A stretch of DNA of 37,276 bases from Longimicrobium sp. (GCA_036387335.1 DASVTZ010000033.1:1-37276); one strand, 5' to 3'; counted from the stretch's first letter, positions 1 through 37,276 are shown. The notes: a model not told the origin generated them from the letters alone. Made by a program: numbers and translations.

Positions 1-528
1 GAGCCGCTCGTCCTGCGCGACCTCGCGCATGAAGCGCACGCAGCGGGTGCACATCACGCAGCGGTCCGCGTTGAAGAGCACGTCGCCGCCGAAGTCGTCG
101 CGCCCCTGCACGCGCTTCGGCTCCTTGAGGCGGCCCATGGCACGCCCCTCGGCGGCGGTGTAGTCCTGCAGCTTGCACTCTCCCGACTGATCGCACACCG
201 GGCAGTCCAGCGGGTGGTTGACCAGGTAGAACTCCAGCACGCCCTTGCGGGCTTCCAGCGCCTTCTCGCTCTGGGTGTGGATGACGTTGCCGTCGGCCAC
301 CGTCGCGGTGCAGCTGGGCTGCAGCTTGGGCGCCTTCTCCACCTCCACCAGGCACATGCGGCACTGGGCCGGGGCGCTGAGCCCCGGGTGGTAGCAGTAG
401 TGCGGAACGTCGATCCCCGCGCGTGCGGCGGCGTCGATGATGCGGGTCCCCTTGGGAACCTCGAGCTCCATTCCGTCGATGGTGCAGCGCACCGTCTCCG
501 GGTTCGCCTTCGGCGTGGCGTCAGCCAT
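1..528 (-). CDS. nuoG: NADH-quinone oxidoreductase subunit G, N-terminal part (cut by window edge)
   Basis: NuoG carries electrons through the peripheral arm of respiratory complex I. The 176 visible residues hold the N-terminal ferredoxin-like part. A [2Fe-2S] ligand set is seen at C45, C56, C59 and C73. The His-Cys cluster motif follows at H105, C109, C112 and C118, and the first cysteines of a [4Fe-4S] site are at C157, C160 and C163. The rest of the protein, including the molybdopterin-like domain, lies beyond base 1. The ATG at 528 is chosen because a GGAAG stretch lies about 8 bases upstream and the ferredoxin domain begins soon after. It is separated from the upstream nuoF stop by only 18 bases, so it belongs to the same transcript. 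The identification is secure; the C-terminal extent cannot be judged. Confidence 0.96.
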   Translation of the reverse strand, partial: MADATPKANPETVRCTIDGMELEVPKGTRIIDAAARAGIDVPHYCYHPGLSAPAQCRMCLVEVEKAPKLQPSCTATVADGNVIHTQSEKALEARKGVLEFYLVNHPLDCPVCDQSGECKLQDYTAAEGRAMGRLKEPKRVQGRDDFGGDVLFNADRCVMCTRCVRFMREVAQDERL

Positions 529-546
529 GGCCGCGTCTTCCTTTCC

Positions 547-1851
547 TCAGAGGGCGATGGCCGAGGCGACCGGCACCCCGGCGCCCGCGTGCATCATCTT
601 CAGGTAGTCGCCCCGGAACTTCTCGATCGACGACACGATGGGCGCCGCGGCGGCGTCCGAGAGCACGCAGATCGTCTTCCCGCTCATGTTGTCCGAGATG
701 GAGATCAGCGTGTCCAGGTCTTCCTGCGTGCCGCGCCCGTTCTCGATGCGGCGGAGGATCTTGGCGGCCCACGCGGTCCCCTCGCGGCAGGGCGTGCACT
801 GCCCGCAGCTCTCGTGGGCGTAGAAGTCCACCATCCGCCGCACCTGCTTCACGATGTTGGTGGTGTCGTCCATGATGATCACGGAGCCGCACCCCAGCAT
901 CGTCCCCGCGGCGGCCATCGCCTCGTAGTCCATCCCGATGTCCAGCTCGTCCGCCGTCAGCATGGGGACGGAGGAGCCGCCGGGGATCACCGACTTGATG
1001 GGCCGCCCGCTCGCCGTGCCGCCGCACACGTCGTAGATGAACTCGCGGAAGTTGAAGCCCAGCGGCACCTCGTAGTTGCCGGGGCGCTTCACGTGGCCGC
1101 TCACGCAGAACAGCTTGGTGCCCGTGCTCTTCTCGGTGCCCCACTGCTTGTACCACTCGGCGCCGTTCTGCACGATGTGCGCGGCGGCGATCAGCGTCTC
1201 CACGTTGTTGATGGCGGACGGCTTCCCGAACGCCCCCGAGATCGCGGGGAAGGGCGGCTTGATGCGCGGCTCGCCGCGGCGCCCCTCCAGCGAGTTCATC
1301 AGCCCCGTCTCTTCGCCGCAGATGTACGCGCCCGCGCCGATGTGCAGGGTGATGTCCAGGTCGATCCCGCTTCCCATCACGTTCTTGCCGGCGTATCCGG
1401 CCGCGTACGCCTCCTCGATGGCGCGCGCCAGGATCTGCGCGGGCTCAAAGAACTCGCCGCGGATGTAGATGTACGCGTGCTCCGCGCGGATGGCGTAGGC
1501 GCCGATCAGGCACCCTTCCACGAGCGCGTGCGGCGTCCAGCGGATCAGCTCGCGGTCCTTGAAGGTACCGGGCTCGCTCTCGTCCGCGTTGCAGAGGAGG
1601 TAGTGGGGCTTGTCCGACTTCTGCGGCATGAAGCTCCACTTCACGCCCGTCGGGAAGCCCGCGCCGCCGCGCCCGCGCAGCCCGCTGGCCTTTACCTCGT
1701 TGACGATCTCGGCCGGCGTCATCCCCAGCGCCTTGCGGAGCGGAGCGTAGCCGCCGCGGGCCTCCCACCCCTTCAGCGTCCGCGCTTCCGGATCGCCGAA
1801 GTACTTGGAGAGGACGAGCACCTCACTGGGGTGCCGGTATGGATATGCCAT
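547..1851 (-). CDS. nuoF: NADH-quinone oxidoreductase subunit F (NADH- and FMN-binding)
   Basis: NuoF oxidises NADH and passes electrons through FMN and a [4Fe-4S] centre into complex I. The 434-residue length is usual. The glycine-rich FMN/NADH motif GRGGAGFPTG lies at residues 60-69. The second nucleotide motif, CGEETGLMNSLEG, is at about 178-190. The iron-sulfur ligands are C349, C352, C355 and C395, in SCGQCTPCREGT and further on. The ATG at 1851 is preceded by GGAG with good spacing. The gene lies between nuoE and nuoG in the standard order. It is separated from nuoE by a 7-base repeat array rather than by the tight overlap seen at the nuoA/B, nuoC/D and nuoD/E junctions. All expected cofactor residues are present, so I expect a functional subunit. 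Confidence 0.97.
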   Translation of the reverse strand: MAYPYRHPSEVLVLSKYFGDPEARTLKGWEARGGYAPLRKALGMTPAEIVNEVKASGLRGRGGAGFPTGVKWSFMPQKSDKPHYLLCNADESEPGTFKDRELIRWTPHALVEGCLIGAYAIRAEHAYIYIRGEFFEPAQILARAIEEAYAAGYAGKNVMGSGIDLDITLHIGAGAYICGEETGLMNSLEGRRGEPRIKPPFPAISGAFGKPSAINNVETLIAAAHIVQNGAEWYKQWGTEKSTGTKLFCVSGHVKRPGNYEVPLGFNFREFIYDVCGGTASGRPIKSVIPGGSSVPMLTADELDIGMDYEAMAAAGTMLGCGSVIIMDDTTNIVKQVRRMVDFYAHESCGQCTPCREGTAWAAKILRRIENGRGTQEDLDTLISISDNMSGKTICVLSDAAAAPIVSSIEKFRGDYLKMMHAGAGVPVASAIAL

Positions 1852-1870
1852 CGTTCAGCTCCGGGGCTGA

Positions 1871-1954
1871 TTCAGGACTAAAGTGCTAAGTGCTAAGTGC
1901 TAAGTGCCAAGTGCCAAGTGCTGTTCAGGACTTAGCACTCAGGACTTAGGACTT
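1871..1954 (-). repeat. Heptamer array between nuoE and nuoF
   Basis: This spacer is built from two 7-base words. On the plus strand AAGTGCT (with the variant AAGTGCC) runs about six times, followed by AGGACTT-type units interrupted by a GCACTC segment. It ends 3 bases past the TAA stop of nuoE. On the transcribed (minus) strand the words read AGCACTT and AAGTCCT, so TAG, TAA and TGA triplets recur in all frames, and AGTGCTAAG can pair with CTTAGCACT to fold back. The same AAGTCCT/AGGACTT word reappears at 4669-4743 between nuoB and nuoC. No protein-coding function is seen. Confidence 0.85.
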
Positions 1955-1957
1955 CCG

Positions 1958-2641
1958 TTACTTCAGCGACTCCAACACCGCCGGCACTTCCTCCGGGCGG
2001 ATGTTCTCGTAGAAGCGCTCGTTGATCTGCACGACGGTCGGGAAGCCGCAGGCGCCCAGGCACTCGGCCTCGATCACCGTGAAGCGGCCGTCCTCGCTCA
2101 CCATCCCCATCTCGGTGTTGGTGTGCTCCAGAAACGCTTCGAGGACCGCGTCGCCGCCGCAGAGGTTGCACGAGATGTTGGTGCACACCTGGACGAGGTA
2201 CTTACCGACCGGGCCCAGGTTGTACATCGTGTAGAACGACGCCACGCCGCGCACGTACGCCGGCGGAAGCTCCAGCCGCGCCGCCACCTCGTCCATCGAC
2301 TCGGGCGACAGGTGGCCGCGGAGCTCGTGGGCCAGGTGCAGCGCGGGAAGGAGCGCCGCCTGACGGTCGGGGTAGCGCGAGAGCACCTTCTGGAGGCGCT
2401 CCTCGTACGGGCCGGCGAAGATGGGGCCCTCCGGCTGCTTGGGCGGCACCTGGTACGGCATGGTGCCCGCGACCGAGGCGTGCCCGCCGTCCTCGGGGCG
2501 GATCCCGACGTAGCTGATGCCGCGCACGTCGTCCGCGGTGAGCGCCGGGAACTCGCCCGTGTCGCCCGCGAAGCCCGGGTTCTGCAGGGCGGCCGGCCAC
2601 GACGAGGGGGGAGAGTCCAGCTTTCCTCCATGCTGCGTCAT
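1958..2641 (-). CDS. nuoE: NADH-quinone oxidoreductase subunit E ([2Fe-2S] subunit)
   Basis: NuoE is the small thioredoxin-like subunit that carries the N1a [2Fe-2S] cluster next to NuoF. The ligands are seen at C153, C158, C194 and C198 (CTNISC and CLGAC). The ATG at 2641 overlaps the nuoD stop as ATGA, the usual sign of translational coupling, and gives 227 residues. That is about 60 residues longer than many NuoE proteins. The extra N-terminal part (residues 1 to about 65) is rich in Pro, Gly and Ser and looks disordered. An internal ATG at residue 61 is an alternative start, but the coupling favours the long form. The TAA stop is followed 3 bases later by a heptamer array. Confidence 0.95.
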   Translation of the reverse strand: MTQHGGKLDSPPSSWPAALQNPGFAGDTGEFPALTADDVRGISYVGIRPEDGGHASVAGTMPYQVPPKQPEGPIFAGPYEERLQKVLSRYPDRQAALLPALHLAHELRGHLSPESMDEVAARLELPPAYVRGVASFYTMYNLGPVGKYLVQVCTNISCNLCGGDAVLEAFLEHTNTEMGMVSEDGRFTVIEAECLGACGFPTVVQINERFYENIRPEEVPAVLESLK

Positions 2642-3933
2642 CGGTCGATCTCTCCCAGCACGATGTCCAGCGACGCGTTCACCGCGATCACGTCGGAAAG
2701 CAGCGCCCCCTCGATCATGTGCGGGAGCGCCGCGATGTTGATGAACGACGGGCCGCGCACGCGCCACCGCACCGGCTTGCTGCCGCCGTCGGAGACCACG
2801 TACATCCCCAGCTCGCCCTTGGACGACTCCACCGAGAACCACGACTCGCCCACGGGCGCGCGTACCCCCTCCATCACCAGCTTGAAGTGGTGGATCATGG
2901 ACTCCATGTCGTTCATCGCCGCCGTCTTGGGGGGCAGGATGACGCGGGGGTCGTCCACGTTGATGGGGCCGCCGGGAAGGCGCCGGATGAACTGGCGGAG
3001 GAGGAGCACCGACTGCCTCATCTCCTCCATGCGGCACAGGTAGCGGTCGTAGATGTCGCCGTGCTCGCCCACCGGCACGTCGAAGTCGTACGAGTCCATG
3101 TCGTAGTACGGGCGGTCCTTGCGCACGTCGTACGGCACCCCCGATGCGCGCAGGTTGGGGCCGCTCAGCCCCCAGTTCACCGCGTCCGCCGCCGAGATGG
3201 AGCCCACACCCTGCGTTCGGCCGATCCAGATCCCGTTGTTGGTCAGCAGGGTGTCCACCTCGTCCAGCACGGGGAGGAATCCTTCGATCCACTTGTCGAG
3301 CTGGTCGATCCACCCCGCCGGCAGGTCCGCCATCATCCCCCCGATGCGGGTGGACGACGTGGTGATGCGCGCGCCGGTGAACGCCTCGTGCAGGTCGTAG
3401 ATCAGCTCGCGCTGCTGGAAGGTGTACAGGAAGACGGTGAAGGCGCCCAGGTCGATGGCCGTCGTCCCCAGCCAGAGCAGGTGGCTGAAGATGCGGTCCA
3501 GCTCCATGCAGATGAGGCGCACCACCTTGCACCGCTCCGTTACCTCCACGCCCATCAGCTTCTCCACCGCCATGGCGTAGGCGCAGTTGTAGATCAGCGG
3601 CGCCAGGTAGTCCATGCGGTCGGTGAGCGGAACCACCTGGTTCCAGTCCCGGTACTCGCCCAGCTTCTCGAACGACGAGTGCAGGTAGCCGATGTGCGGG
3701 ATGCAGCGGACGACCGTCTCGCCGTCCAGCTCCAGCACCAGGCGCAGCACGCCGTGCGTGGCGGGGTGCTGCGGCCCAATGTTGATGAGCATGTGCTCGC
3801 CCGCGATGTCCTCCTGCACGCGCGCCTCTTCGCCCACGAAGGGGACGATGGGGGCGTGCACCAGGGAGCCCCCCGAGGAGAGCTCGGGGTTGCGGGCGAC
3901 GTTGTAGACGACTCTGCGCAGCTTGCTCGACAT
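2638..3933 (-). CDS. nuoD: NADH-quinone oxidoreductase subunit D
   Basis: NuoD forms the quinone-binding cavity of complex I together with NuoB. It belongs to the family related to the large subunit of [NiFe] hydrogenases. The conserved GPQHPATHG segment lies at about residues 53-61. It is followed by the HIGYLHSSFEKLGE block and the STRIGGMMADLP block typical of the family. The length of 431 residues is normal. The start ATG at 3933 shares one base with the nuoC stop (TGATG) and the stop shares four bases with nuoE, so the three genes should be translated in a coupled way. Nothing is missing or unusual. Confidence 0.97.
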   Translation of the reverse strand: MSSKLRRVVYNVARNPELSSGGSLVHAPIVPFVGEEARVQEDIAGEHMLINIGPQHPATHGVLRLVLELDGETVVRCIPHIGYLHSSFEKLGEYRDWNQVVPLTDRMDYLAPLIYNCAYAMAVEKLMGVEVTERCKVVRLICMELDRIFSHLLWLGTTAIDLGAFTVFLYTFQQRELIYDLHEAFTGARITTSSTRIGGMMADLPAGWIDQLDKWIEGFLPVLDEVDTLLTNNGIWIGRTQGVGSISAADAVNWGLSGPNLRASGVPYDVRKDRPYYDMDSYDFDVPVGEHGDIYDRYLCRMEEMRQSVLLLRQFIRRLPGGPINVDDPRVILPPKTAAMNDMESMIHHFKLVMEGVRAPVGESWFSVESSKGELGMYVVSDGGSKPVRWRVRGPSFINIAALPHMIEGALLSDVIAVNASLDIVLGEIDR

Positions 3934-4667
3934 CAGCCTCCTCCTCCCATGCCGCCGAACTGCTGCTGCCCGGAGTTCGTCTCCGACTTGCCGAACGGGT
4001 CGGGGACGCTCTGGCCCAGCACGTGTGCGATCTCCAGCTCGCGCGGCGAGTAGTGGTCCTCGGTGCGCAGGTTGAGGGCGCGCCGCGTCTGCTCGGCGCG
4101 GCTGAAGCGGCCGCGGAGCGGGAAGTCCTTACGCAGCGGGTGCCCCTCGGCGTAGTTGTACGGCATCAGGATGCGGCGCAGGTCCGGGTGCCCCGTGAAG
4201 ACGACGCCGAACATGTCGTACACCTCGCGCTCCAGCCAGTCGGCCGCACGCCACAGGTAGTACACGGACTGGATCTCAAGCCCGTCCAGCGGCAGCTCGG
4301 CCTTGACGCGCAGGTTCAGCTTGTTCTCGATGGACCAGAGCTGGTACACCACCTGGATCATCCGCCCGCCGCCGTAGTCCACCGCGGTGAGGTCCTGGAG
4401 GAAGTCGTACCGGTGCCCCGGCTCGTCGCGCAGGAACTGGAGGATCTCGACGTTGCGGTCCGGCAGTACGTAGACGATGTGCTCGTCGCCGCTCACCAGC
4501 TCGTGGCGCAGCACCGCGTCGCCGAAGCGCTCGCGGAGCGCCTCCACCGACGGGTGCGGCGGCAGCCCGCCCGCCTGCGGCGGCGCGCCTGCATCGCCCG
4601 CGTCCGAGGGCCGCGGCCCGGCGTCGAGATCGTCGAGGCCTTTTTTGAATGCGTCGTTCTGGGTCAT
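3933..4667 (-). CDS. nuoC: NADH-quinone oxidoreductase subunit C
   Basis: NuoC is the 30 kDa subunit of the peripheral arm and contacts NuoD and NuoB. The family core is recognisable from the DLTAVDY segment through the LEREVYDMFGVVFTGHPDLR region and the GHPLRKDFPLRG signature near the end. The protein is 244 residues with two family-atypical ends. The N-terminal 50 residues are acidic and Pro/Gly-rich, and there is a short glycine-rich tail. The codons for residues 8-9 form an A6 run (AAAAAAGG), which is a potential slippage site. The ATG at 4667 directly follows a heptamer array whose AGGACT units supply Shine-Dalgarno-like AGGA about 9 bases upstream. The stop overlaps the nuoD start by one base. 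Confidence 0.96.
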   Translation of the reverse strand: MTQNDAFKKGLDDLDAGPRPSDAGDAGAPPQAGGLPPHPSVEALRERFGDAVLRHELVSGDEHIVYVLPDRNVEILQFLRDEPGHRYDFLQDLTAVDYGGGRMIQVVYQLWSIENKLNLRVKAELPLDGLEIQSVYYLWRAADWLEREVYDMFGVVFTGHPDLRRILMPYNYAEGHPLRKDFPLRGRFSRAEQTRRALNLRTEDHYSPRELEIAHVLGQSVPDPFGKSETNSGQQQFGGMGGGG

Positions 4668-4668
4668 A

Positions 4669-4743
4669 GTCCTGAAGTCCTAAGTCCTGAGTCCTAAGTC
4701 CTGTAGCGCGAAGTTCAGCACTCAGGACTTAGGACTTAGCACT
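4669..4743 (-). repeat. Heptamer array with 16-bp inverted repeat between nuoB and nuoC
   Basis: AAGTCCT and AGGACTT units fill the whole nuoB-nuoC spacer, starting 5 bases past the nuoB TAA stop and ending against the nuoC ATG. Positions 4675-4690 and 4722-4737 are perfect reverse complements (16 bp), so the transcript can form a long hairpin. One arm contains the AGGA sequences that are the only visible ribosome-binding candidates for nuoC. Confidence 0.85.
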
Positions 4744-4748
4744 CGCAG

Positions 4749-5456
4749 TTATGGCCTTCGATCCTGCACCCGCACCACCGCCCCCGTCGACATCAGGCCG
4801 CCGGGGCGGTTCTGGTTCGTCGAGTTGCCGAACTGCACGGTGATGTTGTTGATCACCTCGTCCGGCAGGTAGCTGGCGCCCTCGGGAAGCTGGTCCACCG
4901 CGTTCCATTCGTCCTGCGCCGTGGGCGACGAGCGGCGAATCTTCTCCTGGATCATCAGGATCCCGTACATCAGCCCCTCGGGCCGCGGCGGGCAGCCGGG
5001 GACGTACACGTCCACGGGGATGATGGTGTCGATCCCCTGCACCATGCTGTACACGTCGAAGACGCCGCCCGTGGACGCGCAGGCGCCCATGGAGATCGCC
5101 CACTTGGGGCTCGGCATCTGCTCCCAGATCTTGCGCAGCACCGGCGCCATCTTGTACGACACGCGTCCCGCGCAGATCAGCAGGTCCGCCTGCCGGGGGG
5201 AGAAGCTCATGCGCTCCATCCCGAAGCGGGCCAGGTCGTAGCGCGTGGCGGCCGTGGCCATCATCTCGATGGCGCAGCACGCCGTGCCGAACGGCATCGG
5301 CCAGATGGAGTTCTCGCGCGCCCAGTTCACCACCGTGTCCAGCTTGGTGGTGAGGAACGACGGCGAGCCGGAAAAGATGCCGCCCTCGGGGGCGGGCATG
5401 ACCGCGTCGGCCGGCTTGGTGATCGGCTGCGGATTGGTGTTCTCGTTCAGTCCCAT
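4749..5456 (-). CDS. nuoB: NADH-quinone oxidoreductase subunit B (N2 cluster)
   Basis: NuoB binds the terminal [4Fe-4S] cluster N2, which reduces quinone. All four ligands are visible: the tandem cysteines C60 and C61 in [11 protein letters not shown]126 in GACASTGG and C155 in PGCPPRPEG. The protein is 235 residues with a C-terminal extension of about 40 residues beyond the core. The frame stays open upstream, but the ATG at 5456 is chosen because it gives the normal N-terminus and overlaps the end of nuoA by 10 bases. The TAA stop leads straight into the heptamer array that separates it from nuoC. Confidence 0.96.
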
Positions 5457-5803
5457 TCCAGCGCTCCCTTCTTCCACTCGTAAACGAGCCCCACCGTCAG
5501 GATGAAGATGAAGATCATCGCCGAGGCGAAGCCCCCCCACCCCAGCGGCCGCAGCGACACGGCCCAGGGGAGGAGAAACACGGTTTCCACGTCGAACACG
5601 ATGAACAGGATCGCCACCATGTAGAACTTCACCGAAAAGCGCTCGCGCGTGCCACCCAGCGGGTCCATCCCGCTCTCGTACGGGGCGGACTTCACCTTGG
5701 TCTTCCCCCCGGGGCTGAGCACCGTGGAGAGCACCACCATGAAGATCGCGTTGGCCACCGAGATGGCCAGCATGATCAGCGCGGGAAGGTACGAGCGAAG
5801 CAT
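5447..5803 (-). CDS. nuoA: NADH-quinone oxidoreductase subunit A (membrane)
   Basis: NuoA is a small membrane subunit of complex I near the quinone channel. The 118-residue product has three hydrophobic segments: an N-terminal one (residues 5-28), one around [20 protein letters not shown] and a C-terminal one before [12 protein letters not shown]. The conserved YESG and [11 protein letters not shown] motifs and the [10 protein letters not shown] end identify the family. The ATG at 5803 gives a typical N-terminus; upstream codons in this frame do not resemble the family. It is the first gene of the nuo operon, about 55 bases downstream of a strong predicted promoter, and it overlaps nuoB by 10 bases. 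Confidence 0.96.
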
Positions 5804-5864
5804 GTCGGCGTACGCCCTGTGAGGCGGTAGTTTGTGAAATCCTTCACTTGTGTGGAGCCGGGCC

Positions 5865-5893
5865 AATGTACGACTTGCCCGGCCCCCGGTCAA
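5865..5893 (-). promoter_or_regulatory. Sigma70-type promoter for the nuo operon
   Basis: On the minus strand TTGACC (5893-5888) and TACATT (5870-5865) are separated by exactly 17 bases. The predicted start lies about 55 bases before the nuoA ATG. This 5804-6052 gap separates nuoA from the divergent dcd gene. No equally good promoter was seen for dcd in it, and the rest is G/C-rich without further structure that I recognise. Confidence 0.7.
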
Positions 5894-6052
5894 GCGAAGA
5901 ACGGGGCCTTTTCCCCCTTGCCGCGCGGGGGGGCGGGTGCCTAGCTTGGCGCCCCTGTCCCGGTGCCCCCGATACCCCGGTTTTCGGATGTCGTTCGGGG
6001 TTGCCGCGCCACGTGCAACTTCCGCTCCCTCACCTGATTCACAAGCCTCCCG

Positions 6053-6607
6053 ATGAGCCTCAAGTCCGATCGCTGGATCCGGCAGATGGCGCGCGAGCAC
6101 GCGATGATCGCACCCTTTGAGGACGCGCAGGTGAGGAAGGGGACGATCTCGTACGGCGTGTCGTCGTACGGCTACGACATGCGGGTGGCGCGCGAGTTCA
6201 AGATCTTCACCAACGTCAACAACGCCATCGTCGACCCCAAGAACTTCGACGACGCCTCGTTCGTGAACTTCGAGGGCGACGTGTGCATCGTCCCCCCCAA
6301 CTCGTTCGCGCTGGCGAGGTCGGTGGAGTACTTCCGCATCCCGCGCAACGTGCTCACACTTTGCGTCGGAAAAAGCACTTATGCCAGATGTGGCATAATC
6401 ACGAACGTAACTCCTTTCGAGCCAGAGTGGGAAGGGTTCGTGACGCTGGAGATCTCCAACACGACCCCGCTCCCGGCACGCATCTACGCCAACGAGGGGA
6501 TCGCGCAGGTGCTCTTTTTCGAGTCCGACGAGCCGTGCGAGGTCAGCTATGCGGATCGCAAGGGGAAGTACCAGGGGCAGGTGGGGGTGACGGTTCCGAG
6601 GCTGTGA
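6053..6607 (+). CDS. dcd: dCTP deaminase (possibly bifunctional)
   Basis: Dcd deaminates dCTP to dUTP for thymidylate synthesis. The 184-residue length fits the trimeric dUTPase-like family. The motif GKSTYAR (residues 106-112) supplies the phosphate-binding Ser and Arg. [17 protein letters not shown] (120-136) contains the catalytic glutamate at E133. The long form of this motif leaves open a bifunctional dCTP deaminase/dUTPase, which I cannot settle by eye. It is transcribed divergently from nuoA. Codons 101-124 (bases 6353-6424) are oddly rich in A/T-ending and rare codons (ACA, CTT, AAA, ACT, TAT, AGA, ATA, GTA, CCT, CCA). They contain a perfect 8-bp inverted repeat at 6379-6398. The surrounding gene has the usual G/C-ending codons. 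A hairpin-repeat cluster begins 8 bases after the stop. Confidence 0.93.
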
Positions 6608-6615
6608 TGCCCCCG

Positions 6616-6932
6616 GCGGTTGAAACCGCTGCAACAACCGCGGGAAGCCTGCCTTCGCAGGCTCCGGGGGGCGGGGGGTGGTGCCGGGCGGCGGGCACCG
6701 GCGTTACGCGACCGGGGGATGAATCCCCCGGCTGGAACCACGGGAAGCCCACTGAAGTGGGCTCTCGCGCCGCAGCCAGTCCGCGCAGGCGGACATTGCG
6801 TGGTTCCAGCGGCGAATTCATTCGCTCATGGACCCGCGCCCCTGCCCGCACCGGCCTTCGCGACGCGCCGGGATCTCGCCCGAGAGTCCGCGCAGGCGGA
6901 CTTTGTGCTGTTGTTGCCGCGAGTTCACTCGC
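6616..6932 (+). repeat. Modular hairpin repeat cluster A (four units)
   Basis: This gap holds four copies of one unit, each a small hairpin with a four-base TGAA-type loop, a linker of about 14-16 bases, then a 7-bp AG...CT hairpin. Units: 6616-6663 (+), 6712-6763 (+), 6778-6825 (-) and 6885-6932 (-). Stems differ between units but stay perfectly paired, apart from one terminal base in the third unit. Loops (TGAA or its complement TTCA; GCAG/CTGC) and linkers (GCAACAAC or CTGGAACCACG types) are conserved. The linkers of the second and third units, 6732-6742 and 6799-6809, are themselves an 11-bp inverted repeat that encloses two hairpins. No gene is seen in the 6608-7025 gap. Confidence 0.85.
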
Positions 6933-7025
6933 CAGGGCACACCCCAGGCACGGCCCACGGCCCGACTCCTGCCGAGGCCAGCGTAAACGGGCGTAGCCGC
7001 GCCGACATTGCATACCGCATCCACG

Positions 7026-7643
7026 ATGACCACCCAGCTCCCGGTGACACCCCAGCATCTCGACGCGATCCGCGAGATCGTGAACATCGGGGCCGGCCAC
7101 GCCGCCACCAACCTGTCGCAGCTCACGGGGCTTACCGTGATGATCTCCGTGCCGCGCATCCAGTGGGTGACGCGCGCGGCGCTCATCGCGTCGCTGCCCG
7201 GCGATGGCGAGCTGGTGCTGATCAGCGTACCCATCGTGGGGGTTTCCGAGGAGGGGGGCGAGCAGGCGGCGCTCGTGCTGGCCAAGGAGACCGCGCTGCG
7301 CATGGTGGCGCTGATGATGCGCCGCGACCCATCGCGCCATACCGAGATCGGGGCGCTGGAGCTCTCGGCGCTCAACGAGATGGGGAACATCGTGTGCGCG
7401 GCGTACGTGGGCGTGCTGGGGACGTTCCTCAACAAGGGCGTGATGATCGGCACCCCCGTCCTCACCGCGGGCGACCGGGAGCGGGTGGGGCGCGACGCGG
7501 TGGACGGGCTCCTGATCGAGACCGACTTCACCTTCCTGGATACGACGTTCGAAGGGGTCTTCGTCCTGAGCCACGCCGACGTCTCCTTCGCCTCGCTGCT
7601 GCGCGCGCTCGGCTTCAAGGACGTCGCCGAGAGCGCGTCCTGA
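7026..7643 (+). CDS. cheC: CheC-family phosphatase (CheY-P phosphatase-like)
   Basis: CheC proteins dephosphorylate CheY-P or related response regulators. Both family active-site motifs are present: E17-IV-N20 in REIVNIGAGHAATNLSQL, and a second E-x-x-N in ALNEMGNIVCAAY near residue 122. The product is about 205 residues, as expected for a two-site CheC. The ATG at 7026 gives MTTQ...; a TTG at 7008 in the same frame is possible but less likely. No chemotaxis genes are nearby, so the regulator it acts on is unknown. It is followed after 4 bases by glpD and probably shares a transcript with glpD and the potassium channel gene. The gene symbol names the family and does not show a role in chemotaxis. 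Confidence 0.85.
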   Translation: MTTQLPVTPQHLDAIREIVNIGAGHAATNLSQLTGLTVMISVPRIQWVTRAALIASLPGDGELVLISVPIVGVSEEGGEQAALVLAKETALRMVALMMRRDPSRHTEIGALELSALNEMGNIVCAAYVGVLGTFLNKGVMIGTPVLTAGDRERVGRDAVDGLLIETDFTFLDTTFEGVFVLSHADVSFASLLRALGFKDVAESAS

Positions 7644-7647
7644 TCCC

Positions 7648-9324
7648 GTGACTCCCTTCTCGGCCGAGGCGCGCACGGAGCACTGGAACGCGCTCGGGCG
7701 CGGGACGTGGGACCTGCTGGTGATCGGCGGGGGGATCACGGGCGCCGGGGTGGCGCGCGACGCGGCCGGGCGCGGGCTGCGGGTGGCGCTGGTGGACGCG
7801 GGCGACATCGCGCAGGGCACCAGCAGCCGCTCGTCGCGGCTGATCCACGGAGGGCTCCGCTACCTGGAGACCTTCGACTTCCGCCTCGTCTTCGAGGCCA
7901 GCGCGGAGCGGCGCCGCCTCCTGGCGCTGGCCCCGCACCTGGTGCACCCCCTCCCCTTCCTCTTCCCCGTCTTCCGCAACGGCCCCGTAGGGCGCCGCAA
8001 GCTGCAGGCGGGGATGTGGCTGTACGACCTCCTCTCGCTCTTTCGCAACATCTCGCGGCACCGCATGCTCTCGCCCAAGGCCGTCGCCGCCGCGGAGCCC
8101 GCGCTGCGCTCCGAGGGCGTGAGGGGCGCCGCGCTCTACTACGATGCATCGGTGGACGACGCGCGGCTGGCGCTGGCCAACGCGCGCGGCGCCCACGAGT
8201 CCGGCGCCGCCGTGGTGCCGCACGCGGAGGTGACCGGCTTCCTGCGCGAAGGGGCGCGGGTGGCGGGTGTGCGCGTGCGCGACCGGCTGGGCGGCGGCGT
8301 GGCGGAGGTGCGGGCGCGGGTAATCCTGAACGCCACGGGTCCCTGGAGCGACATCGTGCGGCGCCTGGCGGACCCCGGCACCAAGCCGCGGCTGCGCACC
8401 ACCAAGGGCGTCCACATCATGGTCCCCGCCGAGCGGCTGGGGAACCGCGGCGCCATCACCTTCCGCTCCCCCGTAGACGGGCGGGTGATGTTCGTGCTGC
8501 CGTGGGGCGACTTCTCGTACGTGGGGACCACCGACACCGACTTCCGCGGCTCCCCCGCCGACGTGCGCGCGGACGAGGCCGACGTGTGCTACCTGCTGGA
8601 GTCCGCCAACTCCATCTTCCCCGCCGCGCGGCTGACGGCGGAGGACGTGGTGAGCACCTGGGCCGGCCTGCGCCCCCTCCTCGCGCCGCTCGACACGGAG
8701 GGCGGCCGTTCGGAGAGCGCCACGTCGCGCGAGCACGAGATCTGGCAGGACCGTAGCGGACTCCTCAACATCGCGGGCGGCAAGCTGACCACCTACCGCG
8801 TGATGGCGGCCGAGGTGGCGGACGAGGCGGCGCGCATCCTCCGGGAACGGCACGGCGTCGCGAGCGGGAGCTCCCTCACCGAGGACCTTCCCCTTCCCGC
8901 GGCCCCGAGCGAGCCGTGGGACGACTTCGCCGCGCGCATCCGCCAAGAGGCCGCCGCCGTGGGTCTGGACGAAGCGGCCGCCACGCACCTTGCCCGCTTC
9001 TATGGCGACGAGGCGGGCGCGGTGCTGGACGAGATCCGGCGCGAACCCGAGCTGGGCACGCGGCTGATCCCCGGGCTCCCCTACCTGCGAGCCGAGATCG
9101 CGCGGGCGGTTCGCTGCGAGATGGCGATGACGCTGGAGGACCTGCTGGTGCGCCGCCTCCACATCTTCTACGAGGCGCGCGACGGCGGCCTTTCCGTGGC
9201 GCGCAAGGTGGCGGAGCGGATGGCGGACGAGCCGGGGATCGGCTGGAGCGCGGCGGAGATCGAGCGCCAGGTGGAGCACTACCGCCGCGCGGTGGAGGCG
9301 ACGCGCGGCTTCGGCGCCGCCTGA
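7648..9324 (+). CDS. glpD: Aerobic glycerol-3-phosphate dehydrogenase (FAD)
   Basis: GlpD oxidises sn-glycerol-3-phosphate to dihydroxyacetone phosphate and passes electrons to quinone at the inner face of the membrane. The N-terminal FAD-binding motif VIGGGITGAG lies at residues 25-34. It is followed by the family signature RSSRLIHGGLRYLE at about 60-73, and a C-terminal DAO_C-type domain follows the IAGGKLTTYR segment. The length of 558 residues is normal. The start is GTG at 7648, four bases after the cheC stop, with no separate ribosome site, suggesting translational coupling. No glpK or glpF is visible. The pairing with a CheC protein and a K+ channel is unusual. Confidence 0.94.
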   Translation: MTPFSAEARTEHWNALGRGTWDLLVIGGGITGAGVARDAAGRGLRVALVDAGDIAQGTSSRSSRLIHGGLRYLETFDFRLVFEASAERRRLLALAPHLVHPLPFLFPVFRNGPVGRRKLQAGMWLYDLLSLFRNISRHRMLSPKAVAAAEPALRSEGVRGAALYYDASVDDARLALANARGAHESGAAVVPHAEVTGFLREGARVAGVRVRDRLGGGVAEVRARVILNATGPWSDIVRRLADPGTKPRLRTTKGVHIMVPAERLGNRGAITFRSPVDGRVMFVLPWGDFSYVGTTDTDFRGSPADVRADEADVCYLLESANSIFPAARLTAEDVVSTWAGLRPLLAPLDTEGGRSESATSREHEIWQDRSGLLNIAGGKLTTYRVMAAEVADEAARILRERHGVASGSSLTEDLPLPAAPSEPWDDFAARIRQEAAAVGLDEAAATHLARFYGDEAGAVLDEIRREPELGTRLIPGLPYLRAEIARAVRCEMAMTLEDLLVRRLHIFYEARDGGLSVARKVAERMADEPGIGWSAAEIERQVEHYRRAVEATRGFGAA

Positions 9325-9327
9325 GCC

Positions 9328-10419
9328 GTGATCCGGCCCGCGCGCCCCTACCCCGTCGACCGGCGCAAGCGGGCGCGGAAGGCATCGCTCCGCTACCGGA
9401 TCAGCTCGGCCGCGCAGCACCCACTCCGCAGGCTGCAGATCGCACTTCTGGCCCTCTTCCTCGTCATGGCGGGGAGCACCCTCTTCTACCGCTTCGTGGA
9501 GGGGATGGGGTGGGTCGATGCGCTGTACATGACGGTGATCACCGTCGCCACGGTGGGGTTCGGCGAAACGGAGCCGCTGTCGCAGGGCGGGCGCCTCTTC
9601 ACCATCGGGCTGATCATGGTGGGGGTGGGCGTGGGCGCGTGGGCCGCCGGGAACGCGATCGAGGTGATGCTGGGGCAGACGTACTGGCTGACCGTGGAGA
9701 GGCGGAAGATGACGCAGCGCATCGAGAACCTGAGCGACCACTTCGTCGTCTGCGGCTACGGGCGGCTGGGCACCCGCATCGTGCGCGACCTGATGGTGCG
9801 CGGCGAGTCGTTCCTGGTGATCGACGAGAAGGAGGAGTTCGAGGAGCGCCTCCTCGCGGAGGGGATCCCCCACCTGATCGGCGACGCCACACACGACGGC
9901 GTCCTGGAGGCGGCCGGCGTGGCGCGGGCGCGCGGGCTGGTGGCCGCCCTGGACTCCGACGCCAACAACGTCCTCACGGTCCTCACCGCGCGCGGCCTCA
10001 ACCCAAAGCTCCTCGTCGTTTCGCGCGCCAACAGCGACGCCAGCGAGTCGAAGCTGCGCCGCGCCGGCGCGGACCGCGTGGTCACCCCCGAGGACATCGG
10101 GGGGCACCGGCTTGCGCTCGCCCTCCTGCGCCCCGCCGTGCACGACCTGTTCACCGAGATGTTCAGCTTCGGGATGAACGTGGCGGTCGACGTGGGGCAG
10201 ATCACCATCGCCCCCGACTCCCCTTTCGCGGGCCAGACGGTGGCGCGCTGCGACCTGCGCCGCATGCGCAACGTGAGCATCCTGGCCATCCGCGACACCG
10301 CCGGCGCCTTTGCCCTCAACCCCGACGCCCAGCGCGTCCTCAGCGCCGGGGAGACGCTGATCGTGATCGGGCCTGCCGAGGCCGTGTACGAGCTGGAGGC
10401 GATGTACGGGGGGGATTGA
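9328..10419 (+). CDS. Two-TM potassium channel with RCK (TrkA-N/TrkA-C) domain
   Basis: This is a ligand-gated K+ channel subunit in the MthK/Kch style. It has two membrane helices (about 36-57 and 91-112) around a pore loop with the selectivity filter TVGFGE (75-80). The cytosolic TrkA-N Rossmann domain follows, with VVCGYGRLG at about 140-148, and a TrkA-C domain ends the 363-residue protein near residue 360. A basic N-terminal tail of about 35 residues precedes the first helix. The filter is GFG rather than GYG, which occurs in this family. The GTG start is 3 bases after the glpD stop, so the two genes are probably cotranslated. It is the last gene of the plus-strand unit and is followed by hairpin repeat cluster B. 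Confidence 0.92.
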   Translation: MIRPARPYPVDRRKRARKASLRYRISSAAQHPLRRLQIALLALFLVMAGSTLFYRFVEGMGWVDALYMTVITVATVGFGETEPLSQGGRLFTIGLIMVGVGVGAWAAGNAIEVMLGQTYWLTVERRKMTQRIENLSDHFVVCGYGRLGTRIVRDLMVRGESFLVIDEKEEFEERLLAEGIPHLIGDATHDGVLEAAGVARARGLVAALDSDANNVLTVLTARGLNPKLLVVSRANSDASESKLRRAGADRVVTPEDIGGHRLALALLRPAVHDLFTEMFSFGMNVAVDVGQITIAPDSPFAGQTVARCDLRRMRNVSILAIRDTAGAFALNPDAQRVLSAGETLIVIGPAEAVYELEAMYGGD

Positions 10420-10463
10420 GGGGGGGCGGGATTGGCCAGGTGGGCTGGGCCGGTTCCGGTTTA

Positions 10464-10683
10464 CCGGGGGCTAAAGCCCCCGGCTGGAACTATGGGAAGA
10501 CCGCTGAAGCGGTCTGCGAGACCGCCACCAGTCCGCGCAGGCGGACTTCGCGCGTTTCCAGCCGCGAATTCATTCGCTCCTGGTGCGGACCTCACGCCGC
10601 ACAGAGTTGGAAGCGCCGAACGAATCTCGCCCCCGAGTCCGCGCAGGCGGACTTTGTGCTGTTGTTGCCGCGAGTTCACTCGC
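10464..10683 (+). repeat. Modular hairpin repeat cluster B (three units)
   Basis: Three units of the same family as cluster A: 10464-10515 (+), 10530-10577 (-) and 10636-10683 (-). The first hairpin reads CCGGGGGC-TAAA-GCCCCCGG and the second AGACCGC-TGAA-GCGGTCT. Compared with AGCCCAC-TGAA-GTGGGCT in cluster A, several stem positions differ and every change is matched on the other side. The last unit is nearly base-identical to the last unit of cluster A. The 10420-10808 gap contains this cluster, a terminator-like hairpin (10721-10753) and no gene. Confidence 0.85.
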
Positions 10684-10720
10684 CCTGCATCAAGGCCCCG
10701 GCTCCAGGCTACACCAAAAC

Positions 10721-10753
10721 ACGACGGGCCCGGCATCGCGCCGGGCCCGTCGT
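10721..10753 (-). terminator. Hairpin terminator after the lipoprotein gene
   Basis: CGACGGGCCCGGC and GCCGGGCCCGTCG form a perfect 13-bp stem, extended by one A-T pair, around a 5-base loop. On the minus strand it is followed by GTGTTTTGG, so it best fits termination of the minus-strand lipoprotein gene. It may also stop plus-strand transcripts from the potassium channel gene, because the two genes converge here. Confidence 0.75.
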
Positions 10754-10808
10754 CGTCATCATTCCACGCGCCTGCGCCGGAGGTGAACCCGCTGCCGCGC
10801 ACTCCGGA

Positions 10809-11348
10809 TCACGGGGTGCGCAGCGGAACGTCGAACCTCCCCTCGCGCACTTCCAGGTCCGGCAATTCCCTGCCCTCCAGCCTGGTGCTGAAGGTGCCGC
10901 GGAGCCGGCCGTTGACCGCGTCCGTGATCGTTACCGTCGCGGAGACGTTGTCCCAAATGTTCGGCGGGGGGGGATAGAGGGTCGACGCACCCGGCCATTC
11001 GCCAGCCGAATAGCTTACGAAGACGCAGCGCTCGCACCCCTGCCCGAACGTGTACGTGCCCACTTCGGAGTCGCTCAGCGACAGGATCAGTTGTTCGTAC
11101 CGATTGCCGGACACCACGATGCCAGCGACTCCCACGCTCCGGCCGAAATCCGGATGATGGTAGACGGTAGCGGACGCGCAGACGGGCGAAGGGTCCGGTC
11201 GGCATTCACCGCGTACACTGAAGCGCTTCCCTCCACCGAACGTGGCGACAAGCTCTCCTTCGGTGCCGGTGAGCTCCCGGGCGCCCGAGGGGTCCTCGCA
11301 GCCGGCGGCGAGGAACAGGCAGAGTGCTGCGAGGGCATGGCGTCTCAA
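10809..11348 (-). CDS. Putative lipoprotein of unknown function
   Basis: I do not recognise the family. The 179-residue product begins with a short basic and hydrophobic signal sequence ending in the lipobox LAAGC, with the lipidated cysteine at residue 17, so it is probably anchored to a membrane. The mature part is rich in beta-type residues (Thr, Val, Ser, Gly), has two close cysteines (CERC) around the middle, and ends with a charged strand-like segment. The start is taken as TTG at 11348 because AGGAG lies 7 bases upstream and the signal peptide begins there; no ATG or GTG fits. It stands alone, with its own terminator-like hairpin downstream. Confidence 0.75.
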   Translation of the reverse strand: MRRHALAALCLFLAAGCEDPSGARELTGTEGELVATFGGGKRFSVRGECRPDPSPVCASATVYHHPDFGRSVGVAGIVVSGNRYEQLILSLSDSEVGTYTFGQGCERCVFVSYSAGEWPGASTLYPPPPNIWDNVSATVTITDAVNGRLRGTFSTRLEGRELPDLEVREGRFDVPLRTP

Positions 11349-11430
11349 TTCAAAACTCCTGGGCTGATGGCTGCCACCGGAAGCAGGCGAAGCGGGCGGT
11401 GAGTGTCCCCGCAGCGCCTCGGCCGTCGTC

Positions 11431-11619
11431 TCACGCCACCGCCGTTTCCGCCGGGCTGTACCCGATGCAGCGCAGCACCGGAATCGGCGGGTACTTGCGG
11501 AAGCGGGGGTCCACCTCGGAGAGCTCGCAAAGGTAGAAGCGCGAGCCCTTGCGCGTGTCCACGAAGCGCACGTTGCGGCAGCTCTCGCAGAGGCCGGCAG
11601 GCGGTGTCTCGTTCGTCAA
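11431..11619 (-). CDS. Small four-cysteine protein (probable zinc-binding)
   Basis: A 62-residue product with cysteines at 11, 14, 31 and 51 in the pattern CESC...YLC...LRC, which suggests a small zinc-ribbon-like fold. The segment around SRFYLCELSEVDPRFRKYPP resembles a conserved family of short bacterial proteins (CxxCR...LCxRSxxDPRFPKYPxLPVxxCxGY) that I know only as uncharacterised. The TTG start at 11619 overlaps the stop of the upstream DUF2339 gene as TTGA, so it should be translated by coupling. The start codon is inferred from that overlap; no ATG is available. Confidence 0.7.
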   Translation of the reverse strand: MTNETPPAGLCESCRNVRFVDTRKGSRFYLCELSEVDPRFRKYPPIPVLRCIGYSPAETAVA

Positions 11620-13319
11620 CCGGCGACGCGGGGGGCGGGGGGCGGCTCCGCCGCGCGCGGACGGAGCCACGTCTGCAGGGCGTAGCTGAAGAAGAGGAAC
11701 ACCCCGCCGAAGCCCAGGAAGAGCAGGATGCGGTAGATCGCCTCCAGCGCCGCCAGGTCCACCAGGAAGAGCTTGGCGACGACCACCAGCAGGGTGGCGA
11801 GCGCCGTTTTCTCCACCAGCGGGCGGGAGCGCGCCATACCGAAGAGGAGGAGCCCCAGCGCGTACGCGCCCCACGCCACCGTCGCGAAGCCCTCGCCGCC
11901 ATCCATCCGCGCCAGCTCGCGCCACAGGAAGCCGAGCAGCGCGGCGTGGACGAAGTAGCGGTAGGCGAGCATCTCCCGGCGCCGGTGCACGAGGTACGAC
12001 GCCGCGAACCCGCACGCCAGCACCAGCACCGTCGTGGCCGAGTTCGCCAGCCCCGCCCCGGCGTCCACGGTGAGGCGGATGAGCAGCCAGGCTCCGGCGC
12101 CGATGTACGCCTTGTGCGCCGTCCAGCGCAGCGCGATCCCGCCGCCCTTCCCCGCGAGCGCGTGAAGCGCCAGCGCCTGGACCGCGATCCCGGCCAGCAG
12201 CACGTTCCCTTCGAGCGCGCCGATCATCCCCACCGTCAGCATCACCGACGCGGCGAGCGCGAGCACCCGCGCCAGCCGCCGGTCTCGCGTCCAGAGGAGG
12301 TAGGCGGCGGCGGCGTAGAGCGCCGAGCCCGCCATCGCCGCGGCGCCCCACTGCTCCCGGAGGAGCGTCCACACGAGGCCGGTGACCAGGAGCGCGGCGC
12401 CGGGCGGCACCAGCGCGACGCCGTACCAGTGCAACGCGTCTAGGTCGGACCAGCGGCGCTCGGACTTCAAGCGCAGGCGCGCCAGGAGCGGCAGGAGCCC
12501 CGTACAGGCCCAGGCGAACACCGCCGCGCCCTGCAGCACCCACGCGTCGGCGGCGACGAGGCGGTCCGGAAGCGCCACGTGGTACGCGTAGCGGCACAGC
12601 AGCACCCACCCGAACGCCAACGTCGTCCACAGCACCCAGCGCCAGCTCCGCTTCAGGTGCAGCGCCGCCGTCCAGCCGATGATGATGCAGGTGTAGATGG
12701 CGAGGCCGCGCGGCGTGCCGTACGAGAGGCCCAGCAGCAGCGGCGTCCCCAGCCCGCCGATGGCGCCCATGATGCCGAGCGCCGGCTCGTCTTTGCGCAG
12801 CGCCAGCCAGAAGGCGAGCGCCGTGACCGCCACCGCCCCCGCAAACGCCGCCGTGTAGCCGACGAGCGAGTACAGGTTGAAGGCGGCCCATCCCACGATG
12901 TAGAACGTCGCGATCCCGCCGCCCACCAGCACCGATCCGAAGCGGCGCTTCTCTCCGATGCGCAGCCCGGCCGCTAGCAGCGTCACGCCGACGGCAGTGC
13001 CGAAGCCCACGCGCACGGCCGGCGTGATCCACCCCATGTCGATGGAGTAGCGGAATAGGAACGCGACCCCCAGTAGGAGGAGCCCGATCCCCAGCCGGTT
13101 CAGCCAGAGCTGCCCGTCCCAGCGGATCGCCTCGCGCGGAACGCGCACCGCCGCCGCCGGGGCGCGTACGGGGACACGAGGTGGGAGCGCGGGCGCGGCG
13201 ATGGTCTGCGCGTCGGAGCCGGCCTCCGCGGCGGGGAGGCGGCGGGCGATCTCCTCGACGGCGCGTTCCAGCCGCTCCATGCGGGCGGCGAGGGCCTCGT
13301 AGTCGTGCATCTCATCCAT
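11616..13319 (-). CDS. DUF2339 multi-pass membrane protein
   Basis: A 567-residue membrane protein of the DUF2339 family, whose function is unknown. After an N-terminal coiled-coil segment (residues 6-30, heptad-like LERAVEEIARRL) and a Pro/Ala linker, there are about a dozen or more hydrophobic helices. The family-typical WLNRLGIGLLLLGVAFLFRYSID block begins the membrane part, and a LAAL..IYRILLFLGFGGVFL segment lies near the end. The ATG at 13319 is preferred because it overlaps the upstream thioesterase gene by 8 bases; an ATG at 13364 would give 15 more residues. The stop overlaps the small cysteine-rich protein gene. Confidence 0.85.
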   Translation of the reverse strand: MDEMHDYEALAARMERLERAVEEIARRLPAAEAGSDAQTIAAPALPPRVPVRAPAAAVRVPREAIRWDGQLWLNRLGIGLLLLGVAFLFRYSIDMGWITPAVRVGFGTAVGVTLLAAGLRIGEKRRFGSVLVGGGIATFYIVGWAAFNLYSLVGYTAAFAGAVAVTALAFWLALRKDEPALGIMGAIGGLGTPLLLGLSYGTPRGLAIYTCIIIGWTAALHLKRSWRWVLWTTLAFGWVLLCRYAYHVALPDRLVAADAWVLQGAAVFAWACTGLLPLLARLRLKSERRWSDLDALHWYGVALVPPGAALLVTGLVWTLLREQWGAAAMAGSALYAAAAYLLWTRDRRLARVLALAASVMLTVGMIGALEGNVLLAGIAVQALALHALAGKGGGIALRWTAHKAYIGAGAWLLIRLTVDAGAGLANSATTVLVLACGFAASYLVHRRREMLAYRYFVHAALLGFLWRELARMDGGEGFATVAWGAYALGLLLFGMARSRPLVEKTALATLLVVVAKLFLVDLAALEAIYRILLFLGFGGVFLFFSYALQTWLRPRAAEPPPAPRVAG

Positions 13320-13857
13320 CCCGGGTCGCAAGCTCCCGCTGCTCGAGGAGGTCATCCTCGGCATCTTCCCATCTGCGTATCGACTCTGGAATCTCGGGCG
13401 GCACCACGTCGTAGCCCGTCGCGTCCACCAACTCCTGCGGCGCGACCCGGCCGTCCGGGCCCACGAAGAGCGCCTTCACCATCGCCACGGCCATCGTCTG
13501 CCCGCCGCGGGTGAAGCGCTGCTCCATGAAGAACCAGCGGTCGTCCCACCCCACCAGGCGCGTCCTCAGCTCGTAGCTCTGCCACGGCGCCAGCGAGCGG
13601 CGGTAGCGGATGGCGAGCGACGCGACCACCGGGTTCCAGCGGCGCCGGCGCACCTCGCGCACCACGCCCAGCCGCACCAGCAGGTCCAGCCGCCCCAGGT
13701 CCATCAGGGTGAGGTAGCGGCCGTTGTTCATGTGGAGGTTGGTGTCCAGATCGTTCGGAAAGACCCGGAACTTCACCACGGACTCGTCCAGCGGCTGGAG
13801 CCGCGCGCCGCGCATCCCCGAAAGGAGCACGTAGAAGAGCCGCAGGATCAGGTTCAT
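13312..13857 (-). CDS. Hotdog-fold thioesterase (THEM6/4HBT-like)
   Basis: A 181-residue single-hotdog protein related to 4-hydroxybenzoyl-CoA thioesterase-like and THEM6 proteins, which hydrolyse acyl-CoA or related thioesters. The NDLDTNLHMNNGRYLTLMD segment (about residues 35-53) is the family active-site helix region with the acidic residue and the HMNNxxY motif. The substrate cannot be inferred. The start ATG at 13857 lacks a clear ribosome site. It overlaps the downstream DUF2339 gene by 8 bases, so the pair, together with the small cysteine-rich protein, looks like a three-gene unit. Confidence 0.82.
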   Translation of the reverse strand: MNLILRLFYVLLSGMRGARLQPLDESVVKFRVFPNDLDTNLHMNNGRYLTLMDLGRLDLLVRLGVVREVRRRRWNPVVASLAIRYRRSLAPWQSYELRTRLVGWDDRWFFMEQRFTRGGQTMAVAMVKALFVGPDGRVAPQELVDATGYDVVPPEIPESIRRWEDAEDDLLEQRELATRDG

Positions 13858-13914
13858 TGCGCTTAGGGACGGGGAGGTACGGCGGAAGGGTCGGGCAAGG
13901 GCAATCTAACCAAA

Positions 13915-13942
13915 GACGGGCGGAGAGTGCACCCCGCCCGTC
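13915..13942 (-). terminator. Hairpin terminator after the D-serine dehydratase-like gene
   Basis: GACGGGCGG and CCGCCCGTC form a 9-bp stem; on the minus strand the hairpin is followed by TTTGGTT. It lies 6 bases past the stop of the 13949-15070 gene and separates it from the thioesterase unit. Confidence 0.65.
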
Positions 13943-13948
13943 CGTATC

Positions 13949-15070
13949 TCAGCCAGCCGCCGCTGCTTGCGCCCGCGCCACCCACGGCGCGCGCCCCCGT
14001 CCCGCGATCTCCCATTCCGCCGCCACCTCGCCGCCGCGCACGCCCCACAGCCGCTCCTGCAGGTTCACCGACACGCACACGTGGTTGGGGACGATGCGCA
14101 CCCGATCGCCCACGCGTGGGCGCCAGTCGGTGGCGCTCAGGTCGAGCAGGCCGTGCTCTTCGGAGACGGACTTGACCACGACCTCGGGGTGCTCCAGGAG
14201 CGCGCCGTAACCGCCACCCGTGGCGCGAAGCTCCTCCTTGGCGAGCGCCTTGGAGCCCGCATCCACCACCGCCTGCCCCGCCACCGCCGTGCTGACCACG
14301 GTCGCGAGCACGGTGTACGCGCACTCGTCCCACGCGCAGGCGCCGATCTCGGCCGTGGTGCGGTCGTTGAAGATGTTGGTGCCGGGGCGCAGCTCCGTGA
14401 TCCCCGCCACCTCGTGCGAGCGCCAGAACGTGGGCGTCGATCCGCCGCTCACCACCCGTGGCCGCAGCCCCGCATCCGACAGCGCCGCGATGCGCTCGGC
14501 GAGGCGCGCGTCGAGCGCGGCGAGCGCCTCGTCCTGCTCCGCGACGGGGCCGCGGATGTGTCCCGGGTAGAACATGATACCCCGGTATTCCACGCCGGGT
14601 GTCTCGCTCGCCCGCCGCGCCAGCTCCACCGCGTGCTCCGGCGAGCCGAGGCCAACGCGTCCCATCCCCGCGTCCAGCTCTACCAGTACGCCGGTGGTCC
14701 GTCCCGCACGGCGCGCCGCCTCCGCCAGCGCGTCCAGCGCCTCCGCCGAATCCAGCCCCACCGTGAGGCGCACGTGCTCGGGGAGGCGCATCAGCCGCTC
14801 CAGCTTGCTCGCGCCGAATGGCGGATACGCGAGGAGGATGTCGTCCACCGCCGTCGCCATCACCTCCGCCTCGCGCGGCGTCGCGACGGTCACGCCGATT
14901 GCACCCAGCCGCACCTGCTCGGCCGCCAGCTCCGGCGTCTTGTGCGTCTTCGCGTGCGGACGCCAGTCGAGCCCGTGGGTGCGGCAGTACTCGGCCGCGC
15001 GCCGCAGGTTCGCCCCCATCCGCTCCACGTCCACCAGCGCCGCGGGCGTCTCCAGATCGTCCAGCGTCAT
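13949..15070 (-). CDS. D-serine dehydratase / D-threonine aldolase-fold PLP enzyme
   Basis: A fold-type III PLP enzyme (alanine racemase N-terminal barrel plus a D-serine dehydratase-like C-terminal domain), 373 residues. The PLP lysine lies in RPHAKTHKTPE (K41 by family alignment). The metal-site motif near the end is H330-V-C332. Eukaryotic-type D-serine dehydratases and some 3-hydroxyaspartate dehydratases use His-x-Cys to bind zinc, while classic D-threonine aldolases use His-x-Asp, so I favour a dehydratase. Reaction and substrate are inferred from two residues only. The gene stands alone between its terminator and the repeat block at 15132-15664. No convincing promoter or ribosome site is seen before its ATG. 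Confidence 0.82.
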   Translation of the reverse strand: MTLDDLETPAALVDVERMGANLRRAAEYCRTHGLDWRPHAKTHKTPELAAEQVRLGAIGVTVATPREAEVMATAVDDILLAYPPFGASKLERLMRLPEHVRLTVGLDSAEALDALAEAARRAGRTTGVLVELDAGMGRVGLGSPEHAVELARRASETPGVEYRGIMFYPGHIRGPVAEQDEALAALDARLAERIAALSDAGLRPRVVSGGSTPTFWRSHEVAGITELRPGTNIFNDRTTAEIGACAWDECAYTVLATVVSTAVAGQAVVDAGSKALAKEELRATGGGYGALLEHPEVVVKSVSEEHGLLDLSATDWRPRVGDRVRIVPNHVCVSVNLQERLWGVRGGEVAAEWEIAGRGRAPWVARAQAAAAG

Positions 15071-15131
15071 GGTTCACCGTATGTGTGTTTGTGGCCGGGA
15101 CTCGCCCCGCACGCTGTCCCCTCGGAACGCA

Positions 15132-15664
15132 CAGTAGATCCTTCGTTCGCGCCACAGGATAGCGCACGGGCGTGGTCTGTGAGCGCTTCACTCAGGATGA
15201 CAGACGAGGGGGGTCATGCGCGCGACCCCACCCCCCTGTCATTCTGAGGGAGCCGCCTGCTCCAGCGTCGGCCCAGCACACCACACTCCTTGCGGCGACC
15301 GAAGAATCTAGCCTGCGCCGGGCCGTGACTCGCCCCTCACGCCATCGCCTCGGCACGCGCAGTAGATCCTTCGTTCGCGCCAGAGGGTAGCGCACGGGCG
15401 AGGTCGGTGAAGCGCTTCACTCAGGATGACAGAAGGGGGTGCTGCGCGCGGCCCCATCCTCTCCTCTGTCATTCTGAGGGAGCCGCCCGCTCCAGCGTCG
15501 GCCCCAGCACACCGCACTCCTTGCGGCGACCGAAGAATCTAGCCCGCGCCGGGCCGGGGCCCGCGCCGCACGCCGGACCTCTCGAAACGCGCAGTAGATC
15601 CTTCGTTCGCGCCAAAGGGTTGAGCACGGGCGAGGACGGTGAAGCGCTTCACTCAGGATGACAA
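15132..15664. repeat. Tandem palindromic repeat, period about 230 bases
   Basis: The word CAGTAGATCCTTCGTTCGCG starts at 15132, 15360 and 15592, giving two full units and one half unit. Each unit has two arms: ...GATCCTTCG...CACTCAGGATGACA and then TGTCATTCTGAG...CGAAGAATCT..., which are reverse complements in outline, so each unit is an imperfect palindrome. The segments around CTTGCGGCGACC and the GCGCTTCACTCAGGATGACA block are nearly identical between copies. The gap between dnaG and the D-serine dehydratase-like gene (15071-15674) holds nothing else that I can support. Confidence 0.85.
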
Positions 15665-15674
15665 TAAAAGGGTG

Positions 15675-17549
15675 TCACTCGAGCGGGCCGGGGCCGTAGT
15701 GCGGCGTGCTCTGCGTGAGGGCCTGCACGAAGCCCGTGCGGCGAAGATAGCCGTTCTCGCGCATCACCTTTACGAGCTGCGCCTTTTCGCGTAGGAGGAG
15801 CATCTGCTGCTCCGGGCCAGCGATGTTGAGCTCGCGGTTCAGCTCGGCCAGGCGCTCCAGGTGCGCCCGCTCCAGGATCTGCGACACGCTTCCGCGAAAG
15901 AACGCCTCGGCCGGCACCATCGACGCGATCTCAGGGTCGCCGCGCAGCTCCTCGAGGAGCGGCTGCACCGCGGGCGGAAAGCGGGTGAGCCACTCGCCCT
16001 CGGGGTCGCGCTGGCCTTCGGCGTCCAGGAGGCCCTGGAATAACGTTCGGTAGAGCGGGAGCAGCAGGGCGTCCGCCTCCACGTGCTTGGCGGCCTCCTC
16101 CACCCAGCGCTCGTCGTGGACCATCAGCAGGAGGAGCGAGCGCTCGGCGTTGGTGCGCATGTCCTTGCGCGCGGGCCTCTGCGCGAAATCCTCCGCGCGG
16201 CGTCCTTCGTCGCGGCGGCGGCGCTCGAGGGGGCCAGGCGCGCGGGGATCACGCGACGCGGCCTCCGCCACCTCGCGCTCCAGCGTCTCGCGCGGGACGC
16301 CCGTCTTCTCGGAGATGCGCCCGATGTACACGCTGCGCACCAGCTCGTCGGAGGCGGCGCGGACGGTGGGGAGCAGGGAGTCGATCGCCTGGCGGGTGCC
16401 CTTGATGCTGGAGAAGAAGTCCTTGCGCTCCAGGATCTGGATCTTGCGCTCCATCACGTCCACCGCGTCGTCCAGGAAGCGGCGGAGCGCGGCCTGCCCC
16501 TTGTTGCGGACGAGCGAATCGGGGTCCTCCCCCTCCGGCAACGTGGCCACGAGGACCTCCAGCCCGGCGCGCAGGAGCTCGTCGCCGGTGCGAAAGGTGG
16601 CCTTGAGGCCGGCCTTGTCGCTGTCGTACAGGAGGATGGCGCGCGGGGCGTAGCGGGCGATCAGTTCGCACTGCTCCTGCGTCATCGCCGTCCCCAGCGG
16701 CGCCACGGCGTTCCCCACCCCGTGCGCGGCGAGGGAGACGTAGTCCATGTAGCCTTCCACGACAAGCACCGCCTCTTCCTTGCGGATGGCGCCGCGGCTC
16801 CATCCCAGGCCGTACAGGACGTTGCCCTTGTGGTAGATGGCCGACTCGGGCGAGTTCAGGTACTTGGGCGTGCGCTCGTCCGCCTCGCCGAGAATGCGCC
16901 CCCCGAACGCCACCACGCGCCCGCTGAGGTCCTCAATGGGGAAGATGATGCGCGCTCGGAAGGCGTCGTAGGGATCACGCCCGTTCTTCGACTCCTTGGC
17001 CAATCCGAGCGCCAGCAGGCGACCGTTGTCGATGCCGTGCTTGCGCGCGGCCTCGCCGAGCGCGACCCACTCCTCGGGCGCCCACCCCAGCCCGAAGCGC
17101 TCCGCCGTCTCGCGGGTGATCCCGCGCCGCTCCAGGTACTCGCGCGCGGGCTTGCCACGCTCGTCGTCCCAGAGCCGCTTCCTGAACCAGTCCGCCGCGA
17201 AGGCGTTGACCTCGTACAGCGGCTGGTTGGGATCGACCTCCTGCCGCCGCGCGCGCTCGTCCGGGATCTCGATCCCCACGCGCTCCGCCACCGTGCGGAT
17301 CGCCTCGGGATAGCTCATCCCCAGGTGCTTCATCAGGAAGGTGAAGACCGTCCCCCCCTCGCCGCACACGAAGCACTTGTAGTACCCCTTGGCCGGATCG
17401 ACCGAAAAGTTCGGGCCATCGCCGCCGTGCAACGGGCACGGCCCGCGGAAGGTCCTCCCGGAGCGCTTGAGGCGCGTGTGCTCCGAGACGATCTCCACGA
17501 GGTCCGCCTGCTGTCGGACCTGTTCGACGAGGTGATCCGGGATCGGCAC
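15675..17549 (-). CDS. dnaG: DNA primase
   Basis: DnaG makes RNA primers at the replication fork. The CHC2 zinc finger is visible at C38, H41, C59 and C62. The TOPRIM catalytic core starts with VVEGYMDYV (E265) and continues with LLYDSDKAGLKA around residue 310, which supplies metal-binding aspartates. The C-terminal third is rich in helical segments, as expected for the helicase-binding domain. The length of 624 residues is normal. The start is GTG at 17549, giving MPIPDHLVEQVRQQADLVEIV, the usual N-terminus. It lies downstream of mutS2 on the same strand, separated by a spacer made of short tandem arrays. The usual partner rpoD is not in the window. Confidence 0.96.
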   Translation of the reverse strand: MPIPDHLVEQVRQQADLVEIVSEHTRLKRSGRTFRGPCPLHGGDGPNFSVDPAKGYYKCFVCGEGGTVFTFLMKHLGMSYPEAIRTVAERVGIEIPDERARRQEVDPNQPLYEVNAFAADWFRKRLWDDERGKPAREYLERRGITRETAERFGLGWAPEEWVALGEAARKHGIDNGRLLALGLAKESKNGRDPYDAFRARIIFPIEDLSGRVVAFGGRILGEADERTPKYLNSPESAIYHKGNVLYGLGWSRGAIRKEEAVLVVEGYMDYVSLAAHGVGNAVAPLGTAMTQEQCELIARYAPRAILLYDSDKAGLKATFRTGDELLRAGLEVLVATLPEGEDPDSLVRNKGQAALRRFLDDAVDVMERKIQILERKDFFSSIKGTRQAIDSLLPTVRAASDELVRSVYIGRISEKTGVPRETLEREVAEAASRDPRAPGPLERRRRDEGRRAEDFAQRPARKDMRTNAERSLLLLMVHDERWVEEAAKHVEADALLLPLYRTLFQGLLDAEGQRDPEGEWLTRFPPAVQPLLEELRGDPEIASMVPAEAFFRGSVSQILERAHLERLAELNRELNIAGPEQQMLLLREKAQLVKVMRENGYLRRTGFVQALTQSTPHYGPGPLE

Positions 17550-17556
17550 GGACTGC

Positions 17557-17670
17557 GGGGAATGGGGAATGGGGAATGGGGAATCGCTCCCTCACCCGAC
17601 CTGCTGCGGCGCGATGCGGGGCCGGTGCCCCCGCACTCACGCACTCACGCACTCACGCACTCTCGCACTT
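17557..17670 (-). repeat. Short tandem arrays between mutS2 and dnaG
   Basis: Two arrays lie in this spacer. GGGGAAT (7-base unit) is repeated about four times at 17557-17584. An 8-base unit, GCACTCAC, is repeated about four times at 17632-17670, ending 3 bases past the TAA stop of mutS2. Between them TGCGGGG and CCCCGCA (17615-17635) form a 7-bp hairpin. The GGGGAAT word recurs in complement next to pheS at 33959-33987. Confidence 0.8.
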
Positions 17671-17673
17671 CAG

Positions 17674-20055
17674 TTACGCGAACTCCACCACCGTCACCCC
17701 CGTCCCTCCCTCGAACAGCTCACCGGCGCGCGAGGTCAGGATGCGGCGGTCGTTCTTGATCAGGTCGCGGACGTGGGCACGCAGCGCGCCGGTGCCCTTG
17801 CCGTGGATGATGCGGAACGACGGCAGGCCCGCCAGGATCGCGTCGTCCACCGCGCGGCCGAGCACCGTCTCCACCTCGTCCACGCGCATCCCGCGCAGGT
17901 CCACCTCCGGGTGCGCCTCGCTGGTGTGCGAGTAGTAGCCGGCCGTCGGCTTGCTCCGCTCGCGCTGCTGGTCGCCGGCCGGGAGCGGCGAGAGGTCCTC
18001 GCGCGGCAGGAGGATGCGGATGGAGCCCGCTTCCACCAGCGCCTTGCCGTCGCGCACCTCCACGACGATTCCGGTGCGCCCCAGCGACTCGATTCTCACG
18101 CGGACGCCCGCCTCCAGCGCCACCGCGTCGGCCGTGCGGGCGGGATGCGCGCCGGCCTTCTTGCGCTCCTGCGGCACGCGCTCGCGCTGGCGGGTCGCGG
18201 CCTCCTCCACGCGGCGCCGAGCGGCGCGCGAGGCCTCCTCCAGCTGCGCCGCGTCCGCCACGCCGCGCACCTCTTGGATGGCGGCCTCCACCTCGGCGCG
18301 TGAGCGGAGGAGGAGGTCGCGCGCCTGCTGCCGTGCGCGCCGCTCCGCGTCGCGCTCCTTCTCCTTGAGCGAGCGCTCGCGCTCCTCAAGCGCCTGCTGC
18401 AGCGCGCGCGTCTCCGCGAGCTGGCGCTCCAGCGCGACGGTGGCTTCCGAGAGGCGCTGCTCCTTCGCCTCCAGGTCCAGGAGGAGGCGGGCCACGTCGC
18501 GCTCGCCCTGCGGCAGCGCGGACTCGGCGTGTTCCAGCACCGACTCCGCCATCCCGAGCCGCCGCGCGATCGCCAGGCCGTACGAGCGGCCGGGGATTCC
18601 CTTCACCAGGCGGTACGTCGGCTGCAGGCGCTCCGCGTCGAACTGGAGCGAGGCGTTCACGACCCCACGCTCCTCCGTCGCCAGCAGCTTGAGCTGTCCC
18701 AGGTGTGTGGTGGCGACGGTGAAGGCGGAGCGGCGCGTCAGCTCGATGAGGATGGCGCGGGCCAGCACGCCGCCCTCCACCGGGTCCGTCCCGCTCCCGA
18801 TCTCGTCCGTCAGCACCAGCGCATCCCAGTCCGCGCCGTCCAGCGCCTCGCGCAGGTTCTTGAGGTGCGCGGAAAAGGTGGAGAGCGACGCCTCGATGCT
18901 CTGCTCGTCGCCGATGTCCGCGAACACCTGGCGGAAGACGGGGAGCTTCGAGCGCGGCCCCACCGGCGGAATGATCCCGCTCTGCGTGAGGAGCGAGATC
19001 AGACCGATCGCCTTCAGCAGCACCGTCTTGCCGCCCGTGTTGGGCCCGGAGATCAGCAGCGTCCGCTCCCCCGCGTCCATCCGCAGGTCGAAGGGCACCA
19101 CGGCCCCGCTGCGCGCCTGGAGCACCGGGTGATAGCCGTTCACGACCTCGTACTCCTCCGTCCCGGCGGGGAGGAGGCGCGGCACGTGCCCGTCCGACTT
19201 GATGGCGTAGCGCGCGCGGGCGTACACGGAGTCCAGCGCCACCATCGCGTCCAGCGTCGCCAGCAGCTCCGGCTGCATCGGCCGCAGCCGGGCGGAGAGC
19301 TCGCGCAGGATGCGCGTGACCTCGCGCTGCTCCGTCGCCTCCAGCTCGCGGAGGCGGTTCATCATCTCCACGGCGACGGGCGGCTCCACGAAGAGCGTCG
19401 CGCCCGTCCCGCTCTCGTCGTGCACGATGCCGCCCACCTCGCCGCGCCCTTCGCGGCGGATGGGGATCACGAAGCGCCCCTCGCGCACCGTCACCGATGC
19501 GTCCGGCACCTGGTAGTGCGCCGGGAGCGACGAGACGTAGGACGCCAGCTTCTCCACCAGCCGGTTGCGCGCGCTCTTGATCTCGCGGCGCGTGCGGTAG
19601 AGGAGCGGCGAAGCCTCGTCTCGCACGGTGCCGTGGTCGTCCACGGTGCGCCCGATCTCCGTCTCCTCCTTCTCCGCCTCCACCAGCGCGCCGGCGAGCA
19701 TCGCCAGGAGCGGAAAGCTCGCGGCCTGGCCCTGGATCGCGCGCCGCGTCACCCGCGACGATGCGAGGAGCGTCGCCACGTCGCGAAGCTGCGAGCCGTC
19801 TAGCACGGAGCCCTCCACGCGCAGCTTGCGGAGCGGGTCGCGCACGTCCGGGATCGCGGGGATGTACCACCCCGAGTCGCCGCGGAGGAAGCCGCGCATC
19901 TGGTCCACGCGCGCCAGCTCCGGCTCGATCCACCCGAGGTCGGCCGAGGGCTCCAGCGCGCGCACCGCGTCCCCGCCGAGCGCAGACGATGCGTAGCGTG
20001 CGACGATGTCCAGCGCGTCGCGGTACTCTAGGACGTTGAGAGCGTGCGGATTCAT
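17674..20055 (-). CDS. mutS2: MutS2 family DNA/ribosome-associated ATPase with Smr domain
   Basis: MutS2 proteins suppress recombination and, in Bacillus subtilis, rescue collided ribosomes. The 793-residue product has a helical core, then an ABC-type ATPase domain with Walker A GPNTGGKT (337-344) and DEIGSGTDPVEGG further on. A long Arg/Glu-rich coiled segment follows, and a C-terminal Smr domain (VDLRGMRVDEVETVL, about 715-793) has the nuclease-type HGKGTGALR motif. The ATG at 20055 is chosen because the family N-terminus begins there; the open frame extends 39 codons further upstream without similarity. It ends with TAA next to a repeat array. Confidence 0.95.
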   Translation of the reverse strand: MNPHALNVLEYRDALDIVARYASSALGGDAVRALEPSADLGWIEPELARVDQMRGFLRGDSGWYIPAIPDVRDPLRKLRVEGSVLDGSQLRDVATLLASSRVTRRAIQGQAASFPLLAMLAGALVEAEKEETEIGRTVDDHGTVRDEASPLLYRTRREIKSARNRLVEKLASYVSSLPAHYQVPDASVTVREGRFVIPIRREGRGEVGGIVHDESGTGATLFVEPPVAVEMMNRLRELEATEQREVTRILRELSARLRPMQPELLATLDAMVALDSVYARARYAIKSDGHVPRLLPAGTEEYEVVNGYHPVLQARSGAVVPFDLRMDAGERTLLISGPNTGGKTVLLKAIGLISLLTQSGIIPPVGPRSKLPVFRQVFADIGDEQSIEASLSTFSAHLKNLREALDGADWDALVLTDEIGSGTDPVEGGVLARAILIELTRRSAFTVATTHLGQLKLLATEERGVVNASLQFDAERLQPTYRLVKGIPGRSYGLAIARRLGMAESVLEHAESALPQGERDVARLLLDLEAKEQRLSEATVALERQLAETRALQQALEERERSLKEKERDAERRARQQARDLLLRSRAEVEAAIQEVRGVADAAQLEEASRAARRRVEEAATRQRERVPQERKKAGAHPARTADAVALEAGVRVRIESLGRTGIVVEVRDGKALVEAGSIRILLPREDLSPLPAGDQQRERSKPTAGYYSHTSEAHPEVDLRGMRVDEVETVLGRAVDDAILAGLPSFRIIHGKGTGALRAHVRDLIKNDRRILTSRAGELFEGGTGVTVVEFA

Positions 20056-20204
20056 CCGGATCTGCGTGCGTTCATTCCGCAAGGTACGTCGTGCGCCCCT
20101 CCCGCGCGACGGATCAGCACGCTGTATACCCCCGCCCCGCTCCCTCGGTTCAGCCCCGCCACAACCGAACATTAACCGAAAATACGGAGTAGCGGAAGTA
20201 TCCC

Positions 20205-20318
20205 AACAACAATCTCACGCGGAGGCCCGAAGACGCGGAGAAAAGAACTGCAGCTGCTTGGGTGTTCTTTTTCTTTTCTCTCTGCGTCTCCGCGTCTCCG
20301 CGTGAGGCCCTGTTGTTT
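20205..20318. repeat. Palindromic 'CTCACGCGGAG' element, copy 1
   Basis: The left arm (from about 20214) reads CTCACGCGGAG...AGACGCGGAG and the right arm reads CTGCGTCTCCGCGTCTCCGCGTGAG in outline. The two are separated by about 35 bases rich in T and C on the plus strand. Outer words AACAACA and TGTTGTT extend the pairing. This is the main content of the 20056-20366 gap between NAD kinase and mutS2. Related copies lie at 24143-24234 and 28491-28690. Confidence 0.75.
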
Positions 20319-20335
20319 CGATCACGAAAAATCGA

Positions 20336-20362
20336 CGGCCCCAGCGCATCGCACCGGGGCCG
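20336..20362 (-). terminator. Terminator after NAD kinase gene
   Basis: CGGCCCC (20336-20342) and GGGGCCG (20356-20362) form a stem just past the NAD kinase stop. On the minus strand it is followed by TCGATTTTTCG, giving the usual T-run. Confidence 0.65.
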
Positions 20363-20366
20363 TTGT

Positions 20367-21260
20367 TTATCGCTTGCGCTCTTCCAGGTCGCCCCAGCGC
20401 AGCTTGACGCGCAGGGTGGAGAAGAAGCTGCGCTCGGGGAGGCGGACGAGGGACACGCGCTCGTCCGCGCGGCGCACCACGACGCGGGCGCCGGGGATGA
20501 GGCGCTCGCTCTCCTGGCCGTCGATGGTCAGGATCAGCTCCTCGGTGGGGGAGAGCACCTCCACCGTCAGCGTCTCCTCCGCGGGGAGGACGAGGGGGCG
20601 CACGCTGAGCGTGTGGGGAGATATCGGGGTGGCGATGATGCAATCCACGGCCGGGTGGACGATGGGGCCGCCCGCCGAGAGGGAGTACGCCGTGGAGCCG
20701 GTGGGCGTCGCCAGGATGATACCGTCCGCGCTGTAGCTCCCCACCTCTTCGCGAAGCGCCGTCACCTGCAGCCGGATCACGCGCGCCGAGCCGCCCTTGT
20801 GCAGCACGGCGTCGTTCAGCGCCAGGTACTCGCCGCGCTCCTCGCCGTCCGGCCCCATGGAGCGGATGTCCAGCGCCATCCGCCGGTCCAGCTCGAAGTC
20901 GCCGCGCAGCCAGCAATCCAGCGCCAAATCCAGCTCGGCAGGATGCGCGGTGGTGAGGAAGCCCAGGTGCCCCAGGTTGATCCCCAGCACCGGCACGGAG
21001 TCGCGCGCCACCAGCCGCGCGCCCCGCAGCAGCGTCCCGTCGCCGCCCAGCGTGAGGAGCACGTCAAGCGTGGGGATCAGGTCGGGCGTCAGGACCGCCG
21101 AGACGGGGGCCGCCTCCAGGAGGGCGTCTTCCAGGAACAGCTCCAGCCCGCGCTCCCGGGCGAACGCCAGGAGGCGGGCCAGCGCCGCTTCGAGCTCGTC
21201 GTACCGGTCATGGCCGACGACGCCGACGCGCCGCGGCCCCGCCCCGTCAGGCGGTCTCAA
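20367..21260 (-). CDS. nadK: NAD kinase
   Basis: NAD kinase phosphorylates NAD to NADP. The nucleotide-binding motif GGDGT is at residues 72-76. LNDAVLHK corresponds to the NE/D motif, and GSTAYSLSAGGPIVHP is the conserved Gly-rich motif. The product is 297 residues, normal for the family. The start is TTG at 21260, inside the end of dxs (14-base overlap), with GGAAG 4 bases upstream; no better start codon exists in frame before the first conserved segment. It follows dxs and shares its transcript, and a terminator-like hairpin lies immediately after the stop. Confidence 0.93.
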   Translation of the reverse strand: MRPPDGAGPRRVGVVGHDRYDELEAALARLLAFARERGLELFLEDALLEAAPVSAVLTPDLIPTLDVLLTLGGDGTLLRGARLVARDSVPVLGINLGHLGFLTTAHPAELDLALDCWLRGDFELDRRMALDIRSMGPDGEERGEYLALNDAVLHKGGSARVIRLQVTALREEVGSYSADGIILATPTGSTAYSLSAGGPIVHPAVDCIIATPISPHTLSVRPLVLPAEETLTVEVLSPTEELILTIDGQESERLIPGARVVVRRADERVSLVRLPERSFFSTLRVKLRWGDLEERKR

Positions 21261-23184
21261 GCAGCTTCCGCAGCGGCTTGCCCACCAGCGAGCGCGCCCG
21301 CGCCGCGATCCCCTCCGGCGTCAGATCCAGCTCGCCCAGCAGCTCGGCGCGCTCGCCGTGCTCCACGAAGCGGTCCGGAAGCCCCATCGACGCGCACCGC
21401 ACCCCAGGCCAGCGCGCCGCCACGTGCGCCGACGCATACGTGCCGAAGCCGTTCACCACCGTCCCCTCCTCCACCGTCAGCAGGTGCGGGTGCGCGGGGA
21501 AGAGGCGCTCCAGCGTCCCCTCGTCGAGCGGCTTCACGAAGCGGGCGTTGACCACGGTGGCCGAGACGCCTTCGCGCTGCAGCATCTCCGCGGCCGCCAT
21601 CGCGGGCGCCACCATCGTCCCGACCGCCAGGATCGCGACGTCCTTGCCGGTGCGCAGCGTCTCCCAGCTCCCGTGCACCACCGGCTCGATCTCCGCGATC
21701 GGCCGTGGCAGCGCGGGGACGTTGTCGCGCGGAATGCGGATGGCGAAGGGGCCGTGCTTCCACTCCAACGCCAGCTTCAGCAGACCGATCAGCTCGTCCG
21801 CGTTGTGCGGCGCCGCGATCGTCATCCCCGGCACCGGCAGCAGGTAGGCGATGTCCAGCCCGCCGTGGTGCGTCTGCCCGTCGTCGCCCGCGATGCCTGC
21901 GCGGTCCATCACGAAGCACACCGGCAGCTCCTGCAGCGCCACGTCGTGGACGATGGAGTCGTACGCGCGCTGGAGGAAGGTGGAGTAGATCGCCACCACC
22001 GGCTTGATCCCCTGCGTCGCCAGCCCGGCGGCAAAGGTGACGGCGTGCCCCTCGGCGATCCCCACGTCGAAGAAGCGCTCGGGGTGTGCCTTCTGGAAGA
22101 TGTCGGTGCTCGTGCCCCCGGCCATCGCGGCGGTGATCGCCACCACGTCCCGGTCCTCGGCGGCCAGCTCCGTGAGCGCCTGCCCGAAGACGTTCTGCCA
22201 GCGCGGCAGCCCGGCGGCGGAGACCTTGAGCGGTGCGCCGGTGGTGCGGTCGAAGCCGCCCTGCGCGTGCCACTTCACCTGGTCCGCCTCGGCCGGCGCG
22301 AACCCCTTCCCCTTGGTGGTGAGGACGTGCACCAGCCGCGGCCCCTTCATCTTGCGCACCAGTTCGAACGTCTCCACCAGCGAGGCGACGTCGTGCCCGT
22401 CTACCGGACCCACGTAGCGGAATCCGAGCTCCTCGAACAGCATCCCCGGAACGAACATCCCCTTGAAGGCGTCATCCGCGCGGACGGCGAAGTGCTCCAC
22501 CATCTCGCCGATGGTGCCGATGCGCGGCGCCGCGTGCACCAGCCGCTTCACCTCTTCGCGGATGCGGTTGTACAGCGGCGAGGTGCGCACGCCGGTCAGC
22601 CGCTTGTGGACGCCCAGGTACTTGTGCAGCGCCCCCACGTTGGGGGAGATCGACATCTGGTTGTCGTTGAGGACGACGATCAGGTCCCGGTCCGTGTCGC
22701 CGGCGTTGTTGAGCGCCTCGTACGCCAGCCCGCACGTCATGGAGCCGTCGCCGATCACCGCGATCGCCTCGTAGTCGTCGCCGCGCAGGTCGCGCGCGGC
22801 GGCGATCCCCACCGCGGCGGAGATCGAGGTGGCGGCGTGCCCGGCGCCGAAGACGTCGTACTCGCTCTCGTCGCGGCGCAGGAAGCCGGAGAGCCCGTGG
22901 CGCTTGCGGATGCCGGGCATCCCCTCGTTGCGCCCGGTGAGGATCTTGTGGGGGTACGCCTGGTGCCCCACGTCCCAGATGAGCTGGTCGCTCGGGGTGT
23001 CGAAGGCGCGGTGGAGCGCCACGGCCAACTCCACCGCACCCAGGTTGGAGCCGAAGTGAGCGCCCTTGTGGGCCGCCACCACGTCGATCACGCGGTCGCG
23101 CACTTCCTGGCAGAGGGCGGGAAGCTCCTCGGCCGGCAGCGCGCGGACGTCCGCGGGAAATTTCACACTGTCGAGAAGTGCCAC
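21247..23184 (-). CDS. dxs: 1-deoxy-D-xylulose-5-phosphate synthase
   Basis: Dxs condenses pyruvate and glyceraldehyde-3-phosphate, the first step of the MEP isoprenoid pathway, using thiamine diphosphate. The protein is 645 residues. The GAHFGSNLGAVEL segment carries the catalytic histidine H43. IAVIGDGSMTCGLAYEALNN is the ThDP/Mg motif, and FFDVGIAEGHAVTFAAGLA and the DDGQTHHG loop lie in the second domain. The GTG at 23184 is chosen over further upstream codons because GGAAGGAG lies about 5 bases before it. Two predicted promoters precede it. The usual neighbour ispA lies further upstream, separated by the PIN gene pair. Confidence 0.96.
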   Translation of the reverse strand: MALLDSVKFPADVRALPAEELPALCQEVRDRVIDVVAAHKGAHFGSNLGAVELAVALHRAFDTPSDQLIWDVGHQAYPHKILTGRNEGMPGIRKRHGLSGFLRRDESEYDVFGAGHAATSISAAVGIAAARDLRGDDYEAIAVIGDGSMTCGLAYEALNNAGDTDRDLIVVLNDNQMSISPNVGALHKYLGVHKRLTGVRTSPLYNRIREEVKRLVHAAPRIGTIGEMVEHFAVRADDAFKGMFVPGMLFEELGFRYVGPVDGHDVASLVETFELVRKMKGPRLVHVLTTKGKGFAPAEADQVKWHAQGGFDRTTGAPLKVSAAGLPRWQNVFGQALTELAAEDRDVVAITAAMAGGTSTDIFQKAHPERFFDVGIAEGHAVTFAAGLATQGIKPVVAIYSTFLQRAYDSIVHDVALQELPVCFVMDRAGIAGDDGQTHHGGLDIAYLLPVPGMTIAAPHNADELIGLLKLALEWKHGPFAIRIPRDNVPALPRPIAEIEPVVHGSWETLRTGKDVAILAVGTMVAPAMAAAEMLQREGVSATVVNARFVKPLDEGTLERLFPAHPHLLTVEEGTVVNGFGTYASAHVAARWPGVRCASMGLPDRFVEHGERAELLGELDLTPEGIAARARSLVGKPLRKLLETA

Positions 23185-23235
23185 GGGGCTCCTTCCTTCC
23201 ACTCTCAAGGGTCGGCCGGACGGCCGCATCCGAAC

Positions 23236-23264
23236 AATCTAGACCATGAGCCGCGCTCAACCAA
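23236..23264 (-). promoter_or_regulatory. Candidate proximal promoter of dxs
   Basis: TTGGTT (23264-23259) and TAGATT (23241-23236) on the minus strand, with a 17-base spacer, 52 bases before the dxs GTG. The match is good but weaker in the -35 box than the distal promoter. Confidence 0.45.
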
Positions 23265-23301
23265 CCTCTGCCCGTCACAGCCGCGGCACGGCATCCACTT
23301 T

Positions 23302-23330
23302 ACAGTACAAAGCATCCGCGCCCGCGTCAA
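23302..23330 (-). promoter_or_regulatory. Candidate distal promoter of dxs-nadK
   Basis: TTGACG (23330-23325) and TACTGT (23307-23302) on the minus strand with a 17-base spacer, about 120 bases before the dxs GTG. It lies just past the stop of the PIN gene, so dxs and nadK can be expressed independently of the upstream genes. Confidence 0.6.
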
Positions 23331-23350
23331 CCTTTCTCCTGGCGCACGAA

Positions 23351-23848
23351 CTAGCCGAGCAGGTCGTATAACCGGAGGTGGTGGAAGTTAAAAACATCCA
23401 CGTCCTCCGATCGGAGGTACTGCGAGAGGCGGAAATCGTCTGTGAGGACGAGATAGCGGCCCTTGGCCTCGCGCAGCACGGCCGTGTCAGTGATTCCGAA
23501 GCGCGGGAAGGCGGGGTCTTCCGCGAGCTCCGCCGCGGGAGTGTGTTCTTCGCCGAAAAGCCTGAGTCCCGCGCTCAGTGCCGCGAATACGCCCGTCCGC
23601 GTACGATCTGTCAACTGTCCCGCGAGGTTGCTGACCTCCGTCAGGATATGCGGAGTTGTAACGATCCGCCTGAAGTGCTCGATGAAGGCTACGAGGAGAT
23701 CGTGATCCCCTGAGGTGAACTGCATCGTCCGCTTGAATCTCGCGATTTCGTTCGGATCGTGTGCGCCCACGAAGTACATCAGGAGCAGGTTGGTGTCGAT
23801 GAGCACCCCCGATCCACGGTAACGCGCGACGGTGGCGGCGGGGATCAT
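23351..23848 (-). CDS. PIN-domain protein (possible toxin-type RNase)
   Basis: PIN domains are metal-dependent RNases, common as toxins of type II toxin-antitoxin pairs. The 165-residue product shows the expected acidic residues: D18 in VLIDTNLLLMYF, E71 in ILTEVSNLAG, D121 in GITDTAVLREA and D137/D138 in YLVLTDDFRL. It is longer than typical VapC (about 130) and has an inserted segment around residues 28-60. The ATG at 23848 overlaps the stop of the upstream 87-residue gene as ATGA, so the pair is translationally coupled, as in toxin-antitoxin operons. The partner does not look like a known DNA-binding antitoxin, so a toxin role is only an inference. Confidence 0.75.
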   Translation of the reverse strand: MIPAATVARYRGSGVLIDTNLLLMYFVGAHDPNEIARFKRTMQFTSGDHDLLVAFIEHFRRIVTTPHILTEVSNLAGQLTDRTRTGVFAALSAGLRLFGEEHTPAAELAEDPAFPRFGITDTAVLREAKGRYLVLTDDFRLSQYLRSEDVDVFNFHHLRLYDLLG

Positions 23849-24108
23849 GCGACGGAGCGAATCTTCATCGAGCGGACCTCACCGGTCTCGCGGTCGACCT
23901 CGAAGATCTTGTAGTCCCGCCCGCTCCCCGCACGCGCGAGCGCCACGAACGGATTGGCGGGGCTCGGCCAACTGAGCGTGATCAGCCAGAACCGGTCGTC
24001 GGACGAAGGCTCCACTTCCTCCAACAGGAGGCTGCTCTCCCCCCTTTCCCCGTACATCTCCCTTGCATAGCGCACTGCCGCCTGGACCGCCGTCTTCACA
24101 TCGATCAT
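23845..24108 (-). CDS. Small protein coupled to PIN-domain gene, function unknown
   Basis: An 87-residue product that I do not recognise as a named family. It begins with an amphipathic helix (VKTAVQAAVRYAREMYG), continues with a strand-rich middle around FWLITLSW, and ends YKIFEVDRETGEVRSMKIR. The last part resembles the beta-hairpin 'VDxxTGEV' pattern seen in PepSY-like and other small strand-rich domains. It lacks an evident ribbon-helix-helix, AbrB or HTH motif. It overlaps the PIN gene by 4 bases and comes first, the usual antitoxin position. It sits between the ispA group and dxs, flanked by a repeat (24143-24234) upstream. Confidence 0.65.
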   Translation of the reverse strand: MIDVKTAVQAAVRYAREMYGERGESSLLLEEVEPSSDDRFWLITLSWPSPANPFVALARAGSGRDYKIFEVDRETGEVRSMKIRSVA

Positions 24109-24142
24109 CGTTCACCTCCGAACCCTATGTGGGGAGACGATT

Positions 24143-24234
24143 CCGTTTTACTTCCTCTGTGTCTCTGTGTCTCTGTGTGCGCCAAGCGGTTGCAGTCCTT
24201 CGCGTCTCCGCGCCTCCGCGTGAGACCCGTTTTG
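24143..24234. repeat. Palindrome-family element, copy 2 (one-sided)
   Basis: CTCTGTGTCTCTGTGTCTCTGTG (in outline, three CTCTGTGT units) is followed by GCGTCTCCGCGCCTCCGCGTGAG. These are the right-hand arms of the element seen complete at 28491-28690; the matching left arms are absent. It ends directly against the stop codon of the prenyl synthase gene. Confidence 0.7.
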
Positions 24235-25158
24235 TCAGCTTCGCCGCTCGAGCACGAACCGGGCGAGCGCCTCCAGCTCGGGCGACGCGATGCGGGCGGC
24301 GTGCAGTGCGGAGATCGCCTCCTCCACGCGGCTGGCGGCGAGGGCGCGGGCGCCTTCGATGCCAAAGAGCGCCGGGTACGTCGCCTTCCCCACCGACTCG
24401 TCCTTGCCCGCGGTCTTCCCCAGCACCTCCGCGCTGGCGGTGACGTCCAGCACGTCGTCCACGATCTGGAAGGCGAGGCCGAGGTCCTCGCCGTACACCG
24501 TGAGCGCGGCGAGCACCTCCTCGCGCGCGCCGGCGGCGAGGGCGCCGATGCGGAGAGAGGCGGCGAGGAGCGCGCCCGTCTTGCGCCTGTGGATCGACTC
24601 CAGCGCGGCGACGTCGGTGGGGCGCTCCTCGTTCTCGAGATCCAGCACCTGTCCGCCCACCATCCCCGCCACGCCGCTCGCCCTGCACAGCTCGCCCACC
24701 AGCCGCGTCCGCCTCCCGCGCGAAAGCTCGAGCGCGCGGGCCGCGCCGTCCAGCATGGAGACGGCGGCGGGGATCAGCGCCGCGCCGGCCAGCGTCGCCC
24801 GCGGCACGCCGAACACCACGTGCAGGGTCGCGCGCCCGCGCCGCAGGGCGTCGTCGTCCATCGAGGGGAGGTCGTCGTGCACCAGGGAGTAGGTGTGGAC
24901 GATCTCCACCGCCGTCGCCAGGCGGTACACGCGTTCGTCCGGCTCGCCCGCGGACGCGCGCCAGGCCGCGGCGCACAGGATGGGACGCAGGCGCTTCCCC
25001 GGCGTGGCGAGGGCGTAGCGGACCGGCTCGCGGAGGGGGAGCGCTACGAATTCGGTGATCTCCCGCGCGACCTCCTCCAGCGCACGGTTCACGCGGGCAC
25101 GCTCGCGCGCTAGGAAGTCGTCGAGCCGGGCGGAGGGGATGGGGTCGGCCAGCGTCAC
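24235..25158 (-). CDS. ispA: Short-chain polyprenyl diphosphate synthase (farnesyl/geranyl type)
   Basis: This enzyme condenses IPP with allylic diphosphates to make farnesyl (or geranylgeranyl) diphosphate. The first aspartate-rich motif, DDLPSMDDD, is at residues 95-103. The second is in FQIVDDVLDVTASAEVLGKTAGKD, and KRLRP at 55-59 binds diphosphate. The length of 307 residues fits IspA. Product chain length cannot be fixed by eye. The start is GTG at 25158, overlapping the xseB stop as GTGA and preceded by GGAGG. The xseA-xseB-ispA order is a common bacterial arrangement. dxs, which usually follows, is displaced by the PIN pair and a repeat. Confidence 0.93.
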   Translation of the reverse strand: MTLADPIPSARLDDFLARERARVNRALEEVAREITEFVALPLREPVRYALATPGKRLRPILCAAAWRASAGEPDERVYRLATAVEIVHTYSLVHDDLPSMDDDALRRGRATLHVVFGVPRATLAGAALIPAAVSMLDGAARALELSRGRRTRLVGELCRASGVAGMVGGQVLDLENEERPTDVAALESIHRRKTGALLAASLRIGALAAGAREEVLAALTVYGEDLGLAFQIVDDVLDVTASAEVLGKTAGKDESVGKATYPALFGIEGARALAASRVEEAISALHAARIASPELEALARFVLERRS

Positions 25159-25379
25159 CGCTCCTCCGCCATCGGGTCCTGCCGGAAACCGTCGCCCTCT
25201 TCCACCAGGAGGCGAATGCGCTCCTCCGCGCCGTCCAGCACGGCCTCGGCGCCGCGCAGGAGGCGAACCCCCTCTTCAAAGAGCGCCAGCGACTCGTCCA
25301 GCTCCAGGCCGTCGCCTTCGAGCTGCTCCACGATCTCACCCAGGCGCTCCAGCGCGCCCTCCAACCTGGTCTCGCTCAT
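25155..25379 (-). CDS. xseB: Exodeoxyribonuclease VII small subunit
   Basis: XseB binds XseA to form the single-strand-specific exonuclease VII. The 74-residue product has the family core, with two helices in LERLGEIVEQLEGDGLELDESLALFEEGVRLL. Both ends overlap neighbours by four bases (ATGA with xseA, GTGA with ispA), consistent with fixed stoichiometric translation from one transcript. Confidence 0.93.
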   Translation of the reverse strand: MSETRLEGALERLGEIVEQLEGDGLELDESLALFEEGVRLLRGAEAVLDGAEERIRLLVEEGDGFRQDPMAEER

Positions 25380-26638
25380 CGTTCCGTCGTGGGCTCGGCG
25401 CGGCAGGGGACGGTGCCGTCCGCCACGCGCAGGTCAAAGCGCCCTCCCGGCGCGAAGTCGGCGCGGGAGCGGAGCACCCGCCCCTCCGGCGACAGGGGGA
25501 CGGCAAAGCCACGCGCCAGCGTAGCGAGCGGCGAGAGCGCGTGCAGCCGCCCCGCCACCGCCGACACGCGCTCGCGCCGCCCGCGCAGCCCACGCTCGGC
25601 CGCGTCGCGCAGGTCCAGCCGCGCGGAGAAGACCGCCTCGCGCCCCTCCGCTACCTGCTCGCGCGCCGCGTCCACCAGCCGCGCACGCAGCTCCGCGACC
25701 TCGCGCCGCACGCGGCTGCCGTCGGGAACGGCGGCTTCGGCGGCGGCGGACGGGGTGGGGGCGCGAAGGTCGGCCACCAGGTCCGCGATGGTGACGTCGG
25801 TTTCGTGCCCCACAGCCGAGATCACCGGAATGGGCGACTCCGCGATGGCGCGGGCGACTACTTCCTCGTTGAAGGCCCACAGGTCCTCCACCGATCCGCC
25901 GCCGCGCCCCACGATCAGCACGTCCGCGCACCCCGCGCGCCCCAGCCGGCGGATGGCGGCGGCGATCTCGGCGGGGGCGCCCTCCCCCTGCACCCGGGTG
26001 GGGGCGAGCACCAGGCGCGTCCACGGCGCACGCCTGCGCACTACGGCCGCCACGTCGCGCAGGGCGGCGCCGTCGCGCGAGGTGACGATCCCCACGCACG
26101 CCGGGTGCGCGGGAAGGGGACGCTTCCGCTCGGGCGAGGTCAGCCCCTCCAGCTCCAGGCGGGTGCGCAGGCGGTCGAATGCCAGCTTCCACAGCCCTTC
26201 GCCGCGACCCTCCAGCTCCGCCACCACGAGCTGGAACTCGCCGCGCGGCTCGTACAGCGTCACCCGTCCCAGCGCGCGCACCTCCATCCCCTCGGCCGGC
26301 GCGGTGGGGAGGCGGCGGGCCTCGTCGCGCCACATCACGCAGCGGAGCTGGGCGTCGGGGCCGCGCAGGGTGAAGTAGACGTGGCCGGAGCGCGCCTTCG
26401 TGAAGTTGCTCACCTCGCCAACGACCCACATGGGCGGCAGGACGCTTTCCACAAGCTCGCGCGCGGCGGCGTTGACGTCGGCGACCGTCCACTCCGGGCG
26501 GGCGGCGCGCGGCGGCGGAAACCCGGCGTCCGCGTCGCGGGCGGCGACGGCGCGCGCAACCTCTTCGTTGCGGGCCTCGTTCATCCCGCGCTTCGGCCGC
26601 TCGCTGGCGCCCGCCGAGGAGAAGAGGTCGTACGTCAC
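25376..26638 (-). CDS. xseA: Exodeoxyribonuclease VII large subunit
   Basis: XseA is the catalytic subunit of exonuclease VII, which degrades single-stranded DNA. An N-terminal OB-fold (around WVVGEVSNFTKARSGHVYFTLRG) is followed by the catalytic domain with GIVTSRDGAALRD, IVGRGGGSVEDLWAFN and the HETDVTIADLVADLRAPTPSAAAE segment. A long helical region and a short C-terminal beta domain end the protein. The GTG start at 26638 overlaps the folD stop as GTGA and gives 420 residues. The first 45 residues before the OB-fold are a less conserved extension, so an internal start cannot be excluded. Confidence 0.94.
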   Translation of the reverse strand: MTYDLFSSAGASERPKRGMNEARNEEVARAVAARDADAGFPPPRAARPEWTVADVNAAARELVESVLPPMWVVGEVSNFTKARSGHVYFTLRGPDAQLRCVMWRDEARRLPTAPAEGMEVRALGRVTLYEPRGEFQLVVAELEGRGEGLWKLAFDRLRTRLELEGLTSPERKRPLPAHPACVGIVTSRDGAALRDVAAVVRRRAPWTRLVLAPTRVQGEGAPAEIAAAIRRLGRAGCADVLIVGRGGGSVEDLWAFNEEVVARAIAESPIPVISAVGHETDVTIADLVADLRAPTPSAAAEAAVPDGSRVRREVAELRARLVDAAREQVAEGREAVFSARLDLRDAAERGLRGRRERVSAVAGRLHALSPLATLARGFAVPLSPEGRVLRSRADFAPGGRFDLRVADGTVPCRAEPTTER

Positions 26639-27546
26639 GCGGCGGTCCCGGCGCGGCGGCGGGCGCGGGCGGCGGCGCGGCGGGCCGCCTCCACCGTGTT
26701 GCGCAGGAGCATGGCGATCGTCATCGGCCCCACCCCGCCCGGCACCGGCGTGATGGCGGAGGCCACCTCGCGCACCGCGTCGAACTCCACGTCGCCGCGG
26801 ATGACGTAGCCGCGCGCGTCCGCGGGGTCCGCCACGCGGGTGGTCCCCACGTCCAGCACGACAGCGCCCGGCTTGACCATGTCGCGCGTGATCAGCCCCG
26901 GCTTTCCCACCGCGACCACCAGGATGTCCGCCAGCCGCGTATGCGAGGCGAGGTCGACCGTGTGGCGGTGGCAGAGGGTGACCGTGGCGTTGGGGCCTGG
27001 CGCGAGCAGGAGCGACGCGAGCGGCTTGCTCACGATCAGCGACCTGCCCACCACCACCGCGTGGCGCCCGTGCGTGGGCACGCCCTCGCGGCGGAGGAGC
27101 TCCATGATCCCCGCGGGAGTGGCGGGGAGGAAGCCGGCCGGATCGCCCACGAACGCGCGCCCCACATTGAGCGGGTGGAAGCCGTCCACGTCCTTGGCTG
27201 GGTGCACGCGCTCCAGCACCGCCATCGGGTCGATGTGGGGCGGAAGGGGGAGCTGCACCAGGATGCCGTGCACCGCGGGGTCCGCGTTGAGACCGTCGAT
27301 CACGCCGAACAGCTCCTCGGCGCTGATGGCGGCGCCCAGGTGCACGAGGCGGTCGTTCATCCCCGCCTCGTGGCACGCGCGCGTCTTGCTGCGTACGTAG
27401 ACCTCGCTGGCGGGATCGTTCCCCACCAGCACCACGGCCAGGCCGGGGACGACGCCCGCCTCGGAGCGGAGGCGCTCGACCTCGGCCGCGACCTCGGCGC
27501 GGATCTCCCGCCCGATGCGGGTGCCCTCGATGATGCGCGCGCTCAC
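26635..27546 (-). CDS. folD: Methylenetetrahydrofolate dehydrogenase/cyclohydrolase
   Basis: FolD interconverts 5,10-methylene- and 10-formyl-tetrahydrofolate with NADP. The catalytic lysine lies in YVRSKTRACHEAG (about residue 54). PAKDVDGFHPLNVGR and the C-terminal signature ITPVPGGVGPMTIAMLLRNT are both intact, and VVVGRSLIVSKPLASLLL is the nucleotide-binding helix region. The length of 303 residues includes a basic Ala/Arg-rich tail of about 18 residues. The GTG start overlaps the stop of the upstream phosphodiesterase gene as GTGA. Confidence 0.95.
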   Translation of the reverse strand: MSARIIEGTRIGREIRAEVAAEVERLRSEAGVVPGLAVVLVGNDPASEVYVRSKTRACHEAGMNDRLVHLGAAISAEELFGVIDGLNADPAVHGILVQLPLPPHIDPMAVLERVHPAKDVDGFHPLNVGRAFVGDPAGFLPATPAGIMELLRREGVPTHGRHAVVVGRSLIVSKPLASLLLAPGPNATVTLCHRHTVDLASHTRLADILVVAVGKPGLITRDMVKPGAVVLDVGTTRVADPADARGYVIRGDVEFDAVREVASAITPVPGGVGPMTIAMLLRNTVEAARRAAARARRRAGTAA

Positions 27547-28355
27547 TTCTTCCTGAACTCCCCCTGTAGGACCCGTTCGTACGGCACGCTCACGCGCTGG
27601 ATGGAGCGGGCGTGCCCCGTCTTCTCGTCTACGTCCACCACCGCGCCCTGCAGCGTCAGCTCCTCGTCGGCCGGCTGCAGCCGCTCGCCGCGGGCGAGGG
27701 TGCGCTGCCGCTCGATGGAGAGCTCCGCCTTCATCCCGATCACCCCACCGAGCCCGCCGGTGAGCCCCAGGTCGGTGATCTGCGCGGTGCCGCCCGGCAG
27801 CACGCGCTCGTCCGCCGTCTGGCAGTGCGTGTGCGTCCCCACCACCGCCGCCACGCGTCCGTCCAGGTACCGCGCGAACGCCTGCTTCTCACTGGTCGCC
27901 TCCGCGTGGAAGTCGACCACGATCACGTCCGCCTCGCCGCGCAGCTCCGCGATGAGCGCATCGGCCATGCGAAAGGGATCGTCCAGCGGAGGCATGAAGG
28001 TGCGCCCCTGCAGGTTGATCACCGCCAGCCTAACCGCCCCCACCTTGACCACCGTGTGCCCGCGTCCGGGGTTGGGCGGCGGGTAGTTGGCCGGCCTCAG
28101 GAGGCGCGGCTCGCGGTCGAGCAGAGGAAGGATCTCCTTCTTGTCCCACACGTGGTTTCCGGTGGTGATGACGTCCACCCCCAATTCCAGGAACTCGCGG
28201 ACGGTGTCGGGCGTGATGCCGAACCCGCCGGCGGAGTTCTCGCCGTTGAGGATGACGGCATCCGCCCCCACGTCCTTGCGCACGAGCCGCAGGAGCTGCG
28301 TCACCACCCGCCGGCCCGGCGAGCCGATGACATCCGCCACGAAAAGGATCTTCAC
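27543..28355 (-). CDS. YmdB-family metallophosphoesterase (2',3'-cAMP phosphodiesterase type)
   Basis: This 270-residue calcineurin-like phosphoesterase belongs to the family of Bacillus YmdB (TIGR00282), where it hydrolyses 2',3'-cyclic nucleotides. Metal-site motifs are in order: D8 in VADVIGSPGR, NGEN, TTGNHVWDKKE, VDFHAEATSEK and VGTHTHCQTADE. The start is GTG at 28355. It lies next to rny (28748-30310, upstream on the same strand), an order also known in Firmicutes, where both act in RNA metabolism. A repeat and a hairpin separate the two genes here. It heads the folD-xseA-xseB-ispA chain of 4-base overlaps. Confidence 0.9.
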   Translation of the reverse strand: MKILFVADVIGSPGRRVVTQLLRLVRKDVGADAVILNGENSAGGFGITPDTVREFLELGVDVITTGNHVWDKKEILPLLDREPRLLRPANYPPPNPGRGHTVVKVGAVRLAVINLQGRTFMPPLDDPFRMADALIAELRGEADVIVVDFHAEATSEKQAFARYLDGRVAAVVGTHTHCQTADERVLPGGTAQITDLGLTGGLGGVIGMKAELSIERQRTLARGERLQPADEELTLQGAVVDVDEKTGHARSIQRVSVPYERVLQGEFRKK

Positions 28356-28490
28356 TCGCCCCGCCTCACCCCGTTCCAGTGATCCTGTACCTCTGACGCG
28401 CGCAATCTATCGCGCGTCCCAACCTCCGCACACCCCCGCCTGCGACGTCCGCCACCTCGCCCACGTCATCGTGCGGACGGTGTCCCAAAA

Positions 28491-28690
28491 CAACAACAGG
28501 TCTCACGCGGAGACGCGGAGGCGCGAAGAGAAAAAACAGAGAAAAGCTCACACAGAGGCCACAGAAGGAACGGCAAGCCACAGAGAAATACTTCTGCCAT
28601 TCTTTCTCTGTGTCTCTGTGTCTCTGTGTGAGCCCCGCTGTTCTTCTTTGCTTTTCCTCAGCGTCTCCGCGTCTCCGCGTGAGCTTGCAG
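28491..28690. repeat. Nested palindrome element, copy 3 (complete)
   Basis: Outer arms GTCTCACGCGGAGACGCGGAG (28500-28520) and GCGTCTCCGCGTCTCCGCGTGAG (28661-28683, outline) enclose inner arms GCTCACACAGAGG (28547-28559) and a run of CTCTGTGT units ending CTCTGTGTGAGCC (28607-28634). The two palindromes use different words but the same layout: (CTCnGyGT)n then GAG. The 28356-28747 gap contains only this and the hairpin at 28694-28728. Confidence 0.8.
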
Positions 28691-28693
28691 TTA

Positions 28694-28728
28694 AGAGGGC
28701 CCGGCTCCACACGGAAGCCGGGCCCTCT
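28694..28728 (-). terminator. Long hairpin downstream of rny
   Basis: AGAGGGCCCGGCT and AGCCGGGCCCTCT form a perfect 13-bp stem with a 9-base loop, 20 bases past the rny stop. On the minus strand it is followed by TAACTGC, so there is no T-run and termination would have to be helped by other factors. Confidence 0.55.
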
Positions 28729-28747
28729 GATGTAAAAAGATCGTGGA

Positions 28748-30310
28748 TCAGCGCGCGAAGTCGACGGCCTTGGTCTCGCGCACGACGACGACTTTGATCT
28801 GGCCGGGATACTGGAGCTCCGCCTCGATGCGCCGCGCCGTCTCCTCGCTCAGGCGCGACATTTCCTCGTCGGTCACCTGCTCGGGGATGACCATGATGCG
28901 CAGCTCGCGCCCCGCCTGGATCGCGAAGCAGCGCTCGACACCGGGGAAGGAGAGCGCGATCTCCTCCAGCTTCTCCAGGCGCTTCACGTACGTCTCGAAC
29001 ATCTCGCGGCGGGCCCCGGGGCGCGAGCCGCTGATGGCGTCGCCCGCCGTCACCAGGAACGACTCGGGATAGAGGTGCGGCTCCTCGTCGTGGTGCGCCT
29101 TGATGGCGTTCAGCACCTGAGGCGGCTCGTTGTACTTCTTGGCCAGGTTCCAGCCGAGCTCCACGTGCGTCCCTTCGTGCTCGTGGGTCATCCCCTTCCC
29201 CACGTCGTGCAGGAGGCCCATGCGCTTGGCGAGGGTAGCGTCGAAGCCCATCTCGGCCGCCATGTTGCCGGCCAGGATCGCCACTTCCTTGCTGTGCAGG
29301 AGCTGGTTCTGCCCGTACGAGGTGCGGAACTTCAGGCGTCCCAGCACCTTGACCACCTCCGGGTGCACGCCGTGGATCCCGAGCTCGTACAGGATCTCCT
29401 CGGCGGCCTCGCGCATCCCGTTCTCCACCTCCTTGCGCGACTTCGCCACCACGTCGTCGATGCGCCCGGGGTGGATGCGCCCGTCGGAGACCAGCTTCTC
29501 CAGCGCCAGGCGCGCCGTCTCGCGGCGGATGGGGTCGAAGCCGGAGAGGACGACGGCCTCCGGGGTGTCGTCGATGATGACGTCGATCCCCGTGGCCTGC
29601 TCGAACGCGCGGATGTTGCGCCCCTCGCGCCCGATGATCCGCCCCTTCATCTCGTCCGACGGCAGGGCGACGACGGAGACGGTGGTCTCGGCCGTGTGGT
29701 CTGCTGCGATGCGCTGGATGGCGAGGGAGATGATCTCCTTCGCCTCGCGCTCCGCGTTGCGGCGGGCCTCCTCCTTGATCTCGCGGATGCGGTGGGTGGC
29801 GGCGGCCTTGGCACCCTCCTCCATCTCGTGCATGAGCTGGCGGCGCGCCTCGTCCGCCGTGAGCCCGGCGAGCGATTCGAGGCGGTGCTGCACCTCGGCG
29901 GTGCGCCCTTGCAGCTCCTTCTCCTGCTCCTCCAGCCGCTTCTCGCGCCGCACCACGGCCTCGGCGCGCTGCTCCTGCGCCTGCCCCTTCTCGTCCAGGA
30001 GGTGGAACTTGCGGTCGAGCGCCTCCTCGCGCTCCTGGAGGCGGCGCTCCACCCGCTCCACGTCGTCGCGGCGGCGGGCCTCCTCGCGCTCCCACTCCTC
30101 GCGGGCGCGGATCGCCTCCTCGCGCCCCTTCAGCACCTCCGCCTTGCGCAGCGCGTCCACCTCCTGCACGGCGGCGCCCCGGATGCGCTCCGCCTCGTCC
30201 TCGGCGGTGGCGCGGCTCGCGCGGAGGCGGCTTTCGAGAACGTTCTTCCCCACGAAGAAGCCGGCGGCCGCTCCCACCAGGAGGGCCACGGCGATCAGCA
30301 GGATTTCCAT
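28748..30310 (-). CDS. rny: Ribonuclease Y
   Basis: RNase Y is a membrane-anchored endoribonuclease that starts mRNA decay. The 520-residue product has one N-terminal membrane helix (residues 3-22) and a long charged coiled coil (about 30-190). A KH domain follows with GRIIGREGRNIRAFEQATG, and then an HD domain with LLHDVGKGMTHEHEG and IKAHHDEEPHLYPES. All family domains are present and in order. The ATG at 30310 has no clear ribosome site but gives the membrane helix directly. The upstream 187 bases before zapA contain a candidate structured RNA and a GC-rich hairpin 20-40 bases before this start. Confidence 0.96.
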   Translation of the reverse strand: MEILLIAVALLVGAAAGFFVGKNVLESRLRASRATAEDEAERIRGAAVQEVDALRKAEVLKGREEAIRAREEWEREEARRRDDVERVERRLQEREEALDRKFHLLDEKGQAQEQRAEAVVRREKRLEEQEKELQGRTAEVQHRLESLAGLTADEARRQLMHEMEEGAKAAATHRIREIKEEARRNAEREAKEIISLAIQRIAADHTAETTVSVVALPSDEMKGRIIGREGRNIRAFEQATGIDVIIDDTPEAVVLSGFDPIRRETARLALEKLVSDGRIHPGRIDDVVAKSRKEVENGMREAAEEILYELGIHGVHPEVVKVLGRLKFRTSYGQNQLLHSKEVAILAGNMAAEMGFDATLAKRMGLLHDVGKGMTHEHEGTHVELGWNLAKKYNEPPQVLNAIKAHHDEEPHLYPESFLVTAGDAISGSRPGARREMFETYVKRLEKLEEIALSFPGVERCFAIQAGRELRIMVIPEQVTDEEMSRLSEETARRIEAELQYPGQIKVVVVRETKAVDFAR

Positions 30311-30329
30311 TGTGATTTTATTCCAGGGC

Positions 30330-30497
30330 GGGCCGGGGCCCGCGTCTTGTCACAAATAAGTACGGCGGCAGACTCGTACCGACCCGCCACCGTTCCATAC
30401 GCGCATTCTCCAGCGCGGCGGCGGGGAAGCCGCATTCTCAACTTAGGTGCGCGCCAGCTTCCGCCGCAACCCTGTCGTGGAAACGGATGAGTGCCGC
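30330..30497 (-). ncRNA. Candidate structured RNA between zapA and rny (6S-like position)
   Basis: The gap just downstream of zapA is where 6S RNA lies in many proteobacteria. On the minus strand GCGGCGG (30459-30453) can pair with CCGCCGT at about 30368-30362. There are further internal GC-rich arms and a terminal hairpin GCGGGC-CCCG-GCCCGC at 30326-30341. I cannot confirm the 6S central bubble by eye, and the span could instead be an rny leader. Confidence 0.22.
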
Positions 30498-30836
30498 TCA
30501 GCCCTTTCTCGACCCTCCGCGCGGGCGTTTCGCCGCGTCGTCCTCGCCCGCCTCCTCCAGGATGGCGGCGAGCTCGGCGGTGCGCTGCGCGATCTCTTCG
30601 CGCAGCCGGCGCAGCTCTTCGCGGGCGTGGAAGAGCTCGTCGGTGATGGAGAGCGCGGCCAGGGTGGCGGCGCGAAAGGGCTCCAGCGTCTGGTAGCCGG
30701 GAAGGCCACGCAGAGTCGTGTCCACGTGCGCGGCGATGGCGCGCGTGTCCTCCGGCGGCAGCTCGGAGCGCAGGACGTGCTTCTCTCCCGCGATCTCCAC
30801 CGTGACCGAGTGGCGCGTGAGGCGTGCGCGGTTCAT
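30498..30836 (-). CDS. zapA: Cell division protein ZapA
   Basis: ZapA promotes bundling of FtsZ filaments at the division ring. The 112-residue product starts with the beta-strand region VTVEIAGEKHVLRSELPPED. It continues with RAIAAHVDTTLRGL, the conserved AALSITDELFHAREELRRL helix and a long coiled coil. The tail (about 95-112) is basic and low in complexity. The ATG overlaps the stop of the upstream coiled-coil gene by 4 bases, placing it at the end of the pheS-pheT chain, a common arrangement. Confidence 0.88.
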   Translation of the reverse strand: MNRARLTRHSVTVEIAGEKHVLRSELPPEDTRAIAAHVDTTLRGLPGYQTLEPFRAATLAALSITDELFHAREELRRLREEIAQRTAELAAILEEAGEDDAAKRPRGGSRKG

Positions 30837-31135
30837 CGGCGTGCCTCCAGCATGGCGAGCCGGACCAGCAGCGCCTGGATGCGCTGGCGGGCCTCGTCCG
30901 TGCGGCTGCTGAGGAGGGCGTTCTCGGCGCGCAGCCGCCGCAGCTCGCCGCCCGCGTCGTCGGGGGTGGCGGCGCCCACCGCCTCCAGCTCGCGGCGCAG
31001 GCGGTCCACCTCGGCCTCCGCCTCGCGGGCGCGGCTGCGCCAGTCGGCGACGGAGGATGCGGCGGCGCGCGCGGCGAGCTCCAGCCGTTCCCAGCCGGCG
31101 GCCGGCCCGGCGGATTCAGCGGCGTCGGATACCAT
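30833..31135 (-). CDS. Small coiled-coil protein upstream of zapA
   Basis: A 100-residue, almost entirely helical protein with heptad repeats: WRSRAREAEAEVDRLRRELE at about 37-56 and LRRLRAENALLSSRTDEARQ at about 68-87. The family is not one that I can name with certainty. Its layout resembles ZapB-like or other short coiled-coil division proteins. The ATG at 31135 is chosen because GGAGG lies 6 bases before it; the frame opens slightly further upstream. It overlaps pheT by 20 bases and zapA by 4, so it is coexpressed with zapA, which hints at a division role. Confidence 0.75.
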   Translation of the reverse strand: MVSDAAESAGPAAGWERLELAARAAASSVADWRSRAREAEAEVDRLRRELEAVGAATPDDAGGELRRLRAENALLSSRTDEARQRIQALLVRLAMLEARR

Positions 31136-33467
31136 GGCGCTCCTCCAGGGCACGCAGCACCCGCTCCACCTCCGCGTCCACCTCGGCGTCGGTCAGCGTG
31201 CGGTCGGTGGCGCGGAAGCGGAGGCGCCAGGCCACGCTGCGCGTTCCCTCCGGTAGTCCCTTTCCTTCGTACAGATCGAACGGGGCGAGCCCCTCCAGCA
31301 GCGCGGATGCGGCGTCCACGATGGTCGCGCCCGCCTGCTCGGCGGTGACGGCGTGCGGCACCAGGAGCGCCAGGTCGCGCTCGGAGGCGGGCTGCGTGGG
31401 AAGCGGGGCGTAGCGGATGCCGCGCCGGTCCATCGCCGCGGCGGGAAGGCGCAGCTCCAGCGTCCACACCGGCGCGGCCCACGCGGGCGCATCCACCCCC
31501 TCGCCCGCCCCGCCGCCGCCCAGGCTCCCGTCCGGGCCCACGACGGTGAAGCCGGCGCCCAGCACGTCCACGCGCGCGTCCGGGTACTCGCGGACGAGCT
31601 CCTCCAGCATCCCCCTGAGGTCCCACACCTCGTAGGCGCCGGCCTCGCCGGTCCAGTGCCGCGGGGCGCGCGCGCCGCTGAACGCCGCCGCCACGCGCCG
31701 CTCCTCGTGCGGCATCCCGCCCGCGGGCCCGGCGCTGAACGCGGTGCCGATCTCGAAGAGCCGCACGTCGCGCACGCCGTGGGCGAAGTTGTGCTCCACG
31801 CGGCGCAGCAGGCCGGGGACGAGCGAGGTGCGCAGGAAGCCTTCCTCGGCCGAGAGCGGGTTGAGCACCCGCACCTCGCCCGCGCTCTCCGGCACGAAGC
31901 CGGTGGTGCGCGCCTCCAGGAAGCCCCACCCCACGAAGCGCTCCGCGATCCGCCGCTCCACCTCCACCACCGGCGCCTCGGGGACGCTGCTCGGCCGGAA
32001 CGGCGCCAGCTCGTCGGGGAAGGAGTCGTAGCCTCGGCGCCGCGCGATCTCCTCGATCAGGTCGATCTCCTCCTCCACGTCGCCGCGGAAGCCGGGGACG
32101 ACCACGCGCATCGGCGAGGCATCTGGGTCCACCTCGAAGCCGATCTCCGCCAGCAGCGTCGCGATCTCCGCGGGCGCGACTTCGGCGCCGAGGACGCGTT
32201 TCACCCGCTCCGGACGCAGCGCTACAACGCGCCGGCCCCACGGGCTCGGGTTGAGGTCGAGCGCCTCCTCCGGCGTGCCACCCGCCACCGCCACGATCAG
32301 CTCCACCACGCGCTCCAGCGCCACCTGCTGACCCTCCGGATCGACGCCGCGCTCGAAGCGGTACGACGCGTCGGTGGAGAGCACGAGGCGGCTGCGGGTG
32401 CGGCGGACCGTCTTCGGCTCGAAGAGGGCGCACTCGAGGAAGATGTCCGTCGTCCCCTCGTCCACCTCGCTGTTCGCGCCGCCCATCACCCCCGCGATCG
32501 CGACCGCGCCCTCCCCGTCCGCGATCACCAGGTCGCTGGCGACAAGTGAGCGGTCCGTTCCGTCCAGCGTGGCGATCGACTCGCCGTCGCGCGCGCGGCG
32601 GATGCGAACCTCGCCCCCGCGAAGCTTCGCGAGGTCGAAGGCGTGCAGCGGCTGGCCCAGCTCGTGGAGGACGTAGTTGGTGGCGTCGACGATGTTGTTG
32701 ATCGGGCGCAACCCCACCGCGCGCAGCCTCGTCGCCAGCCACTCCGGCGACGGCCCCACGCGCACGCCGCGCACGACCGCGCCCATGTAGCGCGGGCAAC
32801 CCGCCTCGTCCTCGATCCGCACCCGCACGCCGGCCACTTCGCCGTCAAGCTGGCCCGTTCGGGTCTCCAGCCGCACGCCGGAGGCATTCGGGAAAGCAGG
32901 CAGCTCCACTCCCGCCACTCCACCCGGTGCCAGCTCGCGCGCTACGCCCACGTGCGACAGCAGCTCGCCGCGGTTCGGGGTGACGTCGATCAGGAGGCGG
33001 TAATCGTCCAGCCCCAGCGCGTCCACGAAGCGGGTGCCCGGCGCGTAGTCGCCGTTCAGCGTCATCAACCCAGAGTGGTCGCGCCCCAGCCCCAGCTCGC
33101 GCGCGGAGCAGAGCATCCCCTCGCTCACCTCACCGCGCAGCTTCGCCTTGCCGATGGTCATTCCGCCGGGCAGCGTCGCGCCGACCGGCGCGAACGGGTA
33201 GAAGCGGCCCGCCTCCACGTTCGGCGCGCCGCAAACGACCTGCACGGTCTCGCCGCCCGCGTTGACGCGCGTGACGCGCAGCCGGTCCGCGTTGGGGTGC
33301 TGCCACACCTCCTCCACGCGCGCGACCACCACGTCGCCGATCCCCGCGCCGAGGTGCGTGAGCTCGTCCACCGGCGCGCCGAGGAGGGCGAGGCGGTGCG
33401 CGATCTCCTCCGCGGTGCCCTTGAGGCCGGGCGCGAGGGACTTGAGCCAGAGGTACGAGACGTTCAT
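31116..33467 (-). CDS. pheT: Phenylalanine-tRNA ligase beta subunit
   Basis: PheT joins PheS in an alpha2-beta2 enzyme that charges tRNA(Phe). The 783-residue product has the N-terminal tRNA-binding (EMAP-like) domain (about 40-150, with HPNADRLRVTRVN). The B3/B4 editing region and the B5 domain follow, then the catalytic-like core with RTTGFVPESAGEVRVLNPLS. The C-terminal ferredoxin-fold anticodon-binding domain ends the protein. The length is normal. The ATG at 33467 lies 20 bases past a frameshifted SUKH gene that separates it from pheS. It overlaps the small coiled-coil gene at its 3' end. Confidence 0.96.
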   Translation of the reverse strand: MNVSYLWLKSLAPGLKGTAEEIAHRLALLGAPVDELTHLGAGIGDVVVARVEEVWQHPNADRLRVTRVNAGGETVQVVCGAPNVEAGRFYPFAPVGATLPGGMTIGKAKLRGEVSEGMLCSARELGLGRDHSGLMTLNGDYAPGTRFVDALGLDDYRLLIDVTPNRGELLSHVGVARELAPGGVAGVELPAFPNASGVRLETRTGQLDGEVAGVRVRIEDEAGCPRYMGAVVRGVRVGPSPEWLATRLRAVGLRPINNIVDATNYVLHELGQPLHAFDLAKLRGGEVRIRRARDGESIATLDGTDRSLVASDLVIADGEGAVAIAGVMGGANSEVDEGTTDIFLECALFEPKTVRRTRSRLVLSTDASYRFERGVDPEGQQVALERVVELIVAVAGGTPEEALDLNPSPWGRRVVALRPERVKRVLGAEVAPAEIATLLAEIGFEVDPDASPMRVVVPGFRGDVEEEIDLIEEIARRRGYDSFPDELAPFRPSSVPEAPVVEVERRIAERFVGWGFLEARTTGFVPESAGEVRVLNPLSAEEGFLRTSLVPGLLRRVEHNFAHGVRDVRLFEIGTAFSAGPAGGMPHEERRVAAAFSGARAPRHWTGEAGAYEVWDLRGMLEELVREYPDARVDVLGAGFTVVGPDGSLGGGGAGEGVDAPAWAAPVWTLELRLPAAAMDRRGIRYAPLPTQPASERDLALLVPHAVTAEQAGATIVDAASALLEGLAPFDLYEGKGLPEGTRSVAWRLRFRATDRTLTDAEVDAEVERVLRALEERHGIRRR

Positions 33468-33487
33468 GGACCGCCGTGTGTCGTTTA

Positions 33488-33975
33488 CTAGTCAGGCGAG
33501 ATCACGAGCGGATCGCGCCGCAGATACATCTCTACGAACTCTTCGAACGAACCGGCGACGGCTCGCAGCTCCGCGCCGCCGAAGCTCACCGCGACGGGCG
33601 CGGTCGCGGCCGGATCCGGCGAAAGGCGGATCACGTACGCCCAAGCCCAGATATTGTAGTCGGCTATGACGAACCAGCTTTGCGCGTCAGGTGTGGGCAC
33701 CCAGGACGAGGCCAGGGTCTCGAGGTCCCCCAAGCGCCAGAAGCGGATCAGGTCCTGGTCGAGCGCGGGGCTCTCGCCGTCCATCCGCACCCCCCCGACG
33801 TGGAGGAAGTACGCCCGCAGATCGTCCGGCATACCGACGCCGCGCCGCGCCTCGAACGCGCGGATCTCGTCCTCACCCACCCCGCCGTGGCTGCGAATCC
33901 CCTGCTCCCCCACCGCTCCACGAGCCGAACGAGGAACGCGGGAGCGTCGTCATCTAGCCATTCCCCATTCCCCAT
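33488..33975 (-). pseudogene. SUKH (SMI1/KNR4) family gene, split by a frameshift
   Basis: The last 141 codons (from 33913) encode a SUKH-type protein: EDEIRAFEARRGVGMPDDLRAYF is the conserved start block, followed by FWRLGDLETL and WFVIADYNIWAWAYVIRL. The family N-terminal helix, WLDDDAPAFLVRLVERWG, is in another frame, from 33975 to about 33880. One missing G in the run at 33876-33883 would join the two into a continuous FAATAG-VGEDEIRAFE reading. SUKH proteins often act as immunity proteins against toxins or as regulators. The first ATG lies within the GGGGAAT repeat next to pheS. I treat it as a disrupted gene; a sequencing error is possible. Confidence 0.65.
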
Positions 33976-33987
33976 TCCCCATTCCCC
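33959..33987 (-). repeat. Heptamer array after pheS
   Basis: Four ATTCCCC units (GGGGAAT on the minus strand), ending 4 bases past the TAA stop of pheS. On the transcribed strand each unit contributes an ATG in a different frame. It is the same word as at 17557-17584. Confidence 0.8.
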
Positions 33988-33991
33988 GCCG

Positions 33992-35020
33992 TTACGCGAA
34001 CTGCCCCAGGAACCTCACGTCCCCTTCGTACAGCAGCCGGATGTCCGTGATGCCGTAGCGCAGCATCGCGATGCGCCCCGGACCCATCCCGAAGGCGTAG
34101 CCGGTGTAGCGCTCGGGATCGATGCCGGCGTGCTTGAAGACGTTGGGATGCACCATCCCCGCGCCCATGATCTCCATCCACCCCGTCCCCTTGCACGCCG
34201 AGCACCCGGAGCCGCCGCAGATCATGCACGACACGTCCACCTCCGCGGAGGGCTCGGTGAAGGGGAAGTACGAGGGGCGGAAGCGCGTCTTCGCGTCCGG
34301 GCCGAAGAAGCGGCGCACGAACAGGGCGAGCGTCGCCTTGAAGTCGGCAAAGGTGACGCCCTCGTCCACTGCAAGCCCCTCGATCTGCTCGAAGGCGGGC
34401 GCGTGGCTCGCGTCGAACGGGTCGCGGCGGTACACGGTGCCGGGGATCACCACGCGGATCGGCGGCGCGTGCGCCTCCATGATGCGAGCCTGCATCGGCG
34501 AGGTGTGGGTGCGCAGCAGCACCCCCTCGCCCAGGTAGAACGTGTCGTGCATGTCCGCCGCGGGGTGATCGAGCGGAAAGTTGAGCTTGGCGAAGTTGTA
34601 CTCCGCCGTCTCCACCTCCGGCCCCGCCACGCGGCTGAACCCCAGGTCGCGAAAGATTTCGCAGATCTCGTCCACCACCTGCCGCACGGGATGGATCCCG
34701 CCCCGCCACGGCGCGCGCCCGGGGAGCGTCAGGTCCTCGCGCGGCCCCGTGTCCGCGGCGGCGGCCTGCGCGGCGGTCCGCGTGTCGAAGAGGGCGTTGA
34801 GGGCATCGCGCACCCGGTTCCCCTCCGCCCCCACCGCGGGCCGCTCCGCGGGCGACAGCTCGCCCAGGCGGCGCAGGATGCCGGTCAGCCGCCCCTTCCG
34901 GCCGAGCAGGTCGATCCGCACCGCCTCCAGCGCCTCGGCCCCATCCGCCGCGCCGATCGCCGCACCACCCTCAGACTCCAGCGCGCGAAGCTGCGCGATC
35001 AGCTCTTCCGTGATGCTCAT
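33992..35020 (-). CDS. pheS: Phenylalanine-tRNA ligase alpha subunit
   Basis: PheS holds the active site for phenylalanine activation. The 342-residue product has an N-terminal coiled-coil arm (about 1-85), then motif 2, VVIPGTVYRRDPFDASHAPAF, and motif 3 with GYAFGMGPGRIAMLRYGI. A cysteine-rich insertion, CMICGGSGCSACKGTGW (about 275-291), could bind zinc and is common in PheS of several phyla. The ATG at 35020 is preceded by AGGTAAG. Its partner pheT lies downstream beyond the SUKH remnant. The TAA stop is followed by a heptamer array. Confidence 0.96.
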   Translation of the reverse strand: MSITEELIAQLRALESEGGAAIGAADGAEALEAVRIDLLGRKGRLTGILRRLGELSPAERPAVGAEGNRVRDALNALFDTRTAAQAAAADTGPREDLTLPGRAPWRGGIHPVRQVVDEICEIFRDLGFSRVAGPEVETAEYNFAKLNFPLDHPAADMHDTFYLGEGVLLRTHTSPMQARIMEAHAPPIRVVIPGTVYRRDPFDASHAPAFEQIEGLAVDEGVTFADFKATLALFVRRFFGPDAKTRFRPSYFPFTEPSAEVDVSCMICGGSGCSACKGTGWMEIMGAGMVHPNVFKHAGIDPERYTGYAFGMGPGRIAMLRYGITDIRLLYEGDVRFLGQFA

Positions 35021-35053
35021 CTTACCTGTTCCGCCCTGGGATCGCCGCGAAGG

Positions 35054-35212
35054 TCATCGCCCGATGATCGTGTACCCGCCCGCCTCGCGCACCCAGTCGA
35101 GCAGAGGCGTGGAAAGCAGGTACACGATGACGCAGAGCACGATCGTGCACACGATTTCGAGCGCCCTGAAAGCGGGCCGCTCGCGAACGATGGTGAGCCG
35201 GCGTCGGTTCAT
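35054..35212 (-). CDS. Small single-pass membrane protein, unknown
   Basis: A 52-residue product with a basic N-terminus (MNRRRLTIVRER) and one hydrophobic segment, IVCTIVLCVIVYLLSTPLL (about 20-38), suggesting one membrane helix. No family is recognised. The ATG at 35212 has a weak GAGGG site upstream; an earlier ATG at 35290 lies in the rplT terminator and is unlikely. It lies between rplT and pheS and would be transcribed with pheS. Short length makes it uncertain. Confidence 0.5.
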   Translation of the reverse strand: MNRRRLTIVRERPAFRALEIVCTIVLCVIVYLLSTPLLDWVREAGGYTIIGR

Positions 35213-35287
35213 CGCGCCCTCGCAGGGTTGATCGTGCTCCGCCGCCACAATCTGGACGGCGGCCCGGCATTTGGCTACCCCGCAAAA

Positions 35288-35325
35288 CACGAGCGGCGCC
35301 GTGGAGGTCCACGGCGCCGCTCGGG
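35288..35325 (-). terminator. Terminator after rplT
   Basis: CGAGCGGCGCCGTGGA (35290-35305) and its perfect reverse complement (35308-35323) form a very stable hairpin. On the minus strand it is followed by TGTTTTGCG. It lies about 20 bases past the rplT stop. Confidence 0.8.
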
Positions 35326-35344
35326 AACGTCGAAACAGGACAGC

Positions 35345-35701
35345 TCAGCCCTGGTTCGCCGTGGCGGCGCTGGCGAGCTGCTCAAAGGCCTGCGGCTCGC
35401 GCACGGCGAGGTCCGCGAGCACCTTGCGGTCGATCTCGATGCCGGCGCGCTTGAGGCCGTTCATGAAGCGCGAGTACGACAGCCCGTTCATCCGGGCCGC
35501 GGCGTTGATGCGGACGATCCACAGGCGGCGGAACTCGCGCTTGCGGTTCTTGCGGTCCCGGTACGCATAGCGGCGGGCCCGCTCCACGGCTTCCTTCGCC
35601 GTCTTGTACAGGTTCTTGCGGCGGCCGAAGTAGCCCTTGGCGTCCGCCAGGATCTGCCGCTTCCGCCGCAGGCGGGCGACGTTGTTCTTTACGCGAGGCA
35701 T
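35345..35701 (-). CDS. rplT: 50S ribosomal protein L20
   Basis: L20 is an early assembly protein of the large subunit that binds 23S rRNA and, in several bacteria, represses its own operon through the infC leader. The 118-residue product is highly basic, with the conserved start [23 protein letters not shown], the [26 protein letters not shown] block and a C-terminal globular part. It is the last gene of infC-rpmI-rplT, 38 bases after rpmI, and is followed by a strong terminator. Confidence 0.97.
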
Positions 35702-35739
35702 GAGTCCAAACCCTCTCTATTCGGTTGCGAAAGCGCGCG

Positions 35740-35934
35740 TCAGGCCAGGAGGAGGCGCTTCACGCGCTTCTCGTCCGGCTTGGCGAGCATGGTGGTGCCG
35801 CGCAGGTTCCGCTTCCGCTTCGGCGACTTCTTGGTCAGGATGTGGCTGTGCATGGCGCTCCCACGCTTCACGCGGCCCTTGGCCGTCACCTTGAAGCGCT
35901 TCGCCGCACCCCGGTGGGTCTTCATCTTCGGCAT
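35740..35934 (-). CDS. rpmI: 50S ribosomal protein L35
   Basis: A 64-residue basic protein with the family start [20 protein letters not shown] and the [16 protein letters not shown] segment. The ATG at 35934 is chosen over an upstream extension of the frame because AAGGAAG precedes it and the family begins exactly there. It lies 13 bases after infC. Confidence 0.96.
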
Positions 35935-35947
35935 CGGATGACTTCCT

Positions 35948-36616
35948 TTATTTCGACTCGGCCGCGGGCGGCGCGGGTCGTTCGGGAGCCCGCGGCGCAA
36001 CCGGCGCGGGCCGTTGAGATGCACCCGCGGCCGCGGGTGCGGGGCGATCGTCCCCTCCCGTGCTCGCGGGGGCGGACCGATCGGAACCTCCAGACGGGCT
36101 GGAGGGAGGCTTCAGCGGCGCGATCATCATCACCATGCTGCGCCCTTCCATCATCGGGTGCGACTCTACCTTGCTGATGTCCTGGAGCGCCACCGACACG
36201 CGGTCCAGCACCTGCCGCCCGAACTCGGGATGGGCCATCTGGCGCCCGCGGAACATCATGGTCAGCTTGACCTTGTTCCCCTCTTCGAGGAAGCGGCGGG
36301 CGTGGCGGAGCTTGAAGTCGTAGTCGTGGTCCTCGATCCCGGGACGCATCTTGACTTCTTTGATCTGTACGTGGTGCTGCTTCTTCCGCGCCTCGCGCTG
36401 CTGGCGCTGCTCCTCGTACTTGAACTTGCCGTAGTCCATGATGCGGCAGACCGGCGGCCGGGCCAGCGGTGCGACTTCCACCAGGTCCAGCCCCTGCTCT
36501 TCCGCGATCTCCTGCGCCCGTTCGATCGGCAGGATCCCGAGCTGCTCGCCTTCCGGGCTGATCACCCGGACGGGGCTGATACGGATCTGCCGATTCACCC
36601 GCACTTTCTCTTGGAT
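35948..36616 (-). CDS. infC: Translation initiation factor IF-3 with Pro/Ala-rich tail
   Basis: IF-3 prevents premature subunit joining and checks start-codon pairing. The N-terminal domain ([22 protein letters not shown] to about 80) and the C-terminal domain ([20 protein letters not shown] to [10 protein letters not shown], about 85-170) are complete. Residues 171-222 are an extra low-complexity tail rich in Pro and Ala with scattered Arg and Asp. The start is inferred to be ATC at 36616. It is preceded by GGAG at 9 bases, fits the family N-terminus, and rare AUU/AUC/AUA starts are typical for infC autoregulation. A GTG six codons in is the alternative. The gene heads infC-rpmI-rplT. Confidence 0.93.
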
Positions 36617-36642
36617 GGCGCCGCTCTCCGAATTCGGGGGAA

Positions 36643-36676
36643 ACAAAAAGACGGATCTGAAACGCTCAGATCCGTC
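36643..36676 (-). terminator. Intrinsic terminator in the infC leader (probable attenuator)
   Basis: GACGGATCTGA and TCAGATCCGTC (36650-36676) form a perfect 11-bp stem; on the minus strand it is followed by TTTTTGTTT. It lies only about 27 bases before the infC ribosome site and about 150 bases after a strong promoter, so it should regulate infC-rpmI-rplT rather than end a gene. CCGTCC upstream (about 36712-36717) could pair with GGACGG at the base of the stem as a competing fold. In Bacillus this operon is controlled by L20-dependent termination in the leader. Confidence 0.7.
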
Positions 36677-36822
36677 CACGCGCACACGCACTCCGTGCTC
36701 CGGTGGAGACGGACGGGGCGAGGCGCGATGCGCGGACCCGGCAGCATTCGCCCCCACTGAGGAGACGAAGCCGAAAGGTGGAGGGCCTGCCTGCCCCCAC
36801 TTGTACAGCATTGGAGCCTGGG

Positions 36823-36851
36823 AATCTATCCCCGCGCTCCCCGCCTGTCAA
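36823..36851 (-). promoter_or_regulatory. Sigma70-type promoter of infC-rpmI-rplT
   Basis: TTGACA (36851-36846) and TAGATT (36828-36823) on the minus strand with a 17-base spacer; the -35 box is a perfect consensus. The predicted leader runs about 200 bases to the infC start and includes the terminator at 36643-36676. Confidence 0.75.
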
Positions 36852-36859
36852 CCGGCGGG

Positions 36860-37042
36860 TCAGTGCGGCGTGTAGATGAAAAAGAACGTGACAGCCGCGG
36901 TCATCCCCACGGCGAACAGCGCCCACGGCCACCCCGCCTGCGCTCCGACCCCGGAGCCCAGCATCTCGTAGTCCACCTTCTGGTGAACCTCCTGCGCGGC
37001 CTCGTCGACCGCGCCCCGGATCTCTCTCGCGATTACTAGCAT
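36860..37042 (-). CDS. Small C-terminally anchored membrane protein, unknown
   Basis: A 60-residue product with an amphipathic, acidic N-terminal half (REIRGAVDEAAQEVHQKVDYE) and one hydrophobic segment at the C-terminus (WPWALFAVGMTAAVTFFFIY, about 38-57). No family is recognised; it is not SecE. The ATG at 37042 is preceded by GGAAG 6 bases away, while the frame opens 19 codons earlier. It ends 9 bases before the infC promoter. Confidence 0.5.
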   Translation of the reverse strand: MLVIAREIRGAVDEAAQEVHQKVDYEMLGSGVGAQAGWPWALFAVGMTAAVTFFFIYTPH

Positions 37043-37276
37043 GCCGGCTTCCAAGGCAACCGGCGTGCCGTTACACGCCACAACTGAGGTACCCCGCATC
37101 GGCCGAAGTGATACAGATTTTTACAGAAGGGCCTCACACAGCAGGGGTTCGACAGTAAAAGGTACACGCGAGAGACGGAATTGGCGCCAATGCTGGACTT
37201 TTATACCCGAAATCGTTGGATTTGCCGAAAACTTGTTGTACATGGATTTATAATTCACCTTGACTCCGCAGCAGGA
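37043..37276. other. A/T-richer intergenic stretch at right edge
   Basis: This part, especially 37190-37260, is clearly richer in A and T than the rest of the window. It holds TATAAT on the plus strand (about 37247-37252) and TATAAA on the minus strand. I could not match either to a well-spaced -35 box, and no gene is supported. The true neighbour lies outside the window. Confidence 0.5.

Follow-up and report, generated by a model that had tools for sequence, protein, structure and literature searches.

Two-hairpin repeats of Longimicrobium as probable REPIN-like elements of a Y1 transposase clade sister to TnpA_Y1 subclass 1.2

The short hairpin units of Longimicrobium sp. described here are very probably non-autonomous elements of the REP/REPIN type, moved as folded single-stranded DNA by the Y1 transposase whose genes they flank. 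The observed basis of this conclusion comprises the structure and copy number of the units, their position on either side of transposase genes and co-occurrence with them, the co-variation of ends and enzyme, and the fact that one site holds a whole pair in some genomes and lacks it in others. What we infer is that the enzyme binds and cleaves the ends, that movement takes a single-strand route, and that the CCNG foot plays a role. The window analyzed is a stretch of 37,276 nucleotides (GCA_036387335.1 DASVTZ010000033.1:1-37276); its units are collected in Table 1, and G and L numbers below denote genomes and loci, respectively.

Table 1. Units and clusters in the window; HP1 and HP2, first and second hairpin of a unit.
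Feature	Position	Strand	Type	Description
Cluster 1	6613-6936		b+ g+ a- b-	Four-unit composite of ~325 bp in the dcd-cheC intergenic space
Unit 1	6616-6663	+	b	HP1 GCGGT-TGAA-ACCGC; linker TGCAACAACCGCGGGA; HP2 AGCCTGC-CTTC-GCAGGCT
Unit 2	6712-6763	+	g	HP1 CCGGGGGA-TGAA-TCCCCCGG; linker CTGGAACCACGGGA; HP2 AGCCCAC-TGAA-GTGGGCT
Unit 3	6778-6825	-	a	HP1 GCGAA-TGAA-TTCGC; HP2 with one foot mismatch (T.T)
Unit 4	6885-6932	-	b	HP1 GCGAG-TGAA-CTCGC; HP2 AGTCCGC-CTGC-GCGGACT
Cluster 2	10464-10683		g+ a- b-	Three-unit composite corresponding to units 2-4 of cluster 1
Unit 5	10464-10515	+	g	HP1 CCGGGGGC-TAAA-GCCCCCGG; HP2 AGACCGC-TGAA-GCGGTCT
Unit 6	10530-10577	-	a	Convergent with unit 5; 14 nt between HP2 arms
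Unit 7	10636-10683	-	b	48-nt identity to unit 4

The first-pass annotation described seven units of one two-hairpin plan, oriented ++-- in one cluster and +-- in the other, and plan, places, and orientations were all confirmed in the sequence. Each unit has 48-52 nt. HP1 is a stem of 5-8 bp with a TGAA or TAAA loop, the linker is 16 nt long (17 nt if the G-rich stems are taken as 5 bp), and HP2 is a 7-bp stem that begins with AG, ends with CT, and encloses a 4-nt loop. Homology of unit 1 to other copies begins at 6613, and units 2 and 3 are convergent, with HP2 arms 14 nt apart. Folded as single-stranded DNA, all seven units are more stable than the average of their shuffles (z from -1.7 to -6.0), and the two hairpins are exactly the best fold in five of the seven; at 6613-6663 and 10529-10580, pairing of the linker is narrowly more stable than HP1.

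The same structure is abundant in this 5.8-Mb Gemmatimonadota genome. The HP2 core alone, with at most three mismatches, occurs at 108 places, compared to 6-10 for the reversed pattern, and a linker-only pattern (the fixed linker bases and AAG, with stems ignored) has 251 matches, compared to 15 for the control. As the first-pass annotation had proposed, a covariance model was built and searched against the genome, and further copies were found. The model, R1, comprises 12 pairs and was built from 17 copies of this genome alone; one stem base was trimmed in rows with G-rich stems, and pairing was counted on untrimmed copies. It matched at least 152 copies, a lower bound, as about 150 candidates were scored.

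Compensation in the stems was tested on copies chosen by the linker pattern, blind to the stems. This yielded 135 distinct places, of which eight lack hairpins, as expected for chance matches, and 127 are true units. Among the 1605 stem cells of these units, 1558 are Watson-Crick pairs, five are wobble pairs, and 42 are mismatched. HP2 is fully paired in 104 of the 127 copies (one with a G-T pair) and HP1 is fully Watson-Crick in about 113; the inner pair of HP1 occurs as G-C, A-T, T-A, or C-G, and the third pair of HP2 as T-A, C-G, or A-T. Thus, the claim that bases change on both sides of the stems together is borne out by strong but not absolute compensation: a subfamily with AGGCGGC/GCCGGCT stems and near variants, about 17 of the 127 copies, carries a fixed uncompensated mismatch at pair 3 of HP2. 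This subfamily has multiplied in the genome, which counts against the REPIN-like interpretation. The earlier rejection of a simple decaying repeat stands, as does the claim of conserved folding. Across phyla, 98-99% of aligned stem positions are paired, and covariation reaches 0.486 and 0.504, compared to 0.173 and 0.180 after shuffling and at most 0.063 for slid structures; these alignments are fitted to the model, and the shuffles keep relatedness in. Outside HP1, conservation reaches the background level at position -5. The HP1 foot is CCNG in the 5-bp type and CRCC in the G type, and the GT[AG]G foot of canonical REPs is absent.

The cause of this covariation deserves separate consideration. 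The initial interpretation was selection on folding, either as RNA or as single-stranded DNA; conserved folding is upheld, and the near-zero number of G-U intermediates makes DNA the form to which the signal points. Wobble pairs account for 0.3% of stem cells in the genome (5/1605) and 0.8-0.9% across phyla, that is, 11% and 31-41%, respectively, of the cells that are not Watson-Crick. Selected RNA helices usually have many more G-U pairs. The rarity of wobble pairs therefore favors constraint on, or correction of, DNA hairpins over RNA. Correction alone is a tentative but serious possibility: stem changes would result from palindrome self-correction or template switching in hairpins at replication rather than from selection on folding, and could add to the pairing signal without selection. 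It predicts what is seen, namely that nearly every change replaces one Watson-Crick pair by another and that intermediates are very rare. However, it leaves unexplained the conserved loops and linker, the two-hairpin plan common to several phyla, and the match between units and transposase lineages. This explanation concerns only the cause of covariation and overlaps with the mobile-element interpretation, as a self-correcting element may still be mobile; self-correction may act alongside selection, and the present data do not separate the two.

That the units are instead a structured RNA (a small RNA, mRNA stabilizer, attenuator, or terminator) spread between genes and kept for its RNA fold seems very improbable. 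The hairpins do fold well, are intergenic in the window, and conserve their two-hairpin shape, and transcription of REPs is frequent elsewhere, where they can function at the RNA level (PMC3733652). Apart from the shortage of wobble pairs, the positions of the units argue against this reading: they occupy both strands, form convergent pairs, and stand on either side of a transposase gene. An Rfam scan of the window region gave nothing over threshold, the resemblances to CRISPR-DR28 (at 10529-10552) and Acido-Lenti-1 being sub-threshold and limited to single hairpins. Intrinsic terminators were rejected, as only two terminator-like matches fall within units, both weak, and no U tract belongs to the hairpins. 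A secondary RNA effect may exist at some loci. In other genomes, the Rfam model RF01356 (CRISPR-DR28; consensus GGCAAAGCCCGCCUGCGCGGGCUA) matches HP2 at gathering score at three loci of Cyanobacteriota and Chloroflexota (L131, L115, and L103), and such matches may be misannotated as CRISPR repeats. A CRISPR array was likewise rejected, because the units are not evenly spaced direct repeats.

A protein whose presence tracks the element, which the first-pass annotation had suggested looking for, was found in the form of a Y1 (HUH, IS200-like) transposase. This genome encodes two such proteins, L001 with an in-frame TAG and L002 intact, and both genes lie between convergent units with HP2 facing the gene. 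Among the 28 full-length Y1 genes in 21 genomes of the family, 26 have R1 units on both sides. The exceptions are L064, whose product is a canonical member of subclass 1.2, and L071, which belongs to the clade but is decayed and has no good flanking unit; L001 and L088 are decayed as well. R1 matches reach saturation in G001 and throughout the genus (ten genomes), are numerous in G007, and are fewer or absent in the remaining genomes. Of the 15 family genomes that contain 10 or more units, 13 have a Y1 gene, compared to none of the six that contain three or fewer; the element-rich G010 and G006, in which no Y1 gene was seen, are both incomplete MAGs. Class-wide, under stricter filters, seven of 149 genomes have at least two R1 matches, and all seven are among the 36 with Y1 (chance about 3e-5 by the hypergeometric test, relatedness ignored). 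G128 and G160 each have a weak R1 match within about 140 bp of a Y1 gene. Genomes contain from zero to six Y1 genes, mostly divergent, and near-identical copies of a multi-copy autonomous IS were not seen among them. At three loci from two genomes (L079, L086, and L088; G009 and G017), the units are enlarged to as much as 71 nt, with HP2 extended by an inner hairpin, and this feature is mostly common to the left and right ends.

The transposases match Pfam PF01797 and, by profile, the structures of ISHp608, ISDra2, and other Y1 transposases in PDB; the NCBIfam REP_Tyr_transpos model scores far below its cut-off and the IS200 model above. They carry the DH[IV]H, WQ, and Y-xxx-Q..HH motifs and lack the class-2 motif Y-xxx-NP. 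In the phylogenetic tree, which rests on a short alignment and leaves many forks without resolution, 98 clade members group together with moderate support (87/80), canonical subclass-1.2 proteins are placed beside them (100/88), and IS200/IS605 transposases are apart (100/99). Proteins of the clade end soon after HH...(W/L)E or extend without a DERY-type tail, and the C-terminal tail of subclass 1.2 (...DERYVWD or similar) was found only in the controls L064, L276, and L277. Full membership in subclass 1.2 was therefore ruled out by the missing tail and by the control loci without units.

Unit sequences follow the sequences of the transposases that they flank. Two units that flank the same gene, left and right, resemble each other more than units from different genes do, both in the family (0.886 v 0.622) and outside it (0.782 v 0.656), with p = 1e-4 in each case. 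Distances between units track distances between proteins (Mantel r 0.37-0.62, p = 5e-4; for left units, 0.41 in the family and 0.62 elsewhere). L001 groups with L070 and L078, from G016 and G013, whose left flanks are identical to units 4 and 7 of the window (48/48 for unit 4). L002 groups with L066 and L080, and all three are flanked by G-rich units of the subtype seen in units 2 and 5. Judged by sequence, the b-type units of the window match the L001/L070/L078 lineage and the g-type units match the L002 lineage.

A similar arrangement was observed in other phyla. A scan with the transposase alignment A6, in which each species was represented by a single genome, gave at least 79 loci; those listed belong mostly to Cyanobacteriota and Chloroflexota, with others in Gemmatimonadota, Armatimonadota, and single MAGs labeled Actinomycetota, Omnitrophota, and Poribacteria, the phylum of MAG loci being the label as given. 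Outside Gemmatimonadota, R1 units lie within 450 bp of 72 of the 74 listed Y1 genes, on both sides of 64, and form a convergent pair at 57; at the two missed loci, L101 and L155, double hairpins are visible by eye. A model-free alignment of the left flank with the inverted right flank beats 20 shuffles in about 69 of the 79 listed loci. Twelve genomes of these loci have from eight to more than 150 R1 matches. Nine control Y1 loci, three of the subclass-1.2 type and six of IS200/IS605, have no R1 match. Spread by plasmids was rejected, as a cyanobacterial query found no relative above 36% identity among 72,556 plasmid records. The Planktothrix form of the element has 46 nt in L112; the repeats RR1-7 of the Planktothrix mcy cluster are GC-rich stem-loops of matching length, 43-46 bp (PMC4766695).

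The arrangement of units suggests that the mobile entity is a pair. At the loci examined, units occur as singles, convergent pairs, and three- and four-unit composites, and the HP2 arms of a convergent pair are 14-15 or 23-25 nt apart. The composite of cluster 1 recurs in the genome and the genus, whole or as sub-versions, with at most 84% identity elsewhere, and its inner pair is 81% identical to that of cluster 2. The four-unit element was ruled out as the sole mobile unit, because one-, two-, and three-unit versions also recur. The seven units in two clusters exist as initially described; a better description of the clusters is that they are composites, built from a mobile unit that is a convergent pair, in which two transposase-specific subfamilies are mixed. 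Most pairs in the genome are hybrids of two subtypes (b with g, or a with g), which a one-enzyme model does not simply predict. Cluster 1 lies between dcd and a CheC-like gene and cluster 2 after a TrkA/ion-channel gene; nothing suggestive of a functional link to these neighbors was seen. At L154 (Oscillatoria sp. PCC 10802) and L166 (a Chloroflexi MAG), convergent pairs are repeated in tandem beside the transposase gene with periods of about 217 and 160 nt, respectively; thus, pairs can also amplify locally.

Comparison of orthologous sites demonstrates turnover of pairs. On contig C118, this genome (G000) has a convergent b pair of 157 bp where its nearest relative, G013, has 7 bp, with flanks 93-94% identical; at the same spot, the ~33 bp of G010 contain no unit, and G016 carries another pair, of the g type. 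Whole pairs were thus gained or lost at this site, with direction and mechanism not given by the data. Neither a target sequence nor an exact excision product can be read from this comparison, because the difference between an empty and a filled site slightly exceeds the pair itself. The dcd-cheC site contains the composite in this genome, G013, and G010, a different pair in G011, and no composite in G016, G014, G017, G009, G012, or G015. The a- unit of cluster 2 is missing from the G013 ortholog. An exact empty site was found for neither cluster of the window, as relatives without the cluster have unrelated spacers. The adjacent dCTP deaminase gene is intact in the window (6053-6607) and split in G016 by an insert of about 1.2 kb (G016:C230:70700-71300, L182, and 72248-72579), the end of which resembles an intein end.

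These site differences, together with the match between unit and transposase sequences, argue for transposase-driven turnover, so that a host function of the units as chromosome-organizing or protein-binding sites, with the transposase only their past source, is scarcely credible, despite hundreds of copies beside few and partly decayed transposase genes and the precedent of E. coli BIMEs, at which gyrase or IHF binds.

The interpretation of the units as REPIN-like elements can be formulated as follows. Each end, read 5' to 3', consists of a C-C-N-G foot, HP1, the linker, and HP2, and two ends that face each other (HP1-HP2 > spacer < HP2-HP1) would form the mobile unit, which is also the case for REPINs. 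In the autonomous form, the transposase gene would replace the spacer. The enzyme is a single-domain HUH/Y1 protein (IS200/IS605-like TnpA), and its clade is the sister of TnpA_Y1 subclass 1.2. If it works as IS608, ISDra2, and E. coli TnpA_REP do, it would bind the folded single strand of an end, cut it, and rejoin it. The pair would be excised or copied as single-stranded DNA and then pasted elsewhere. Stems would be kept because the transposase reads the folded shape of DNA. The window mixes two subfamilies, with b-type units matching the L001/L070/L078 lineage, of which this genome has L001, and g-type units the intact L002 lineage. A broader conclusion, on which we are evenly divided, is that this is a separate, old class of single-strand DNA transposons, in which a clade sister to subclass 1.2 reads two-hairpin ends, REPIN-like pairs have spread in Gemmatimonadota, Cyanobacteriota, Chloroflexota, Armatimonadota, and others, and hybrid pairs of two lineages have arisen in some genomes.

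The first-pass annotation knew of no named family with this exact plan. For the exact plan this holds in the searchable literature, whereas the kind is known, both as REP/REPIN with RAYT/TnpA_Y1 and as TIRtrons with "double palindromic TIRs." REPs with the RAYT transposase (TnpA_REP) of Enterobacteria and Pseudomonas (subclasses 2.2 and 2.5) are likewise short palindromic extragenic repeats with hundreds of copies in inverted pairs, singles, doublets, and clusters, flanking a low-copy Y1 HUH transposase gene of matching subtype (PMC6006769; GTAG/CGTC REPs and TIRtrons, PMC3733652; TnpA_REP biochemistry, PMC8266576). The present units differ by two hairpins with a 16-nt linker and a CCNG instead of a GT[AG]G foot, and their transposase by the class-1 motif Y-xxx-Q..HH instead of Y-xxx-NP. 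As in REPINs (PMC3116915), the inverted doublet is gained or lost, a whole pair being present or absent at one site. Closest in the tree is subclass 1.2, with the same DH[IV]H, WQ, and Y-xxx-Q--HH motifs, occurrence in Cyanobacteria, and few copies per genome; it is described without REPs and, in its canonical form, with a C-terminal tail (Quentin et al., 2018; PMC6006769). In contrast, the present clade is flanked by units and lacks the tail, and the canonical control genes have no flanking units.

Other known systems are similar in part. TIRtrons with "double palindromic TIRs" have a Y1 transposase flanked by two-palindrome repeats, some of them genomically repeated, as far as the account in figure 9 of Di Nocera et al. 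(2013; PMC3733652) goes; the likeness to the present ends is by description only, and most TIRYTs are placed in subclass 2.1, a class other than the present one. Atypical structures of TnpA_Y1 class 3, with a CnGA foot and about 600 copies in Solibacter (PMC6006769), are also high-copy non-GTAG hairpins around a class-1-like Y1 gene, and are set apart, by description, by the Y-xxxx-Q motif and the foot. IS200/IS605 elements (IS608 and ISDra2) share the HUH/Y1 transposase, by profile match, and hairpins near the ends, which they recognize as single-stranded DNA; for the present element such recognition is a proposal by analogy. Unlike them, it has two hairpins per end, ends that are mostly non-autonomous copies, and no high-identity multi-copy autonomous IS. 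A text search for sequence strings of the element, with subscription papers and figures outside its coverage, gave no paper on the element and one chance match to a primer. Provisionally, the kind is known, and the two-hairpin architecture, the transposase clade, and its breadth appear undescribed.

The spread of REPs is an open question, and transposase-driven movement of a REP has scarcely been observed directly. The elements analyzed here would constitute a second system with the logic of REPs, with another end structure, another transposase class, and a distribution in phyla for which few REPs have been described. They provide many cognate pairs of units and transposases that can be compared, and among close relatives at least one site occurs in empty, filled, and differently filled states. 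They also offer a candidate substrate for subclass-1.2-like transposases, listed as REP-free, and would account for an intergenic repeat that is frequent in numerous cyanobacterial and Chloroflexota genomes.
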